The notes below the pieces were generated by a model. That model saw only the letters and a program-made list of their open reading frames with translations, ran no database searches and had not been told where the DNA came from. Shown piece after piece: positions 1-64,000 of a stretch of DNA of 64,000 bases. Origin of the DNA: Anaerolineae bacterium. Lineage in GTDB: Bacteria > Chloroflexota > Anaerolineae > Promineifilales > Promineifilaceae. Location of the stretch: positions 248,001 to 312,000 of the forward strand of contig JAMLHW010000002.1 of assembly GCA_023954475.1 (NCBI GenBank), written 5' to 3'. How positions within the stretch are numbered: the stretch's first letter is position 1; the number at the start of each line of letters is the position of its first letter. Both the position numbers and the translations under genes were made by a program.

Positions 1-2
1 TG

Positions 3-1883
3 CTCGACCAGTCTGGTGCAACCAACATTCCAGCGTGGTTATTGTGGGAACCGATCCGCTTGCTGCACCTCGTCACATCTTTTGCACTGCTCGTCTTCTT
101 TGGCGTGCAACTCATTTTTGCTCATCGTGACGCAGGCCAAAAATCCTGGCGCATCGCGACCATTGTAACCGCTGTTCTGACGGTATTGTGGTTCGTCACC
201 TGGATGCTTTCGTCGGCGATGCTTGACGGCAGCTCAGCAGATCTGGCCGACGTGTTGTCGCGCTATATGTTGGCGATGCCGGGCGCGCTTCTAGTTGGCT
301 GGGCGTTTATACTTGAACGGCGCTCTTTTCGTGCTCGTGGCATCCCGCAATTTGGCCATGCTCTGCTGATTGCAGCCATCGCTATTCTACTTTATGGTGT
401 GGTCGGTCAGATTTTTACGCGACCCAGTGCGCTATTTCCTTCGAATGTCGTCAACAGCACCTGGTTTTTTGAAACGTTTGGTGTGCCGGTACAACTGCTT
501 CGCACCTGTGCTGCCATACTGATGGCGTTTGCAGTCACGCGGGCATTGCGCGTGTTTGATGTGGAGAGTGCCCGCGAGCTGGCCGACGCCCGTGCGGAAA
601 GCCTTGCAGCGCAACGGCAAACGCAGGAAGCGACTATGGCACTAAACGAAGAATTGCAGATTCTTGTCACCAGTTTGCAGTCGCTGAATGAACTGTCACG
701 ACATTTGAGTGCGACGCTGGATCAGCAGGTCATTCTAAATGAGGTGTTTCCAGGTTTTATCGATGACGAACCGCGCATCGGTGCAGGTATGATCATGCTG
801 AAGCAAAAGCGGGATGATTCGGCCGACATTGTTGTCAAAACCAACTGCCCCGCACCTGACCACATTCGCGTCGAGATGGAAGCCGTTGCCTTTGAACTGG
901 GACAGCAAGTCAGCCAATCTGGACAACCAGCCTATTGGGATACGCATGCGATCCAGCCGCTGCCGGAGTCATTGCGTTCGGCCGAATTCGATCCGTGGCA
1001 ACAGCCCCAACCAGAACTGCATATCATCGGCGTGCCACTCAAAATGCACAACACCATCGCCGGTTGTCTCGTTGGTTGCACAGCACCAGGCATGGACCCG
1101 TTTTCCCGTGAAGATTATTCGCTTGTCAGTACGGCTGCACGCCAATTCAGTAGCGCTCTGCAAAACGCTCTGCTCTACGGACAAGCACAACGCCGTGACG
1201 CACTGCGCGGTGAACTGTTGCGTCAAATTGTCACCGCACAGGAAAACGAACGGCAGCGCATCGCCCGCGAACTCCACGACGGCCCCGGCCAAACATTAAC
1301 CGGCCTCGGACTTGGTCTTGCTGCTACCGAAGCACGGCTGCAAACTGATCCGGCAATTGCCGCCCAACAACTTGCCGAACTGCGTGATTTGAACGCGAGA
1401 ACCTTGCAGGAACTGCGCGACATCATCGTTGATTTACGTCCGTCTTTGCTCGACGATCTTGGACTGATCGCTGCCTTACGCAGTCAGATTCAGCAAGTTG
1501 AACAACGCACAGACACAGCAATCGCTCTTGAAATCAACGGCAATCGCCGCCGTCTTTCCCCTCAGCTTGAGACTATCGTTTTCAGAATTGTGCAGGAATC
1601 TTTGAGCAACATCGTTAAACACGCTCAGGCTGACACGGCCGGCGTAAAGCTCAGCTACTCCGATACTGCTCTGGATGTCACCATAATAGACGATGGGCAG
1701 GGCTTTGACGTTTCTGATCAGCTTGCGCCCACTGAACACAGGCGCCACGGATGGGGTTTGCTGGGTATCCAGGAACGCGTTGCATTGGCTGCAGGGTCAT
1801 GTACCATTGAATCGCATCCAGGAGATGGAACGTGTATTTTTGTCCATTTACCTCTGGACGAAACAGGTACAAATTATGTCTAA
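3..1883 (+). CDS. Sensor histidine kinase, NarX/LiaS type (5' end outside window)
   Basis: Membrane sensor kinase that should phosphorylate the response regulator encoded directly downstream. The frame is open to the left edge of the window, so the N-terminus is incomplete; the first start-like codon inside the window is TTG at 42 and residues below count from there. About five hydrophobic segments occupy residues 5-170, followed by a coiled linker (175-215), a GAF-like region (about 215-385) and a HisKA_3 dimerisation box with ENERQRIARELHDGPG, His about 412. A C-terminal HATPase_c domain has the N box (QESLSNIVKHA) and G boxes (DDGQGFD, GWGLLGIQER). The stop overlaps the regulator start by 8 nt (ATGTCTAA), implying translational coupling. 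The signal sensed is not evident. Confidence 0.93.
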   Translation, partial: LDQSGATNIPAWLLWEPIRLLHLVTSFALLVFFGVQLIFAHRDAGQKSWRIATIVTAVLTVLWFVTWMLSSAMLDGSSADLADVLSRYMLAMPGALLVGWAFILERRSFRARGIPQFGHALLIAAIAILLYGVVGQIFTRPSALFPSNVVNSTWFFETFGVPVQLLRTCAAILMAFAVTRALRVFDVESARELADARAESLAAQRQTQEATMALNEELQILVTSLQSLNELSRHLSATLDQQVILNEVFPGFIDDEPRIGAGMIMLKQKRDDSADIVVKTNCPAPDHIRVEMEAVAFELGQQVSQSGQPAYWDTHAIQPLPESLRSAEFDPWQQPQPELHIIGVPLKMHNTIAGCLVGCTAPGMDPFSREDYSLVSTAARQFSSALQNALLYGQAQRRDALRGELLRQIVTAQENERQRIARELHDGPGQTLTGLGLGLAATEARLQTDPAIAAQQLAELRDLNARTLQELRDIIVDLRPSLLDDLGLIAALRSQIQQVEQRTDTAIALEINGNRRRLSPQLETIVFRIVQESLSNIVKHAQADTAGVKLSYSDTALDVTIIDDGQGFDVSDQLAPTEHRRHGWGLLGIQERVALAAGSCTIESHPGDGTCIFVHLPLDETGTNYV

Positions 1884-2535
1884 GATTAGGCTGCTTCTAG
1901 CTGACGATCACGCTGTGGTACGCTCCGGCCTGCGCATGCTGCTCGATTCGCAACCTGACATGGAGATTGTCGGCGAGGCGGCGACGGGGCGCGAAGCGCT
2001 TGAACTTGTACGAAATTTGCGGCCAGATGTCGTCCTGATGGACATTCAGATGCCCGATCTCAACGGAATTGAATCGGCCGAATCCATACGCAAAACCCAC
2101 CCCGACACAGCCGTACTGGCACTCACCATGCACGAAGATGATCAATATTTCTTCGAAATGTTGCGCGTCGGCGCTTCCGGCTACGTGCCCAAACGCGCCG
2201 CGCCCGACGAACTACTCACAGCAATCCGGGCTGTCAGCGAGGGCGGCGCATACATGTATCCATCGTTGGCCATGCGGTTGCTGCAGGATTACGTCCAACG
2301 CGTCGACGCAGGCGACGAACCGCTCATCCACGACGACTTAACGCCACGAGAAAGGGAAGTACTGGTGCTGATTGCCGAGGGGATGTCCAACGCAGAAATT
2401 GCCGAGCAACTGGTGATCAGTGTCAAAACTGTCGACCGTCATCGCGAAAACATCATGTCCAAACTCAACTTGCACAGCCGCATCGACCTGGTCAAATACG
2501 CCATTCGCAAAGGGCTTATCGACCTCAACGAATAA
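1876..2535 (+). CDS. NarL/FixJ-family response regulator with LuxR-type HTH
   Basis: DNA-binding response regulator, 219 aa, partner of the overlapping upstream kinase. The receiver domain (about residues 3-120) shows the acidic pocket LLADDHA, the phospho-acceptor Asp about 56 in VLMDIQMPD and the conserved Lys about 106 in VPKRA. The LuxR-type HTH (about 150-212) has LTPREREVL, AEGMSNAEIAEQL and VKTVDRHRENIMSKL. The start is the ATG inside the kinase stop region; the same frame is open far upstream but those residues are antiparallel overlap with the kinase and do not look like a receiver. Target genes are unknown; the divergent respiratory operon next door is a possible but untested target. 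Confidence 0.95.
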   Translation: MSKIRLLLADDHAVVRSGLRMLLDSQPDMEIVGEAATGREALELVRNLRPDVVLMDIQMPDLNGIESAESIRKTHPDTAVLALTMHEDDQYFFEMLRVGASGYVPKRAAPDELLTAIRAVSEGGAYMYPSLAMRLLQDYVQRVDAGDEPLIHDDLTPREREVLVLIAEGMSNAEIAEQLVISVKTVDRHRENIMSKLNLHSRIDLVKYAIRKGLIDLNE

Positions 2536-2581
2536 CGAGTTAGCAAAAGGCTGTCAGTACGAGATCGTCGGTCGGCCGATT

Positions 2582-2893
2582 TTATGCCGTTCTAATACCA
2601 CTGAACAGCGGGCACGTTACACACGCTTCCGGCAGACATTCATCTTGTTCGAGACGCGCCGACCAACAAGGCTGACCTTGCCGTTTGTACGCTGCACACG
2701 CGTTGCGGCGTTCCGGCGGACAATTGCGCGTTTCCCAACATGCCGGCTCACCTGAGCTCATCCGTGCTTCAGCACCCCATCGACGCATCTGACGATCCAT
2801 CAAATAAGCGATGGTGAGTGTCAATGCGAGCGGCACAAGGCAACGCAATGCAAATAGCAGAACAGCAGCCCCGGTGAGTTGAATGTCATTCAT
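2582..2893 (-). CDS. Small Cys-rich membrane protein, last gene of the cytochrome/NrfD operon
   Basis: A 103-aa protein with one long hydrophobic N-terminal segment (about residues 5-30), a basic stretch (RQMRRWG) and a soluble Cys-rich tail. The tail holds CWETRNC, ACAAY, CW, and CLPEACVTC: eight Cys with two CW pairs, resembling the small two-CW (tCW) metal- or redox-binding domain known from bacterial sensory proteins. That assignment is by eye. The start at 2893 is supported by GGAGG 7 nt upstream; a TTG further up overlaps that ribosome site and was rejected. It begins 12 nt after the NrfD-like gene, so it probably belongs to that redox complex or its assembly. Its N-terminus resembles the 46-aa protein at 6296-6436. 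Confidence 0.75.
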   Translation of the reverse strand: MNDIQLTGAAVLLFALRCLVPLALTLTIAYLMDRQMRRWGAEARMSSGEPACWETRNCPPERRNACAAYKRQGQPCWSARLEQDECLPEACVTCPLFSGIRTA

Positions 2894-2905
2894 GACGACC
2901 TCCAA

Positions 2906-4162
2906 TCAGGCGATCTTAGGTGTCGTTGGGACAGATTGAGCTTCGGCTTTGCTGGTTTCAGCTACTGACTCATGCTCAACAACACGGAAGTAACGTACGC
3001 CGATGCTGAACGCGAGCAAGCCATACGCAATCACACCTGCTCCGGCGGCAAACTCGATCAAAGACGGAAAATAATGCGTGTAGAGCGGCTCCAATACATG
3101 CGGCAGGTGGCTCACAACTACCAACTGGCCTACCAGATTGGTGTCCCAGCGATAAGCGACCACACCACCAATGATGAGTAGCAATGCCAGCGTCTGAAAT
3201 GCGCGTCGGCTGCGGAACGGTGGCAACAGCAGCAAGACGATTGGCACAACAATGCCCAGCACAATTTCACCAATCCAGAAGTTGAACGCCAGTGGGCCAC
3301 CGGTCAACATTTGCATTGCTTCGCTGCGTGCCGGCGCATAGGTATAACTCACGGAAAGCATGTCCCAGAAGCGCATGTATAAATAGACAACCAACGCCCA
3401 TCCGATAAAGCGTGCTACTTTGTCCAGCACGGTGCGGTCAACGATGGCACGGCTGGAAAAGCGCGCCGCTGCAATCGAAAGAAACGTCGTCAGCGCCAAA
3501 CCGCCCACTATCGCTGAAATCATAAATAGTACCGCGAGGCCAGGCTGATACCAGACAGGACGCGCTTTGAGAATGCCGTAGGTTGCGCCAAGTGATGATT
3601 GATGCAGCATTGACAAGCCCAGCCCAATGACGGCCAGAACAGGAGCAAGTTTATGCACCTGCAGCATGCTGCCCGATACACGCGGCCAACGGCTCTGCAA
3701 CCAGTCGGCACGCCCCACAACCGGGATGACCTCGAGTGACAGAACCATGAAATATAAACCGACGCACATTGTGACTTCCCACAGCGGTGAGTGGATGTTC
3801 CAGTAGGCAAATCCGTGCCAGAAGCGATCTGGTCGGCCGATATCGAGCAGCAACATCATACAGGCCATACTGTAACCGATTAAGCCGACGTAAACGGCGG
3901 TGCGTGCCACACCTTTGTACTGTTTTGATCCCAGCAAATAAACGGCTGCAGACAGCGTGAAGGCTCCGGCACTGAGGGCAACAGCCGACAAATCAATCGT
4001 AATCCACAGACCCCATGGAACCAGGTCGGTCAAATTGGTCACAACCAAGCCGCGCGTGAAGACAAAGAAGGCGGCTACAAGGCCAATGACGATGACTGTA
4101 AGCAAGAACAATGTCCACCAGAAAAACGGTTGGCGCAAGAAGGATAAACGTCTGTGCTGCAT
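2906..4162 (-). CDS. nrfD: NrfD/PsrC/HybB-family integral membrane quinone-interacting subunit
   Basis: A 418-aa polytopic membrane protein with about ten hydrophobic helices, the size and organisation of NrfD/PsrC/HybB anchors that exchange electrons with (mena)quinone. Family-like signatures include VPWGLWITIDL near the first helices, GRPDRFWHG after the third and FWIGEIVLG late in the chain. It lies 2 nt downstream of the 4Fe-4S subunit gene, which sits behind an octaheme cytochrome. The probable route is quinol pool, NrfD, ferredoxin subunit and cytochrome c, or the reverse. No molybdopterin catalytic subunit is encoded nearby, so the terminal reaction is unknown. Confidence 0.88.
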   Translation of the reverse strand: MQHRRLSFLRQPFFWWTLFLLTVIVIGLVAAFFVFTRGLVVTNLTDLVPWGLWITIDLSAVALSAGAFTLSAAVYLLGSKQYKGVARTAVYVGLIGYSMACMMLLLDIGRPDRFWHGFAYWNIHSPLWEVTMCVGLYFMVLSLEVIPVVGRADWLQSRWPRVSGSMLQVHKLAPVLAVIGLGLSMLHQSSLGATYGILKARPVWYQPGLAVLFMISAIVGGLALTTFLSIAAARFSSRAIVDRTVLDKVARFIGWALVVYLYMRFWDMLSVSYTYAPARSEAMQMLTGGPLAFNFWIGEIVLGIVVPIVLLLLPPFRSRRAFQTLALLLIIGGVVAYRWDTNLVGQLVVVSHLPHVLEPLYTHYFPSLIEFAAGAGVIAYGLLAFSIGVRYFRVVEHESVAETSKAEAQSVPTTPKIA

Positions 4163-4164
4163 GG

Positions 4165-4968
4165 TTACGCCTCCGGAACAGCGGCTTCATCAGCCGGTAA
4201 ATAGTAAACGCGTGTTTCAGTACCTAATTCTTCGCGCAAGCGATAAGACGAATGAGTTGCCAGGGCTTTGCTGACGGGTGACTCGGGGTCGTTTAGGTCG
4301 CCAAAAATGCGAGCTTTGGTCGGGCAAGCCACGACACATGCCGGCGTTGCCATCTGGTCCACACCCGGTGTCAGACCGAAGGCAAGACCGCGGTCAATGC
4401 GTTCGTAGCAGAACGAACACTTTTCCACAACACCACGCGGGCGGCGTGGAATATCAGGTTGACCCCACTCCGGCACCGCAGGATTGTCGTCTGTGTAGAC
4501 TTCCCAATTGAATTTGCGCGCGTCATACGGGCATGCAATCTGGCAGTAACGGCAGCCAATACACCGATCGTAATCAATGGTTACGATACCGTCAGGCCGG
4601 ATGTGGTTGGCTTTAACCGGGCAGACATCGACGCAAGGTGCGTTTTGGCACTGCTGACATGGTATGGGCATGAAAACCGGTCGGTCGCCGACTGTACCGG
4701 CTTCTTCGATCCGCGTCCAGGCCATATCCGGTGCAACATCATTGTGTGCGCTACAAGCCATGACGCAGCGATCGCATCCGGTACATTTCGATTGGTCGAT
4801 GACCATCGCCCAGCGATGGTTGGACTGCTCTGGTGAGTGAGATTTCGTTTCGGCCGAATTGGGTTTTTCGGCCGAATAGCCTTTGACACCGACGCCAACG
4901 GCAGCCACGGCCAGCGTGGCACTGCCCCACTTCAAAAACGAACGGCGATCCATCTTCGTTGTATTCAT
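4165..4968 (-). CDS. Tat-exported four-cluster ferredoxin subunit (NrfC/HybA/DsrO-like)
   Basis: A 267-aa iron-sulfur electron-transfer protein. The N-terminus carries a twin-arginine signal (DRRSFLKWG) followed by a hydrophobic stretch, so it is expected outside the cytoplasmic membrane. Four Cys groups fit four [4Fe-4S] clusters: CTGCDRCVMAC, CQQCQNAPCVDVCP, CIGCRYCQIACP and CSFCYER with CVVACP further on. This spacing is typical of NrfC/HybA/DmsB-type subunits that bridge an NrfD-like anchor and a periplasmic redox partner. It starts 15 nt after the cytochrome gene and ends 2 nt before the NrfD gene, so the three are almost certainly co-transcribed and co-assembled. Confidence 0.93.
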   Translation of the reverse strand: MNTTKMDRRSFLKWGSATLAVAAVGVGVKGYSAEKPNSAETKSHSPEQSNHRWAMVIDQSKCTGCDRCVMACSAHNDVAPDMAWTRIEEAGTVGDRPVFMPIPCQQCQNAPCVDVCPVKANHIRPDGIVTIDYDRCIGCRYCQIACPYDARKFNWEVYTDDNPAVPEWGQPDIPRRPRGVVEKCSFCYERIDRGLAFGLTPGVDQMATPACVVACPTKARIFGDLNDPESPVSKALATHSSYRLREELGTETRVYYLPADEAAVPEA

Positions 4969-4983
4969 CGTCTATCACCTCAT

Positions 4984-5907
4984 CTATGCCCGATTGCGAC
5001 GTTGGGTAATGAAAGAAACGATAGGGTTGAGCAGCAAACCGATTACCAGTGCCATGCCGGCTGGAATCAAAAACGCCAACGGACTGGACTCAGGCGGTGT
5101 AGTTGACAACTGTGAACCAGATGAAACTGTATCATCGCCTGCTTGAATTAAATGAGAATCCGGCTGATAACAGACCGGCGATGTGCGCTCAGCAACCGCA
5201 GTCATGACTGCACCTGCGGTGTGCATGTCATGTTCATGACAACTGTTGCAAGTTTCCATATCAACTGCAAATGTATGAGGCCGTGAACCGTGACCCTCGC
5301 CAAGCACAGTCGTCGCGACCTGCAGATGGCAATCAGTACAGATCATACCTTCAGCTGCATGGCTGGTCTGTGCAAAGATAGCGACTTGGTCCTCGTGGCA
5401 TGTCTCACATAATGCCTGCGTGCTGCCATAGCGAATGTCCGTTGTGTGCGGATTATGGCATTGATTGCACGTCAAATCTTCTTTGCTGTGCTGACTGGCT
5501 TCCCATTCATCGTGGGTGTCGAGATGACATGTGCCGCAAAGGCGTGATGATATATTTGTGGGTATATAGTTATCGGGATGGTTGTCGGGAACCGGATTGT
5601 GACAAGTAGTACAACCGACGCCCGGCACGACAAATTCGCCTGTTTCCACGTCAAAACCGGTCGTGTGGCAGCTCAAGCAAGCCGGATCACTGTCGTTTTC
5701 CTGCCACGCTTCCTGGAATACGCTATCGGCATAAGCATTGGCATGCTCGCTATGATCCCAGTAATCGCGTAAACCTTCATGACACCCGACACATTCGATT
5801 GAGCCCGCCTCCGTTACCGGGTCCTGGGCGGCAATCGGCCGAACGCCCATCAACAACAATACCAGACCACTACCAACTAAAATAATCTGTAAGATGCGAA
5901 GCCTCAT
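4984..5907 (-). CDS. Octaheme c-type cytochrome with C-terminal membrane anchor
   Basis: A 307-aa exported multiheme cytochrome, first gene of the minus-strand respiratory operon. Eight CxxCH motifs are visible in order: CVGCH, CLSCH, CTTCH, CGTCH, CNQCH, CETCH, CTDCH and CNSCH. A signal peptide covers about residues 1-28, and a hydrophobic C-terminal helix (LAFLIPAGMALVIGLLL) followed by Arg/Lys probably anchors it. The start at 5907 is preceded by AAAGGAG at proper spacing; an upstream start at 5937 lacks one. The heme pattern recalls cytochrome c-554/NrfH-like donors and reductases, but the active site of NrfA or octaheme reductases (CxxCK) is not seen, so an electron-transfer role is the safer reading. 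Confidence 0.9.
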   Translation of the reverse strand: MRLRILQIILVGSGLVLLLMGVRPIAAQDPVTEAGSIECVGCHEGLRDYWDHSEHANAYADSVFQEAWQENDSDPACLSCHTTGFDVETGEFVVPGVGCTTCHNPVPDNHPDNYIPTNISSRLCGTCHLDTHDEWEASQHSKEDLTCNQCHNPHTTDIRYGSTQALCETCHEDQVAIFAQTSHAAEGMICTDCHLQVATTVLGEGHGSRPHTFAVDMETCNSCHEHDMHTAGAVMTAVAERTSPVCYQPDSHLIQAGDDTVSSGSQLSTTPPESSPLAFLIPAGMALVIGLLLNPIVSFITQRRNRA

Positions 5908-6295
5908 TGCAGACTCCTTTGGTTTGAGGCGGCACAAAAGACTGAGCCGCCGTGCTTCATTGCATTAAATCATGTCTATGGTAACAAATGCGGCACCGGC
6001 AACGCATCGGGCGTGAAACGCATGTCTGTGTGGGGGGAAATCCGGGTTTGATATGGGGTCAACCAGTCGCCGTTGTGCAAAAAGGATGCCGTATTCGCAC
6101 TTTATGCACCGATTTTCTGCTAATTATCACCACGACATCGACTCCGTATAGCCATTTTCGGCCGAATTACCCCATGCAGAAATGGGGTAATGACCCAATA
6201 GATTCGGCCGATTGCGCCTGCTACACTACAGTCAAACCATTTTCCAGCCAGGTCACTAGCGTTCTAGGGATACGGACCAGGCACTGGAGGCTACG
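5908..6295. other. Intergenic region between divergent units, with hairpin and palindrome copies
   Basis: No convincing gene is seen here; the only open frame is short and lacks a ribosome site. It must carry the promoter of the cytochrome operon (minus) and of the 46-aa gene (plus). It holds a perfect inverted repeat at 6166-6191 and two copies of the iterated palindrome (6158, 6204). Confidence 0.6.
6166..6191. repeat. Perfect 10-bp inverted repeat (hairpin)
   Basis: ATTACCCCAT and ATGGGGTAAT flank a 6-nt loop. There is no T-run after it on either strand, so it is a weak candidate for an intrinsic terminator and could equally be an operator or an mRNA hairpin. A palindrome copy (TTCGGCCGAA) touches its left arm. 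Confidence 0.55.
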
Positions 6296-6436
6296 ATGAA
6301 CGGATTGATTGCCTTACTGATTGTTATTCTGCTATTTGCATTACGCTTTGGCCTGCCTTTAGTCATTGTTCTACTTGGTGGGTGGCTCGCTTGCCGTATC
6401 TCCGACCGGCGCTTCGCGCGCATTAATGGCGTCTAG
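6296..6436 (+). CDS. 46-residue single-span membrane protein
   Basis: A small gene, easily missed because of its length. ATG at 6296 follows GGAGG five nt upstream, and the frame runs to TAG at 6434-6436. The product starts MNGLIALLIVILLFALRFGL, is almost entirely hydrophobic to about residue 33 and ends with a basic tail (CRISDRRFARINGV). Its LLFALR segment closely matches the N-terminus of the 103-aa protein at 2582-2893 (VLLFALRCLVPL), suggesting two paralogous or convergent small membrane peptides flanking the cytochrome/NrfD operon. Function unknown; accessory subunit of a respiratory complex is a guess. Confidence 0.65.
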   Translation: MNGLIALLIVILLFALRFGLPLVIVLLGGWLACRISDRRFARINGV

Positions 6437-6621
6437 TCGTTCAATCTTCTGCACTTTCGGCCGATTACATGTCACTGGAGGCAAAATCGGCCGAAATCCC
6501 CTCACCTACCCCTCTTGGTTGGCACAACTCCTTGCCACACCTTGTTGCGCTCTCTGAAAACTCAGTTACGATCCCTCTAAGTCCATACCGGACGAAAACG
6601 CGAGCACTCTGGGCACAAGGT

Positions 6622-7329
6622 ATGAACAAAATCGGCGCACTCTTATTTCTCGTTGGCTTGACAATCGCTGCTGTGTTGTCCGTCATGATCTTTTGGCCCG
6701 ATCAGGAAGCCCGCCCGTTTGCCATGTCATTGGGCGTCAAAGAACGACTACAAGGGCTGGCATGCCCGCTCATTATCACGCCACGGGATAATGCCGAAGT
6801 TACCGTCAAAGTCCGTAACACGCATGATCGGCCGACCTCACTGCGTTTTTTGAGTAGTATTTCTGAGGGGACTGCTGGATTACTACGCGAAGACACGCAG
6901 CAAATCGATCTCGATCCTGGCGAAACAGACACCTTGGCGTGGCCGATCGCTATCGAAGATGCTGCGTATGACCGCATTGTGATGGCACGCGTGCAACGCT
7001 ACAGCCGCCCACCGTTTGCGGCAGGCGACCAGAGTTGTGGCGTACTGGTGATTAATGCGGCACAGGTGACCGGCAAGCAAATTGTAACGGGCATTGCAGT
7101 TGTGGCGACACTTCTTACAGGTGTTGGCATAGCACTGTGGCTGCGGCATGCGTGGCCGCTTGACAGCCGCGACAGAGGGACAGCCCGTGTCGGAGCAGCC
7201 ATGCTGTTACTTGTGCTGCTAAGCATCTTGCTGGGTGTATTGCAACAACCGTACTTTGCCTTAATTGTTCTGCTAGGTGCAGGTGTGTTTGTTTTTTCAC
7301 TCATTGAAAGAACGTTGATGCGGACCTAA
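6622..7329 (+). CDS. Membrane protein with one extracytoplasmic domain and C-terminal helices
   Basis: A protein of about 235 aa not recognised as a named family. An N-terminal helix (about residues 4-24) is followed by a soluble region of about 120 residues that looks beta-rich (VTVKVRNTHDRPTSLRF, PGETDTLAW), like an immunoglobulin-type domain. Three hydrophobic segments at about 155-175, 188-206 and 207-227 follow. The frame is open back to 6469, but those 51 residues are proline-rich, contain an iterated palindrome copy and have no clear ribosome site; the ATG at 6622 directly precedes the membrane helix and is preferred, with moderate certainty. Confidence 0.7.
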   Translation: MNKIGALLFLVGLTIAAVLSVMIFWPDQEARPFAMSLGVKERLQGLACPLIITPRDNAEVTVKVRNTHDRPTSLRFLSSISEGTAGLLREDTQQIDLDPGETDTLAWPIAIEDAAYDRIVMARVQRYSRPPFAAGDQSCGVLVINAAQVTGKQIVTGIAVVATLLTGVGIALWLRHAWPLDSRDRGTARVGAAMLLLVLLSILLGVLQQPYFALIVLLGAGVFVFSLIERTLMRT

Positions 7330-7517
7330 CCCTTCCCCTATCGCCACAGATTGCTCCAACTCCATTAGATTGTGCCAGACATGACGAAAGTCACCTCTCT
7401 GACATGTATTGTTCAACTAGTCACAGCCCTCACAACACATTACAGTATTAGGTGAGTCATCGGCCGAATTACACGACACAATCCACCCCGCGGCCACCAA
7501 CACATGGGAGGTTAGCC

Positions 7518-9194
7518 ATGACAATTTCCCCGTTCGCTCCGCAAGAGCTTGAACAACAAGATACGTTTACTGATGAACCATATGGCGTCGCGATTCTACA
7601 CGACCCGCTGCTCAATCAAGGTATGGCGTTCACCAAAGACGAACGCGTTATGCTGGGATTGCGCGGTCTACTACCGCCTCGCGTATTGCGGCAACACGTT
7701 CAGGAAGCCCGCGTACTCGAAAACTTCCGCAAAATGCCGGATGATCTGCAAAAGTACATGTATTTGATCGATGTCGAGGATTGCAACGAAACGCTATTTT
7801 ACCGAACCGTCATCGACAATCTACAGGAAATGATGCCGATCATCTACACACCGACAGTCGGCAAGGCATGTCAACTATTCGGTCACATCTACCAACGCCC
7901 GCGTGGACTATACATTTCGGCCGAAGATCGCGGTGAAATTGCCGACGTGGTAGCCAATTGGCCGCATGACGATGTGCGCGTCATCGTCGTCACCGACGGC
8001 GAGCGCATTCTCGGCTTGGGCGACCTCGGTGCCAATGGTATGGGCATTCCTGTCGGCAAAATCTCTCTCTACACGGCATGTGGCGGCATCGACCCGGCAA
8101 CTACACTTCCCATCACTCTCGATGTCGGCACGAACAATGAAAAATTACTCGCTGATCCGCTCTACATCGGCCTACCACATCACCGCTTAACCGGTCCCGA
8201 ATATGATGCCTTTATCGATGAGTTTGTTGAAGCTGTCGAGGAGCGTTTTCCCGGTGTACTGATCCAATTCGAAGATTTTGCCAATCACAATGCATTCCGC
8301 TTGCTGAAGAAATACCGCCAGCAGGTATGTACCTTCAATGACGACATTCAAGGGACGGCAGCGGTCGCACTCGCCGGTATTTACAGCGCTTTGCGCATCA
8401 CAGGCAAACCACTAACGGAACAACAATTCCTGTTTCTCGGTGCCGGCGAAGCGGGTGTTGGAATTGCCGACTTGATCGTATCAGCTCTGGGTGAGTACGG
8501 TGTTATGCCGGACGATGCCAGGAAGCAATGCTGGCTGGTCGATTCCAAAGGACTGGTCGTTGCCGAACGGGACGATCTCGCACCACATAAATTGCCTTAT
8601 GCACACGACTTCCAGATGATCCCATCCTTGCTTGACGCTATCGAAACGATCAAGCCGACGGTTTTGATCGGTGTCTGCGGTCAATCGCGGCAGTTCAGTG
8701 AAGAAATCATTCGGCTCATGGCGCATATCAACGAACGGCCGATAATCTTCGCCTTGTCCAATCCGACGTCAAAAGCAGAATGTTCGGCCGAACAAGCATA
8801 TACCTGGTCTGATGGTCGTGCTATTTATGCCAGCGGCAGTCCTTTCCCGCCGTTTGAATACAACGGTAAGCAGTTCGTGCCGGGTCAAGGCAATAACGCT
8901 TACATTTTCCCCGGCATTGGGCTCGGCGTTGTCAGTGTTGGGGCGCGGCATGTCACGGACGAAATGTTTATGGCGGCAGCACACAAGTTAGCCGAATTGG
9001 TCGATGAAAGCGATCTGTCAATCGGCCTGATCTATCCGCCGCTGGACGGCATTCGTGCGGTTTCGGCCGAAATTGGAGCCGCAGTTGCTGCCATCGCCTA
9101 CAAGCAGGGCTTGGCAACTATACCGCAGCCGAACGACCTGCATGCGTTTATTAGAGAGCAAATGTACGAACCGCGTTATCGCTGGTACGTTTGA
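7518..9194 (+). CDS. maeA: NAD-dependent malic enzyme (oxaloacetate-decarboxylating type)
   Basis: Oxidative decarboxylation of malate to pyruvate with reduction of NAD(P), 558 aa, the length of SfcA/MaeA-type enzymes. The N-terminal malic domain has IYTPTVGKACQ, the metal- and substrate-site stretch GERILGLGDLGANGMG and LDVGTNNE; FEDFANHNAF and FNDDIQGTAAV follow. The Rossmann glycine motif FLGAGEAGVG is near residue 306. The start at 7518 has GGGAGG at good spacing; the longer frame from 7452 has none. Cofactor preference (NAD versus NADP) cannot be settled by eye. Confidence 0.95.
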   Translation: MTISPFAPQELEQQDTFTDEPYGVAILHDPLLNQGMAFTKDERVMLGLRGLLPPRVLRQHVQEARVLENFRKMPDDLQKYMYLIDVEDCNETLFYRTVIDNLQEMMPIIYTPTVGKACQLFGHIYQRPRGLYISAEDRGEIADVVANWPHDDVRVIVVTDGERILGLGDLGANGMGIPVGKISLYTACGGIDPATTLPITLDVGTNNEKLLADPLYIGLPHHRLTGPEYDAFIDEFVEAVEERFPGVLIQFEDFANHNAFRLLKKYRQQVCTFNDDIQGTAAVALAGIYSALRITGKPLTEQQFLFLGAGEAGVGIADLIVSALGEYGVMPDDARKQCWLVDSKGLVVAERDDLAPHKLPYAHDFQMIPSLLDAIETIKPTVLIGVCGQSRQFSEEIIRLMAHINERPIIFALSNPTSKAECSAEQAYTWSDGRAIYASGSPFPPFEYNGKQFVPGQGNNAYIFPGIGLGVVSVGARHVTDEMFMAAAHKLAELVDESDLSIGLIYPPLDGIRAVSAEIGAAVAAIAYKQGLATIPQPNDLHAFIREQMYEPRYRWYV

Positions 9195-9237
9195 ATCCCA
9201 GTGCGCCGTGGAGTATGATACAGGGAGTGTGTCCATT

Positions 9238-9317
9238 GGTTTGATAGCGAGCCAGGTGGTTGGGTGAGACGCCGTTCAGCACGGCGAAAATCAGCAAATC
9301 GCCTGGCTATCAAACCA
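9238..9317. repeat. Nested inverted repeats in the leader of the adenine deaminase gene
   Basis: GGTTTGATAGCGAGCCAGG (9238-9256) pairs with CCTGGCTATCAAACC (9302-9316) with a small bulge. Inside lies a second stem, GCCGT/ACGGC at 9271-9285, and AGGTGG at 9255-9260 can also pair with CCACCT at 9320-9325, giving alternative folds. The position between the malic enzyme stop and the adenine deaminase ribosome site suggests a terminator/attenuator or RNA leader. I see no conserved purine-riboswitch core. Confidence 0.5.
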
Positions 9318-9350
9318 GCCACCTATCCAGACAACTCCATAGGAGCATTG

Positions 9351-11159
9351 ATGAAACGGCGCATTCCCTGGCATGACATAACACGCGAACTCGTCTCCGT
9401 TGCGATGGGACGACTATCGGCCGAATTGGTCATCACCAACGGCAGATGGGTCAACGTCCACAGCGGCGAAATCATCCACCATACCGATGTTGCTGTCTGG
9501 GGCGGACGTATCGCTTACGTCGGCCCCGACGCATCCCACACAATCGATTCCACAACAAAGGTCATTGATGCTGCCGATCGCTATCTCGTTCCCGGCTTGT
9601 GCGATGCGCACATGCACGTCGAAAGCGGCATGGTCACCGTGACCGAATTTGTCCGTGCCGTCATTCCCCACGGCACGACAAGCCTGTTTATCGATCCGCA
9701 CGAAATCGCCAATGTTCTCGGTTTGCCCGGCGTCAAACTGATGCACGACGAAGCACAAAACATGCCGATCAACGTCTACGTGCAAATGCCGTCTTGCGTT
9801 CCCAGCGCTCCCGGTTTGGAGACACCAGGCGCGTCAATTGAGCCGGACGATGTCACCGAAGCCATGACGTGGCCCGGCATTATCGGCCTCGGCGAAATGA
9901 TGAATTTCCCCGGCGTCTACATGGGCAATGACAAAATGCACGCGGAAATGGCAGCGACGATGCGTGCCGGCAAAGTGATCGGTGGCCATTACGCTTCGCT
10001 CGACCTCGGTTTGCCTTTTCACGGCTACGTTGCCGGCGGCCCTGCCGACGATCACGAAGGAACGCGGACCGAAGACGGCATTGCCCGCGTGCGGCAAGGG
10101 ATGAAAGCGATGCTGCGGCTCGGCTCGGCGTGGTATGATGTGGCGACTCAGGTCAAAGCCATCACCGAACAGGGACTAGACAGTCGCAATTTCATTCTCT
10201 GCACCGACGACAGCCACTCGGGAACGCTGGTGCATGACGGTCACATGAACCGCGTTGTTCGGCACGCGATTGCACAGGGCCTTAAGCCAATCACAGCGAT
10301 TCAGATGGCAACACTCAACGCAGCCCAGCATTTTGGCGTGGAAAGGGACATCGGCAGCATCACACCGGGACGACTTGCCGACATCATCTTGACCAGTGAC
10401 CTGATCGAACTTCCCATTGAACTGGTCATTGCGAACGGCGAGATTGTCGCGGAAAACGGCAGGTTATCGGCCGAAATCCCACCTTACAACTATCCCGACT
10501 TTGCCAAAAACACTGTCAAACTCGGCCGACAACTGACACCATCGAGTTTCCACGTAACTATCGACTCGCCCGAAATCCGAAATCCGAAATCCACAATCAC
10601 GGCCCGCGTCATCGGCGTCGTCGAAAATCAGGCACCGACCCGTGCTCTGGAAGCGACCTTGCCGGTAGAAAATGGCGTTGTCCAAATGGACGGCAAAAAC
10701 GATGTCTGCCAGATCGCTTTGGTCGAACGTCACCGCGGCACAGGCGGCGTTACCAACGGCTTTGTCAGCGGTTTTGGTTTCAATGATCGTTGCGCGGTGG
10801 CAACGACCGTCGCCCATGACAGTCATCACATGATCGTCGTCGGCACGAGCAAAGCGGATATGGCACTGGCGGCCAATCGGCTCGGCGCGATCGGCGGCGG
10901 CGTGGTCGTCTATCGTGACGGTGAGCAAATCGCGTTGGTCGAACTGCCGATTGCGGGCCTGATGTCGGCCGAACGGGCAGAAGTGGTAGCCACCAAAGCA
11001 GCGCGGATGGTCGAAACGATGGCAGAGTGTGGCTGCACCCTCAACAACGCCTTTATGCAGCTCAGTCTGCTCGCGCTGGTCGTCATACCGGAACTGCGCA
11101 TTTCCGATCTTGGATTAGTGGACGTTACACAATTCCAGTTTGTCCCACTGCTAAAATAG
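9351..11159 (+). CDS. ade: Adenine deaminase (adenine to hypoxanthine)
   Basis: A 602-aa amidohydrolase-superfamily enzyme that deaminates adenine to hypoxanthine in purine salvage or catabolism. It shows the family pattern: N-terminal VITNGRWVNVHSGE, the metal ligands DAHMHVES at about residues 85-92, PHGTTSLFIDPHEIANV, CTDDSHSG, LATLNAA-type helix and the C-terminal AdeC module (GGVVVYRDGE, AECGCTLNNAFM). AGGAG precedes ATG 9351; the longer frame to 9264 overlaps the leader repeats. Around residues 407-414 it carries an in-frame run of a heptamer repeat (CGAAATC x3) between the two modules. It heads a plus-strand cluster running to the hydantoinase. Confidence 0.95.
   Translation: MKRRIPWHDITRELVSVAMGRLSAELVITNGRWVNVHSGEIIHHTDVAVWGGRIAYVGPDASHTIDSTTKVIDAADRYLVPGLCDAHMHVESGMVTVTEFVRAVIPHGTTSLFIDPHEIANVLGLPGVKLMHDEAQNMPINVYVQMPSCVPSAPGLETPGASIEPDDVTEAMTWPGIIGLGEMMNFPGVYMGNDKMHAEMAATMRAGKVIGGHYASLDLGLPFHGYVAGGPADDHEGTRTEDGIARVRQGMKAMLRLGSAWYDVATQVKAITEQGLDSRNFILCTDDSHSGTLVHDGHMNRVVRHAIAQGLKPITAIQMATLNAAQHFGVERDIGSITPGRLADIILTSDLIELPIELVIANGEIVAENGRLSAEIPPYNYPDFAKNTVKLGRQLTPSSFHVTIDSPEIRNPKSTITARVIGVVENQAPTRALEATLPVENGVVQMDGKNDVCQIALVERHRGTGGVTNGFVSGFGFNDRCAVATTVAHDSHHMIVVGTSKADMALAANRLGAIGGGVVVYRDGEQIALVELPIAGLMSAERAEVVATKAARMVETMAECGCTLNNAFMQLSLLALVVIPELRISDLGLVDVTQFQFVPLLK
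10571..10591. repeat. Three tandem copies of heptamer CGAAATC inside ade
   Basis: Three head-to-tail CGAAATC units encode an EIRNPKS-type peptide at the module boundary of adenine deaminase. The same heptamer and peptide occur twice in purL (57.9 and 58.9 kb). Confidence 0.75.
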
Positions 11160-11183
11160 CCCTTGAAATCTTGGAGCATACAG

Positions 11184-12041
11184 ATGATAGAAAAATCACG
11201 TTTCGGCCGAACCGGTCACCACAGCAGTCGCGTCATATTTGGTGCGGCCGCCCTATGGCAATACGATCAGGATCGCAATGACCGTGCCCTTGACCTTCTA
11301 CTGGAGTACGGCATTAACCACATCGACACCGCCGCCAGTTACGGCGATTCGGAACTGTGTATCGGCCCGTGGATGGATCGCTATCGCCAGAACTTTTTCC
11401 TCGCAACCAAGACCGAAAAACGCACCTACCACGAAGCACGCGATCAGTTCCACGCATCTCTCGACCGTTTGCGCACCGACCATGTCGATTTGTTGCAACT
11501 GCACTATCTCGTCAATCCCGATGAATGGGACGTTGCAATGGGACCGGGCGGCGTACTCGAATTCGCCATTGAAGCCCGTGAGCAAGGGCTGACGCGCTAC
11601 ATCGGCGTCACCGGTCACGATGTGGCCATAGCTGAAATGCATTTGCGCAGCACAGCACATTTTGACTTTGACAGTGTCTTGCTGCCCTACAGCTACACAA
11701 TGATGCAAAATCCGATTTATCAGACTAAATTTGAAGAACTGTACCAGCACTGTACGGCCAATGATATAGCGATGCAGACAATTAAAGGTATTGTCCGGCG
11801 GCCATGGGGCGATCGCCCACAAACACGCACGACCTGGTACGAGCCGCTCGAAGAGCAGCAGGCGATTGACAATGCCGTCCACTGGATTCTGGGTAAACCA
11901 GGTGTCTTCCTCAACTCGGCCGGTGATGTCGATGTGTTGCCCAAAGTTCTGGATGCTGCTGCTCGCTTTGTAACACGCCCGAAAGATGATGTGATGAACA
12001 ACGATGTTGAACGCTTGGCGATGGCGCCCTTGTTCACGTAA
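11184..12041 (+). CDS. Aldo/keto reductase family oxidoreductase
   Basis: A 285-aa NADPH-type oxidoreductase of the AKR superfamily. The early strand-helix region has [18 protein letters not shown], then the catalytic Asp and Tyr in [12 protein letters not shown], Lys in ATKTEK and His in LLQLHYL, all in the order expected of a TIM-barrel AKR. The start at 11184 has GGAG 8 nt upstream. It follows ade by 24 nt and precedes the 109-aa gene by 19 nt, so it appears co-transcribed. The substrate is unknown; such enzymes (YqkF/YghZ-like) often act on aldehydes. Confidence 0.9.
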
Positions 12042-12060
12042 TACCCTGGCGGAGACTAAT

Positions 12061-12390
12061 ATGAGTGGCATTACCAAAACAATTCCTCAGTCACGCGGCC
12101 AGGCGGGTATCGACAGCCTCTACGACGGCACAGTGAGCGAGTTTGAGTTTCACATGGCGGGAACTCCGTCACGGCTTGCGGTCGGCGACTATGTCTACAC
12201 GATTTTTCGGGATGAGCTGATCGGTCGCTGCCAAATTACAGAGTTGATAACCGGTGCCACCAATCCCAGTTCGGGCAAGGCACGCACGCTGATCATGGTG
12301 GCGTGTCCCGGAGAACGACTTGATCGGCCGATTCCACGCCAGGGACACCGTGGCACGCGCTACTACGATGGCGCGGAGTGGCCCGGATAG
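12061..12390 (+). CDS. Uncharacterised 109-aa protein between AKR and yqeB
   Basis: No family recognised. The start has GGAG at proper spacing. The central part (VGDYVYTIFRDELIGRCQITEL) alternates short beta-like strands, recalling PUA/ASCH-like RNA- or nucleotide-binding folds, but this is only an impression. It ends 12 nt before yqeB and shares the strand and tight spacing of the whole ade-to-yqeC run, so a role in nucleobase or selenium-molybdenum hydroxylase metabolism is plausible by association only. Confidence 0.7.
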   Translation: MSGITKTIPQSRGQAGIDSLYDGTVSEFEFHMAGTPSRLAVGDYVYTIFRDELIGRCQITELITGATNPSSGKARTLIMVACPGERLDRPIPRQGHRGTRYYDGAEWPG

Positions 12391-12402
12391 GCGCTGCGGC
12401 CA

Positions 12403-13221
12403 ATGCTGTTTCGCGATTACCCGGTCGTCGTGCGCGGTGGCGGCGATTTAGCTACCGGCGTCGTCTATCGTTTACATACCGCCGGTTTTCCCGTCATCGT
12501 TCTTGAATTGGCGCAGCCACTGGTCGTGCGCCGCATGGTGGCCGTCGCCACAGCAATCGTCCAAGGTACGGTGCATATTGAGTCGTTGACTGCAATGCGC
12601 GTTGAGTCGACCGCTGCAGCCGAACAGCTCGCTTGCACCGGGTCTATTCCGGTGCTTGTCGCACCACAATTGCCTGATTTCGGCCGAAAACCTACCATCA
12701 TCATTGACGCCCGAATGGCCAAACGCAACATCGACACAACCATCCACGATGCGCCACTGGTCATAGCGCTCGGGCCTGGCTTTGAGGCAGGTGCCGACTG
12801 CCACGCCGTGGTTGAAACGATGCGCGGACATGCGCTGGGACGCGTTCTCTGGGGCGGCTCAGCATTGCCCAACACCGGTACGCCCGGCATCGTCGCGGGA
12901 AAAGGTGTCGAGCGTGTTCTGCGTGCGCCGACCGAAGGGGGTGTAACGTGGCAAATTGCCATCGGCGACACAGTCCATGACGGCCAGCGACTCGGCCAGG
13001 TAGCGAATACAGTGGTTGTTGCGCCGTTTGCAGGTGTCGTTCGCGGCTTGATCGCGCCGGGAACGACGGTACACGGCGGTATGAAGATCGGGGACATCGA
13101 CGCCCGCGCCGATGCTGCTGCGTGTTTCACGATTTCGGACAAGGCGCTGGCAATTGGTGGCGGCGTTCTGGAGGCTGTCCTAACGTGGTTGAATCGGCCG
13201 AAAACCGCCCCAACCCCATAG
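12403..13221 (+). CDS. yqeB: YqeB-family selenium-dependent molybdenum hydroxylase accessory protein
   Basis: A 272-aa protein of the YqeB/EF2563 family, which is found with selenium-dependent molybdenum hydroxylases and thought to help make or insert their labile selenium cofactor. Recognisable features are the N-terminal VVRGGGDLATGVVYRLH, VLELAQPLVVRR, the middle ALGPGFEAGADCHAVVET, NTGTPG and the C-terminal lipoyl/biotinyl-like hammerhead VVAPFAGVVRGLI. The full expected length is present. It overlaps yqeC by 37 nt. No molybdenum hydroxylase is encoded within this window, so its client lies elsewhere. Confidence 0.88.
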   Translation: MLFRDYPVVVRGGGDLATGVVYRLHTAGFPVIVLELAQPLVVRRMVAVATAIVQGTVHIESLTAMRVESTAAAEQLACTGSIPVLVAPQLPDFGRKPTIIIDARMAKRNIDTTIHDAPLVIALGPGFEAGADCHAVVETMRGHALGRVLWGGSALPNTGTPGIVAGKGVERVLRAPTEGGVTWQIAIGDTVHDGQRLGQVANTVVVAPFAGVVRGLIAPGTTVHGGMKIGDIDARADAAACFTISDKALAIGGGVLEAVLTWLNRPKTAPTP

Positions 13222-13967
13222 ACGCCTTTGAACTGCGCAGCGGCACAGTCGCTGCCCTGGTCGGTGCCGGCGGCAAATCGAGCTTGATGTTCGCGCTGGG
13301 TCGCGATTTGCGCAGCAGCGGCATGACCAGCATCCTCACGACGACGACACGTCTGTGGGCATGGCAGAAAAACAATGCCGCTCATGTCTGCCGCTGGCCG
13401 GACGACACCGGCAGGCTGCCCACCACTCTCTCACAGTTCCGCTCGTGCCTGCTTGTCGGCGCCACGGTCGATGACAAAGTATCCGGCATCCCGCCGGAAA
13501 CGGTCGCAATACTGGCATCACAGCGTTTTGCCGATGTCATGCTGGTTGAAGCCGACGGCGCACGTGGCATGGCAATCAAGGCACCTGCCGCACATGAGCC
13601 GGCAATCCCACCTGGTACAATGACAGTCATCGTCGTCGTCAGTATCACAGCATTGGAAGGGTCAATCGAAGCAGTTGCATTTCGGCCGAAGTTGGTTTCC
13701 AAAGTCACAGATTATTTACTACACGAAATACTGACTCCTGAATCGGTTGCGCACCTACTTGCGCATAAAGACGGAGGTCAGAAGAATGTGCCTGCAAATG
13801 CAGATGTATTGGCGTTTATCAACCAAATCACGACTGCAGAACAACGAACACGGGCAGATTCTTTGGCAAACTATCTTCTGCAAACAAACCAGTTCAAACG
13901 CGTTATATTGGGCAACACACGCATGCCTAATCCGGTACTTGCCGTGTGTGAATGTCCTCCCGCGTGA
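13185..13967 (+). CDS. yqeC: YqeC-family putative selenium cofactor biosynthesis protein
   Basis: A 260-aa P-loop protein of the YqeC family that accompanies YqeB. The N-terminus has VGAGGKSSLM as an ATP-binding loop, then TTTTRLW, VEADGARGMAIKAPAAHEPAIP and a C-terminal NQITTAEQR region typical of the family. The start is assigned to GTG 13185 because GGAGG lies 10 nt upstream inside yqeB; the longer frame back to 13122 is out-of-frame overlap with yqeB. The 37-nt overlap implies coupled translation and a joint function. Confidence 0.87.
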   Translation: MVESAENRPNPIDAFELRSGTVAALVGAGGKSSLMFALGRDLRSSGMTSILTTTTRLWAWQKNNAAHVCRWPDDTGRLPTTLSQFRSCLLVGATVDDKVSGIPPETVAILASQRFADVMLVEADGARGMAIKAPAAHEPAIPPGTMTVIVVVSITALEGSIEAVAFRPKLVSKVTDYLLHEILTPESVAHLLAHKDGGQKNVPANADVLAFINQITTAEQRTRADSLANYLLQTNQFKRVILGNTRMPNPVLAVCECPPA

Positions 13968-14104
13968 GCCATTTAGGCGTGCAGGATTAATGCAACGACT
14001 GCACAATGATTGACTAAATTTAACAAGCAAATGACGCAGTGCGGCACATCACACTTTTGTGCTATGATCAACAGCAAAACCTTTATTGAACTGGATTGAC
14101 AACG

Positions 14105-15577
14105 ATGAGCAGAGAACACCCCACGATAACACTCCCCCCACACGGTAAGTCACGCGACGATGTCATTGCTGCCATGCGCAAGCAGCGCGCCAAAGACGTC
14201 GATTGGCATGCAGGACAGGTTTTTAGCCTGGTCTTCCATGCTGGAGACGAAGCGATAGAACTGCTACAAGAGGCTTATACCCTCTTTTTCAGTGAAAATG
14301 GCTTAAATCCGACCGCTTTTCCCAGTCTACGTAGTTTTGAAACAAATATCATCGCGATGAGCGCTGCCTTGCTCGGCAGCAGTGGCAGCGTCGTCGGCAA
14401 CATGACCTCCGGTGGCACGGAAAGCATTCTGATGGCTATGTTCACGGCGCGACAATGGGCACGTGCCAACCGTCCACACATCATCACGCCTGAAGTCGTT
14501 CTGCCACGCAGCGCCCACCCGGCTTTTGAAAAGGCGGCGCACTATTTCGACATGAAGCTAGTCCACGTGTCGGTCGGCACCGATTTATGCGCCGATGTGG
14601 CGGCGATGCGTACCGCGGTCACGTCACAAACGATCATGGTGGTTGGGTCGGCACCTTCCTATCCGCATGGCATGGTCGATCCGATTACCGAGATCGCAGC
14701 GCTGGCACAGGAGCACAACTTGCTCTGCCACGTTGATGCATGTGTAGGCGGTTTTATGCTGCCATTTGTGCGGCGTGCAGGCTATACGGTGCCGGATTTT
14801 GATTTCAGCGTACCAGGCGTGACCTCGATCTCGGCCGATTTGCACAAGTATGGCTATGCTGCCAAAGGCGCTTCCGTCGTCCTCTACCACAATCGCGAAT
14901 TGCGCCGCCACCAACTGTTTGCCGCCACTGAATGGCCGGGCGGTATCTACGCCTCGCCGACAATGACCGGCACGCGTCCGGGGGGCGCAATTGCAGCAGC
15001 GTGGGCAATTATGAACTACCTCGGCGAAGACGGCTACACTGAAATTGCTGCCAATGTGATGCAAGCCGCAACAGCAATTAAAGGAGGAATCAATGCCATC
15101 GACGGTCTGCACGTTCTAGGCGATCCGCCCATGAGCTTGCTCGCCATTGGCTCTGACTCGCTCAACATCTATGAAGTTGGCGATGAAATGGGACAGCGTG
15201 GCTGGCATCTGGATCGCCAACAATTCCCACCAACGCTGCACATGACCATCAACTACGCACACATCGATAATGTTGATCGATTCCTGGCAGATTTAGCAGA
15301 TTCGGCCGAAATCGTGCGTAAATTCAGCCTGCGTAAAACGGGCAATCGCGTCACCGTCGGTGCGGCCAAAGCCGCCACGCGCATGCTGCCGGAAAATGTC
15401 GTCAGCCGCTTGACCGGTCGCGCCGCGTCGCTGGTCGGCACTGGTGACAGCGGTGGCGTTCCGCAGCGTTCAGCGGCGATGTACGGCATGATGGGCACCC
15501 TACCCAATCGCGGTGATCTGAAAGAAATCGTCTTGGATCTCGTCGAATCCTTTACCATGCCGGAGGACAAAAAATGA
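14105..15577 (+). CDS. PLP-dependent lyase/decarboxylase, sphingosine-1-phosphate lyase-like
   Basis: A 490-aa fold-type I PLP enzyme of the group II decarboxylase/S1P-lyase branch. It shows LRSFETNIIAMSAALL, the phosphate-cup GNMTSGGTESILMA, HVDACVGGF (Asp contacting the PLP nitrogen) and the Schiff-base Lys in ISADLHKYGYAAKG. The C-terminus carries the small domain. Start chosen at ATG 14105 (a TTG sits three codons earlier); the ribosome site is weak. Its stop overlaps the hydantoinase start (ATGA), so the two are translationally coupled. The substrate is not clear: bacterial relatives act on phospho-sphingoid bases, and some on amino acids. Confidence 0.85.
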   Translation: MSREHPTITLPPHGKSRDDVIAAMRKQRAKDVDWHAGQVFSLVFHAGDEAIELLQEAYTLFFSENGLNPTAFPSLRSFETNIIAMSAALLGSSGSVVGNMTSGGTESILMAMFTARQWARANRPHIITPEVVLPRSAHPAFEKAAHYFDMKLVHVSVGTDLCADVAAMRTAVTSQTIMVVGSAPSYPHGMVDPITEIAALAQEHNLLCHVDACVGGFMLPFVRRAGYTVPDFDFSVPGVTSISADLHKYGYAAKGASVVLYHNRELRRHQLFAATEWPGGIYASPTMTGTRPGGAIAAAWAIMNYLGEDGYTEIAANVMQAATAIKGGINAIDGLHVLGDPPMSLLAIGSDSLNIYEVGDEMGQRGWHLDRQQFPPTLHMTINYAHIDNVDRFLADLADSAEIVRKFSLRKTGNRVTVGAAKAATRMLPENVVSRLTGRAASLVGTGDSGGVPQRSAAMYGMMGTLPNRGDLKEIVLDLVESFTMPEDKK

Positions 15578-16941
15578 CATACGACCTCATTGTACATGGT
15601 GGGCGAGCTGTCTTGCCTGCCGGTGTCCGCCAGGTAGACATCGGTGTGCGTGGCAGCAAAATTGCGGCGATTGGCGATTTGACAAATGAACCGGCCGCGA
15701 CTACGGTTGATGCCACCGCCAAACTGGTTTTCCCCGGCTTTATCGATCCGCACACGCATATGGGCATACCCATCAAAGATACATGGTCGGCCGATGATTT
15801 TGCGTCCGGTTCTCGATCGGCGGCATTTGGCGGCACGACAACCATACTCGATTTCACGGTGCAGGCACCTGGCCAAAGTTTACGCGCTGCACTTGATGAA
15901 CGTATTGGTCGCGCACAAGGCAAAAGTCACATCGATTTTGGCGTTCATGTCAATATTACCGATCAGCCACTTAAATGGCTACACGAAATCCCAACTCTCG
16001 TTGAAGCGGGATTCAACAGTTTCAAGGTGTTCACGACCTACAAAGAAGCGGGCATGATGCTTCCGTGGCCCAGCTTTGCACCCATTTTGGCAGAAATCGA
16101 TGAAGCCGGTGGGTTTTTGATGGTGCATGCGGAAGAAGATGACATTGTGACAACACTGACCGCGCGTCACCAGACTGCCGGTCACACAGCTCCCATTTTT
16201 CATGCACGCAGCCGATCCGCTGAGGCTGAAGCCCACGCCGTTGAACGCGCGGCCACCATTGCGGGCGATGTCGGGGCACGTCTGTACATCGTCCATCTCA
16301 GCAGCAAAGCCGGACTGGAAGCCGCCCTGCACGCGCGGACACACGGCGTTGATATCGTTATTGAAACATGCCCACAATACCTGCTACTAAACGAATCGGT
16401 TTATCTGAAACCAAATGGGCATCGGTGGATTACGACGCCGGCGCTGCGGATGCAGGAAGATGTCAATGCGTTGTGGCTCGCTGTAGAAAATGGCGACATC
16501 GACACCATCGGTACTGACCATTGCCCGTTTACTACCGCACAAAAAGATCGCTATGATGGCGCATTTGACCAGACACCCAACGGCATCCCCGGTGTAGAAA
16601 ATCGCTTTCCCCTGCTCTACAGCTATGGCGTGGCGAGCGGACGCCTGTCGTTGACGCGTCTCGTCGATTTACTCAGCACCAATGTTGCCCGTGTTTTCGG
16701 CATCGATCACCGCAAGGGGTCGCTTTCAGTTGGGCTGGATGCGGACATTGTTGTCTGGGATCCCACTGGTGAGACGGTAGTTTCGGCCGAAAATCAGCAC
16801 GGCAACGCAGACTGGACACCGTACGCCGGCATGGTACAGCGCGGTTCACTGGTTGCCACCATTCAGCGCGGTCGGATTCTCGTTCAAAACGGCCAGTGGC
16901 GTGGTGACGCTATTTTTGGCGATCTCATCACAACACAATAA
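15574..16941 (+). CDS. D-hydantoinase / dihydropyrimidinase
   Basis: A 455-aa cyclic amidohydrolase. It has the GFIDPHTHMGIP metal motif, the carboxylated Lys about 157 in FKVFTTYK, MVHAEEDD, YIVHLSS (His ligand) and GTDHCPF (Asp ligand), all spaced as in D-hydantoinases and dihydropyrimidinases that open 5,6-dihydropyrimidine or hydantoin rings. GGAGG precedes the start, which overlaps the upstream PLP gene by 4 nt. In E. coli a homologue (hyuA/ygeZ) sits in the same purine-catabolic island as yqeB and yqeC, matching the context here. Confidence 0.92.
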   Translation: MTYDLIVHGGRAVLPAGVRQVDIGVRGSKIAAIGDLTNEPAATTVDATAKLVFPGFIDPHTHMGIPIKDTWSADDFASGSRSAAFGGTTTILDFTVQAPGQSLRAALDERIGRAQGKSHIDFGVHVNITDQPLKWLHEIPTLVEAGFNSFKVFTTYKEAGMMLPWPSFAPILAEIDEAGGFLMVHAEEDDIVTTLTARHQTAGHTAPIFHARSRSAEAEAHAVERAATIAGDVGARLYIVHLSSKAGLEAALHARTHGVDIVIETCPQYLLLNESVYLKPNGHRWITTPALRMQEDVNALWLAVENGDIDTIGTDHCPFTTAQKDRYDGAFDQTPNGIPGVENRFPLLYSYGVASGRLSLTRLVDLLSTNVARVFGIDHRKGSLSVGLDADIVVWDPTGETVVSAENQHGNADWTPYAGMVQRGSLVATIQRGRILVQNGQWRGDAIFGDLITTQ

Positions 16942-16968
16942 ACAACGTATCGAGACAAGGGATGGCAC

Positions 16969-17355
16969 ATGCATTCTCGACGACAAACTACAATTCTCGT
17001 CATTGGTGACGTACTGGTACTTTTGGTATTCGTCCTGCTTGGCCGCGTGAGTCATAACATGTCGGCCGATTCACTAAATAGCGGTATTATTACAGCCGTC
17101 TCGTTGATCATCCCCTGGCTGATTACCGTCTTTGCAGTGCAAGCTACGCCGCAGTTAGATATACGCGCGTTTTTGCTGCGCACCCTGGCGGCGTGGCTGA
17201 TCGCCGTACCGCTCGGCTTGATGCTGCGTGCATTTTTACTCGACAGCAGCGCCATCGCGCTGGGATTCATGACCACAACGCTACTGCTTGGCGGTGCGTT
17301 TATCTTCGGCTGGCGACTACTCTTTGCCGTGATTTGGTTGCGATCCGGCAGATGA
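16969..17355 (+). CDS. DUF3054 family membrane protein
   Basis: A 128-aa protein with about four transmembrane helices, matching the short DUF3054 family by pattern: VLVLLVFVLLGRVSH near the start, PWLITVF, RTLAAWLIAVPLGLMLRA in the middle and a hydrophobic C-terminus. Function of the family is unknown. It follows the hydantoinase by 27 nt, but a link in function is not evident. Confidence 0.8.
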   Translation: MHSRRQTTILVIGDVLVLLVFVLLGRVSHNMSADSLNSGIITAVSLIIPWLITVFAVQATPQLDIRAFLLRTLAAWLIAVPLGLMLRAFLLDSSAIALGFMTTTLLLGGAFIFGWRLLFAVIWLRSGR

Positions 17356-17360
17356 GTGTG

Positions 17361-17390
17361 GTCAAGAAAGCCAGCCGGATATGGTATAAT
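17361..17390 (+). promoter_or_regulatory. Candidate sigma70-type promoter of the amphi-Trp gene
   Basis: A perfect TATAAT at 17385-17390, 47 nt before the GTG start. The -35 region (GTCAAG at 17361-17366, 18 nt spacing) is poor, so only the -10 element is convincing. Confidence 0.45.
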
Positions 17391-17437
17391 GGAAATATAA
17401 CGTCATCTATTCGCAGTCGAGTTACGGAGGTGAAATT

Positions 17438-17719
17438 GTGGGTAGAGAAACCGTTTTATTCAAGAGCGAAGAGCCAAAGACATCGGCCGAAGTCGCTGCG
17501 TTTTTGCGGTTGTTGGCCGACAAAGTGTCAGACGGACAGGTAATATTGAAACAGGGTGCGACAGAACTCGCGCTCGACATTCCCAACAAAGTCGTCCTCG
17601 AAATCAAAGCCGAAGAAGAATTGAACAAGCAAGGCGTCAAGAAACTCAGTCTGGAAGTTGAAATCGAGTGGCGCGAAGGCGCAAATGATTCTGCGGCTGG
17701 ACCAGTGACATTAGGTTAG
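17438..17719 (+). CDS. Amphi-Trp domain protein
   Basis: A 93-aa protein matching the small amphi-Trp domain family: the conserved SAEVAAFLRLLADKVSDGQV, VVLEIKAEEE and a terminal SLEVEIEWREG with the hallmark Trp near the end. Highly charged and soluble. The GTG start has GGAGG upstream, and a strong terminator follows at 17751, so it is probably monocistronic with its own promoter. The biochemical role of the family is not established. Confidence 0.82.
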   Translation: MGRETVLFKSEEPKTSAEVAAFLRLLADKVSDGQVILKQGATELALDIPNKVVLEIKAEEELNKQGVKKLSLEVEIEWREGANDSAAGPVTLG

Positions 17720-17750
17720 ACGATTTCGCAGTGCAGTTGTCTGACAGACA

Positions 17751-17791
17751 GGAAACCGGGTTTCATCAGAAACCCGGTTTCCCCTTTTTTT
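17751..17791 (+). terminator. Strong intrinsic terminator
   Basis: GGAAACCGGGTTT and AAACCCGGTTTCC form a 13-bp perfect stem with a 6-nt loop (CATCAG), followed by CC and seven T. It ends the amphi-Trp transcript and separates it from the convergent pcm gene. Confidence 0.93.
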
Positions 17792-17799
17792 ACCACCAG

Positions 17800-18474
17800 T
17801 TAGCCTGGCCACCCTTCAGCGCCAATCAACGGTACAAAAGCAACAGACGTTTCCTGAATCGTAATAAATCTATCTGGCTCACTGTGTTTGACCACGACTA
17901 AATGCTGACGGCGCTGCTCCGCTCCAACCGGCATGACCAGGCGCCCGCCCAAAGCCAGTTGCTGTTTGAGCGATGCAGGCACGAAAGGGCCTCCGGCAGC
18001 GACAACAATCGCATCATAAGGACTTTTTTCCGGCCACCCCAGCGTGCCGTCTCCTTGTTTGACCCACACATTGACAAAACCGCCTTCGGTCAGTTTTTGG
18101 CGGGCAAATTCGACGAGCTTCTGATGGCGCTCAACCGTATACACTTCGGCTGCGATGCAACTCAACACAGCCGCAGCATAACCGGAACCTGTTCCAACTT
18201 CCAATACGCGATCAGTAGGCTGCAAGGCCAGCAGCGAAAACATATGTGCAATCACGTACGGCTGCGATACAGTTTGCTTGGCAAGTGTCGGTACGGGCGT
18301 GTCATCGTAGGCCCATTCGGCATAACGGGGCTGGATGAATAGTTCGCGAGGCACGGTCGCCATCGCCTGCAAGACGGCAGCGTCTGTAATTCCACGTGCC
18401 TGTAACTGGTTGCGCACCATCTGAGCACGGCGCCCAGTGAAGTTAGACGCCGCATCATGTGCCGATTCACTCAT
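17800..18474 (-). CDS. pcm: Protein-L-isoaspartate O-methyltransferase
   Basis: A 224-aa SAM-dependent methyltransferase that repairs isoaspartyl residues in aged proteins. Signatures: VPRELFIQPRYAEWAYDD at the N-terminus, QTVSQPYVIAHM (substrate pocket), VLEVGTGSGYAAAVL (SAM motif I) and GDGTLGWPEKSPYDAIVV. The ATG at 18474 with an AGGA 6 nt upstream is preferred to a TTG at 18513. It faces the amphi-Trp terminator at its 3' end. Confidence 0.95.
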   Translation of the reverse strand: MSESAHDAASNFTGRRAQMVRNQLQARGITDAAVLQAMATVPRELFIQPRYAEWAYDDTPVPTLAKQTVSQPYVIAHMFSLLALQPTDRVLEVGTGSGYAAAVLSCIAAEVYTVERHQKLVEFARQKLTEGGFVNVWVKQGDGTLGWPEKSPYDAIVVAAGGPFVPASLKQQLALGGRLVMPVGAEQRRQHLVVVKHSEPDRFITIQETSVAFVPLIGAEGWPG

Positions 18475-18715
18475 GAGTTGTCCTGTTGTTTCGGCCGAAT
18501 CGTATGCTCTCAAAAAAGTGATCTATCCTATCTTTATCTTACTGCCTACCACGCTTGCAGTGCAACCAAATTGCGTTGCGAAATTACCTCTAATTGCATA
18601 CAATCCGCCGGGCATTCGTTGCAGACTGCCACACATTCTGAGGAAATGCAAGCTGAACAGCTTTTGAACCTGCTGAGAAATCCCGGTACAAAACCGACAC
18701 ATCAACGCGTGATAA

Positions 18716-20488
<1,773 letters not shown>

Positions 20489-20498
20489 CTGTCAACAA

Positions 20499-20547
20499 AA
20501 GCGCACCCTGTGTGGCTGGCCACAAGGCCCGCTGTACCGTTGCGCTT
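20499..20547. repeat. Two-tier hairpin in the leader of the second APS kinase gene
   Basis: AAGCGCA (20499-20505) pairs with TGCGCTT (20541-20547); inside, TGTGGC and GCCACA (20511-20524) form a second stem. It lies between the two APS kinase genes and may tune expression of the second or protect mRNA ends. No T-run, so not a clear terminator. Confidence 0.5.
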
Positions 20548-20571
20548 GAATAACACAAAGGACAACTCAAT

Positions 20572-21117
20572 ATGGAACAGCAAGGATTTGTATTTTGGAT
20601 GACCGGCCTATCCGGCGCCGGCAAAACGACCATTGCACTGGCAATGATCGAAAAACTGCAAGCACGCGGTGTCAAAATCGAGCGGCTGGATGGAGACGTC
20701 GTCCGCGAAAGCTTGACGCGCGATCTGGGCTTTACTGCCGAAGATCGAGCCAAAAATATCGAACGCGTAACGTTTGTGGCAAAATTGCTCTCACGCAATG
20801 GCATCGGTTGCGTCTGTTCGTTCATCTCACCCTACCAATCAGTAAGAGATGGTGTCCGCGCCAATACAACCAATTTCATAGAAGTGTTTGTTGACGCACC
20901 GCTGGAAGTCGTCATCGATCGCGATGTGAAAGGACTGTATGTCAAGGCAATTGCGGGAGAAATCCCCAATTTTACCGGCATCTCCGACCCGTTTGAGGCG
21001 CCGCAGAATCCCGATCTACATATTCGCACCGACCTGGAAACCGTTGACGAGAGCGCAGAACGCGCCATACGCTATCTCGAAGAGCGCGGCTTGATTCCGC
21101 TAGTTATACCGACCTGA
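20572..21117 (+). CDS. cysC: Adenylylsulfate (APS) kinase
   Basis: A 181-aa stand-alone APS kinase making PAPS. P-loop GLSGAGKTT at residues 12-20, LDGDVVRESL, FISPYQSVRD, VFVDAPLEV and GLYVKAIAGEIPNFTGI are in family order, with DPFEAP near the end. GGAC-type weak ribosome site. It duplicates the activity of the C-terminal domain of the preceding fusion; the two copies are diverged, so this is not a recent tandem duplication. Confidence 0.93.
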   Translation: MEQQGFVFWMTGLSGAGKTTIALAMIEKLQARGVKIERLDGDVVRESLTRDLGFTAEDRAKNIERVTFVAKLLSRNGIGCVCSFISPYQSVRDGVRANTTNFIEVFVDAPLEVVIDRDVKGLYVKAIAGEIPNFTGISDPFEAPQNPDLHIRTDLETVDESAERAIRYLEERGLIPLVIPT

Positions 21118-21128
21118 TACCTTGTAGC

Positions 21129-21160
21129 GGAGCAGATCCCAGGATCTGCTCCATTTCTCT
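21129..21160 (+). terminator. Intrinsic terminator after cysC
   Basis: GGAGCAGATCC and GGATCTGCTCC form an 11-bp perfect stem with a 2-nt spacer (CA), followed by a modest T-rich tail (ATTTCTCTT). It probably ends the sulfate-activation transcript. Confidence 0.75.
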
Positions 21161-21371
21161 TCCTACACAGATTCTCCTAAGCCGTAGCCAGATGGCAAAC
21201 CGATCTGGCCCTTGCTTTACAAGCCACTCAATTATCCTTATACTGGCATTGTGTTGCGGTGTGCTGCTTTGCTCAATCTGGAAAGCGGTCGGTGCCGAAA
21301 TACGTCCTATAACCGACACAATGCAATTCAGGCACAAAAACAGATAATTCGTTGTCTGTATGGAGGATGAT

Positions 21372-22211
21372 ATGAGAAATTTGCTAATGCAAAAACGGCT
21401 GTTCGGCCGAATAATGACGGGCGGGGCCTGTCTCGCCGTTCTCATTTTCTTGATAGCGGCGTGTAGTACTGATCCGGAACCAATAGCAGATCCTCCTGAG
21501 GCAGCACCATTGTTGATCACGCCGGTAATCGGTGAGGGCATGGTTATTGCTGCCGACACGACCATCCACGTTGAGCCGGACGGTGCACGGATCGGCACCC
21601 TGGGTGAAGGCGAGCGCATCAGTTTCATGGCCAAATCGGCCGATGGCAACTGGACATTAATACAAGCCAGCATTGGCTCCAACACGTTGGAAGGCTGGGT
21701 ACGCAGTGAAAACGTTGATAAAGTGACCCCAACACCTCTGCCCCCAACCAGTACCATAGCAGCCGAAACGGCCACGGCAACACCAGAGCCGGCTACTGAC
21801 ACACCGACGCCACAACCGCCTACCAATACGCCGACACGTGTGCCACCGACGAACACACCAACCCGCGTACCACCGACCAACACACCGACACGTCGACCGG
21901 CAACCTCCACACCGCGACCACCAACGGCAACGCCCAGACCAACCAGCCCATTGACGTTGAGTATTTCGCTGCTGGAAAACATCGCACTCAATGACAACGA
22001 TGCACGGGTCAAAATCCGCTTTAATGCCAATGGCGGCACAGGTGTTTACGCCTACTTCCGCGATGGCATCCAAGTAAACGGGCCAGAATACACCTTTGAT
22101 TGGGGCACGTGCAAGGGCGCACCGATGACATTAAAAGTCGTCGATTCAGGCGGTTCTGAGGTATCAACACCATTTTACGTCGATACGCCTTGCCCGGATA
22201 TAAACAATTAA
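21372..22211 (+). CDS. Lipoprotein with SH3b-like domain and Thr/Pro linker
   Basis: A 279-aa lipoprotein. The lipobox is IAACS, with Cys about 33. An SH3b-like segment (about residues 58-116: TTIHVEPDGARIGTLGEGER, NWTLIQA, GWVRSENV) is followed by a long linker of TNTPTRVPP-type repeats and a C-terminal beta-rich domain of about 80 residues with two Cys. The start at 21372 is set by GGAGG five nt upstream; an ATG at 21360 overlaps that site. It ends 15 nt before the STAND-WD40 gene and is probably co-transcribed, supplying an extracytoplasmic partner. SH3b domains often bind cell-wall peptides or other proteins. Confidence 0.85.
   Translation: MRNLLMQKRLFGRIMTGGACLAVLIFLIAACSTDPEPIADPPEAAPLLITPVIGEGMVIAADTTIHVEPDGARIGTLGEGERISFMAKSADGNWTLIQASIGSNTLEGWVRSENVDKVTPTPLPPTSTIAAETATATPEPATDTPTPQPPTNTPTRVPPTNTPTRVPPTNTPTRRPATSTPRPPTATPRPTSPLTLSISLLENIALNDNDARVKIRFNANGGTGVYAYFRDGIQVNGPEYTFDWGTCKGAPMTLKVVDSGGSEVSTPFYVDTPCPDINN
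21822..21902 (+). repeat. Three tandem 27-bp units encoding a Thr/Pro linker
   Basis: Three imperfect 27-nt copies, each encoding TNTPTRVPP or a close variant, form the surface linker of the lipoprotein. Such linkers are common in extracytoplasmic proteins of Chloroflexota. Confidence 0.7.
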
Positions 22212-22226
22212 CGTCTATGCGACAGT

Positions 22227-25200
22227 ATGACCGAACAGAACAAGGCACCTGAGACAACCGCAGCATCATCGAGCAGCACCATCAACATTGGCGGCAATGA
22301 TACTGCGGTCATCGACATCCGCGACAGCAAATTCGCCGGGCGCGATCTCATTGAACGCTATGTCGAGCAGGAGATCATCGTCAAGATTGACTCGCTCGAA
22401 GATGTGCCGCCGCTGCCCGGTGACCCACCTTACAAAGGTCTGACGTATTTCACAGAAGCGGATGCTGACCTGTTTTTCGGCCGAGAAGATCTCATCGCCA
22501 GACTTTTGGCCCGGTTAACCGATGATCGGTTTCTCGCTATCATCGGTGCCTCCGGCAGCGGCAAATCATCGTTGCTGCGTGCCGGCGTAATTCCGCGGCT
22601 GCGCGCTAAAAACTGGCAAATCCACACATTCACACCAACGGCGCACCCACTGTCTGCGCTTGCCAACACGCTGGCACGCGACGAACCGCTGGGCACAGCG
22701 TCGACATTGACAAACCAGTTCAGCGCCGATGCGCAAACATTGCTGCAAGTGAGTGGTCAACTAGCTGCACGCCAGACATCGGACCGCGTGTTGATTTTTG
22801 TCGATCAATTTGAGGAACTGTTTACACTCTGCGCGGATGAAGTGGAGCGGCAGGCGTTTCTCGACAACTTGATGACAGCCGCATCGGCCGAATCGACTGC
22901 TACCGTCATCATCTCAATGCGTGCCGACTTCTACGCGCGTTGCGACCGCTACGAACAACTTCGCCAAGCCGTCGCATCAAATCAGGAATACGTCGGTCCA
23001 ATGAATCAAGTTGAGTTAATTCGCGCCATTGTCGAACCGGCACGGCGCAACGGCTGGCGCTTTGTGGATGGGCTCGTCGAGCAAATCGTCGATGATGTGC
23101 GCGATGAACCGGGACGGCTTCCCCTGCTCTCCCATGCGCTGCTGGAGACATGGCGCGGTCGCAAAGGCAACGTGATGACCCTCTCAGGTTATCGGGCTGT
23201 CGGCGGTGTGGAAGGGGCTATTGCAAAATCGGCCGAAACCACCTACACAACCTTGAACGACACCCAGAAACGCATCGCCCAACGCGTATTTCTCAGCTTG
23301 ACCGAGATCAACGACAACGCCGTCGAAACGCGCCGCCGCGCTACACGTGATGAGTTACTGGCCGACGTCGGCCATGCCGCCGATGTTGAGCAAGTGCTTG
23401 ACCGCCTGGCGCGCGCCCGTCTGATCACCGTGGATGAAGACGATGTTGAAGTCGCCCACGAGGCGCTTATCCGCGAATGGCCCAGTCTGCACACGTGGCT
23501 GGAAGAAAATCGCGAAGCCCTGCTGCTGCGCCGCCGCTTGCTACGCGCTGCAACCGAATGGGATAGCAATAACCGAGACGCTGGATTTCTCTATCGCGGC
23601 GCACGTTTGGCCGAAACCCAGGAGTGGTGTGCAGCCAATCCCGGCGAGCATCTAACACCTGCCGAACGTGATTTTCTCGACGAAAGCAATGCTGCTCAAG
23701 CACGCGAACGCGAAGCAGAATTAGAAGCAGAACGACAGGCCGCACAGTTGGAAGCGGAACGACGCAGTGCCAGACGCCTGCGTCTGCTGCGCAACGGGCT
23801 TGCCGTCGTCGCTGTTCTGATGATCATTGCCGCTGTTTGGGCGCTTATCGGGCAAATTCAAGCGAGCCGAGCGCGAGATGAGGCGTTTTTGGCACAGGAA
23901 TCGGCCGAAAGCAGTGAAGCCACTGCCGTGGTCGCTCAACAGACAGCCGAAGCCGGTGAAGCAGAAATCGCTGAGCTGAACCGGCAGATTCAGGCACAGC
24001 GTCTTGCTATTGCATCGGACAAATTTCGCGGCATCGATCCGGAATTGGCATTGTCTCTCGGCGAAGCGGCGGTAAACGCTACTTTTCAGGATGATGGGAC
24101 AACTTATGTTCCCGACGCGCGAGCGGCCTTGTATCAGGCGCTACATCCGCCGCAACTCGCTGCACCTGTCGCCACGCTGCACGGGCACACAGATACGGTC
24201 AAATCGGCCGAATTCAGTGCGGATGGATCGCGTTTGTTGACAGCCAGCACCGACGGCACAGCACGCATTTGGGATGTCGCCACCAGTGAGACCCTTGCCA
24301 CGTTACCCGGACACAACTTTGGTGTCAGTTCTGCGGAATTTAACCCCGACAGTACGCGCATTGTGACGACGGCAGATGGGCAGGGAGCCTGGCTTTGGGA
24401 CGGCGTCACCGGCGAACAGATCGCTGCCTTACTCGGCAATCAGGAATCGAGTGATATCTATCTAGTTCCCGAATTCAGCCCGGACGGATCGCGTTTGCTG
24501 ACCGCAGGGCTAGACGGGAATGCGACGTTGTGGGATGGAGTGTCAGGTGCACTTATTGCCGAACTAGATCCACCCGCTCACCTGTCTACGGGCTACAATC
24601 AAATCCGTTTCAGTACAGATGGCTCGCGCTTTGCGTTGGCCGCAGCCGACGAAGTTGTCACACTCCACGACAGTTCCAATGGTGAACAGATCGCGGCAAT
24701 TGAGGCGTGTTTAGCCCTCTGTCGCGTTGCGTTTGTCGACGATCTACTCGTCATCAGCGGCTTGCAGACTGACGGTGACATGGGATTTTCTGCATGGGAT
24801 GCACGGTCAGGGCAAAGCAGGACCCTTCCAACGAATTGGCAAACCGATTTGGCGTTTGCGTTCGCCCATGACGGCGCGGGTTCGGCCGATGGTAGTCGTC
24901 TCGTCACAATAGCCAGAGATTATGCTGATGTTCAAGAAATAGAGATACAGGAATTAGCTCCCGATGACAACAAAACAGCCTGGTTGTGGAACACGACGTC
25001 GGCAAATTGGATCCGCAATAAGTCGGATAGCAACACGCTAACAGAACTGGTCGGTCACGGCGATCAGATTTCGGGCAGTCGATTTAGCGACAATGGGGCG
25101 CTACTCGTTACGTACAGCCAGGACAACACCGCCCGTCTCTGGGACGGCAAGACGGGTGCGTCACTTGGCACGTTGATCGGGCACACCAATAATGTGCGTT

Positions 25201-26540
25201 CGGCCGATTTCAACCCCGCCGGCACGCTCCTGGCGACGGTTGGCGACACCACTGTTAGATTATGGGATGTTTTCAGCGGAAGCTTACAGACAACATTAAA
25301 CACACACGACAACGCGGTACATTCGGTAGAATTTGCGCGTACCGGCGATCACTTTGTCACAGGGGGGAATCGTGTTTGGCTGTGGGACGACGCAGACGCT
25401 CCACGTGGCACACAGATCGATATCAATCAAGACGGCCTGTCAGAAACCAATCGCCGTCCGCCCGCAGCAATTGTGATCAACAACGACGGATCTCGCCTCT
25501 TCACGGTAAGCCAGACTGGAGCAGTGGGTGTGCTGTGGGACGGCGCAGGCAATTTAATCCGCATAACTGAGCCAACAGCACCCGGATTGACCAACGCGCT
25601 TTTCAGTCCTGACGGCAAGCGCCTGATCGGCGTAGACCGGTTTACAGGATACACCGGCGTGTATATTTGGGATGGGACAACGGGAGACCACATCGCTGAT
25701 ATTGACGTTACGGCTTCCACGGTGGCATTCAGCCCGGATAGTATGTTGTTGGCAACTGACGACGCCGATCATTCAATTCAGCTTTGGGCCGCTAGCGACG
25801 GCACGCCCGTCAGACAATTCGACGGGCATACGAATACAATCAATGCGATTCAGTTCAGTCCGGACAGCACTCGTCTCATCAGCGTGGGCAACGACAAAAT
25901 GGCACGCCTCTACGATGTGGCTAGTGGCGAGCTAATTCACAGTCTGGAAGGTCACGAAGATGACGTGATCGTTGCGACGTTCAGCCGTGACGGGTCACGT
26001 GTGGTGACTGGTGGCTTGCGCGGCAACGTGCGTCTTTGGGATAGCAACACGGGCGAACTCGTTGCTGCACTGGATGGCGCTGAACGGGATGTGATCGCAC
26101 TCCGGTTTTCACCGGATAATACATTGTTGCTCGTCGCAACGCGCGACGCCACACTGCAATTGGTGCATGCCGCTACCGGCGAATTTGTCACCGATTTACC
26201 CGGTCACACGGCCGATTTGAAATCGGCCGAATTCAGTCCTGACGGCAACTGGATCATCACGACCAGCGACGATACGACAGCGCGTCTGTGGGATGGTCAC
26301 ACCGGCGAACCAATTGCTGTATTGGAAGGTCATACGGATTGGGTCAATGCGGCATCGTTTCGACCAGATTCGCAATTTGTGGCGACGGCTAGTGACGATG
26401 GCACTGTGAAAGTATGGCGTTTGTTTTCGGCCGAAATCGATGACCTGCTCGGTGAAGCGGCCGGGCGCATCCGACGTGACTTCAGCGACATCGAATGTCG
26501 GAACTACTCACTTGAAAACACCCCAACTTGTAACAGGTGA
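22227..26540 (+). CDS. nSTAND1 NTPase with central membrane helix and WD40 propellers
   Basis: A 1437-aa signalling protein. Residues 1-70 are Ser-rich then beta-like (GGNDTAVIDIRDSKFAGRDLI), resembling short GRD-type motifs seen before STAND domains. The nSTAND1 NTPase follows (about 70-480): PPYKGLTYF, FFGRE, Walker A GASGSGKSS at about 106-114, Walker B VLIFVDQFEE at about 188-197, SMRADFY, GRLPLLSHALLETW and VAHEALIREWP. A charged coiled coil (about 490-520) leads into one strong helix (526-546) and a second coiled coil. From about 636 to 1425 I count about 17 WD40-like blades (GHTDTV, SPDGSRL, LWD), enough for two propellers. If the helix spans the membrane, NTPase and WD40 lie on opposite sides. 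Confidence 0.93.
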   Translation: MTEQNKAPETTAASSSSTINIGGNDTAVIDIRDSKFAGRDLIERYVEQEIIVKIDSLEDVPPLPGDPPYKGLTYFTEADADLFFGREDLIARLLARLTDDRFLAIIGASGSGKSSLLRAGVIPRLRAKNWQIHTFTPTAHPLSALANTLARDEPLGTASTLTNQFSADAQTLLQVSGQLAARQTSDRVLIFVDQFEELFTLCADEVERQAFLDNLMTAASAESTATVIISMRADFYARCDRYEQLRQAVASNQEYVGPMNQVELIRAIVEPARRNGWRFVDGLVEQIVDDVRDEPGRLPLLSHALLETWRGRKGNVMTLSGYRAVGGVEGAIAKSAETTYTTLNDTQKRIAQRVFLSLTEINDNAVETRRRATRDELLADVGHAADVEQVLDRLARARLITVDEDDVEVAHEALIREWPSLHTWLEENREALLLRRRLLRAATEWDSNNRDAGFLYRGARLAETQEWCAANPGEHLTPAERDFLDESNAAQAREREAELEAERQAAQLEAERRSARRLRLLRNGLAVVAVLMIIAAVWALIGQIQASRARDEAFLAQESAESSEATAVVAQQTAEAGEAEIAELNRQIQAQRLAIASDKFRGIDPELALSLGEAAVNATFQDDGTTYVPDARAALYQALHPPQLAAPVATLHGHTDTVKSAEFSADGSRLLTASTDGTARIWDVATSETLATLPGHNFGVSSAEFNPDSTRIVTTADGQGAWLWDGVTGEQIAALLGNQESSDIYLVPEFSPDGSRLLTAGLDGNATLWDGVSGALIAELDPPAHLSTGYNQIRFSTDGSRFALAAADEVVTLHDSSNGEQIAAIEACLALCRVAFVDDLLVISGLQTDGDMGFSAWDARSGQSRTLPTNWQTDLAFAFAHDGAGSADGSRLVTIARDYADVQEIEIQELAPDDNKTAWLWNTTSANWIRNKSDSNTLTELVGHGDQISGSRFSDNGALLVTYSQDNTARLWDGKTGASLGTLIGHTNNVRSADFNPAGTLLATVGDTTVRLWDVFSGSLQTTLNTHDNAVHSVEFARTGDHFVTGGNRVWLWDDADAPRGTQIDINQDGLSETNRRPPAAIVINNDGSRLFTVSQTGAVGVLWDGAGNLIRITEPTAPGLTNALFSPDGKRLIGVDRFTGYTGVYIWDGTTGDHIADIDVTASTVAFSPDSMLLATDDADHSIQLWAASDGTPVRQFDGHTNTINAIQFSPDSTRLISVGNDKMARLYDVASGELIHSLEGHEDDVIVATFSRDGSRVVTGGLRGNVRLWDSNTGELVAALDGAERDVIALRFSPDNTLLLVATRDATLQLVHAATGEFVTDLPGHTADLKSAEFSPDGNWIITTSDDTTARLWDGHTGEPIAVLEGHTDWVNAASFRPDSQFVATASDDGTVKVWRLFSAEIDDLLGEAAGRIRRDFSDIECRNYSLENTPTCNR

Positions 26541-26558
26541 CAATCACTTCAAAAGAAA

Positions 26559-27644
26559 CTACGGCAGCCAAACACAGTTGCCAGTTCCCTGATTGACAGA
26601 ATGATCGGCGTTTGCCACTAGAATACACATTTTTTCTGCCCCTGCCGGCCGGTCTGCAGTCGAATATAACGTAAATGGAGAGCTATTAGAGCCATCGGCC
26701 GAAGCTGGGTAGAGTTGCCACGGCCCACTGCCCGGCTGACCGGCATTTTCGGCCGAAACGGTGTCAAAAAAGAAGTGGACGTGCTGTGCTCCCCAGGTTG
26801 GTGTGAAACCTACAGTTTCGAACGCGACGACATAGTAGGTGCTATCCAGTGTAATACCCGTGATGCGTGCCGTGTTAGGCTGGCCTTGTGCAAAATCGGG
26901 CAAAGCGATGTTGAAAGGATATGACCAAACCGTCGTATTGTTTGGATCGACGCCACGACCTTCGATAATCGCCTCATGTGGTCCGCTACGCACCAATGCG
27001 CCATTAGGCCAACGATAGCCGTTTTCGGCAAAGTTCCAGACTGCGCATGTATTCGTATCACCCCCAAACGCACAATACAGCGGGTCGGTAACAGTTGTGG
27101 TGTGGACGATGTCGCCATTTTGCTCAGCAACAGTAAATCGCAAATCGAGAACGCCTTCACCTTCAACATCCGGCCCGCCGTCGACGTGGACGCCATTGAC
27201 CAAAAAGACGATGCTATCCTGAAAGACCTGGCGCTCGGGATCAATTTGTAGTCCCTCAAATGTAAAAACGTCTCCGGTCAAACCGTTGCGCTCACTGGGC
27301 GCACCTTGAATGATAAAAACTGGCGGTGTGGGAACCGGCGTCGGATCATCGGGAGGGACTGGAGTAGCTTCAGGTTCGGCCGACGCATCAGCCTCCGGGG
27401 TCACAGCAGCATTGTTAGCTGCTTCGGCTGTTGCCGCAGCTTCAGCCCGTACCGTAGCTTCAACCGATGAGCGTAGCGCTTCAGTCGTCGCTGCCTCGCC
27501 GGCGGCTGCCGTAAGGCCGAGCGCCACACCCGTTGCTTCCGCATCCTGTTGCGACACGCCACCGCACGCGGTTAGCAATAAAGCGATGATGAGCAACAAA
27601 GGCAGGAAACGGGATTCTTGGCGCGTAAATGTGTAGTCAATCAT
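26559..27644 (-). CDS. Lipoprotein of unknown function, partner of the EAD1-TM-TPR gene
   Basis: A 361-aa lipoprotein with signal peptide and lipobox LLTACGG (Cys about 27). An Ala/Glu-rich helical stretch (about 35-85) and a Pro linker (TPVPPDDPTPVPTPP) precede a domain of about 240 residues that looks beta-rich (VFTFEGLQIDPERQVFQDSI, AFETVGFTPTWGAQHVHFFF). It has four Cys in the C-terminal half. No family recognised. GGAGGGC precedes the ATG, which lies only 2 nt after the stop of the upstream gene, so the two form an operon. Confidence 0.82.
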   Translation of the reverse strand: MIDYTFTRQESRFLPLLLIIALLLTACGGVSQQDAEATGVALGLTAAAGEAATTEALRSSVEATVRAEAAATAEAANNAAVTPEADASAEPEATPVPPDDPTPVPTPPVFIIQGAPSERNGLTGDVFTFEGLQIDPERQVFQDSIVFLVNGVHVDGGPDVEGEGVLDLRFTVAEQNGDIVHTTTVTDPLYCAFGGDTNTCAVWNFAENGYRWPNGALVRSGPHEAIIEGRGVDPNNTTVWSYPFNIALPDFAQGQPNTARITGITLDSTYYVVAFETVGFTPTWGAQHVHFFFDTVSAENAGQPGSGPWQLYPASADGSNSSPFTLYSTADRPAGAEKMCILVANADHSVNQGTGNCVWLP

Positions 27645-27646
27645 GA

Positions 27647-29410
27647 TTACTGCCCTCCAGAAAGGTCGGTTCGAGCCAAAAGGGATTCACGATAAGGGAC
27701 GCAAGCACAGTCGATGATCTTTCCCTTGAGGAATGTGGTTGCTGCTGGGTCGTCGCCGAGTGCGATGCATGCATCGTATTGCGCCAACGCCAATTCAGTG
27801 CGATCAGATTCCGTTTGACCGGTAACAGTATCGATATAAGCCATTGTCTCGTAAGTAGCGCCTAGTGCCGCCAAGGCAATACCCTGAAATTGAATGTGAT
27901 TACTGCCTGCAAAGGCGGACAGGGCGGCTGTGATGTCGGTTTCGGCCGAATTCAGATCAAGTTGCGCCGCTTGAACATTGTTTTCAAACAGCAGCGCCTG
28001 CGCCCTTAATCGGTTGTTGACGCCACGCATCAACAGTGCCGTATCAGCTAAAGGTGGATACACAGAGTTAGCAGCCGCTTCAATAGCATCATTGAACAAC
28101 TGGTCAGCCTGCCCAATGTCATCCAATGCCGCAGCCAGTGTCGGTGCGCCATTGTCTATCTGCTCGAGATCGACGCACTGTTCCAACCCAGCCGGAATAT
28201 CACTATCGCGCAGGAAAAAGATCTGCGCACGATCGTAAAAGACGCTGCCCTTGGTCAGCAACGCATTTGGATAGGCCGGATCGGCATCCAGCGCACGATC
28301 GAGCGCTGCCAACGCACGGTCATGGTCACGCAGGAGGAACGCTTCTCGGCCGATAAAATAGTCGAGTACCTCACGTCCGTTGCCTGGTTCGAGAAACGGC
28401 AACTGCTCTGCTGCTTCTTCGAACAACGCCAGTGCCGCTTCTTCCCGCCCGACGGCGTCCTGAGCCAAACCCGTTGTCAGCCAGGCGAGCAGACGGCTGC
28501 GCTGACCGAGCGTGAACGCAGCATCTGCCTTGGCCAATGTCGGATCGACAGCGATATCAGCTTGCAACTGAATCGGCTTGCCCAAGCGCTGACTGCCGGC
28601 AATGGCGTCTGGTTCGCCGCGTATCTGTGCCGAATCATAGTAAAACTCAAGCACAAGGCTGTCGGGATTGTCTGCTTCCTGCAAGTAGCCGTATATGACC
28701 ATATTGGCATTGATCTCGTGTGCCAGCGCTTCGGCCGATGCGGCACGCTCTTCAGCACTGCTACCCTCAATTGTGCCCAGCGTCACACTTTTTTCAGAAC
28801 GTGGCAGGCCATCATGCCATACATCCAATCGTCCGGCTAGCTGGCGCAACAGGTTGGCATCATCATGCTCGAAATTGAGCTGATTGACGACGATGCTGCG
28901 CATTTCCGCGCCAAATTCATCCGGACGCACGTTGCCTGAGGCATCGAGAATGCCGAAATCGGCAACGGCAACGTTGAACTGACCGCTCATCTGCTCCGGC
29001 CCACGCAACATCGTAAATATCTGCCAAATAACAAACAGAATTACGAGCAGAAGCGGTATGAGCAAAATAGGCGACCGCCGTAATCCAACCAGTTTTTCAA
29101 TGAAGACATCAAATAGAGTCGCGGTTTTGCTTTGATACCAGGTATCATCGAATGCGAGCGCAACCGCTGCCAATTGCTTGTTTGTCGGATTGATGGCGCG
29201 TGCCTTCTCGATCATGGCGCCAACGCGATCTTCGCTTTCAGCCCAGGTAAGCAGTCGCTCGATGCGAATCGGCAGTGTGTCACTGGGCGCGTAGAGATCT
29301 TCAGCGCGGACATCCACACTTCTGGCTAATATCGCGAGACTGTCGACGCTGAATGCGTCGAGCAACGCCATTTGCAATTGATTAAATCGCTTGGGCTTGA
29401 GCTTCCTCAA
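27647..29410 (-). CDS. EAD1-like domain protein with membrane helix and TPR-like repeats
   Basis: A 587-aa protein in three parts. Residues 8-84 match effector-associated domain 1 by eye: FNQLQMALLDAF, DLYAPSDTLPIRIERLLTWAE and ARAINPTNKQL, the small helical adaptor used in bacterial conflict and signalling systems for homotypic pairing. One strong helix (113-135: SPILLIPLLLVILFVIWQI) follows. The remainder has a domain with VAVADFGILDASG and VIYGYLQE (like the DUF/CHASE2-type FlgO-ish fold that binds beside TPRs) and TPR-like repeats (ALFEEAAEQLPF, RALAALDRALDADPAYPNALL). EAD1 would be cytoplasmic and the TPR part extracytoplasmic. Converges on the STAND-WD40 gene. Confidence 0.8.
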   Translation of the reverse strand: MRKLKPKRFNQLQMALLDAFSVDSLAILARSVDVRAEDLYAPSDTLPIRIERLLTWAESEDRVGAMIEKARAINPTNKQLAAVALAFDDTWYQSKTATLFDVFIEKLVGLRRSPILLIPLLLVILFVIWQIFTMLRGPEQMSGQFNVAVADFGILDASGNVRPDEFGAEMRSIVVNQLNFEHDDANLLRQLAGRLDVWHDGLPRSEKSVTLGTIEGSSAEERAASAEALAHEINANMVIYGYLQEADNPDSLVLEFYYDSAQIRGEPDAIAGSQRLGKPIQLQADIAVDPTLAKADAAFTLGQRSRLLAWLTTGLAQDAVGREEAALALFEEAAEQLPFLEPGNGREVLDYFIGREAFLLRDHDRALAALDRALDADPAYPNALLTKGSVFYDRAQIFFLRDSDIPAGLEQCVDLEQIDNGAPTLAAALDDIGQADQLFNDAIEAAANSVYPPLADTALLMRGVNNRLRAQALLFENNVQAAQLDLNSAETDITAALSAFAGSNHIQFQGIALAALGATYETMAYIDTVTGQTESDRTELALAQYDACIALGDDPAATTFLKGKIIDCACVPYRESLLARTDLSGGQ

Positions 29411-29593
29411 AGATTATCTCTCCGGCAGCCGGTTGATTACCGTATTTGTCAAGGGGCGTTCTCAAGAAAAACCGTTCGCCTGCGTCCAGCCTTTTACTCG
29501 TGCGGCACTTTTGTATCTTACACTATTGACAGCGCAATGCGTGCGGTTTCTCAGATTTCTGGCGTGGGAGGTATGGCTTTGAACGAATCTGGA

Positions 29594-30028
29594 TTATTCT
29601 GCCGCTGCAGGTGCTGATTTTCGGCCGATGCCAAACGCCTTGCGCACGTGAGGTGTCAACAAATAAATAAATATAATAACGTCGATGACACCAACGGCTA
29701 CGTTCGGCGCAAGAGAATCGGCGTTCATCGTGTTCAAAGCACCACCTACAAGCGCTAACGTCGCCGCGACAATGCCGACCCACCAGGCCCACGGTTTCAA
29801 TCCCAACGCACCGTAGCTAAAAATGAGATAGAGTATCGGGCGGATCAGCAGGAGCAAGGCTGTTCCAAACAAAACAACGCGTGAATCGATGCCAAGCAAT
29901 TCTTCGGCAACGCCAAAATCAGCAAAGCCGCTGCTGATGAGTAAACTAAGGGGAAAACACAATCCAACTAGTCCTGCAAAAAATGCGATTATTGCCAAAA
30001 TGGTAACGCCTGTTGGTCTGTCGTTCAT
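29594..30028 (-). CDS. Small membrane protein with four helices
   Basis: A 144-aa hydrophobic protein with four predicted helices and a short basic tail (VRKAFGIGRKSAP). The opening RPTGVTILAIIAFFAGL is typical of small uncharacterised bacterial membrane proteins related to DUF2127, but the match is only by eye. ATG 30028 has an AGGTGA upstream. No partner genes are obvious; it is separated from the EAD1-like gene by 183 nt. Confidence 0.7.
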   Translation of the reverse strand: MNDRPTGVTILAIIAFFAGLVGLCFPLSLLISSGFADFGVAEELLGIDSRVVLFGTALLLLIRPILYLIFSYGALGLKPWAWWVGIVAATLALVGGALNTMNADSLAPNVAVGVIDVIIFIYLLTPHVRKAFGIGRKSAPAAAE

Positions 30029-30229
30029 TTGATCACCTGCTGCAATGTTCTCATAAGATATACCCTGATTAGACCGGAAAAATGCCGGAAATTCAACATT
30101 TTACCAAATTTGATGCCTTTGGAAGCTTAGGCAAATATGACAAAATGAATCGGCCGAACTAATTCAATCCTACATCACGCTATGATCTGGCACGATTTTA
30201 AGCATGCACTGCCTGAAAGGATAAACCAT

Positions 30230-30955
30230 ATGCAAAACCAACGCACCATTTTCTACTTGATAATATTAGCCACAGCCGTTTTTGGTCTGCTGTCAGCCTG
30301 TTCGCCGGTAGAACCGGAAGCGCCGGCGCTCACTGCCACACCACAACTCGATAGCCCGGCGCTACAGTCGGTCGACGACACAGCGACGGCAGTCGCGCCA
30401 ACGCCTATACCTGCAACCGGCCCAGACCAGACTACTGGATCAACCGAAAACACAACGACAGACGCCTACCCCAATGAAGCCTACCCGGCGGAGGTGTTTG
30501 CACCACCATTGCCACAAACTGTCAGAGAACCATACCCTGCCGGCGTTCCGCAAGAATTGACAGCACGCAATGCAACACCGACTGCTTATCCTCCTTCCGG
30601 TGCCAACCGCACATCCGATTTGGGTGGGGCAGTCGATTCTGAATTGGCGGGTGTGAGAGCGATCTCACTTGAAGTTATCGAGACATTTCCGTTTCAATTG
30701 GTATTGACGGTCGATGGAAGCCATGCCGACTCGTGCTGGCAAGTCGCCAAGGCGACACAAACACGCGAAGACAGTACGCTGTATGTTGCCGTAATGGCCT
30801 CTCTCCCACAAGATGCTGACTGTGCAGCACAAGTCACACCGTTCCAGCTCATTTACATGCTCGACATCGGCGGCCTGCCACAAGGAACCTATACGGTAGA
30901 TGTGAACGGCGTTGTTGAGGAGTTTACGCTGCCGGTCGATAACTTCACACAGTAG
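30230..30955 (+). CDS. Lipoprotein of unknown function
   Basis: A 241-aa lipoprotein with lipobox LLSACS (Cys about 24). The mature part begins with a long low-complexity region rich in Pro, Thr and Ala (PEAPALTATPQLDSP, TAVAPTPIPATG), then a compact C-terminal domain of about 100 residues with two Cys (DSCWQVAKATQ, DADCAAQVTPF), beta-rich in appearance. The start at 30230 is supported by AAAGGA upstream; the frame is open to 30182. Possibly co-transcribed with the MFS gene 39 nt downstream. Confidence 0.8.
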   Translation: MQNQRTIFYLIILATAVFGLLSACSPVEPEAPALTATPQLDSPALQSVDDTATAVAPTPIPATGPDQTTGSTENTTTDAYPNEAYPAEVFAPPLPQTVREPYPAGVPQELTARNATPTAYPPSGANRTSDLGGAVDSELAGVRAISLEVIETFPFQLVLTVDGSHADSCWQVAKATQTREDSTLYVAVMASLPQDADCAAQVTPFQLIYMLDIGGLPQGTYTVDVNGVVEEFTLPVDNFTQ

Positions 30956-30994
30956 TCAGTCCGCCGAATTGTTCAGGCGCGCATAAGAGTGAAC

Positions 30995-32191
30995 ATGACG
31001 CTATCCACTGCCACCGAGCACGGCACAACCTTCCTGCGTAGCAAAGCCTATATTGCCGATGCGCTGACCCATTTCTTCGTCGACATCATGAACAGTGGGC
31101 GGACAGTGCTCGTCGCCCTACTGGCCGTTTCCATTGGGCTGACCAATGCGCAAGTCGGTCTCGCACTGCTCCTTTACAACGTGGGCAGTGCACTGGCGCA
31201 ACCCGTTTTTGGCTGGGTAGCTGACAGGCGGGGTCCACGCTGGTTTGTAGTCGGTGGCATTGCGTGGATGATCGCTTTCTATGCGGTTGCATCGTTTGCG
31301 TCAGATTGGGTAGCCTTGATGGCAGTGACGATGGCCGGTTTTGGTTCCGGTGCGTTCCATCCGACCGGGACGATGGTTGCCAGCGACAGCAGCACGACGC
31401 GGCGCACGCAGGCAACGGCGATTTTCTTTATGGCGGGCCAGATTGGCTTGTTTGTGGGGCCAATTGCAGCGGGCCTGCTGATCGATCGTTTCGGCCGAAT
31501 TGGTTTCATCGCCCTGCCCGTCTTTGCCACTACAGCCTTGATCGGCGGCTACTTGCACATTCACAACCCGGACAAAGTGGCTCAAGCAGCGGAAAAAGCA
31601 GCCCGAGCAGTCAAATCGCACTTCAAATGGCCGGTTGTTTTCGCTCTTGGCTGGCTGATGCTACTCATCAGCACCGTTAGCATCGCTACCATCAACTTCG
31701 CGCCCAAGCTGTTTCTCGAAGAAGGCTACTCAGCAGGCTATGCAGGCGTGATGAGCGGCGTCTGGATGCTGGGTTCAGCTTTTGGCGGTCTCGCAGGCGG
31801 CATTATCGCTGATCGGCGCGGCAACCGGCCGGCAATTGCTATCGGCTTACTCGGTGCCGTTGTGCCCCTGTTCCTCTACATTCCGGCACCTGATCTGGCC
31901 CGGATTCCATTGTTGACGATTGCCGGTTTTTTCGGTGGGATGCCGCACAGCATTCTCGTACTCGGCGCACAATGGCAGTTGCCCGGTCGCCGTGCGATGG
32001 CATCCGGTCTGGCGCTGGGCTTCATGTTTATGGGCGGCGCGGTTGGCAGTTACGCTGTGGGCGTGGTGGCCGATCAAGTCAGTCTGGCAACAACACTGCA
32101 ATGGCTTTCCATGCTGCTCATTCTCAGCCTCATGGCTGTGCCGTTCATGCCCGGACGCTACACAATGTCAAGTGAAACCGGGTCTCCGTGA
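30995..32191 (+). CDS. MFS transporter, FSR-like (fosmidomycin-resistance family)
   Basis: A 398-aa transporter with about twelve helices. It has features of the Fsr branch: ALTHFFVDIMNSG at the first helix, NVGSALAQPVFGWVADRRGPRW (the MFS loop 2-3 motif) and GFGSGAFHPTG in helix 4-5. Loop 8-9 carries GGIIADRRGNRPA. Start taken at ATG 30995 with AAGAG five nt upstream; GTG 30989 is an alternative. Substrate unknown. Confidence 0.88.
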   Translation: MTLSTATEHGTTFLRSKAYIADALTHFFVDIMNSGRTVLVALLAVSIGLTNAQVGLALLLYNVGSALAQPVFGWVADRRGPRWFVVGGIAWMIAFYAVASFASDWVALMAVTMAGFGSGAFHPTGTMVASDSSTTRRTQATAIFFMAGQIGLFVGPIAAGLLIDRFGRIGFIALPVFATTALIGGYLHIHNPDKVAQAAEKAARAVKSHFKWPVVFALGWLMLLISTVSIATINFAPKLFLEEGYSAGYAGVMSGVWMLGSAFGGLAGGIIADRRGNRPAIAIGLLGAVVPLFLYIPAPDLARIPLLTIAGFFGGMPHSILVLGAQWQLPGRRAMASGLALGFMFMGGAVGSYAVGVVADQVSLATTLQWLSMLLILSLMAVPFMPGRYTMSSETGSP

Positions 32192-32201
32192 GAAACCCGG
32201 T
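32177..32201. terminator. Hairpin between convergent MFS and glnS genes
   Basis: ACCGGGTCTC and GAGAAACCCGGT form a stem with a small bulge. It overlaps the MFS stop region. There is no good T-run, so it is a weak terminator candidate for one or both convergent transcripts. Confidence 0.45.
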
Positions 32202-32210
32202 ACAGCCTTG

Positions 32211-33896
32211 CTAATTACTCGCGATTTTCGCCCACGAATCACGCAATGTGACTGTGCGATTGAAGACAGGATGTTCGGCCGAGTGATCGGTGCTGTCGGC
32301 AACGAAGTAAGCGTTGCGCATGAACTGGAAGCGGCTGCCCGGTGCGACGTCAGCTAATGACGGTTCGACTTTGGCTGTGACGGTTTCGAGCGATGTGGGA
32401 TTGAGGTTGACGGTAAAATCCTGGCCTTCGGTCACATCTTCGGGAAATTCGGCCGAAAACAGCACATCATACAGCCGCACTTCTGCATCGACCGCGTGTT
32501 CGGCCGAAACCCAGTGAATCGTACCGCGCACCTTGCGTCCATCCGGCGTCTGTCCGCCGCGTGATTCCGGATCGTAAGTCGCGTGTATCTCGACCACATT
32601 GCCCTCGGCATCCTTGACCACAGCGGTCGTCGTCACGTAGTAAGCGGAAAACAGGCGCACTTCTACACCGGGCGTCATGCGCCGGTATCTGCGTGGCGGA
32701 ACTTCGGCAAAGTCGTCGCGCTCAATGTACAACTCGCGCGAAAACGGCACTTTACGCGTGCGTGTATCATCAGCGTGCTGTGGATAATCAGGCACTTCAA
32801 CCCATTCGGTTTGCCCGACCGGATAATTCTCAATCACAACCTTGAGCGGATCGAGCACCGCCATGACACGCGGCGTAACCGTATTTAAATCGTCGCGTAC
32901 AGCGTGTTCGAGCATGGCAAATTCAACCGTGCTGTTGGCTCGTGCCACGCCGACATTGTCGATAAACGTGCGAATTGCCTCTGGCGTGTAGCCCCGTCGC
33001 CGCATGCCGCGTAGCGTCGGCATTCGCGGGTCGTCCCAGCCGGAGACGACACCATCCTCGACCAACTGACGCAATTTGCGTTTGCTCATCAGCGTATGCG
33101 TTATGTTCAGTCGCGCAAATTCATATTGATACGGATGGTAAATCTCCAATTCTTCGAGGAACCAATTGTAAAGCGGGCGATGGTTGACGAATTCGAGTGA
33201 GCACAAAGAATGGGTAATACCTTCAATTGAATCAGATTGGCCGTGCGCCCAGTCGTACATGGGATAAATGCACCACTCATCGCCTGTACGGTGGTGGGTG
33301 GCGTGCAAAATGCGGTACATGACCGGATCACGCAAGTTGATTATCGGTGACGTCATGTCGATTTTGGCACGAAGTACGCGGCTGCCGTCGGGAAATTCGC
33401 CTTTTTTCATGCGGGCAAACAGGTCGAGGTTTTCCTCAACCGACCGATCCCGATAGGGACTGTTCTTGCCCGGTTCTGTGAGTGTGCCACGATATTCGCG
33501 GATTTCATCGGCCGAAAGGTCATCGACATACGCCTTACCCGCTTTGATCAACTGCACCGCCCAATCGTATAGCTGCGGGAAATAATCAGATGCAAAAAAC
33601 AGATTATCCCATTCGTAGCCCATCCAGCGAATGTCTTCCATGATTGCGTCGACATATTCATCCTCTTCCTTGATCGGATTGGTGTCGTCAAATCGCAAAT
33701 TGCAGGTGCGATTGGGGCCTTCCTGCGCAATACTAAAATTGAGGCCGAACGCTTTAGCGTGACCGATATGCAGGTAACCATTCGGCTCCGGCGGAAAACG
33801 GGTGGCGACACGGTTGCCATTCTTGCCCGACGCTAAGTCTTCGGCAATGATAGCGCGGATGAAATCGGTTGGTTTTTCTGTGGTTGTTTCACTCAT
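32211..33896 (-). CDS. glnS: Glutaminyl-tRNA synthetase
   Basis: A 561-aa class I synthetase charging tRNA-Gln. The HIGH signature lies in [23 protein letters not shown] is present and the KMSKS-type loop is [28 protein letters not shown] is the active-site helix typical of GlnRS, and the C-terminal beta-barrel anticodon-binding domain is complete. The presence of GlnRS means direct Gln-tRNA charging rather than only the GatCAB route. Confidence 0.97.
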
Positions 33897-33907
33897 GGTT
33901 TATATCA

Positions 33908-33985
33908 GTTGCTGGTTGGATAGTTTGCTAGTTGGGCAGTTGGATAGTTGGTTGGTAAATTGTCTCATCCAACCATCCAACCATC
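33908..33985. repeat. Short-period GTTGG repeat cluster with inverted copy
   Basis: Several near-copies of GGTTGGATAG and AGTTGG run head to tail, followed by the inverse series CATCCAACCATCCAACCATC. The two halves can fold into a long imperfect hairpin. It fills the gap between glnS and the clp gene; it may be a degenerate mobile or regulatory repeat. Confidence 0.6.
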
Positions 33986-33997
33986 GATCATTCAAAC

Positions 33998-36196
33998 TTA
34001 TGTCTTAAATTGCAGGCCATTTTCGTCGGCATCGACAATGATAACCGTGTTTTCGGGTCGGGTCGTCTGGCTGAGCAGGAAATCGGCGAGTGGTTCGCGC
34101 AGGTATCGGCCGATAATCCGCCGCAACGGTCGTGCGCCAAATTGCGGCTGATCATTTTGCGCCAGCAACCATTGCTTTGCCGTCGGCGTTATCGCGAGAT
34201 CAATACCTTGTTGTTTAGCCAGTTTGAACTCTTTACGCAACATCAAATCGAGAATTTGCGCCAATTCTTCCGGCGTCAATTGCAGGAAGAAAATAATATC
34301 GTCAAGCCGATTGATGAATTCGGGACGCAAAAAGCGATGTACCTTGTCCATCACCAACGAGCGTTCCCGCTCGCCAATTGCCGCCGTCAACAAATACTCC
34401 GCACCGAGATTGCTGGTCATGATCACGACCGTTTCGCTAAACATCGTCGTGCGGCCTTGCCCGTCAGTGAGGCGCCCTTCTTCCAGCACCTGCAAGAGCA
34501 CATCCATGACCCGCTCGTTAGCTTTCTCGATTTCATCGAGCAAGACGACGGTGTACGGACGCTCGCGCACAAAATCAGTCAGTTGGCCACCGCCTTCAAA
34601 ACCCACATAGCCGGGTGGCGCTCCGATCAGGCGGTTGACACTAGCTTCCTCCTGATATTCGCTCATGTCAAGCACGATCATCGCGTCTTCGCTGCCAAAC
34701 ATGAACTCGGCCAGCGCCTTTGCCAACTCCGTTTTGCCGACACCGCTGGGGCCGACAAACAAAAATGAGCCAATCGGCCGTTTCGGATCGCGCAACCCAA
34801 CACGGGCCACTTTAACGGCACGGCTGACAGCCAATACAGCCTCATCCTGCCCGATGATGCGCTCGTGCAGCCGTTCAACCATGTTGGCATATTTACTTTG
34901 TTCATCCGGATTGAGTCGGGAAACGGGCACTTTGGTCATTTCCGATGCAGCCAGTAACATCTCGTCAGCCGTCAACGTCCCGTCACCGGCAAATGCATGC
35001 TCCAGAACATGACCCTGCACAGCCAGGCGCTCCAGCGCAGCAGCGCGGTTGGCGAGTTGCACTGCCGAGGCGGGCAGCACCGGACTCTGAATGTATTGGC
35101 CGGCAATGCGGGCAGCGACGGCCAGCGCGTCTGGCGCCACGGCAATATCATATTCCTGTTCGAGACGTGTTTGATGGAAACTCAGCATGGTAACGGCTTC
35201 GTCGCGGGTAGCCGGTGGCACATCAATGCGGTGCAGATGGCTGCGTGCGACATCAAACTGGCTGATCAGGTCATATTCGGCCGATGTTGCTGTGCCGATA
35301 ATGACGTGTTCGGTCTGCAGAATCGCCTTCTGCAGGTCATTTTGCACCTGTTGTGGCAATTGGGCACCAGAGCGAATGGGAAAGAATCGGCCGATAGCCG
35401 GCACCAACAAAATCCCGCCACTGGCACGGCGCAAACCAACCCGCAGCGCACCGAGTGGATTTTCCAGCAACGCTGTCTCGTTGATCTGCACAACCGCACC
35501 GATGTCAGATCGGCCATTGCCCTCAGCCAACAATTGCGCCAACGAGTAGACAAGCGACCGTTTGCCGCTACCTTCCGGTCCGACGAGAACGATGTGACGT
35601 TGTCCGGCCAGCGCCAGAATGCCCTGCATCGCCTGCAACAACGCTTTCCGCTGGTGCAACGGTGTCGCATCGCCTGCCCGCGCCTCGCGCATATAATCGT
35701 GGACAATCAACATGCCGTCGTGATCAACTTCGTCGAGCAACGCGATGATACCGGCTTGCGAAATGCCCATACGCTGCAAAACACCATAGGTCGTGACGCG
35801 CTGATCGGCCATTGCAGCCAATGCGTGCGCTGTGCCGACCTGAATGCCGTCACGCGTCTGGGCGATGGTCAAGCCTTCGTCGATGACGACAAGCATTTCT
35901 TCCGCAAGCGGCACGTCTTGGCCAAAGTTGTCGGTAAAGGGAAAGTTGGCGTCGTGTCCGGGTGCATTGCGTGCCATCTGCTCGACGCGGCGCGCCAAAT
36001 CATCCCACTTGAAGCCGCGTTGCTCGGCCAATTTGCGCAGCAATTGGTTGGCAGCCAGCTTTTCGTCGTGCAAAAAGGTATGCAACAACAATTGCGGTGT
36101 CAAATAGCGCAAACCAAATGAGGCCATGTCGGTGGCTGCATCGGTAAGCGCGCGATTCAATTCGGCCGAAGGGATGTTTGGATTCAGCGTTCCCAT
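33998..36196 (-). CDS. Clp/Hsp100-type AAA+ ATPase with degenerate first module
   Basis: A 732-aa two-module Clp protein. An N-terminal Clp_N-like helical domain covers about 10-160. The first AAA module (about 180-390) is degenerate: Walker A reads GPEGSGKRS at 206-214 (Arg where Thr/Ser is expected) and the Walker B position reads GILLVPAIG, lacking the Asp-Glu pair. The second module is intact: GPSGVGKTE at 482-490, VVLLDEIEKA, TSNLGAEYL, the Arg finger in FRPEFINRLD and FGARPLRRII. No room exists for the ClpB middle domain, and no ClpP-docking IGF/LGF loop was recognised. Likely an unfoldase with a structural first ring; partner protease unknown. Confidence 0.88.
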   Translation of the reverse strand: MGTLNPNIPSAELNRALTDAATDMASFGLRYLTPQLLLHTFLHDEKLAANQLLRKLAEQRGFKWDDLARRVEQMARNAPGHDANFPFTDNFGQDVPLAEEMLVVIDEGLTIAQTRDGIQVGTAHALAAMADQRVTTYGVLQRMGISQAGIIALLDEVDHDGMLIVHDYMREARAGDATPLHQRKALLQAMQGILALAGQRHIVLVGPEGSGKRSLVYSLAQLLAEGNGRSDIGAVVQINETALLENPLGALRVGLRRASGGILLVPAIGRFFPIRSGAQLPQQVQNDLQKAILQTEHVIIGTATSAEYDLISQFDVARSHLHRIDVPPATRDEAVTMLSFHQTRLEQEYDIAVAPDALAVAARIAGQYIQSPVLPASAVQLANRAAALERLAVQGHVLEHAFAGDGTLTADEMLLAASEMTKVPVSRLNPDEQSKYANMVERLHERIIGQDEAVLAVSRAVKVARVGLRDPKRPIGSFLFVGPSGVGKTELAKALAEFMFGSEDAMIVLDMSEYQEEASVNRLIGAPPGYVGFEGGGQLTDFVRERPYTVVLLDEIEKANERVMDVLLQVLEEGRLTDGQGRTTMFSETVVIMTSNLGAEYLLTAAIGERERSLVMDKVHRFLRPEFINRLDDIIFFLQLTPEELAQILDLMLRKEFKLAKQQGIDLAITPTAKQWLLAQNDQPQFGARPLRRIIGRYLREPLADFLLSQTTRPENTVIIVDADENGLQFKT

Positions 36197-36326
36197 GTAA
36201 GTAGCTCAAAACAATCTAAAATACCATGCAGGATCAATTATACAGATTTTACACGTCAATGCCGTTGTAAGCAGTTGTCAATAGCAGAGCGAAAAGCAAT
36301 CCGCAAAAGAAACCACTGTCAATATG

Positions 36327-36359
36327 CAAAAAAATGGGCGGTCTGATGAGACTGCCCAT
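36327..36359 (-). terminator. Intrinsic terminator of the acyl-CoA ligase gene
   Basis: On the minus strand, ATGGGC-A-GTCT, a 4-nt loop CATC, then AGAC-C-GCCCAT is followed directly by a run of T (TTTTTTT). It lies 33 nt after the ligase stop. Confidence 0.9.
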
Positions 36360-36391
36360 GAATCCGACTATGCCTGATAGTTCTGACAAAA

Positions 36392-38083
36392 TCAGGCTGC
36401 TTCGTCTTTCACCAGCTCACGTTTGAGAATCTTGCCAACGCCACTCTTGGGCAGTTCATCGCGGAACTCAATGATGCGCGGGTATTTATAGGCTGCGAGT
36501 TCGCCCTTGCTCCAATCGATCAGTTCCTTTTCTGTGATAGTTGCACCCGGCTGCTTCACAACCCATGCCTTGACCGTCTCACCCCGCTTCGGATCGACGA
36601 CACCAGCTACAGCGCACTCAAGCACATCCGGATGCGACGTCAGGACTTCCTCAACTTCGCGTGGATAAATGTTGTAGCCACCGGCAATAATCATGTCCTT
36701 CTTGCGGTCGCGGATGTAGACATAGCCTTCATCATCAACCTCCACGACGTCGCCGGAAAACAGCCAGCCATCGACCAATGTCTCTTTGGTCGCTTCCGGC
36801 ATATTCCAATAGCCTTGCATGATGTTGGGCCCTCTCATGGCGAGTTCGCCAATTTCATTCAGACCGAGATCTTTTGACGGATCGTTGCTGTCGACGACAC
36901 GCAACTCCATATTAGGCAATGGCAAACCAATTGAACCGGCGATATTGCGCCCTTTCAGCGGGTTGGCGGTCGCGGCGACATGCGTTTCTGACATGCCGTA
37001 TGCTTCTACCAATGTAGCGCCGGTAATCGACTCAAACTTCTGTTTCACTTCCAACAACAATGGCGCTGCGCCGGAGAAACAGTATTTGATCGAGGTCAGA
37101 TCATATTTACCGGCTTTGACATCGGGGTTGTTATTGACTGCGTTGTACATCGTTGGCACGCCGGGGAACAACGTAACTTTGTACTTCTCAATGCTGCTGA
37201 GGACATCTTTCTGATCACGTGGATCGACAATTAAAACCATTTTGAAACCATAAGCCAGGGACAGGTGCATGGCAGCTACCATACCGTAGGAGTGGAATAG
37301 CGGAATGGATGTGAGCATGACTTCTTTGCCCTTTTCCATGTCGGGCATCCACGAACTGAGTTGGTAGACGTTGGCGACCATATTGCGATGCAAGCCGATT
37401 GCGCCTTTGGAAAGACCGGTTGTACCGCCGGTATACTGGAACAAGGCCATATCATCGGCCGAAACATCGACATTGGCCCGCGGCGCTTTGCTACCCATTT
37501 TCAGAAAATCCTTGAACCAGATATCGCCATCACTTAGTGTGACACGATGCCCGCCCTTTTTCTCTTTGAGGAGGGTGAACAGCAATTTGAGCATAAACGG
37601 AAAATACTCTTTCACGTTAGTGGCTATTACGCGCTTGACATTGGTCTCACCACTTGCCTGCACCTTTTTGAGCAAATTGTAAAACGACGTCAATACAAAG
37701 ACGGTTTCTGCACCACAATCCTTCAACTGATGCTTCAATTCACGCTCGGTATACAGTGGGTTCGTCGCAATAACAACACCGCCGGCTTTGAGGATTCCGT
37801 AATACGCCATAACAAACTGAGGGCAGTTCGGCATATAGATGACCGCTCGATCACCCTTTTTGAAACCGCTGGCACGCAAGCCGGCAGCAACATCTTCGGC
37901 AGCTTTATTTAAAGCACGATACGAGATCGTAGTACCACGATAAACAATGGCAGTATGGTCGGCGTAGGTTGTGGCCGATTGTTCAAGAAAATGATGCAAG
38001 GTATGGTTCGGTATATCGATTTCATGTGGCACACCAGGATCATAATTCTTGAGCCAGGGCTTGTCAGCTAAAGATACGGTCAT
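36392..38083 (-). CDS. fadD: Long-chain fatty-acid-CoA ligase
   Basis: A 563-aa adenylate-forming enzyme activating fatty acids to acyl-CoA. It has the AMP-binding loop YTGGTTGLSKGA, IPLFHSYGM, VEAYGMSET, the GWLFSGDVVEVD hinge region, DRKKDMIIAGGYNIYPREVEEVL and the catalytic Lys at the C-terminus (KSGVGKILKREL). AAGGAG precedes ATG 38083. The chain-length preference cannot be read from sequence; the FadD-like organisation suggests medium to long chains. Confidence 0.93.
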   Translation of the reverse strand: MTVSLADKPWLKNYDPGVPHEIDIPNHTLHHFLEQSATTYADHTAIVYRGTTISYRALNKAAEDVAAGLRASGFKKGDRAVIYMPNCPQFVMAYYGILKAGGVVIATNPLYTERELKHQLKDCGAETVFVLTSFYNLLKKVQASGETNVKRVIATNVKEYFPFMLKLLFTLLKEKKGGHRVTLSDGDIWFKDFLKMGSKAPRANVDVSADDMALFQYTGGTTGLSKGAIGLHRNMVANVYQLSSWMPDMEKGKEVMLTSIPLFHSYGMVAAMHLSLAYGFKMVLIVDPRDQKDVLSSIEKYKVTLFPGVPTMYNAVNNNPDVKAGKYDLTSIKYCFSGAAPLLLEVKQKFESITGATLVEAYGMSETHVAATANPLKGRNIAGSIGLPLPNMELRVVDSNDPSKDLGLNEIGELAMRGPNIMQGYWNMPEATKETLVDGWLFSGDVVEVDDEGYVYIRDRKKDMIIAGGYNIYPREVEEVLTSHPDVLECAVAGVVDPKRGETVKAWVVKQPGATITEKELIDWSKGELAAYKYPRIIEFRDELPKSGVGKILKRELVKDEAA

Positions 38084-38408
38084 CGTTTACTCCTTTTAAG
38101 CTTGTTATAGATATTTCCAACAGTTCAAACGCCTCCGTTGCGGACAGCGATTCAGGTCGACATTTACTCACAGTATACTATTATGACGCAGCATGTCAAT
38201 TATTAAACAGGCTACGTTACTCAGGCGAAAACCGCATTTGCTTTTAGTCCAATTGGGGTCTTCAGAATGCCAGACTCCAGTCAAAATGAATTGGATTTTG
38301 CTCAGTCGTGTGACTCCCATTTACAGTTCACGCATACAATAGTGTAGCGTATTTAGTTTGGGCCGTCGATATGCTAAAATCGCGATAAATTGGATTGCCG
38401 AGGATCAA
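38084..38408. other. Intergenic region between divergent fadD-like and GNAT genes
   Basis: AT-richer than its neighbours, with no coding frame of note. It must contain both promoters. I saw no terminator, repeat or recognised operator; the iterated palindrome is absent here. Confidence 0.5.
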
Positions 38409-39065
38409 GTGACCATCAATATTGAGCGTGCAACCAGTCAGGACACAATCGCGATTGCCGGAATCATGCGCACGATTTGGGCAGAGGAGTCTGTTGTAAC
38501 AGAGACAGTTCAGCAGGCAATCGAGGCAGCCGATCACGTTACGCATATTGCGACAGAAAACGACAGGGTTGTCGGTTTTGTCGATGGGTTTTTGACCTAT
38601 TCGGCCGAAAACATGATGCGCTGGGAAATCGATCTCGTCGCAGTTTTGCCGGATCAACGCGGACAACAAATCGGCCGACAGCTGATTGCAGCATCAATGG
38701 CAGCAGGCAAGCAAAAGGGCGCAGACCAGATCCGGGCACTCATTCACATCGGCAATGAAGCCAGCCAACACGCTTTTGCGAACACTGGGTTTCATACGTT
38801 GACCGAACCACATCTGCTTGTTGTCGCCGGCGAAACGGCGCAACCAACCACAGTTGCCGTGGCCGATTTGTATTGCGTGCCGGTGACAACATGTCGTTAC
38901 CGGGGCATCTGGCTGGAACGACCGTTTAATGCGGACGGGTATCGTGGAGCGCGTGCACTGCAACTACGCAATCGCTATGATGTAGCAGGGGCTGTCATAC
39001 CTCAACATGCGGGCGTTGGTGCGGGATGGGTGATTATCGGCCGCTACGAATGGTGGGTTAAGTAA
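38409..39065 (+). CDS. GNAT-family acetyltransferase
   Basis: A 218-aa protein with a Gcn5-type fold. The pyrophosphate-binding loop reads VAVLPDQRGQQIGRQL (about residues 79-94, Q/RxxGxG/A pattern), followed by the alpha/beta end region with NEASQHAFANTGF. The C-terminal 80 residues form an additional domain of unknown role. GTG 38409 with GAGGA upstream is preferred to a start at 38358. Substrate unknown. Confidence 0.85.
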   Translation: MTINIERATSQDTIAIAGIMRTIWAEESVVTETVQQAIEAADHVTHIATENDRVVGFVDGFLTYSAENMMRWEIDLVAVLPDQRGQQIGRQLIAASMAAGKQKGADQIRALIHIGNEASQHAFANTGFHTLTEPHLLVVAGETAQPTTVAVADLYCVPVTTCRYRGIWLERPFNADGYRGARALQLRNRYDVAGAVIPQHAGVGAGWVIIGRYEWWVK

Positions 39066-39085
39066 TCGGCTCCAGCTTTGACCGC

Positions 39086-40270
39086 TCAAATGACACCTTG
39101 CTCACGCCACGCAGCAATCGTTTCGGCCGAATAGCCCAATTCACCAAGTACCTCAGCAGTATGCTGACCAAGGAGCGGCGGCGCAGAACGAATCGCCGCC
39201 GGTGTGCGCGACAATTTGGCAACGGGACCGAGTAGATCGATTGAGCCTAGCGTGGGATGCTGAGCCTTCTGCACCATCCCGCGTGCTTGCGCCTGGGGAT
39301 CTGACAACGCAGTGGGAATGTCGTTGATCGGACCGCCGGGAATATTGTGTGCAGCAAAGAGATCGAGCCACGCCGCCGTTGGCCGCTCCCGGAAAAGCGC
39401 CTCCAGACGCGGCACCAACACCTCACGATTGCGTACACGCCCTTCATTTGTCTGCCAGCGCAGCTCATCCCACAATTCCGGATGACCGGCTGCCAGGCAG
39501 AAACGCCGATATTGCCCATCTGTCCCGATACCGATTGTCACATAGCCGTCTTGCGTGGCAAATGTCTGATACGGCACGATGTTTGCATGCGCGTTGCCGT
39601 GTCGCTGGGGTGTACTACCGGTCGCAAACCAGGAATGGGCGACATTGACCAACCATGCCAGTTGCGTATCAAACAACGCCATGTCAATGAACTGCCCTTT
39701 TCCGCTGCGTATGCGCTCATGGATGGCGACCATAATGGCATTGGCGGCAAACAAACCGGCGGTGATGTCGGCAATGGCAACACCGACCTTGTGCGGATCG
39801 CCGTCGGCCGGACCCGTAATCGACATTAAACCACCTTGCGCCTGAATCACAGCGTCGTAGCCGGGCATATCGCGGTACGGGCCAGTCTGTCCGTAACCGG
39901 ATATTGAGCAGTAAATCAAACGCGGATTGCGAGTCGACAAGGTGACATAGTCGATGCCGAGTTTGTCGACGACACCAACTTTGAAGTTTTCGATGACAAT
40001 ATCGGCCGAATCTACCAGTTGCAACAAAACGCTGCGGCCAGTTGGCGACTTCAGATCGAGCGTCACGCTGCGCTTGTTGCGATTGGTAGACAGAAAATAA
40101 GCACTTTGGTCGCCGATCCACGGCGGCCCCCACTGGCGCGTGCCGTCGCCGCTGCCGGGCTGCTCAATCTTGATCACATCGGCGCCAAAATCAGCCAATA
40201 ATTGTGTGCAGTAAGGCCCAGCCAGAACGCGGGACAGGTCAATGATGCGAATATCGTTTAGGGCGTACAT
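39086..40270 (-). CDS. CoA transferase, CaiB/BaiF family (class III)
   Basis: A 394-aa family III CoA transferase: N-terminal DIRIIDLSRVLAGPYCTQLLADFGADVIKIE (read in parts), the catalytic Asp in QFIDMALFDT-type region (about 170-180), SISGYGQTGPY and PGYDAVIQAQGG. The start is set at ATG 40270, where the conserved family N-terminus begins; upstream frame has no similarity. Usual substrates are CoA esters of carnitine, formate/oxalate or branched acids; not specified here. Confidence 0.92.
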   Translation of the reverse strand: MYALNDIRIIDLSRVLAGPYCTQLLADFGADVIKIEQPGSGDGTRQWGPPWIGDQSAYFLSTNRNKRSVTLDLKSPTGRSVLLQLVDSADIVIENFKVGVVDKLGIDYVTLSTRNPRLIYCSISGYGQTGPYRDMPGYDAVIQAQGGLMSITGPADGDPHKVGVAIADITAGLFAANAIMVAIHERIRSGKGQFIDMALFDTQLAWLVNVAHSWFATGSTPQRHGNAHANIVPYQTFATQDGYVTIGIGTDGQYRRFCLAAGHPELWDELRWQTNEGRVRNREVLVPRLEALFRERPTAAWLDLFAAHNIPGGPINDIPTALSDPQAQARGMVQKAQHPTLGSIDLLGPVAKLSRTPAAIRSAPPLLGQHTAEVLGELGYSAETIAAWREQGVI

Positions 40271-40341
40271 GGTTCGACATATAATCAGTGCGGTTAGTTC
40301 GTGATATGATAGTACTCTATCAAAGCTGGAGCTAAGTAACA

Positions 40342-41325
40342 ATGAGAGCAGTACAATTCGGCCGATATGGAGACCCCAAAGATGTCCTGTTTCTAGCCAA
40401 CCTCCCCCAACCCGAACCAGGCCCACATCAGGTACGCGTGCGCATCACCCATCGCGCTGTCAATCCATCCGACATCCGCACCATCACCGGTGACTACGGC
40501 ACATTGCCTGCCGCCCTGCCTGCAACAGTCGGCTTCGAAGGTATGGGCATCATCGATGCCGCCGGTGCCAAAGTCAGCGGCTGGACCGTGGGGCAGCGCG
40601 TCGTACCACTTGGTGTGCGCGGCACGTGGTGCGAATATGTCCTGGTTTCACCAAACCAGCTGATTCCCGTTCACGACCATGTTAACGACCAAACAGCAGC
40701 CCAATTCATCGTCAATCCGGTCACAGCATGGGTCATGTTGACCAGCGAGCTTAATCTTCAACCCGGCGACTGGCTGCTGCAAACGGCTGCTGGTTCAACG
40801 CTGGGACAACTCATCATCCAGTTGGGGCAGATGAAGGGATTCAAAACGATCAACCTGGTACGCCGCCGCGAGCAGGTTGACGAATTGCTCGCGCTCGGCG
40901 CTGACGCCGTCGTCTGTACAGAAGATACGGATGTCGTGAAGCGTATCAAAGAACTGACCGACGGCAAGGGCGTCGGTGGAGCCATCGACGCGGTCGGCGG
41001 CAAGACCGGCGGTTTGGCAGTCAGTTGCCTTGCCCCGGGCAAAACGCTGCTCGTTTACGGGCTGCTCAGTATGCAGCTGACGCCGATCAATACAGGCGAG
41101 ATGATCTTCAGGGGAACGACTGTACGCGGATTCTGGCTGACGCACTGGTTTCGCACAACACCTCAGCACAAAGTTGCAGCTACGCTGATGGAATTGATGC
41201 AGCTCATAGCACAAGGAAAACTCATGCCGCCCGTCGAAGCTGAATACGATTTGGCAGATTTTCGGGCGGCCATTGCCCATGCGGAACGGCCTGGGCGCAG
41301 CGGCAAGGTGTTACTGGTAGGTTAG
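40342..41325 (+). CDS. Zinc-independent MDR oxidoreductase, enoyl-thioester reductase-like
   Basis: A 327-aa medium-chain dehydrogenase/reductase resembling mitochondrial 2-enoyl thioester reductase (MECR/Etr) and quinone oxidoreductases. N-terminal GroES-like fold with AVNPSDIRTITGDYG, VGFEGMGII and the cofactor fold with TAAGSTLGQLIIQLG and LVRRREQ. The catalytic-zinc Cys/His set of alcohol dehydrogenases is absent. It is divergent from the CoA transferase and next to an SDR, fitting lipid or acyl-CoA metabolism. Confidence 0.85.
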   Translation: MRAVQFGRYGDPKDVLFLANLPQPEPGPHQVRVRITHRAVNPSDIRTITGDYGTLPAALPATVGFEGMGIIDAAGAKVSGWTVGQRVVPLGVRGTWCEYVLVSPNQLIPVHDHVNDQTAAQFIVNPVTAWVMLTSELNLQPGDWLLQTAAGSTLGQLIIQLGQMKGFKTINLVRRREQVDELLALGADAVVCTEDTDVVKRIKELTDGKGVGGAIDAVGGKTGGLAVSCLAPGKTLLVYGLLSMQLTPINTGEMIFRGTTVRGFWLTHWFRTTPQHKVAATLMELMQLIAQGKLMPPVEAEYDLADFRAAIAHAERPGRSGKVLLVG

Positions 41326-41336
41326 CCCGACGGTGT

Positions 41337-42137
41337 TCAAAGGGCGGAGCGCCGGTGTCCGGTTCGTACGGTGAGCCACTGCACAATGCCGGGGAATAAT
41401 CGAGCAAACCAAATTGACAGCGCCAGCAATCGTGGTCGAATGAGTTGGTGCTTTTCACGAGTTAAGGCGATGAACAGCATGTCGGCCACATCTTCGGCCG
41501 AAAGTGTTCTGTATATTCGGCCGATTCCCGGCACGCGTGCCCGCGCCCCAGGATTGTGATCGAAATACGGTGAGTCAACTTCACCCGGCACGAGCAAGGT
41601 CACGCCTATACGCGTGCCATACAAATCAGCCCGCAACGCCTCGCTGAAACCACGAATTGCCCAGCGCGCTGCCGCATAGGCTGTCGCACCCGGCCAGGCG
41701 ACAAACGCGACCGGCGAGGTGATATTGACGATCCAACCGCTGTTGCGTGCCAGCAACTCTGGCAAAAATGCACGCGTGACATTAAAGGCGGCCAGATAAG
41801 GTACAGCAATCATTTGCTGCAATTCGGCCGAATCCGTTTCTTCCACGTACAACCAGCGTCCTACCCCGGCATTGTTGAAAATCACATCCGGCACGCCAAC
41901 TTCACGCTTGATACGCTCACAAGTAATTGCCGTCGCTTGCGGATCGGCTAAATCAACAGAGAAAACGTATGCTTTTCGGCCGAAAACCGCTATCTCCGCA
42001 GCGACACGATTCAAACCATCAAGGCCACGCGCCAGTAAAATGACATCCGCGCCATGCATCGCTGCCATACGCGCTGACGCTGCGCCGATCCCGCTCGACG
42101 CACCTGTAATTAGAATCAGCTTACCGCTAATCTCCAT
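41337..42137 (-). CDS. Short-chain dehydrogenase/reductase with YxxxR active site
   Basis: A 266-aa classical-type SDR. Cofactor loop TGASSGIG (11-18), DLADP (acidic, adenine contact), NNAG (88-91), Ser 141 and Tyr 154 are present. The Lys of the YxxxK motif is replaced: the segment reads Y154-A-A-A-R158. Because Lys normally lowers the Tyr pKa and binds the nicotinamide ribose, activity may be reduced or altered. The remaining architecture, including PG after beta-6, looks intact, so this is not an obvious pseudogene. Confidence 0.88.
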   Translation of the reverse strand: MEISGKLILITGASSGIGAASARMAAMHGADVILLARGLDGLNRVAAEIAVFGRKAYVFSVDLADPQATAITCERIKREVGVPDVIFNNAGVGRWLYVEETDSAELQQMIAVPYLAAFNVTRAFLPELLARNSGWIVNITSPVAFVAWPGATAYAAARWAIRGFSEALRADLYGTRIGVTLLVPGEVDSPYFDHNPGARARVPGIGRIYRTLSAEDVADMLFIALTREKHQLIRPRLLALSIWFARLFPGIVQWLTVRTGHRRSAL

Positions 42138-42166
42138 CCAATAGTCTCAGAAACCAGCAACCACAC

Positions 42167-43168
42167 TCAGGCAACAAAGGCTCGGAGCAGCGTCGTTTCG
42201 CCATGCGCCTCCACCGTGAATTTCCCCATTGCAGCCGGCAGCAGCGCAAAAGCGACACGGTGCAACGTAACAGTACCGCCATCAGACTGCACCGTTGCTG
42301 CGCCGTGCACAGCACCCCAGATTTCAAAAGTCCGGCCATCACAATTGCCGTGAAAACGCGCACCCGGTGCCACTGCAACACGTTCAACCGTGAAATAGCG
42401 GTTGCGGCAAAGTTGGTAACGGCATACGCCGTCTGTGCTTTCGATCAACTGCGCAGTACCAACCGTCGGCTCAGAAACAGTGAAATCGATGACATCCAAT
42501 GCTTTGTCGACATGCAACTCCCGCAGACGGCCATCACTGCCCAATCGATTCCAATCATAGACGCGATAGGTCGTATTTGAATTCTGCTGAATTTCAGCAA
42601 TAACGCAACCGGCGAGAATCGCGTGTACTGTTCCCGCAGGTACGCAGACATAATCCCCGGTTTTGACCGGCATACGGTGCAGCAGTGGCTCCAGTTTTCC
42701 TGCAGCCACTGCCTGTCGAAACGCCGCTTCGGTAACGCCTTTCTTGAAGCCGAGAATGATGGCTGCTTCAGGATCGGCGTGCAGGATTACCCACATTTCG
42801 GTCTTGCCCAGCTCATTGCCTTCGTGGGCAAGTGCATAGGCATCGTCGGGATGAACCTGCACGGAGAGTGCGCGGTTGGCATCGAGCAGCTTGATCAGCA
42901 GGGGGAATTTATCGCGCTCGTACGCCCATTGGCTGCGTGTGCCGATCAGATCGATGCCAAGCTGCTGCTGCAAATCGATCAGTGATATGCCGGCAAAAGG
43001 GCCGTTGGCAATTATCGATGCACCGTCGGGATGGGCAGCGATTTCCCAACTTTCGGCGATGTCGGTGTCGGGGGGCAGTTTTCGGCCGAAAAGTCGTTCC
43101 AGATTACGCCCACCCCAGATGTAATCCTGCAGTACCGGGGTGGAAGTTAGTGGGTAAAGCTGGGTCAT
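42167..43168 (-). CDS. manA: Mannose-6-phosphate isomerase, class I
   Basis: A 333-aa cupin-fold isomerase interconverting fructose-6-P and mannose-6-P. Zinc ligands are visible in VQVHPDD, the Glu of LGKTEMW and the His in PAGTVHA; YDWNRLG and WEIAAHPDG are family motifs. The start overlaps the glgB stop (ATGA), coupling it to the branching enzyme and pointing to sugar-phosphate or polysaccharide metabolism. Confidence 0.93.
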   Translation of the reverse strand: MTQLYPLTSTPVLQDYIWGGRNLERLFGRKLPPDTDIAESWEIAAHPDGASIIANGPFAGISLIDLQQQLGIDLIGTRSQWAYERDKFPLLIKLLDANRALSVQVHPDDAYALAHEGNELGKTEMWVILHADPEAAIILGFKKGVTEAAFRQAVAAGKLEPLLHRMPVKTGDYVCVPAGTVHAILAGCVIAEIQQNSNTTYRVYDWNRLGSDGRLRELHVDKALDVIDFTVSEPTVGTAQLIESTDGVCRYQLCRNRYFTVERVAVAPGARFHGNCDGRTFEIWGAVHGAATVQSDGGTVTLHRVAFALLPAAMGKFTVEAHGETTLLRAFVA

Positions 43169-45414
43169 GAAGGCGATTCGGCCGAATCTGTTTGTTCAAT
43201 CTGGTTGGCCGGTTTCAAAAATGTGACACCGAGCGGCGGCAATGTCAGCCGGATTGAATAATCCTGACCACGCCACGGCTTATCGTCCGCAGGCAATGCA
43301 CCTTCGTTGACCACGCCGCTGCCCCCAAAACGGGTATCATCACTGCTCAACACCTCCATATAATCGCCAGAATACGGAACTCCCAGCCGATACCCTTCCC
43401 GCACAACAGGCGTAAAGTTACAGACGACAACAACTGCATTGTCATCGATCTTGGAACGACGTACATACGCCAGGATACTATGCGCGCTGTCATGCACTTC
43501 CAGCCATTCAAAGCCGGCCCAGGTCAAATCATCGCTGTGCAGTGCAGGATCTTCCTTGTACAAATGGCTTAGCTCTTTCACATACTGCTGCAACTGCGCA
43601 TGGTGGGATCCGGGCTGCACCAAATGCCAATCCAGGCTGTATTCTTCCGTCCATTCACGCCATTGACCAAATTCCATGCCCATGAACATCAGCTTCTTAC
43701 CGGGATGACTGTACTGATACCCAAAGAGCGCACGCAAGTTGGCAAATTTCTGCCATACATCACCAGGCATCTTGTCCAGCATGTTTTTCTTGAGATGGAC
43801 AACCTCATCGTGTGAAAACGGCAGTACGAATTTCTCGCTAAACGCATAAAGCATGGAGAAAGTCAATGTGCCATGATGGTAGGCGCGAAACACGGGATCC
43901 ATACTCATGTATTGCAATGTGTCGTGCATCCAACCCATGTTCCATTTCAGATCAAAACCAAGGCCACCGCGTTCTGTTGGCGCCGTTACGCCCGGCCAAT
44001 CAGTTGATTCTTCGGCAATGGTGATAACGCCAGGGTACTGTTCATGGACACGATCGTTGAACTTCTTGAGAAATTCAATGGCGCCCAAATTTTCGCGACC
44101 ACCGCGTATATTGGGAACCCACTGCCCCTGTTCCCGCGAAAAATCGAGATAGAGCATCGATGCAACCGCATCGACCCGCAGACCGTCGATGTGATATTTC
44201 TCAATCCAGAACAAGGCGTTGCTGATCAGGAATTGGCGCACTTCGTAGCGGGCGTAATTGAATATCAACGTACCCCAATCGGGATGTTCTCCCTGCCGCG
44301 GGTCGGCGTGTTCATAGAGGTGAGTGCCGTCAAAAAAGCCGAGTCCGTGTTGATCCTTGGGGAAATGGGCAGGCACCCAGTCGAGAATGACACCAATACC
44401 TGCCTGATGGCAGGCATCGACGAGCTGCATAAATTGGTCGGGCGTGCCGAAACGACTGGTAGCAGCAAAATAGTTGGTGACCTGATAGCCCCACGAGCCA
44501 TCAAACGGGTGTTCAGCCACCGGCAGCAGTTCGACATGGGTGTAACCCATAGCAACAAGATACGGAACAAGTCTGTCGATCATGTCTTCGTAACTTATCC
44601 AGTCATTGTTTTCGGCACGCTGCCAGGAGCCGAGGTGGACTTCGTAAATATTGATCGGCGCGCCGATGTCTTGTTTTTGTTGTCGGGTGCTGATCCAGTC
44701 GTCGTCTTGCCAGGTGTATTTGGCCAAATCCCAAACGACGGATGCATTATTCGGCCGAACTTCACCATAAAAGCCTACGGGATCACTTTTGTTTACGGTG
44801 TAATCCATATAATGCGTTTTGATCTCGTATTTGTACACCGTCCCTTCGCCGAGACCGGGAATAAAGATTTCCCACAACCCGCTACCGGGATGGTAACGCA
44901 TCACATGCCGTCGCCCGTCCCACATATTGAAGTCACCGACCACGCTAACACGCAACGCACTGGGCGCCCACACGGCAAAACGCACTCCGTGATAACCATC
45001 GATCTCCATGAGATGCGCACCGAGTTTATCGTACATGCGAATATCGGTGCCTTCCGCAATCAAGTAGCGATCATAATCGGTCAACGTGGTAGGAAAACGG
45101 TACAAATCGGGCTGTTGCACTGTGACGCCCGTGCTGTATGTGATTTCCAATTCGTAGAGAAATTGTTCGACCGTAGTGCCCGTGACAACCAACTCAAACA
45201 ATCCGCCGGTAAATGTTTCCACCATCGGCAACGGCTCTTTGCTCTCGTCAACGGGAATGATGTTGACGCTGATCGCCTCGGGTTCAAACACGCGGATGAT
45301 GACACCGTCTTCGTAAGCGTGAATACCCAGCACGTCAAAGGGGGCGCCATGAAAACCACTGACAAGTGATTGAGCAGCTTCGGGATGTAAGGTCAATTCC
45401 TGGTTCGCAGACAT
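43165..45414 (-). CDS. glgB: 1,4-alpha-glucan branching enzyme
   Basis: A 749-aa GH13 enzyme that forms alpha-1,6 branches in glycogen. It has an N-terminal GlgB-specific and CBM48-like part (HGAPFDVLGIHAYEDG, GVRFAVWAPSALRVSVVGDF) and catalytic barrel motifs DWVPAHFPKD, GLRVDAVASM (Asp nucleophile), AEESTDWPGVT (acid/base Glu) and FSHDEV. ATG 45414 with GGAG upstream is preferred to earlier in-frame starts. Translationally coupled to manA. No other glycogen genes are in the window. Confidence 0.95.
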   Translation of the reverse strand: MSANQELTLHPEAAQSLVSGFHGAPFDVLGIHAYEDGVIIRVFEPEAISVNIIPVDESKEPLPMVETFTGGLFELVVTGTTVEQFLYELEITYSTGVTVQQPDLYRFPTTLTDYDRYLIAEGTDIRMYDKLGAHLMEIDGYHGVRFAVWAPSALRVSVVGDFNMWDGRRHVMRYHPGSGLWEIFIPGLGEGTVYKYEIKTHYMDYTVNKSDPVGFYGEVRPNNASVVWDLAKYTWQDDDWISTRQQKQDIGAPINIYEVHLGSWQRAENNDWISYEDMIDRLVPYLVAMGYTHVELLPVAEHPFDGSWGYQVTNYFAATSRFGTPDQFMQLVDACHQAGIGVILDWVPAHFPKDQHGLGFFDGTHLYEHADPRQGEHPDWGTLIFNYARYEVRQFLISNALFWIEKYHIDGLRVDAVASMLYLDFSREQGQWVPNIRGGRENLGAIEFLKKFNDRVHEQYPGVITIAEESTDWPGVTAPTERGGLGFDLKWNMGWMHDTLQYMSMDPVFRAYHHGTLTFSMLYAFSEKFVLPFSHDEVVHLKKNMLDKMPGDVWQKFANLRALFGYQYSHPGKKLMFMGMEFGQWREWTEEYSLDWHLVQPGSHHAQLQQYVKELSHLYKEDPALHSDDLTWAGFEWLEVHDSAHSILAYVRRSKIDDNAVVVVCNFTPVVREGYRLGVPYSGDYMEVLSSDDTRFGGSGVVNEGALPADDKPWRGQDYSIRLTLPPLGVTFLKPANQIEQTDSAESPS

Positions 45415-45704
45415 AAGTTTCCACTCCATGGTTTGGAGATTTAGTACAAGGTGTTGCAGCAATCAGTTTCCTGCCGTCGGGTATCAATTTTACGGCTTGT
45501 GGAGTTAAGCAGTCTCCTTGCGCCGCTTCGGCCGAAACTACCACCGCGATATGCACAACTATGATAACATCATACCGGCTGCGACACCATGCCAGGGCGT
45601 ACCGTAACAGGTGAGTAAGTATGAAGCAGCAGTCCTTGTCAACCTGCAAACCGATGGTATGCTAGCGGATCGACAAAACATCAAAACGACATGGTTATGA
45701 CAAC

Positions 45705-47303
45705 ATGACAGACAATCACAATTCGGCCGATTTGAGCCGCGAAGTCGCCCGGCGTCGCACTTTTGCAATCATTTCCCATCCCGACGCCGGCAAAACAACC
45801 CTGACCGAGAAATTATTGCTGTATGGCAACGCCATTCACCTCGCCGGTAGCGTCCGCGCGCGCCGCAACCAACGCAGTGCCACATCCGACTGGATGGAAA
45901 TGGAACGCGAACGCGGTATTTCGATCACATCCACCGTGCTGCAATTTCCGTATGAAGGGTACATCATCAATTTGCTCGACACGCCTGGACACCAGGATTT
46001 CTCTGAAGACACTTACCGCACGCTCACCGCTGCCGACAGTGCTGTCATGGTGCTCGATGCGGCCAAAGGCGTCGAGCCGCAAACGCGTAAATTATTTGAA
46101 GTGTGCAGCAAACGCGGCTTGCCCATCTTTACGCTGATCAACAAAATGGATCGTCCAGCCATGGATCCGCTCGAACTGCTCGATGAGATTGAGACGGTTT
46201 TGGGTATGCGTGCGGTGCCGATGAACTGGCCTATCGGCGATGGCGACTCGTTTATGGGCGTCTACGACCGCGCAACGGAAGAGGTTCATCTCTACGACCG
46301 CACCGCTCGCAATCAAACGATTTCGCCGGAATACATTACGACGCTGGATGACCCGCGCATTGCAGAGCGATTGAGCGATTATCAATTTGAAGATTTGCAC
46401 GTCAACATTGGCTTGCTCGATGAGATGATGACGTTTGACCATGATGATTTGCTGGCAGGGCGGCAAACAGCGGTCTATTTCGGCAGTGCATTGACTAATT
46501 TCGGTATCCAGCTATTTCTCAACGACTTTGTCAAGCTCGCTCCAGCCCCTGCCATGTATAGCAGCGATGCCGGCCCGATTCGGCCGATTGATGACGAATT
46601 CTCCGGCTTTGTGTTCAAAATCCAGGCTAACATGAACCCACGCCACCGCGACAGCGTCGCCTTCGTGCGCGTCTGCAGTGGCAAATTTGAGCGCAACATG
46701 ACCGTCAACCATCCGTCATCCGGCCGCACCATCCGCCTACCGCGTCCCTACACGTTCTTTGCTGAAGAACGCGCCGTCGTCGATGAAGCGTACCCCGGCG
46801 ATATCATCGGCCTGCCGTCGAGCCACAGCTTCGGTATTGGCGACACGTTAAGCGAAGGCCGCAAATTCAGTTTCGCGCCGATTCCGCGCTTCGCACCAGA
46901 GCATTTCGCCCGCTTGGTCAACGTCGACATCGGCAAACAGAAAAACTTTCTCAAAGGATTGCATCAACTGGAAACAGAAGGTGCCATGCAAATTTTCTAC
47001 GAGGCCGATGCCATGCGTCGCGATCCTATACTAGCCGTAGTCGGTGTCTTGCAATTTGAAGTGGTGCAGGCACGACTGGAATCTGAATATAACGTGGAAA
47101 CGCGTCTACAACGTCTGCCACACTCGCTGGCGCGCTGGGTAGAAGGACCAGAAGAACAAATCGAGTTATTGCCCTGGCGCTATGGCCTTGTCAGGGCGCA
47201 AGATCGGGACGGTGCGCTGGTCGGCTTGTTCAATTCAGAGCATGAACTGAGTTACTACGAAGGCAAATATCCCGACTTGAGCTTCAAACAAACGCCTGAT
47301 TAA
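45705..47303 (+). CDS. prfC: Peptide chain release factor 3
   Basis: A 532-aa translational GTPase that recycles RF1/RF2. G1 SHPDAGKTTLTEK, switch regions with MEMERERGISITSTVLQF, G3 DTPGHQDFSEDTYRTL, G4 NKMDR and the RF3-specific GEYTGVIV-like C-terminal part are in order. The C-terminal half carries domain II and III characters (LQFEVVQARLESEYNVE). Converges on ychF. Confidence 0.95.
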   Translation: MTDNHNSADLSREVARRRTFAIISHPDAGKTTLTEKLLLYGNAIHLAGSVRARRNQRSATSDWMEMERERGISITSTVLQFPYEGYIINLLDTPGHQDFSEDTYRTLTAADSAVMVLDAAKGVEPQTRKLFEVCSKRGLPIFTLINKMDRPAMDPLELLDEIETVLGMRAVPMNWPIGDGDSFMGVYDRATEEVHLYDRTARNQTISPEYITTLDDPRIAERLSDYQFEDLHVNIGLLDEMMTFDHDDLLAGRQTAVYFGSALTNFGIQLFLNDFVKLAPAPAMYSSDAGPIRPIDDEFSGFVFKIQANMNPRHRDSVAFVRVCSGKFERNMTVNHPSSGRTIRLPRPYTFFAEERAVVDEAYPGDIIGLPSSHSFGIGDTLSEGRKFSFAPIPRFAPEHFARLVNVDIGKQKNFLKGLHQLETEGAMQIFYEADAMRRDPILAVVGVLQFEVVQARLESEYNVETRLQRLPHSLARWVEGPEEQIELLPWRYGLVRAQDRDGALVGLFNSEHELSYYEGKYPDLSFKQTPD

Positions 47304-47340
47304 GATGTATGCTGCGGGATTTCCCAAGCACGCTGTCGTA

Positions 47341-48438
47341 CTACAGATTGAACTTGATATTGATCACATCGCCGTCTTCGACGATATATGTGCGACCTTC
47401 CTGGCGAAATTTACCGGCCGAACGGGCTGCGGCCATGCTGCCGGCTGTGACTAAATCAGCGTAAGCCACCGTTTCAGCGCGAATAAATCCCTTGGCCAGA
47501 TCGGTATGAATCGCGCCGGCAGCATCCAATGCCGTACTGCCTCGCGTCAGCGTCCAGGCACGCACTTCGTCTTCACCCACCGTGAAAAACGATTGCAACC
47601 CCATCAATTCATAGCTCTCTCGAATCACACGATCAAGGCCGAGTTCTGTGACACCGAACTCTTCCATGAACATCGCCAACCCTTCCGGATCACCGTCAGG
47701 GCCGGAAAGTTGTGACAACTCCATCTCAAGCCGTCCACGCAGGTTGACAATGCGGCTGTGCGCATGGTTGTAATCCAGCGCGACTTCATCCTGCTCATCG
47801 CCAATGTTGACAACTACGAGTACCGGCTTGATTGTCAGCAAGCCGTAGCCGCGCAGCGACTTTTCCTCGTCCTCGGTGAGATCGTCGACGATGTCGCGCA
47901 ATGGTTTATCAGCATTGAGGCAATCACCCAGTCGCTCAAACAGCTCTTGCTCGCGCTGCGCAGCCGTTTTGTCGCGAATGGAGCCTTTACTCAAGCCGGT
48001 CGCGATGCGTTCCAGCTTGCCTTCGACCACGACCAGATCGTTGATCAAAAATTCGCTATCGAGCGTCTCGAGATCGCGATCAGGGTCGACTGATCCGTCC
48101 GGATGCGGCACCAGCTCGCTTGCAAATGCACGCACGACATGGACATATCCATCCAGCGCTGCCAGATGGTTGAGCAACGGCCCGCTCATGCCACCGCTTT
48201 CGCCGATGCCTTTTTTGAGGCCGGCAATGTCATTGTATGTGACGCGGGCGTATGTTGTTTTCCTTGGCTCGAACATGGGCACGAGCGTATCGACGCGTTC
48301 GTCCGGCACGTCGACGACGGCAGTGAGCACATCGAAGCGGCCGCCCATACTTTGTCCGGTCGGCGCGTCGCCGCGCGTAAGGGCGTTGAATATTGTGGTT
48401 TTGCCTGCACCAGGCAGGCCGATGATACCTAGTTTCAT
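47341..48438 (-). CDS. ychF: YchF-type ribosome-associated ATPase
   Basis: A 365-aa Obg-family nucleotidase with ATP rather than GTP preference. P-loop GLPGAGKTT (7-15), NDIAGLKKGIGESGG (switch II analogue) and NIGDE in place of the GTP-specific NKxD are visible, consistent with the family. The TGS domain forms the C-terminus (WTLTRGSTALDAAGAIHTD). It is known to bind the 70S ribosome or 50S subunit. Confidence 0.95.
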   Translation of the reverse strand: MKLGIIGLPGAGKTTIFNALTRGDAPTGQSMGGRFDVLTAVVDVPDERVDTLVPMFEPRKTTYARVTYNDIAGLKKGIGESGGMSGPLLNHLAALDGYVHVVRAFASELVPHPDGSVDPDRDLETLDSEFLINDLVVVEGKLERIATGLSKGSIRDKTAAQREQELFERLGDCLNADKPLRDIVDDLTEDEEKSLRGYGLLTIKPVLVVVNIGDEQDEVALDYNHAHSRIVNLRGRLEMELSQLSGPDGDPEGLAMFMEEFGVTELGLDRVIRESYELMGLQSFFTVGEDEVRAWTLTRGSTALDAAGAIHTDLAKGFIRAETVAYADLVTAGSMAAARSAGKFRQEGRTYIVEDGDVINIKFNL

Positions 48439-48487
48439 GGAGAATGATGTGGCGATTTGTCAAATTGTCAGTTTGTTCGTGACGCGA

Positions 48488-50506
48488 TCATACCCGTTCT
48501 GCAACGAGATTGCCAAATGGGTCGACGGTGACATGCCAGCCTGGCGGAATGACGATGGTCGTATCGTATTGGAAAATCAAGGCCGGACCCGCAAAATGGT
48601 GTCTCGGCTGGAAACGGCGACGATCATACAGTGGGGTTTGATGTGGCCGGCGTTCAAAAATGATCGGCTTTCGGCCGATAATGACCTCATTGACACCCGT
48701 ATCGCCCACTTGCAAGCGCGGCAATTGGGGCAGCTTGACAGGTGCCGTTGCTGTCAGCCGCACCGTCACCAGTTCGATTGCAGCGTCAGGCTGATGATAC
48801 CCGTAACGCTGGTCGTGTGCGGCATGGAACAACGCGGCCGGTTCGTCATCATCGTCGATTGCAATCGTCAATTCGTGTGATTGACCGGCATAACGCATAT
48901 CGATGGCCGCTGTTAACTGCAATTCGGCCGAATCATAACCGTCAACTGCCATATCGCGGTATGCTTGCGCACTCAATTCGTCAAAACAAGCTTTCAGCGT
49001 CGTGCCGGCACGTGCGTCAAGCGACACCATGACCGTCCGTGAATACGTTTTCGTCGGCACTGCCACCAGCATGCCCAACGCCGATAAAACGCCTGGTGTC
49101 GGTGGAATCAGCACCCGGGGAATCTGCAAGCTATCGGCCAGTTCACAGGCATGCAGCGGCCCTGCACCGCCAAACGGCACGAGTGTAAATAGACGCGGAT
49201 CGTAGCCACGCTCAACCGAAATCTTGCGGATGGCACGTTCCATGGTGGCATTGGCTACCCGAATCACATCCCAGGCGGCCGTTTCGGCCGAATCTACACC
49301 CATTTCTTGCGCCAATTTTGCCAGCACAGCGTACGCTCGTTGCGTTTCCAAGCGCAAAGACCCGCCCAGAAAATGATCGGTATCCAATCGGCCGAGGACG
49401 AGATTGGCATCTGTAACTGTCGGCAACAAGACTTTGTCGGTCTGTCCCGGTAGATTGAAATAGCAGGCCGGGCCGGGATCGGCACCGGCGCTCTCTGGGC
49501 CGACGTGCAACGCACCCCCGGCATCGACGTGGGCGATGCTGCCGCCACCTGCGCCAACCGTGTGGATGGCGATAGCCGGCAACCGCAGCGGCAGTCCGGC
49601 AATCTCTGTATCAATCGCCACCGGCACTTGGCCCGGACAGAGCGCAACATCGGTACTTGTGCCGCCCATGTCGAATGTAATGATCTGGTCAAAGCCGCCC
49701 TGCGCAGCGACGTAAAACGCACCGACGACGCCACCGGCCGGGCCGGACAACACGGTACGCGCCGCTTCGGCACCGGCAGTATGGGCGCTGATGAGACCGC
49801 CACTGCTCTGCATGACAGTCAGTGATCGCGGCGCAACACCTTGCTGCAAACGCGTCAGGTAGCGGCTCATTTTGGGTGCGACGTACGCATTAATCACAGT
49901 TGTGGCTGTGCGCTCATATTCGCGGTATTCGGGCAAAATGGCGGACGAAAGTGAAACTGGGATGCCCAATGGTTCAAGGGCAGCGGCAATTTGTTGTTCG
50001 TGTTCGGGATGCAGGAACGAAAACAGCAGGCAAACGGCGACTGATTCGATCTGGTCACGCTTGATTTTGTCTAGAATGGACGCCAGTTCGGCCGAATCCA
50101 GCGCCTGCAACACATCACCCTCGGCCGTCACACGCTCGTCGACGGCAAAACGCCACTGCTGCGGTACCAGGGGCGGTGGCTTCTGGGGAACGAGAGCGTA
50201 GAGATTCGGCCGATTTTGTCGGCCGATTGCCAGAATATCTGTAAACCCTTTCGTCGCAATCAGCGCCGTCCGTGCACCACGTCGCTCCAGCAGCGCATTG
50301 GTGGCCACCGTCGTACCGTGTACCACAGCAGCAGTTGACGGTGTTGCCAACATCTCAATACCATTCAGAATCGCCGCAGACGGTTCGTCCGGCGTGCTGC
50401 GCTGCTTGTGAATCTGCCAGTTTCCAGCTTGATCCAACCAGACAAAGTCGGTAAAAGTGCCGCCTGTATCGACGCCCAATCGCAGCGTAGCGTGTCTATT
50501 CGACAA
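48488..50506 (-). CDS. hyuA: Hydantoinase/oxoprolinase HyuA family protein
   Basis: A 672-aa member of the ASKHA-fold N-methylhydantoinase A / 5-oxoprolinase alpha family. It shows GVDTGGTFTDFVW at the N-terminus, VHGTTVATNALLERRG, SGPAGGVVGA, TFDMGGTSTDVALC and VPFGGAGPLHACELA, all typical. The start is placed at TTG 50506 with AGGGTGA upstream because the family N-terminus begins there. No hyuB subunit adjoins it, though the partner subunit is usually next door. Substrate could be a hydantoin, 5-oxoproline or acetone-type compound. Confidence 0.9.
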   Translation of the reverse strand: MSNRHATLRLGVDTGGTFTDFVWLDQAGNWQIHKQRSTPDEPSAAILNGIEMLATPSTAAVVHGTTVATNALLERRGARTALIATKGFTDILAIGRQNRPNLYALVPQKPPPLVPQQWRFAVDERVTAEGDVLQALDSAELASILDKIKRDQIESVAVCLLFSFLHPEHEQQIAAALEPLGIPVSLSSAILPEYREYERTATTVINAYVAPKMSRYLTRLQQGVAPRSLTVMQSSGGLISAHTAGAEAARTVLSGPAGGVVGAFYVAAQGGFDQIITFDMGGTSTDVALCPGQVPVAIDTEIAGLPLRLPAIAIHTVGAGGGSIAHVDAGGALHVGPESAGADPGPACYFNLPGQTDKVLLPTVTDANLVLGRLDTDHFLGGSLRLETQRAYAVLAKLAQEMGVDSAETAAWDVIRVANATMERAIRKISVERGYDPRLFTLVPFGGAGPLHACELADSLQIPRVLIPPTPGVLSALGMLVAVPTKTYSRTVMVSLDARAGTTLKACFDELSAQAYRDMAVDGYDSAELQLTAAIDMRYAGQSHELTIAIDDDDEPAALFHAAHDQRYGYHQPDAAIELVTVRLTATAPVKLPQLPRLQVGDTGVNEVIIGRKPIIFERRPHQTPLYDRRRFQPRHHFAGPALIFQYDTTIVIPPGWHVTVDPFGNLVAERV

Positions 50507-50583
50507 AATCACCCTCGTACATAGAGAGATAGGTAACGCATTGTCCGAACACCTGAACGAGTTGACAATCCGGGCTACACAAT

Positions 50584-50616
50584 AAAAAAGGTGCACCGGT
50601 TAATCCGGTACACCTT
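50584..50616 (-). terminator. Intrinsic terminator of the membrane protein gene
   Basis: On the minus strand, GGTGTACCGG, a 5-nt loop ATTAA, then CCGGTGCACC is followed by six T. It lies 28 nt after the stop of the gene at 50644-51678, on the side of hyuA. Confidence 0.9.
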
Positions 50617-50643
50617 GATTCTAACGCGTTCAAGCAGTGAAAA

Positions 50644-51678
50644 CTACGCCGTTTTCAGATCATCCGGCCCCTTTTCTTTCTCCATGCCCACTGGGCTTGC
50701 GCCAGTAAATTCGAGGTAGGCCAAAGTGAACGATGACGATTGCCAGGCCACGAGTGCGGCCTGCACAACAGCCGCTACAATTATAAATAACAACAACGAT
50801 ATCGCGATCAGAACGCCGTTCGCTGTCGAGAATGTGCCGTCCATGATGGCATCAAACGCAGAAAACCCGACAATGGCGCCAACCGGAACCATCACAGCAA
50901 ACGTCACAACCGCCACACCGAGGCTAATCACCCAGAAAATGATACCCAGCAGGAAGATATTCAGGAAGTTTTCCTTGGCAACGGCCCAACCATGCCTGAT
51001 GCTTTCAAAAACACCCATGCGATGCAGAACAATGCCACGGTAAGCCATAGCGTCGACAAAAGAGACGGCCAACCAGAACAAGACGCCCAGGATGACCAGG
51101 AAACACATGCAAACACCGAATAACGCCCACGCACCACCGGCATTGCCATCAGAGCCCGATGCCATCGGTATGAGAAATGCCAATGGAATACCAAAGGCAA
51201 CCAATACGACCAATGCCACTCCAACGAATATGGTCAATTTTAGACCCAGAATGCGCCAGATATGTGACCAGCCTTCACGGAAAGATTGACGGAAATTCGT
51301 TTCCTGACCACCTTCAATCGTTGCCGTCGCGTGGATCATGCCTGCCCGTGCTGTGTTGCCGATAAACCAGAATACGATCCAGAGGATGAACAGTAGGCAG
51401 CAGAGCAGGATGAATCCGGCCACAAGCGCACCAATAAGTACACTCAATTGTTCATTGGTAGGATTGTTCAAAAAATCGGCGACCGGCCCTTCCTGCACGA
51501 AAGTCGGGAGTTGTCCTCCTGCAAAATTGTCAGCATTAAACTGGTCGCCGGAAAAACTGAAATTCGGTGATCCGCCACTGCCGCCCATAGCCAGGGCAGC
51601 GAGAAAACCAAGCAACAGCATGAATTTGTTTTGCCAGACGATTTGCCAGCCGCGAGAAATAATTCTTCCGTAGTCCAT
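50644..51678 (-). CDS. Polytopic membrane protein, glycerophosphodiesterase-membrane-domain-like
   Basis: A 344-aa protein with about six helices, grouped in alternating hydrophobic blocks with a soluble segment between the first two (GGSPNFSFSGDQFNADNF). The periodic charged turns (QSFREGWSHIWRILGLK and ESIRHGWAVAKENFLNI) resemble the repeat seen in the DUF4013/GPDPase membrane-domain group, but the assignment is weak. GGAGG precedes ATG 51678. Function unknown; possibly membrane homeostasis. Confidence 0.8.
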   Translation of the reverse strand: MDYGRIISRGWQIVWQNKFMLLLGFLAALAMGGSGGSPNFSFSGDQFNADNFAGGQLPTFVQEGPVADFLNNPTNEQLSVLIGALVAGFILLCCLLFILWIVFWFIGNTARAGMIHATATIEGGQETNFRQSFREGWSHIWRILGLKLTIFVGVALVVLVAFGIPLAFLIPMASGSDGNAGGAWALFGVCMCFLVILGVLFWLAVSFVDAMAYRGIVLHRMGVFESIRHGWAVAKENFLNIFLLGIIFWVISLGVAVVTFAVMVPVGAIVGFSAFDAIMDGTFSTANGVLIAISLLLFIIVAAVVQAALVAWQSSSFTLAYLEFTGASPVGMEKEKGPDDLKTA

Positions 51679-51847
51679 TGTGTTCCTCCATGTAAGGGTA
51701 TCATTGTGCCAAGCAGAACCCTTGACAGTTTAGCGCTTTCATTGAATTATAACTGATTTCTATACGCGGTTTCGGCCGAAACGTTGCGACCAGCATTTGA
51801 CAAGCACTGAATCAGCTAACCCAACGCATCACTGTGAGGAGATAGCC

Positions 51848-52246
51848 ATGATTGACAAAGCTACCAAAGTTCGAATTGCCCGCCCGACCGACAATCTACA
51901 GCAAATAACGGAGATGTATATTGCCGGCCTGGGTTTTGAGGTGATCGGCCGCTTTGAAAACCACAACGGATTCGACGGAATGATCATCGGTCATGATCAA
52001 CACCTCTATCATCTCGAATTTACCCATCACAGAGGTACAACAGTCGGCACAGCGCCGACACAAGATCATCTACTCGTCTTTTACATTCCTGATCAACAAA
52101 TCTGGCAAACTGCGTGCGCACGCATGATCGCTGCCGGATTCCAGGCAGTCCCATCGTACAATCCGTATTGGGATGTAGCCGGCAAGACATTCGAAGATAT
52201 TGACGGATACCGCGTTGTCCTGCAGAATCGTGAATGGACATTATAA
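51848..52246 (+). CDS. VOC/glyoxalase-fold protein
   Basis: A 132-aa protein of the vicinal-oxygen-chelate fold. It has two beta-alpha-beta-beta halves (RIARPTDNLQQITEMY, GLGFEVIG and a second half ending DIDGYRVVLQNREW), the usual tandem arrangement with the terminal strand. Potential metal ligands include His in HLYHLEFTHH and Glu near the end. GAGGAG precedes ATG 51848. Substrate unknown; the neighbouring SnoaL and hydrolase genes suggest a small-molecule cluster. Confidence 0.85.
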   Translation: MIDKATKVRIARPTDNLQQITEMYIAGLGFEVIGRFENHNGFDGMIIGHDQHLYHLEFTHHRGTTVGTAPTQDHLLVFYIPDQQIWQTACARMIAAGFQAVPSYNPYWDVAGKTFEDIDGYRVVLQNREWTL

Positions 52247-52294
52247 GCGAAAGACACAGTACAAAACCGTTTATCTTTCGCAACGGAGCATAAA

Positions 52295-52678
52295 ATGAAC
52301 CACGATCTCGAATCGAACAAACGGAACGCTATCGCATTTTACCGGATGGCCTATCACGGAGAGCCGCGCAAAGCAGTTGAATTATATGTCGGCGACGACT
52401 ACATCCAGCACAATCCACTAGTTGGCGATGGCAAAGAGCCGTTTATCGCTTACTTTGAAGAAATGGCCAGAGATTATCCCGACAAAGATATCGAATTTGT
52501 CAGAGCAGTTGCTGAAGGTGATTTGGTGGCACTGCACACGCATCAGATATGGCCGGGGAACGATGAGTATGTGACGATGGACTTTTTTCGCTTTGATGAC
52601 AACGGCAAAATCGTCGAACATTGGGACGCGATACAACAGATTTCGGCCGAATCGAAGAACGACAACCCGATGTATTAG
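52295..52678 (+). CDS. SnoaL-like / NTF2-fold protein
   Basis: A 127-aa protein matching SnoaL-like NTF2-fold enzymes: N-terminal helix (NAIAFYRMAYHGEPRKAVELYV), YIQHNPLVGDG, FRFDDNGKIVEHWDAIQQ at the cone rim, with a conserved-looking Asp/His pair. GGAG lies 7 nt before the ATG. Members include polyketide cyclases and aldol-condensation catalysts as well as non-catalytic proteins, so the reaction is open. Confidence 0.85.
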   Translation: MNHDLESNKRNAIAFYRMAYHGEPRKAVELYVGDDYIQHNPLVGDGKEPFIAYFEEMARDYPDKDIEFVRAVAEGDLVALHTHQIWPGNDEYVTMDFFRFDDNGKIVEHWDAIQQISAESKNDNPMY

Positions 52679-52701
52679 TCCCTCGAATGGGTAGAGACAC
52701 G

Positions 52702-53427
52702 ATGAAAGCATTGCGTATTTTACTGATTATCTTACTTGCCGTGCTCCTGATCGGCGTCATTGGAATGATTGGTTGGGCTACCGCAAGTGCTCAAGACGCG
52801 ACAGAACCTGCGCTTGAGATATTGAATCAGAATGGCGTTGAACGAGAGGACGGATTGCTCGTTTTTCGGCCGAATTCACCGACGGACACAGGCCTGATTT
52901 ACTACCCAGGCGGACTGGTTGAACCCGAAGCGTATGCCTCCACGGCACAGGGCATTGCGGATGAAGGTTATTTAGTGGTCGTGCCTAAAATGCCGCTCAA
53001 TCTGGCATTCACTGGCATCAACCGCGCCGACGCAATTCAGGAACAGTTCCCCGAAATCGACTCGTGGATTATTGGGGGACATTCGCTCGGTGGCGCAATG
53101 GCGGCGCAATACGCCAAAAACAACGTCGATGATCTTGACGGATTAATCATGTACGCTTCGTATCCCGCGAACAACGAAGATTTTATTGACTTCCCGATTC
53201 CAATTTTGTCGATAAGCGCATCCAATGATCCCGGCATACCAAATCAAGCTGCTTTTTACGAAACGGTCAGCGATTCAGCAACACAGGTTATCATCGAGGG
53301 TGGCAATCACCGTCAATATGCAGACTACGCCTATCAACCCAGGGACGGGATTGCCACGATTACTGCGGCACAACAACAGGCCGAAATCGTCAAAGCGACA
53401 GTCGAATTCATCGAATCGCTTGAGTAG
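52702..53427 (+). CDS. Membrane-anchored alpha/beta hydrolase (Abhydrolase_5 type)
   Basis: A 241-aa protein with an N-terminal hydrophobic segment (about 3-25: ALRILLIILLAVLLIGVIGM), probably a signal anchor, then an alpha/beta-hydrolase core. Nucleophile elbow GGHSLGGAMA, acid in ISASNDPGIP and catalytic His in EGGNHRQYADYAY are present. The pattern with YYPGG and VVVPKMPLNLAF matches the Abhydrolase_5 group. The frame is open to 52621, but residues before 52702 overlap SnoaL. Substrate unknown. Confidence 0.83.
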   Translation: MKALRILLIILLAVLLIGVIGMIGWATASAQDATEPALEILNQNGVEREDGLLVFRPNSPTDTGLIYYPGGLVEPEAYASTAQGIADEGYLVVVPKMPLNLAFTGINRADAIQEQFPEIDSWIIGGHSLGGAMAAQYAKNNVDDLDGLIMYASYPANNEDFIDFPIPILSISASNDPGIPNQAAFYETVSDSATQVIIEGGNHRQYADYAYQPRDGIATITAAQQQAEIVKATVEFIESLE

Positions 53428-53578
53428 TCCAATGTGGAAGTTGTTGTCAATAATACAGTTGGTGTCTACTTTGCCAGTTGCGCTGATTGACGAATGCGCC
53501 TGCGCTATGTTTGATTGATAGCCTCCGAACGAGCCGTCTGGTGGCAAGCGAGCAATTCGGCCGATAAAATCAGAGACC

Positions 53579-54493
53579 ATGTCCATAACGCATTTCTGCA
53601 AACAGTGTGCGCAACCAATTTACGGCCGTTACCTCACCGCCATGGGTGCTGACTGGCATCCCGAGCACTTTCGCTGCTCCGTCTGTCAGCAGCCAATCAC
53701 TGACAGCCGTTTCTACGTGCATGATGGACAGCCGTGCCACCCGACCTGTTTCGCTGACAACATCGCACCGCGCTGCGTAATCTGCAACAAACCCCTCACG
53801 AGCCGCTATCACGCCAACTATTGGGGCGACACATTCTGCACCGATCACACGGAGACATTGGCGCCGTGCAACTATTGTGGGCGCCTCGTGCCACACGCCA
53901 CGAAAAAGACGCGCCGTCGCTCGATTGACGACATCCGCTGCAACATTTGTGCCTCAACTGCCATCGAACATGCGCCGCAAGCCCAGCATTTGCTGCCGCC
54001 CTTGATCGCGTGGCTAGAACAGCAGGGCGTCCGTTTTCGCCACAAGAATTTCCGCCTTGAACTGCTCGACCGTACCGACTTTCTGTCGCGCGAAGGTGGT
54101 CGCCGCGATCCGCTTGGCCTCACGACGAGCACCCGCTACATGCGCAACAGACGCGTCGATCACGCCGTCGTTGACAGCATCGCCATTGTAAAAGGCTTGC
54201 CCGCAACATTGTTTGAAGGCGTCTGCGTGCATGAAATCGGCCACGTCTGGCTTGTCCAGCACAATATTGTCAACCTGCCCATCATGGACGAAGAAGGATT
54301 TTGCGAATGGCTAGCACACCGGCACTACCTGGCAGTCGGCAGCAAGGCCGATCGTTTCTATGCGCAGCGCATCGCTCAAAACAGTAGCCCGATCTATGGT
54401 GACGGGTTTCGCAAACTCAAACGACTCGAAGACCGCGTCGGCTTTGACCAGATCATCCAGTCGTTGCTGCGCAAAAAGAAGCTGCCACTGTGA
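53579..54493 (+). CDS. LIM-domain zinc metallopeptidase, DA1-like
   Basis: A 304-aa protein in which the N-terminal 100 residues hold LIM-type zinc-finger Cys/His pairs: CKQC, WHPEHFRCSVC, CHPTCF, CVIC, CNYC and CNIC. The C-terminal half has HEIGHVWL with His 218, the HExxH zinc site, followed about 18 residues on by DEEGFCEWLAH, a second acidic ligand pattern. This order (LIM fingers, HExxH, E-E-G) is that of plant DA1 peptidases, which are ubiquitin-activated; bacterial relatives exist but are poorly studied. No secretion signal, so it should act in the cytoplasm. Confidence 0.85.
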   Translation: MSITHFCKQCAQPIYGRYLTAMGADWHPEHFRCSVCQQPITDSRFYVHDGQPCHPTCFADNIAPRCVICNKPLTSRYHANYWGDTFCTDHTETLAPCNYCGRLVPHATKKTRRRSIDDIRCNICASTAIEHAPQAQHLLPPLIAWLEQQGVRFRHKNFRLELLDRTDFLSREGGRRDPLGLTTSTRYMRNRRVDHAVVDSIAIVKGLPATLFEGVCVHEIGHVWLVQHNIVNLPIMDEEGFCEWLAHRHYLAVGSKADRFYAQRIAQNSSPIYGDGFRKLKRLEDRVGFDQIIQSLLRKKKLPL

Positions 54494-54507
54494 AACAGGT
54501 AAACAGG

Positions 54508-54858
54508 ATGAAAATCACGCGCATTTATACGGACGCAGACGGCGAAACCCACTTTGGCGAACTGAACATACCACTCAAAGATGCCGGCACCATCGGGTTG
54601 CTGTCGCAGTTGCAACCCGCTACCGGGATCATTTTCCGCGAGACACCCGGCACGTACAATTACGACTGGCACAACACGCCGCGTCGGCAATATGTCATCA
54701 TGCTGGAGGGTGGCGTCGATTTCACCGTTTCGGACGGCGAGACACGGCGTTTTGGCAGCGGGGATGTCGTTCTGTTGGAAGATACAGCCGGCAAAGGGCA
54801 CGCCAGCAAGGCAGTGGATGGGCAGCCGCGCAAATCGATTTTTGTCACGCTGGATTGA
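54508..54858 (+). CDS. Cupin-domain protein
   Basis: A 116-aa single-domain cupin: GETHFGELNIPL, a His-containing strand (YDWHNTPRRQYVIMLEGG), FTVSDGETRRFGSGDVVLLED and GHASKAVDG. The two cupin motifs (GxxxxxHxH-like and GDxxxxPxG-like) are recognisable but the first is shortened. Start taken at ATG 54508; GTG 54490 overlaps the DA1 stop by 4 nt and is a real alternative, which would imply coupling. Function unknown. Confidence 0.75.
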   Translation: MKITRIYTDADGETHFGELNIPLKDAGTIGLLSQLQPATGIIFRETPGTYNYDWHNTPRRQYVIMLEGGVDFTVSDGETRRFGSGDVVLLEDTAGKGHASKAVDGQPRKSIFVTLD

Positions 54859-55010
54859 GTTGTGGATTGGTGAGGTTATCTGTTAATAAGCTTCTAATAC
54901 ACACGATTGTATTTATAGCTTGCACAGAAAGTTGTCCTTGCACTCTTAATTGCATGAACCCAATCTGACCTGGGAGATGTGGGCACAGGGTATTACAATA
55001 GGATACACTT

Positions 55011-55694
55011 GTGATTTATCCAACAATCTATAGCATATGTTCCTGTGAAGTGTACGAGACCTTATTGGATCGCGATACTTTAGCAACGAGGACTTTGATG
55101 ACCGAATCAGACTCAGCTTTCTATCAATTGGTTGCGACTTTACTATTAATGTTAGACGAATATGATTTGATTCTCCACGCCGACTTCTGGACTATATACG
55201 AAGAACTTGGTCCCACAGTGGATTCCGAATGGGGTGAGCACGAACACTTGATCGTTCCAGCCAAACTTCAGCCTTATATGGATGGGCTATTTAGAGTGAT
55301 GAGTCGCAAAGGATTAACTGTTCAACTGCCTGATCATCTCGAGCTTGAGAAGAAACTCAAAACGCTACGCAACGCAAATTTCCCTTTTCAAGATTTTCTT
55401 GAAGAATTTGATAGAGTTATCATCGCTCAAGCTGGCAATGATTTAGAAATATGGGCCTTTCTAGGACTTGTATCCAATGCGTCCAGAACGGTTTTCGACT
55501 TGGTTGAACGGAAGATATCTACAGGAACATATACTCTTTCGTCAGACAGCCTTATTGCAACGGTCTGTCTAGGCTACTCACCGCTTGTTTTAAAAGAGCT
55601 TATTAAGAGTTCCGATTTGAGGCTGTATGCTATGGATCAATGGAACACGATTGGCCGAAAGGTAGTAGCTGAACTACTGGAATCTCGGTTCTAG
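55011..55694 (+). CDS. Orphan AT-richer gene, unknown function
   Basis: A 227-aa protein with no recognised domain. It is mostly helical in appearance, with hydrophobic periodicity (FYQLVATLLLMLDEYDLIL, LVLKELIKSSDLRLY). GTG 55011 has AGGA 7 nt upstream and ATG 55098 has GAGGA 5 nt upstream, so the start is uncertain. Base composition here and in the flanks is clearly lower in GC than in the rest of the window, and no copy of the iterated palindrome lies between 53557 and 55962. Both suggest recent acquisition. Confidence 0.65.
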   Translation: MIYPTIYSICSCEVYETLLDRDTLATRTLMTESDSAFYQLVATLLLMLDEYDLILHADFWTIYEELGPTVDSEWGEHEHLIVPAKLQPYMDGLFRVMSRKGLTVQLPDHLELEKKLKTLRNANFPFQDFLEEFDRVIIAQAGNDLEIWAFLGLVSNASRTVFDLVERKISTGTYTLSSDSLIATVCLGYSPLVLKELIKSSDLRLYAMDQWNTIGRKVVAELLESRF

Positions 55695-55886
55695 CCATAT
55701 TTGAAGTGTTGATATCAACTGCAACGTCAACATGCGCGACAACTACAAAACAATTTATCAGACTGGTAAGATTGTTCAGCAGAATCCGAACCTTTTCAAC
55801 AGAAACCAACCGTCGCAATATGGTACAATCCGGCACGTCCAATCCGCACTTTTTGCGGTATTCACGTGAACAACCGGAGCTAATTT

Positions 55887-58800
55887 GTGACCACAGAACT
55901 GCCCGTATTCCGCATCGTCGTCACTCCTCGCGACGCCACACTCGACCACCATAGCATGACAATCGGCCGACAACTCGGCATCGACACCATCGAGTCGATC
56001 CACGCCAGCCGTCTCTACTACCTGCGCGGCAACATCACCCGCGATCAGGCACAAACCATCGCTAACGACCTGCTCGCCGATCCGGTTACCGAAACGGCGT
56101 TGACGCGCAATGAAAAAGTACGCGTCAAACGCGCGTATCGCGGCCACGAAATCGACGTCATGCTGCTGCCTGGCGTCACCGATCCGGCGGCAGAAAACCT
56201 GGTCAAAGCGGCGCACCTGATCGACATTCCGCTCGATGACGCCGCAACTGGTCAACATTTTCATGTTCTAGGGGTGAACCCAGACGGCAAGCTGGATAAG
56301 GATGCAATCGGCCGAATTGCCAACGAAGTTCTATCCAATCCAGTCGTCCAGCAAACCAGCATCGATCAATGGATCGCCCCACCCTTCTTCGACGAACAAC
56401 GTCCCGACGACACTGTCGAAACGATTCTGCTGACCAGTGCCAGTGACGACGAATTGCTCAAAATCAGCCGGGAACGACGCCTTTCACTCGACCAAAACGA
56501 GATGATCGCCATCCGCGCCTACTACCGGCAAGAAGGCCGCGAACCGACCGATGTCGAATTGGAGATGCTGGCGCAGACGTGGAGCGAGCATTGCGTCCAC
56601 AAGACGTTCAAAGCCGACATCACCTACACCGGCCCCGATGGCACGACCGAGACGATCAACGGTCTGCTCAACACCTACATCCGCGCCGCAACCGACAAGA
56701 TCAACCGTCCGTGGGTGCGCTCCGCTTTTGTCGATGACGCCGGCATCGTGCGCTTCAACGACGCATACGACCTCGCGTTCAAGGTCGAAACGCACAATCA
56801 CCCGTCGGCTTTGGAACCATTTGGCGGTGCCAATACCGGCATCGGCGGCGTCATCCGCGACGTGCTCGGCGTCAGCGCCCGCCCGATTGCCAACACCGAC
56901 ATTCTCTGTTTCGGCCGACCCGATTTACCACTCGACCAATTGCCCCACGGCGTCCTGCACCCGACGCGCATTGCCGACGGCGTCGTCCACGGTATCGAGG
57001 ATTACGGCAACAAAATGGGCATCCCGACCGTCAACGGCGCCATCGTCTACCACGACGGCTACACATCCAACCCGCTCGTCTATTGCGGCTGTCTCGGCGT
57101 TTTGCCGCATGGCGCACATCCCAGCAAAGTGCAGCCAGGCGATCTGATCGTCGCCATCGGCGGTCGTGTGGGGCGCGACGGTTTGCGCGGCGCGACGTTT
57201 TCCAGCATGGAAATGGACCAGACGACGAGCGACATCGCCGGCACCGCCGTGCAAATCGGCCATCCGATTATGGAAAAACAGGTGCTCGAAGTGGTCATGC
57301 GCTGTCGCGATGAGCAGTTGTACAATGCCCTGACCGACTGTGGTGCTGGCGGCTTCTCCTCATCGGTGGGCGAATTGGGCGAAGACGTCGGCGCAACGGT
57401 CGAATTGAGCCAGGTATCGCTCAAATATCCAGGCCTGCGCCCGTGGGAAATCTGGCTCAGCGAAGCGCAGGAACGCATGGTATTGTCCGTACCGCCAGAG
57501 AAATTGGCGCGCGTGCAGGAAATTGCGGCGTCGCAGGACGTGGAAGCGACGGTGCTGGGCACGTTTGATCCGACGGGCCACATGACGATCACCTACAAGG
57601 GCGAGACTGTCGGCGATTTGAGCATGGCGTTTCTGCACGATGGCATCCCCACACGGCAGATGACGGCAAAATGGGAACCGCCGACCATTTCGGCCGAACC
57701 CGCCCGCCAACTCCTCCCCACGCAAGACGCCTTGCTGCAACTCCTTGCCCTGCCCACCATCCGCAGCAAAGAAGACGTCGTCCGCCGCTACGACCACGAA
57801 GTTCAGGGCGGCACAGCGGTTAAACCATTCGTCGGCGTCGCTGACAATGGACCGAGCGATGCGGCGGTCATCGTCCCGCAGGAAACGATTGCGGATGTCG
57901 GATATGGGATTTCGGAAAACGACAACTCCGAAATCCGAAATCCAAAATCCGAAATCAAAGGCGTAGCCATCTCGAACGGCATCTGCCCGACCTACGGCGC
58001 AATCGACCCATACGCGATGGCGTGGGCGGCAGTCGACGAAGCGCTGCGCAATCTCGTCGCCGTCGGCGCCAATCCGGATGAAGTCTCGATCCTCGACAAC
58101 TTCTGCTGGGGCAATCCGCAGTTGCCCGACCGGCTGGGGGCGCTCGTGCGCTGTGCGCAGGGCTGCCATGATGCCGCCGTTGCCTACCGCACGCCATTCA
58201 TTTCCGGCAAAGACAGCCTCAACAACGAATACGTCGGCGCAGATGGCGAAAAACACGCCATTCCCGGCACGATTTTGATCTCGGCTATCGGTCTCGTACC
58301 CGACGTTGCCAAGACCGTTACGATGGATTTGAAGCAACCGGGCAACCTGCTCTACATCGTCGGCGAGACACGCGCCGAGCTTGGTGGTAGCCAATACGCC
58401 GTGCTACACGAAGAACAAGGCGGCAAACCACCGCAGCCGTTGACTGCGGGGCTGGCACGCTACCGCGCTGTCCACCGCGCGATCAAGGAAGGGCTGGTCA
58501 CCGCATGCCACGATTTGTCAGAAGGTGGCCTCGGCGTGGCGCTGGCGGAAATGGCATTGGCTGGACGACTTGGTGCGTCGATCGAGTTGGACAAAGTGCC
58601 GGCGAATGTGGCGCACGACGACCTGATTTTGTTCAGTGAGAGCATCGGCCGATTCCTTGTCGAAGTCGCGCCCGAAAACCAGCAACAATTCGAATACAAC
58701 CTCGCTGCCGACAACACAGTGCAAATCGGCACCGTCAACAGTTCCGGTCGCGTCACCGTCACTGGCGTGGACGGCGAGGCGGTGGTCGATGTAGCTGTCG

Positions 58801-59690
58801 CAGAGCTTGAGCAAGCGTGGCGTGGGCACGTGACTGCGGATTTCGGATATGGGATTTCGGAAACAATTGCTCCGCAATCCGAAATCGAACATCCGAAATC
58901 GAACGTCGCTAGGCGGCCAAAGGTCGCCATTCTCCACGCCAACGGCACAAATCGCGACCGGGATGCAGCGCTGGCTTGTGAATTGGCTGGTGGTGCGCCT
59001 GAGATCGTGCACATCAATCAGTTGATCGCCGGTGAGCGCAATTTGCTCGATTATCACATGCTGGTCGTGCCGGGCGGCTTTTCATATGGGGATGACCTGG
59101 GTGCTGGCGTGCTGTTTTCGGCCGAATTGAAGCATCGTTTTGGCGACATGGTACGCACATTTGTAGCTGACGGTCGGCCGACACTGGGCATCTGCAACGG
59201 CTTCCAAACCCTGGTCAAAGCGGGCCTGTTCGAGTTGCCAACGGTGGCAGGACATCGGCCGATTACGCTGACGTACAACGAACGTGGTCAGTTTGAATGC
59301 CGTTGGGTATTGCTCGAGCCAAATCTAGACTCGCCGAGTATCTTCACCAAAGGGCTAACAGAGCCGATCTATTGTCCGGTGGCGCACGGTGAAGGCCGGT
59401 TTATGGTGCAAGATGACGCAACAGCGAGCATGTTACAGCAGCACAATTTGATCGCGTTGACGTATCGGGATGCAAGGGGCAAGGGGCAAGGAGAAAGGGC
59501 TGAGTATCCGGCGAACCCAAATGGGTCCATGCTCGATATTGCAGGGATAACGAACCCGGCAGGCAATGTTTTGGGCTTGATGCCGCATCCGGAAAATCAC
59601 ATTTTTCCGTGGCAGAATCCACAGCGCCATCGTGGCGCAGCTGGCCTGGACGGATTACGGATCTTCACCAACGCTATCAGAAACACGTAG
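55887..59690 (+). CDS. purL: Phosphoribosylformylglycinamidine synthase, PurS-PurL-PurQ-like fusion
   Basis: A 1267-aa enzyme of step 4 in purine synthesis (FGAR to FGAM, ATP and Gln dependent). Residues 1-165 contain two PurS-like repeats (FRIVVTPRDATLDHHS and the AHLIDIP-ending half). The AIRS/PurL part follows: SEHCVHKTF, THNHPSALEPFGGANTGIGGVIRD, GSDTGTSG-like and ISNGICPTYG. A C-terminal class I glutaminase has PGGFSYGDDLGAGVLF, nucleophile Cys about 1103 in LGICNGFQ and the His in AHGEGRF. GTG 55887 has GGAG 8 nt upstream. Two heptamer-repeat insertions lie at about residues 670-690 and 985-1005; the second falls in the linker before the glutaminase. Confidence 0.94.
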   Translation: MTTELPVFRIVVTPRDATLDHHSMTIGRQLGIDTIESIHASRLYYLRGNITRDQAQTIANDLLADPVTETALTRNEKVRVKRAYRGHEIDVMLLPGVTDPAAENLVKAAHLIDIPLDDAATGQHFHVLGVNPDGKLDKDAIGRIANEVLSNPVVQQTSIDQWIAPPFFDEQRPDDTVETILLTSASDDELLKISRERRLSLDQNEMIAIRAYYRQEGREPTDVELEMLAQTWSEHCVHKTFKADITYTGPDGTTETINGLLNTYIRAATDKINRPWVRSAFVDDAGIVRFNDAYDLAFKVETHNHPSALEPFGGANTGIGGVIRDVLGVSARPIANTDILCFGRPDLPLDQLPHGVLHPTRIADGVVHGIEDYGNKMGIPTVNGAIVYHDGYTSNPLVYCGCLGVLPHGAHPSKVQPGDLIVAIGGRVGRDGLRGATFSSMEMDQTTSDIAGTAVQIGHPIMEKQVLEVVMRCRDEQLYNALTDCGAGGFSSSVGELGEDVGATVELSQVSLKYPGLRPWEIWLSEAQERMVLSVPPEKLARVQEIAASQDVEATVLGTFDPTGHMTITYKGETVGDLSMAFLHDGIPTRQMTAKWEPPTISAEPARQLLPTQDALLQLLALPTIRSKEDVVRRYDHEVQGGTAVKPFVGVADNGPSDAAVIVPQETIADVGYGISENDNSEIRNPKSEIKGVAISNGICPTYGAIDPYAMAWAAVDEALRNLVAVGANPDEVSILDNFCWGNPQLPDRLGALVRCAQGCHDAAVAYRTPFISGKDSLNNEYVGADGEKHAIPGTILISAIGLVPDVAKTVTMDLKQPGNLLYIVGETRAELGGSQYAVLHEEQGGKPPQPLTAGLARYRAVHRAIKEGLVTACHDLSEGGLGVALAEMALAGRLGASIELDKVPANVAHDDLILFSESIGRFLVEVAPENQQQFEYNLAADNTVQIGTVNSSGRVTVTGVDGEAVVDVAVAELEQAWRGHVTADFGYGISETIAPQSEIEHPKSNVARRPKVAILHANGTNRDRDAALACELAGGAPEIVHINQLIAGERNLLDYHMLVVPGGFSYGDDLGAGVLFSAELKHRFGDMVRTFVADGRPTLGICNGFQTLVKAGLFELPTVAGHRPITLTYNERGQFECRWVLLEPNLDSPSIFTKGLTEPIYCPVAHGEGRFMVQDDATASMLQQHNLIALTYRDARGKGQGERAEYPANPNGSMLDIAGITNPAGNVLGLMPHPENHIFPWQNPQRHRGAAGLDGLRIFTNAIRNT
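57908..57956. repeat. CGAAATC heptamer array and inverted copy in purL, site 1
   Basis: An inverted GATTTCG at 57908-57914 faces four CGAAATC-type units at 57929-57956 (third unit CAAAATC). It encodes a peptide of EIRNPKSEI type within the second AIRS half. A related stretch recurs at 58.84 kb with a shared 17-nt flank. Confidence 0.75.
58839..58900. repeat. CGAAATC heptamer array and inverted copy in purL, site 2
   Basis: GATTTCG at 58839-58845 and 58853-58859 face CGAAATC at 58880-58886 and 58894-58900. The translated peptide lies in the linker between the PurL body and the glutaminase domain. It shares about 45 bp with site 1 in the order and spacing of motifs. Confidence 0.75.
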
Positions 59691-59707
59691 CGGCTGTCGA
59701 ATACAGG

Positions 59708-59736
59708 TTGAACACACTCACTTTTAGCATTATAAT
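59708..59736 (+). promoter_or_regulatory. Sigma70-type promoter of the toxin-antitoxin operon
   Basis: TTGAAC (59708-59713), 17-nt spacing and TATAAT (59731-59736), 33 nt before the antitoxin ATG. It lies right after the purL stop, so it would drive the pair on its own. Confidence 0.65.
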
Positions 59737-59769
59737 GTCGTGACGCTATGATGTTATGAGGTGTACAAG

Positions 59770-60003
59770 ATGACAACTTTGACCAAAAGAACAACAATCT
59801 ACCTTGATCCTGAATTGCACCGCGCATTACGACTGAAATCGGCCGAAACGAACCGCTCCATTTCCGAATTGATCAACGAACTAGTCAAGATGGAAGTATC
59901 GGCCGATGAAGCCGATCTACGTGCCTTCCGCGAGCGAGTAGACGAGCCAACGATCAGCTATGAAGCGCTGCTGCAGGATTTGAAGGCGCATGGCAAAATA
60001 TGA
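59770..60003 (+). CDS. Ribbon-helix-helix antitoxin of a RelE-type pair
   Basis: A 77-aa protein. The N-terminal RHH region (TTIYLDPELHRALRLKSAETNRSISELINELV, read in parts) is a typical DNA-binding CopG/ParD-like fold; the acidic C-terminal tail (DEADLRAFRERVDEPTISYEALLQDL) is the expected toxin-neutralising part. GAGGTG precedes ATG 59770. It overlaps the toxin start by 14 nt and probably represses its own promoter. Confidence 0.9.
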   Translation: MTTLTKRTTIYLDPELHRALRLKSAETNRSISELINELVKMEVSADEADLRAFRERVDEPTISYEALLQDLKAHGKI

Positions 60004-60247
60004 GATCGTCTTTAAGGCGTCTGTTGCCAAGGATTTGCATTCCATTCCAAACCGCGATGTAGAACGCATTTTATCCCGGATAAGCCAGTTGGCGATTGAT
60101 CCGCGTCCACCGCAATCTATCAAACTGTCCGGCGAAGAAAAGTACCGTCTGCGACAAGGCAGTTACCGCATCCTCTATCAGATTGATGACCTGGTCATCA
60201 CTGTAACCGTTGTCAAAATCGGACATCGCCGCGACGTTTACCGTTGA
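59990..60247 (+). CDS. RelE/ParE-superfamily toxin
   Basis: An 85-aa basic protein of the RelE/ParE fold: KASVAKDLHSIPNRDVERIL, IKLSGEEKYRLRQGSYRILYQID and VVKIGHRRDVYR at the end, with conserved Arg and Lys and the usual final HRRDVY motif. Most members are ribosome-dependent mRNA endonucleases; a minority poison gyrase. It overlaps and follows the antitoxin gene. Confidence 0.92.
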   Translation: MAKYEIVFKASVAKDLHSIPNRDVERILSRISQLAIDPRPPQSIKLSGEEKYRLRQGSYRILYQIDDLVITVTVVKIGHRRDVYR

Positions 60248-60336
60248 CAACAATTGATAGTTGCCCTTGGTCGGAAAAAGGTTAACTTCTAACGCAATCA
60301 TTACTCGATGGCCTTCCAACGCTGTAAAGTTAATGT

Positions 60337-60951
60337 ATGGAAATCAAACAATCTGTTCACCTAGACGTCTGGTCAGATTTTGCCTGACCGTGGTGCTTCC
60401 TCGTAGCCTCCAGTCTGGAGCAGCTCGCCGAAACACACGACTATACTTTGCGCTGGCGCTCGTATGAACTGCGTCCGGCCGGTGCGCCGCCCATGCCTCC
60501 GGAATACAAAGCCAAAATTCTCGCGGGTCGCCCGCGCTTCGAGGCGATGGCAAAGGAGCGCTACGGTGTCTCGATCAATCCGGGACCGTTCGGCTTCAAC
60601 AGCCGCCCTGCTCTGATTGGTGAGAAAATTGCCGAAAGCCAGAGCTTACTGCATGCGTATCACGATGCGGTGATGGCTGCATATTGGCAAAATGCGGTCG
60701 ATATCGGCCGAATCGAAAACCTGGCCGACATTGCTGAATCTGTTGGCATCAACCGCAATGATTTTCTGAATGCACTTTCGGCCGAAACATATGCAAAAGC
60801 CGTCGATCAGGACATTCTCTTTGCCCGCCAAAACGGACTTAACGGCGTCCCAGCACTTGTATTTGAAAATCGCTACCTCGTCTCTGGCGCACAATCGGCT
60901 GCGGCCCTGCGACAAGTCGTTGATGAGATTCTCGCAAATCCTTCAGTATAA
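60337..60951 (+). CDS. frnE: FrnE/DsbA-family oxidoreductase with predicted selenocysteine (UPWC)
   Basis: A DsbA-like thioredoxin-fold protein of 204 aa if the in-frame TGA at 60385-60387 is read as selenocysteine (residue 17). The N-terminus then reads VDVWSDFA-U-PWCF: the FrnE active-site CPWC with its first Cys replaced by Sec, the common UxxC selenoprotein pattern. Downstream, ELRPAGAPPMPPEYKAK, FNSRPALIGEK, FLNALSAETY and GVPALVFENRYLVSGAQ match FrnE and the cis-Pro loop. The ATG is 48 nt upstream of the TGA; there is no strong ribosome site. A conventional gene finder would start inside at 60448 and lose the active site. Alternatives are a nonsense mutation or sequencing error. Confidence 0.78.
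60385..60420 (+). promoter_or_regulatory. Candidate bacterial SECIS element after the in-frame TGA
   Basis: Immediately downstream of the TGA, CTCCA (60408-60412) and TGGAG (60416-60420) form a 5-bp stem around a GTC apical loop. The loop begins with G and lies 25 nt after the TGA, inside the 16-37 nt window of published bacterial SECIS models. An alternative pairing GCTTC/GGAGC is possible. Confidence 0.6.
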
Positions 60952-60963
60952 GGAGTACTGTCA

Positions 60964-61890
60964 ATGCAACCTGAACTAACACAAACTATTGCCAAGTCAC
61001 CGGAAACAATGGTGCGAGCCAACGGCATCAATATCTGCTACGACACGTTTGGCGACCCGACCCATCCACCTATGCTCATGATTCACGGACTGGGCATGCA
61101 GATGATCGGTTGGGACGACGACTTGTGCACAATGCTGGCAGAGCGTGGCTTCTGGGTAATTCGCTTTGACAATCGCGATGTGGGCAAATCGAGCTACTTT
61201 GAAGAAGCACGCATGCCAACGACGATGCAGCTTCTCGGCAAGCAACTATTCAACCGCGACTACACACCACCCTACACGCTCGACGACATGGCCGCCGATG
61301 CCGTTGGCCTGATGGACGTACTCAATATCGATCAAGCTCATATTGTCGGTGCTTCAATGGGTGGCATGATTGCCCAGTTGGTCGCCATTCATTACCCTGA
61401 ACGTGTCCTTTCGCTGACTTCCTGGATGTCCAGCAGTGGTGAACGCGACTTGCCACAACCATCGCTGAGTATACTACTCAAACTGATTAAGCCTGCACCA
61501 CAAGATCGGGCTGGTGCAATTGAAGAAAGCGTTTACTGGGCGCATTTGTTGCAAGGATCACGCTATCCGGTCGACGAAATTCGTGAGCGCGAACGAAGCG
61601 GCGAACGATATGACCGGGCATTTTATCCAATTGGCGTCGGCCGACAATTGGCCGCAGTCGGTGCAGCATGGGGGCGCCGCGAAGCGCTGAAAAGAGTAAC
61701 CGTTCCCGCGCTCGTCATTCACGGCGACGAAGACCCGCTGGTACCGCTGTCGCATGGCCTGGATGTCGAGTTTGCCCTGCCCAATTCACGTTTGCTCATC
61801 TTGCCCGGCGTCGGCCATGTCGGACCACGCGAAACATGGGACGATGTCGTCAGCGCAATTGTGGCGATGGCACAGCAGGTACATTCCTGA
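60964..61890 (+). CDS. Alpha/beta hydrolase
   Basis: A 308-aa serine hydrolase of the epoxide hydrolase/esterase branch. HGLG oxyanion region near residue 42, FDNRDVGKS, nucleophile elbow GASMGGMIAQ, acid in HGDEDPLVP and His in LPGVGHVGP form a complete triad. AAGGAG 8 nt before the start and only 12 nt after frnE, so probably co-transcribed with it. The cap region (about 130-220) is rich in charged residues. Substrate unknown; similarity in style to aromatic-product or lipid hydrolases. Confidence 0.92.
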   Translation: MQPELTQTIAKSPETMVRANGINICYDTFGDPTHPPMLMIHGLGMQMIGWDDDLCTMLAERGFWVIRFDNRDVGKSSYFEEARMPTTMQLLGKQLFNRDYTPPYTLDDMAADAVGLMDVLNIDQAHIVGASMGGMIAQLVAIHYPERVLSLTSWMSSSGERDLPQPSLSILLKLIKPAPQDRAGAIEESVYWAHLLQGSRYPVDEIRERERSGERYDRAFYPIGVGRQLAAVGAAWGRREALKRVTVPALVIHGDEDPLVPLSHGLDVEFALPNSRLLILPGVGHVGPRETWDDVVSAIVAMAQQVHS

Positions 61891-61904
61891 CAACTACTGT
61901 CGTT

Positions 61905-61937
61905 CACGCAAGCTGGTTGCTATCACCAGCTTGCGTG
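61905..61937. terminator. Perfect inverted repeat between convergent genes
   Basis: CACGCAAGCTGGT and ACCAGCTTGCGTG (13 bp) flank a 7-nt loop TGCTATC. It lacks a T-run on the plus strand and on the minus strand, so it may terminate weakly or only form a hairpin. It sits just after the hydrolase stop and 15 nt before the stop of the surface protein. Confidence 0.5.
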
Positions 61938-61952
61938 GCAGCAGTCTGCCGA

Positions 61953-64000
61953 TCAACGAATCGGGGATGATCTGCGTTGCGACATCCTGTTTCCGGCACT
62001 GAGCAAGATTGCAAATACTGTCAGCACCAGGATCAGAGTGAAGGCCAGATACGTCACCTGCAATGCGTGACCGTCGGCATCGGCCGATAACAAGGCCAAC
62101 GCTGTTGGATCATCAGGGGTCAAAGCAAAATCAGTCGTCGTTGTCACGCCAGTCGTCACACTGACTGAAGCCTGCTCGGCAACATATCCGGGAGCCGAGA
62201 CGGTAAGCAGATACGTGTCTGGGGGCAGATTAAGCGCATAATTTTCAACATTGACCAGAAATTCATAACCGGTTGCATTGCTGGCCTTAACCAGTGCCTG
62301 CAGTGGAAGACCGGTGACGTCATCAGTAATCGCCCCGTCGACGGCACCGCATGTAACACAATCGAGATGCACCGCAAACGGTTTGTCGCTAACTGTATTG
62401 AAATACGAACCGGCAAACTGCATATCGGCCGAAATATCAGTCGTCGATAACTCAACTGTGGCAGGCAAATCGCGCGTATCCAGCACGACCTCGATTGCGT
62501 CTGTGCTGTCGGGCGGAATCGTCCCAATGGCCGGAAGCGCCCGCACCCAATTCGTCGTGGCAATCGCAAACGCATCCAGTTCATTAGCTGCAAGCGTACC
62601 AATCAACGTCGATGCGCCTGTCACCGTGTCCGCCGTGTGCAACTCCGGCAAACCAGTACCCCCATTGTATGCTGCGAGATAAAGTACACCAGTTGAATCA
62701 TCAAAATCCATTCCCTGCGCATAATTCGCATCAAAACCGAGCGATCCCAGCGGTGAAATAGCGCCTGTGGCAAGATCAATGGTCACCAGTTGATCAGTGA
62801 TGATGTCCAGTCCAAACAACACACCGTCAGGGCTAATCGCAATGTCGATGACGCAATAACCCGAAGCGTCACTGCCTACCAGCGTCACCGCACCAGTTGC
62901 CAAATCAACGGTGTACAATGTGCTTGTCACACAATCGGACGAAGCGGCGTACATTGTTTGCGTCGCAGCATCGGCCGACATGCCTGTCCATGTTTGACCG
63001 GTCACGGGAGTCATTGCACCAACGGCTGTCGCAACGCCGGTTTGCGTGTCAACTGCATACAGGAAATTAGATCCCGCATCGACAGCATACAGCGTGTCGA
63101 AGTCGCCGTCGTAGACCAGATCACCGCCAAAAAAGCTGCCTGGCGTGCTGCCGACGACATACACGCCGGAAGGATCATCGACTTCGAGATATGCCGCTAC
63201 TTGGGCCAGCAGATCGACGCTAAGCGCGGCAGAACCGACAACGGGCGTCGCATTTATGGCGGAGCCAGCAGGCACTGTTGAACGAGCTTGCGACGGTGCC
63301 AGACCCAGCGACGGATGGATTGCCGGATCGGCCGAATGCTGAATTGGTGCCGTCAACGCCTCAGGCAAGGTGAACGGCGGCGTATAGTGGCGCAATGTCA
63401 GGCTGTAGTCGAGTGGGATTGGACCCGTATTGGTCATTAACATTGTCGCTGTCAACACATCACCCGCATCCAGCCAGGCTTCTTCTCCACCGGGCGTCGT
63501 GCTGAGCAGCGAATTGAGCGTCGTAAAACTGACGGTCGGGCCAAATGCACCGGTTCCGCAACTATTCTCTGACCGTACATGCCAGTAATAGTGTGTCTCC
63601 GGTTCGAGGTCTATCGCCACCGTATGAACCGTATCCGTCACGCTCTGTGAGTAGACAATATCGGCAAACGCACTGTCGGTGGCGATTTCGATCAGGTAAT
63701 CGCCGGCTTGCACCGGTGTCTGCCAGGTAAGTTCGGGGGCAATGGCCACATCTATAGCGCCATCTGCGGGGAACGTTGTCACGACGGCTTCCGGTGCCGC
63801 ATCATATAAATTGAGCGCAGCGTCCACTGTATCGGCCGAGATCGGCCCGTCAATGACAACGGTCATGTCATATTGTCCCGGCAATGTGCTGCCGGTATCG
63901 CCAATCGTCAGCACACTGCGTCCTGGCGGCGTGACAGGATTCACGTCAAACGTTGGTGTTGCACCGGCAGGATAATCAAGCACACTCAGGTTGGCAGGAT
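61953..64000 (-). CDS. Large surface protein, C-terminal part (5' end outside window)
   Basis: The frame is open to the right edge of the window, so the N-terminus is missing. At least 682 residues are visible. In order: a Pro/Thr-rich N-side segment, a fibronectin-III-like domain (PEAVVTTFPADGAIDVAIAP, YYWHVRSENSCGTGAFGP), a beta-propeller-like stretch (GGDLVYDGDFDTLYAVDAG and repeated YTVDLATGAVTLVG units), a carboxypeptidase-regulatory-like domain (GAITDDVTGLPLQALV), and a C-terminal helix (LAFTLILVLTVFAILL) with basic tail. Probably an anchored exoprotein such as a subtilase or adhesin; the catalytic part is not in view. Confidence 0.85.
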   Translation of the reverse strand, partial: PANLSVLDYPAGATPTFDVNPVTPPGRSVLTIGDTGSTLPGQYDMTVVIDGPISADTVDAALNLYDAAPEAVVTTFPADGAIDVAIAPELTWQTPVQAGDYLIEIATDSAFADIVYSQSVTDTVHTVAIDLEPETHYYWHVRSENSCGTGAFGPTVSFTTLNSLLSTTPGGEEAWLDAGDVLTATMLMTNTGPIPLDYSLTLRHYTPPFTLPEALTAPIQHSADPAIHPSLGLAPSQARSTVPAGSAINATPVVGSAALSVDLLAQVAAYLEVDDPSGVYVVGSTPGSFFGGDLVYDGDFDTLYAVDAGSNFLYAVDTQTGVATAVGAMTPVTGQTWTGMSADAATQTMYAASSDCVTSTLYTVDLATGAVTLVGSDASGYCVIDIAISPDGVLFGLDIITDQLVTIDLATGAISPLGSLGFDANYAQGMDFDDSTGVLYLAAYNGGTGLPELHTADTVTGASTLIGTLAANELDAFAIATTNWVRALPAIGTIPPDSTDAIEVVLDTRDLPATVELSTTDISADMQFAGSYFNTVSDKPFAVHLDCVTCGAVDGAITDDVTGLPLQALVKASNATGYEFLVNVENYALNLPPDTYLLTVSAPGYVAEQASVSVTTGVTTTTDFALTPDDPTALALLSADADGHALQVTYLAFTLILVLTVFAILLSAGNRMSQRRSSPIR

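Follow-up and report, generated by a model that had tools for sequence, protein, structure and literature searches.

A LIM-DA1-type metallopeptidase in an Anaerolineae genome and the modification enzymes encoded beside its bacterial relatives

One gene of the 64,000-nucleotide stretch of Anaerolineae genome analyzed here (the window, meaning that whole stretch) probably encodes a bacterial DA1-family zinc endopeptidase whose array of LIM and LIM-like units gates the active site through partner binding or modification, a reading to which we give a probability of about 0.6. The window protein is a further member of the known bacterial DA1 relatives, which the Pfam DA1 model covers. In some of these relatives the peptidase gene lies beside genes for a kinase, a phosphatase and a VWA protein, or beside a GNAT acetyltransferase gene, and this context points to modifications other than ubiquitin as what gates DA1 peptidases in bacteria.

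Domain architecture and active site

The features of the gene are collected in Table 1. Profile comparison with Pfam gave 59 bits for PF00412 against a cut-off of 22.9 and 51.2 bits for PF12315 (DA1-like; E 1.4e-13) against a cut-off of 25, which upholds the LIM-DA1-type call of the first-pass annotation. The PF12315 match comes in two stretches, the best being residues 189-248, and covers the profile in part only, at positions 70-129 and 170-210, the second of these from the genome search. Both families were matched in 19/19 alignment members. The order of parts is that of plant DA1, as had been proposed from the sequence, with a LIM domain, a LIM-like unit and a peptidase following one another, and the HExxH-x15-EE spacing is the same as in the plant motif, printed as HEMMH-x15-EE in Dong et al. 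2017 (PMC5322733). The agreement of domains, motif and conserved residues is far beyond chance.

Table 1. Coordinates in the window of the LIM-DA1-type gene, its parts and the adjoining cupin gene
Feature	Position	Strand	Evidence or description
LIM-DA1-type metallopeptidase gene	53579..54493	+	304 codons/304 aa, ATG start, TGA stop, intact
Canonical LIM domain, residues 7-60	53597..53758	+	PF00412 E 5.7e-16; structural matches to PINCH, TES, LMO LIM domains
LIM-like double zinc-binding unit, residues 66-124	53774..53950	+	Four CxxC/H pairs
Predicted gluzincin (M1-like) peptidase domain, residues 130-304	53966..54490	+	PF12315; M1 aminopeptidase 1z1w Z 12.2
HEIGH zinc-binding/catalytic motif, residues 218-222	54230..54244	+	H218, E219, H222 invariant in both alignments
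EEGFCE motif, residues 238-243	54290..54307	+	E239, G240, E243 invariant in both alignments
Small cupin gene	54490..54858	+	Earliest start overlaps DA1 stop; Cupin_3 E 1.1e-6

The N-terminal part had been described as LIM-like zinc fingers. One true LIM domain, recognized by PF00412, and one LIM-like unit are present, and the two are not both canonical. By our own reading of the sequence the zinc sites of the canonical LIM would be C7, C10, H27, H30 and C33, C36, H54, C57, and those of the LIM-like unit C66, C69, C87, H90 and C97, C100, C121, C124. Conservation was read from two alignments, one of 19 rows and one of 15 rows that includes short forms of the protein; C66, C69, C87, C97, C100, C121 and C124 are invariant in both, and H90 is nearly invariant in the 19-row alignment. 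The chain starts just six residues ahead of the first LIM cysteine, which leaves no space for the N-terminal ubiquitin-interacting motifs (UIMs) of plant DA1.

In the active site of the window protein HEIGH-x15-EE is followed by G-F-C-E243. A survey of 52 related loci, one of them unreadable in frame, found HExxH-x15-EE-G in 43 of the 51 readable loci, x16-EG in six and x14-EEG in two. The first glutamate is replaced and the second kept in the six x16-EG loci, so E239 is a better candidate than E238 for the third zinc ligand, and it is the likely one.

The LIM-DA1 gene is present as a single copy in the 5.12 Mb genome and is under purifying selection. In comparisons with the two full-length relatives nearest to the window protein (68-69% identity in the 19-row alignment), pN/pS was 0.184/0.702 and 0.180/0.623; pN is thus far below pS, and the gene has therefore been maintained.

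Predicted fold

The AlphaFold2 model built from the 19-row alignment has a mean pLDDT of 91.5 and a pTM of 0.82. The structure prediction that had been proposed as a check joins LIM zinc fingers to an M1-aminopeptidase-like gluzincin domain, in keeping with the original assignment. The top Foldseek matches of the model are LIM proteins such as PINCH1. VIA-align superposed residues 130-304 on the M1 aminopeptidase 1z1w with an rmsd of 2.6 over 148 residues, and gave Z 11.0 for the model with LTA4H (5ni4) and Z 8.7, over a wider range, with MATCAP (7z6s). The enzyme part is a gluzincin by predicted fold. It shares with M1 aminopeptidases, LTA4H and MATCAP the fold predicted for residues 130-304 and an HExxH with a downstream glutamate, but differs from them in sequence, with 15-20% identity in the aligned parts, and in its flanking domains. 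Sequence searches of the PDB returned LIM proteins and one TRIM37 row (E 0.12), with no peptidase among the best 60 of 67 rows.

Distribution and forms among relatives

Matches to PF12315 at E <= 0.001 were found in 3/59 relatives, 13/396 genomes of the class and 53/400 genomes of the phylum, 40 of the last 53 passing the family cut-off. A single-protein scan of genome contigs with narrow peptide patterns gave no relatives, and an alignment-based scan of named genomes, used instead, gave 52 loci. These come from Chloroflexota (mostly Ktedonobacterales), Actinomycetota, Gemmatimonadota, Planctomycetota, Melainabacteria, Acidobacteriota (Bryobacteraceae) and proteobacterial records. A phage origin of the gene is not supported, the scan of viral contigs having given no relative.

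The closest named records are the Anaerolineae/Anaerolineales bins L036 and L037, and in the tree the window copy groups with these and with L038 at 100/100 support, a placement that makes an anaerolinean of the Chloroflexota the most likely host. The L038 protein is 59% identical to the window protein and starts at the LIM-like unit, without the canonical LIM. Such short forms, consisting of LIM-like unit and peptidase only, are also present in other Chloroflexota and in Actinomycetota, and these two parts are what the short forms retain. Extra zinc-finger repeats are seen ahead of the LIM-like unit in four other Chloroflexota loci (L017, L022, L024 and L025).

Gene neighborhoods

Mapping of the neighbors in related genomes, as the first-pass annotation had advised, placed VWA/kinase-type genes or a GNAT gene beside the DA1 gene in some relatives. 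Among 53 loci (the window and the 52 relatives, six of the loci having supplied the queries), 15 have VWA and kinase-type genes next to DA1, usually together with a PP2C gene in a TerY-P-like triad, and a strong VWA and kinase pair is absent in 38. Pfam supports PP2C in L046, L073 and L078, VWA in L046 and L078, and the kinase in L060 and L073, the kinase match in L046 being below the Pfam cut-off. In Candidatus Chloroploca mongolica (L046, 1062-5674) genes for VWA, PP2C, kinase, LIM-DA1 and WXG100 form one run in which the kinase and DA1 frames overlap. The Lentzea locus (L078, 1814-9646) has DUF4407, VWA, PP2C, kinase-like and DA1 genes and, further downstream, a gene that is nSTAND3/AAA-like by weak Pfam matches, and in Actinokineospora (L085) a TIR gene lies at 6778-7392, downstream of DA1. 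The arrangement in these two actinobacterial loci looks like a conflict-system layout. We do not claim a defense role: PADLOC did not match the peptidase, and what it returned for the kinases of relatives was of kinase type only. Of the 15 triad cases, 11 fall in a single actinobacterial clade of the tree, and six loci supplied queries, so the 15 are not 15 independent events; the tree leaves 16 inner branches open and so gives no count of independent origins of the linkage. Eight short-form loci (L028-L035) have no VWA or kinase gene within about 1.5 kb.

The second context belongs to the Ktedonobacterales, where a GNAT acetyltransferase gene stands directly upstream of LIM-DA1, at a gap of 7-88 bp, in 13/18 loci, and in one further locus the distance is 906 bp; by tblastn, GNAT was found in 16/18. 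An example among loci L039-L057 is L045 (4953-5900), in which GNAT is supported by Pfam. Our literature search recognized nothing linking DA1 to TerY-P or GNAT; subscription papers mostly fall outside that search, and such contexts may have been mentioned by Burroughs 2011 and Anantharaman 2012.

Beside the window copy there is neither a GNAT nor a TerY-P-like partner. The gene is flanked by an alpha/beta hydrolase gene and the small cupin gene, which is possibly co-transcribed with it and is a candidate member of the same unit, and which tblastn matched in none of the 52 related loci. When nine window neighbors were compared with these loci by tblastn, the single match was that of a common SnoaL-like gene, which in L038 lies ~4 kb from DA1. 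No TerY-P-like genes were found in the window, the kinase and VWA of L046 as queries gave no match in the window's own genome (a search that had no positive control), and the only PP2C match in that genome stands apart from kinase/VWA partners. Elsewhere in the window, going by sequence, a 1267-aa frame at 55887-59690 reads as a putative phosphoribosylformylglycinamidine synthase (PurL) with a glutaminase part, and two small overlapping genes at 59761-60247 resemble a ribbon-helix-helix antitoxin and a RelE-type toxin.

Discussion

The enzyme would be a cytosolic zinc endopeptidase of a bacterial branch of the DA1 family. In the mechanism that we propose, H218, H222 and E239 would hold the catalytic zinc and E219 would activate water. 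Ahead of the enzyme, the two units, LIM and LIM-like, would carry four structural zincs and form an array to which a partner or substrate binds and through which entry to the active site is controlled. Of this gate the LIM-like unit would be the constant part, with the canonical LIM as an add-on. The targets may be one or a few specific proteins, as opposed to bulk proteolysis. Since the neighbors in relatives are a kinase/phosphatase/VWA triad or GNAT, gating of the bacterial enzymes would be by phosphorylation- or acetylation-type modifications or by partner binding. Because the window copy has neither partner, the gating idea draws on relatives whose identity is about 46% at most, and it is from those relatives that we infer, for that copy, a switch by phosphorylation or acetylation in place of the plant one.

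The strongest alternative, which we consider possible at rather long odds, is a constitutive peptidase without a switch, in which the LIM units only stabilize the fold or bind substrates. It would agree with the lack of a conserved partner gene beside the window copy, the SnoaL-like match being the one exception, and with the 38 loci that have no strong VWA and kinase pair. However, the gene is patchy (the 13 of 396 class genomes), unlike that of a housekeeping enzyme, and the linkage to modification enzymes is repeated in relatives. That the peptidase fold serves binding only, as an inactive scaffold, we hold to be improbable: many LIM proteins are scaffolds, but neither alignment shows any change at H218, E219, H222 or E239, even in short forms that are 21-23% identical.

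The relation to plant DA1 is one of family. The window protein resembles plant DA1/DAR proteins in the order of its parts, in the HExxH-x15-EE arrangement, compared here with the printed motif, and in a PF12315 score above the cut-off. Arabidopsis DA1, in contrast, has UIMs and an N-terminal extension that the window protein lacks; UIMs are not common to all plant DA1/DAR members either. Because the UIMs are absent, we class the window protein as a DA1-family relative without the ubiquitin switch, as judged from its sequence, and not as a DA1 orthologue. According to Dong et al. (PMC5322733), plant DA1 is ubiquitin-activated, and the C274Y change in its LIM-like unit abolishes both ubiquitylation and peptidase activity. 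The plant switch is ubiquitylation guided by the UIMs, the very part missing in the window protein. The first-pass annotation had noted no evident ubiquitin in this bacterium, and ubiquitin is indeed an unlikely activator: the UIM region is absent, and searches of the genome detected no ubiquitin pathway, giving no match for ubiquitin or Prok-E2_B, a result to be read with the control genomes, which likewise gave none. A peptidase working with a bacterial ubiquitin-like pathway, as the ubiquitin activation of plant DA1 could lead one to expect, is therefore the least credible alternative, being opposed by the absent UIM region and those searches and also by the neighbor proteins that were run against Pfam, none of which hit a ubiquitin-like, E1, E2 or JAB family.

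Bacterial DA1 relatives are already known as a category, because Dong et al. 2017 (PMC5322733) cites Burroughs et al. 2011 for Roseiflexus proteins that resemble DA1. The window protein is like these in having a peptidase and a LIM-like unit with four CxxC/H pairs; unlike the Roseiflexus-type short forms it adds a canonical LIM in front, and it is 21-23% identical to short Chloroflexota forms. The triad in relatives has the make-up given for TerY-P in PMC11090510, namely VWA, PP2C and a kinase (of Ser/Thr type), and such genes adjoin the DA1 gene there; the window copy differs in that the triad was found neither beside it nor in its own genome with the queries used.

Kinase, phosphatase or acetyltransferase neighbors may switch on some bacterial DA1 relatives in place of ubiquitin. 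A more speculative extension, which we offer as doubtful, is that DA1 peptidases in bacteria serve modification switches as their output proteases, acting after TerY-P-like phosphorylation or, in Ktedonobacterales, GNAT acetylation; the Actinomycetota triads come with DUF4407, to which TIR or NTPase genes are sometimes added, much as in conflict systems.

Plant DA1 controls organ size by means of a latent peptidase. If gating by such modifications is true of the bacterial enzymes, the LIM-like gate would have been retained in plants, and ubiquitin would have taken the place of the switch. The small bacterial forms without UIMs would suit work on structure and activity, and the gene neighbors of the bacterial forms would be candidate activators that are directly testable.

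Follow-up and report, generated by a model that had tools for sequence, protein, structure and literature searches.

The window (the whole 64-kb stretch of DNA that was analysed) carries on its forward strand a reading frame that runs from the ATG at 60337 to the TAA at 60949-60951 and is interrupted only by the TGA at 60385-60387. On read-through the frame gives 204 residues, with 187 open codons between the TGA and the TAA. The residue order about the TGA is MEIKQSVHLDVWSDFA-U-PWCFLVASSLEQ, the immediate context being VDVWSDFA-U-PWCF, and the active site of the read-through translation is U17-P-W-C20. The original prediction had described an ATG 60337 frame broken solely by this TGA, and its coordinates and VDVWSDFA/PWCF context proved exact. 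It had also held that routine tools would cut the gene short, which is indeed what happens, as standard ORF calling yields a 167-aa frame with TTG 60448 as its start. No clear Shine-Dalgarno sequence was seen ahead of ATG 60337, unlike in many homologues. The features considered are the following.

60337-60951, + strand: coding sequence of a putative Sec-containing DsbA/FrnE-like thiol (selenol)-disulfide oxidoreductase, 204 residues with a UPWC active site (from the read-through translation, PF01323 and the FrnE match)
60385-60387, + strand: in-frame UGA, predicted to be read as selenocysteine, residue 17 (from TGA at the same codon in 15 further homologues and Cys codons in others)
60408-60420, + strand: candidate bacterial SECIS apical hairpin, stem 60408-60412 with 60416-60420 and loop GTC at 60413-60415 (from pairing and synonymous constraint)
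12403-13221, + strand: yqeB (322 bits, NCBIfam cut-off 220)
13122-13967, + strand: yqeC (161 bits, NCBIfam cut-off 73)

Two other groups of genes were noted in the window. Directly upstream of the interrupted frame, at 59761-60247 (+), a ribbon-helix-helix antitoxin-like gene is followed by a gene for a ParE-family toxin (PF05016), making up a type II toxin-antitoxin pair. At 2906-5937 (-), genes for an NrfD/QrcD-like membrane protein, a DsrO-like iron-sulfur protein and a multihaem cytochrome form a probable respiratory complex operon.

Frames that are interrupted by a TGA, have a Cys two to three residues from it and stay open for 100 or more codons after it number 12 in the window, and the bare pattern is therefore not rare. 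The frame at 60337-60951 is set apart from it by a recognised domain. Its read-through protein matches Pfam DSBA (PF01323) at 104 bits (cut-off 25.6, 1.1e-29), in a domain search that covered this one of the 12 frames. The AlphaFold model, made on the homologue alignment, has a pLDDT of 94.1 and a pTM of 0.89. The best PDB matches by Foldseek are FrnE of D. radiodurans (5cnw, E 1e-14, TM 0.84) and S. coelicolor SCO1869, and the nearest PDB sequence is that of FrnE 5cp1 (3.9e-18). In the model the first helix spans 18-30 with residue 17 at its N-cap, the arrangement of thioredoxin folds. The invariant columns of the alignment include D14, residue 17, P18, C20, V171 and P172; the V171-P172 pair precedes a strand and is the usual cis-proline loop. 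Cys20, beside U17, is the sole cysteine of the 204-residue chain. No signal peptide is evident in the N-terminus, which points to a cytosolic role, and the protein probably acts there as a thiol/selenol-disulfide oxidoreductase.

Homologues were sought in 59 relatives and then in the GTDB family (52 genomes). TGA occupies the same codon in 13 genomes (G024, G064, G001, G022, G026, G065, G002, G007, G013, G005, G073, G074 and G025), in a fragment from G075, and in G049, which belongs to another family of the same class. These 15 further UGA homologues (alignment A1) have 36-62% protein identity to the window's protein. A more distant set (L033, L034, L035, L038, L041, L043, L044 and L067) also has TGA at the Sec codon, and the remaining homologues carry TGC or TGT there, so that the column holds 24 UGA rows versus 16 Cys rows. 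Aligned homologues had been expected to show Cys at residue 17; they have either TGA or Cys at exactly that codon. Downstream of the TGA, dN/dS was 0.06-0.14 in all six pairs compared, and by this measure the downstream codons are under purifying selection. The codons ahead of the TGA are also conserved. Disabling mutations in sister genomes, which the original prediction had named as evidence that would count against it, were not seen. Frame counts place the second TGA in the L024 match span at the C-terminal end, as the natural stop, and the TAA in the L028 match span just before the ATG; both genes are unbroken. TGA also serves as the terminal stop in several homologues.

The gene neighbourhood is not shared, as none of five flanking window proteins has a counterpart next to the homologues. 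The UGA gene is thus not one recently copied segment, and its function is not inferable from an operon. In viral contigs a scan turned up a single weak fragment. No plasmid homologue reaches 60% identity, and those among the matches listed bear the annotation of ordinary proteins of the DsbA family.

The hairpin at 60408-60420 (CTCCA-GTC-TGGAG) has a 5-bp stem and a loop that opens with G (60413), 25 nt past the TGA. This geometry is as originally described, but the significance of the hairpin does not reside in the one sequence; conservation supplies it. Taken alone, the window's hairpin is not significant, in that 16% of synonymous shuffles produce a stem of 5 bp and a G in its loop (P 0.16), and the same shuffling gives weak single-sequence significance in most homologue rows. 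The homologues keep the hairpin at the same place, and one of its pairs is compensated. Across the 16-sequence alignment, 98.8% of cells in the five stem pairs are paired. The outer of the five is found as CG, UA, GU and UG, and its both-sides change, seen in three cells, was reached by none of 500 shuffles, which ignore relatedness. It is the one pair of the five to vary on both sides; three pairs are invariant and hence uninformative. Synonymous codon identity among 15 full-length sequences is 0.87 at codons +8 to +11, compared to 0.44 overall. These codons rank at the top of all 4-codon windows along the gene and coincide with the hairpin. The Rfam scan found nothing at the hairpin region. 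That TGA and hairpin are both conserved in the relatives places the pattern beyond chance, and the element has what is looked for in a bacterial SECIS, namely a conserved hairpin just downstream of the UGA with a G in a small apical loop. A different hairpin, closer to the UGA, is conserved in L033, L034, L035 and L038 as TCGGCC-AGGNNNG-GGTCGA (6-bp stem, AGGNNNG loop). It looks like a second SECIS design, as judged from four sequences with non-varying pairs.

The source genome (5.12 Mb in 26 contigs, 98% complete) was searched for selA, selB, selC and selD, the genes on which the original prediction had been made to depend, and all four are present. The tRNA-Sec scores 63 bits (cut-off 47) and has a TCA anticodon by ARAGORN. 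The selA gene (546 bits, cut-off 268) shares the window's contig and precedes the window by about 15 kb; selB scores 354 bits (cut-off 242) and selD 370 bits (cut-off 125). The selD gene (L018, G000:C12:502257-503192) has an in-frame TGA of its own, in CAG-U-ASKLGP. This is the Sec position of known Sec-containing SelD, and so Sec is the best reading of this further UGA of the genome too; the organism's SelD is itself probably a selenoprotein. SelD has been given as a UxxK selenoprotein (PMC13188914). The yqeB/yqeC pair is a second selenium trait of the genome. It had been put forward as agreeing with Sec insertion, and the two genes are indeed present above their cut-offs, but the agreement is circumstantial because they serve a separate selenium pathway, the maturation of the Se-dependent molybdenum cofactor. 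Within the family, selB was found in 44 of 52 genomes, and most genomes have Sec machinery with or without the UGA DsbA-like gene. Among the 22 carriers of the UGA gene, selA, selB and tRNA-Sec were all detected in 16, one or two of them in five, and none in one, an incomplete assembly (G075). Considering that nearly all genomes of the family have the machinery, its co-occurrence with the gene is consistent with Sec decoding and not discriminating.

Other explanations of the TGA were weighed against this evidence. Were it a real stop, the locus would be a decaying pseudogene, or translation would restart downstream, for example at TTG 60448, and the protein would be shorter and devoid of the active site. 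Standard ORF calling does propose such a 167-aa frame. Yet a start at TTG 60448 would drop the first strand along with the active site, the TGA is kept in 15 other genomes, the codons before it are conserved, dN/dS after it is low, and the frame 60337-60951 holds no further lesion. We regard a real stop as very improbable. An error of sequencing or assembly, by which a Cys codon (TGC or TGT) was misread as TGA, would accord with the Cys that other homologues have at residue 17. However, the 15 further assemblies have TGA at the same codon, accompanied by a conserved SECIS hairpin which is absent from the Cys form, and the probability of an error is practically negligible. Decoding of the TGA as another amino acid, such as Trp or Cys, through a change of code or a natural suppressor and with no SECIS, would provide the read-through that the frame requires. 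This is extremely unlikely in a genome with the full Sec machinery, given that several homologues terminate at TGA and that synonymous constraint marks a SECIS-like hairpin.

Our preferred reading, as in the original prediction, is that 60337-60951 is a bacterial selenoprotein gene with Sec inserted at UGA 60385-60387. We hold this to be very likely on the strength of the machinery, the conserved TGA and hairpin, and the purifying selection. The actual insertion of Sec, the redox chemistry, the location and the substrates are what we infer from the sequence and the model. SelB loaded with Sec-tRNA(Sec) would bind the mRNA hairpin at 60408-60420, and selenocysteine would enter at UGA 60385-60387 in translation. 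The predicted product is a thioredoxin-fold protein of 204 residues and of the DsbA/FrnE type. Its active site would read Sec-Pro-Trp-Cys, with Sec17 where CPWC has its exposed nucleophilic Cys. Disulfides or oxidised substrates would be attacked by Sec17, and Cys20, beside the conserved Val-(cis)Pro loop, would be the resolving residue.

In the tree, 22 Sec rows and one Cys row are grouped (100/100), and the Sec row L067 stands among the Cys rows. The hairpin is missing from the Cys row L031 (TGT), which is nested in the close Sec clade (95/99). This row is best read as a Sec-to-Cys reversal, of which we are only moderately sure because its branch is long. The genome that holds L031 also has L067 (G031:C37:87491-88102), a separate second UGA DsbA-like gene on a branch that is otherwise Cys, possibly an independent gain of Sec. 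The SECIS designs in the family are the 5-bp stem with a GTY loop and the 6-bp stem with an AGGNNNG loop. We suggest, tentatively and at somewhat less than even chances, that in one bacterial family the Sec form is old and vertically kept, with at least two SECIS designs and one reversion to Cys accompanied by loss of the hairpin. If an old Sec form with Cys reversion holds true, the family could be used as a natural series for Sec/Cys exchange. The conserved Sec clade with its nested Cys form makes a matched set for testing the benefit of selenium in a DsbA/FrnE-type enzyme, one whose start and active site would be missed by routine annotation in the window's genome and in at least 15 relatives.

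Among solved structures, FrnE of Deinococcus radiodurans (5cnw, 5cp1) is the best match by both sequence and fold, and the active-site context VDIWSDIACPWC is alike. The Deinococcus protein has about 260 residues and a Cys at the first position, whereas the window's protein has 204 and a Sec there. FrnE of D. radiodurans has a second redox cysteine pair besides CPWC. The window's protein has no cysteine outside the active site, and with Cys20 as the only cysteine such a second pair is impossible. The term "full-length FrnE", used in the original prediction, thus applies to the fold and the nearest solved structure, but not to the second cysteine pair. Another thioredoxin-fold UxxC selenoprotein is the DsbG-like NF041057 (Rcas_1661 family thioredoxin-like (seleno)lipoprotein); the window's protein is not a member of it, scoring 22 bits (cut-off 190).

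Literature pairing "FrnE" with "selenoprotein" consisted of unrelated papers, the family having been published as DsbA-like. A "DsbA-like protein" (COG2761, UXXC, nine sequences) was among 15 new selenoprotein families from the Sargasso Sea metagenome in 2005 (PMC1088965), and four members were reported in bacterial genomes in 2006 (PMC1794560). DsbA-like appears with PF01323 and UxxC in selenoprotein lists of 2022 and 2026 (PMC9312934, PMC13188914), and the 2026 review describes the functions of these selenoproteins as largely uncharacterised (PMC13188914). The DsbA-like selenoprotein (form 1; COG2761/PF01323) shares with the window's protein the domain family and a UxxC with Sec first. As in the window gene, its bacterial SECIS follows closely and has a G in its small apical loop; the hairpin of the L033-L035/L038 group differs. 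The window gene comes from another lineage than the published DsbA-like selenoproteins, and was likened to them by the descriptions of domain, motif and SECIS. All testable features of the DsbA-like selenoprotein are found in the window gene, which therefore belongs to that published family and otherwise enlarges one known since 2005, with a mechanism that is also established.
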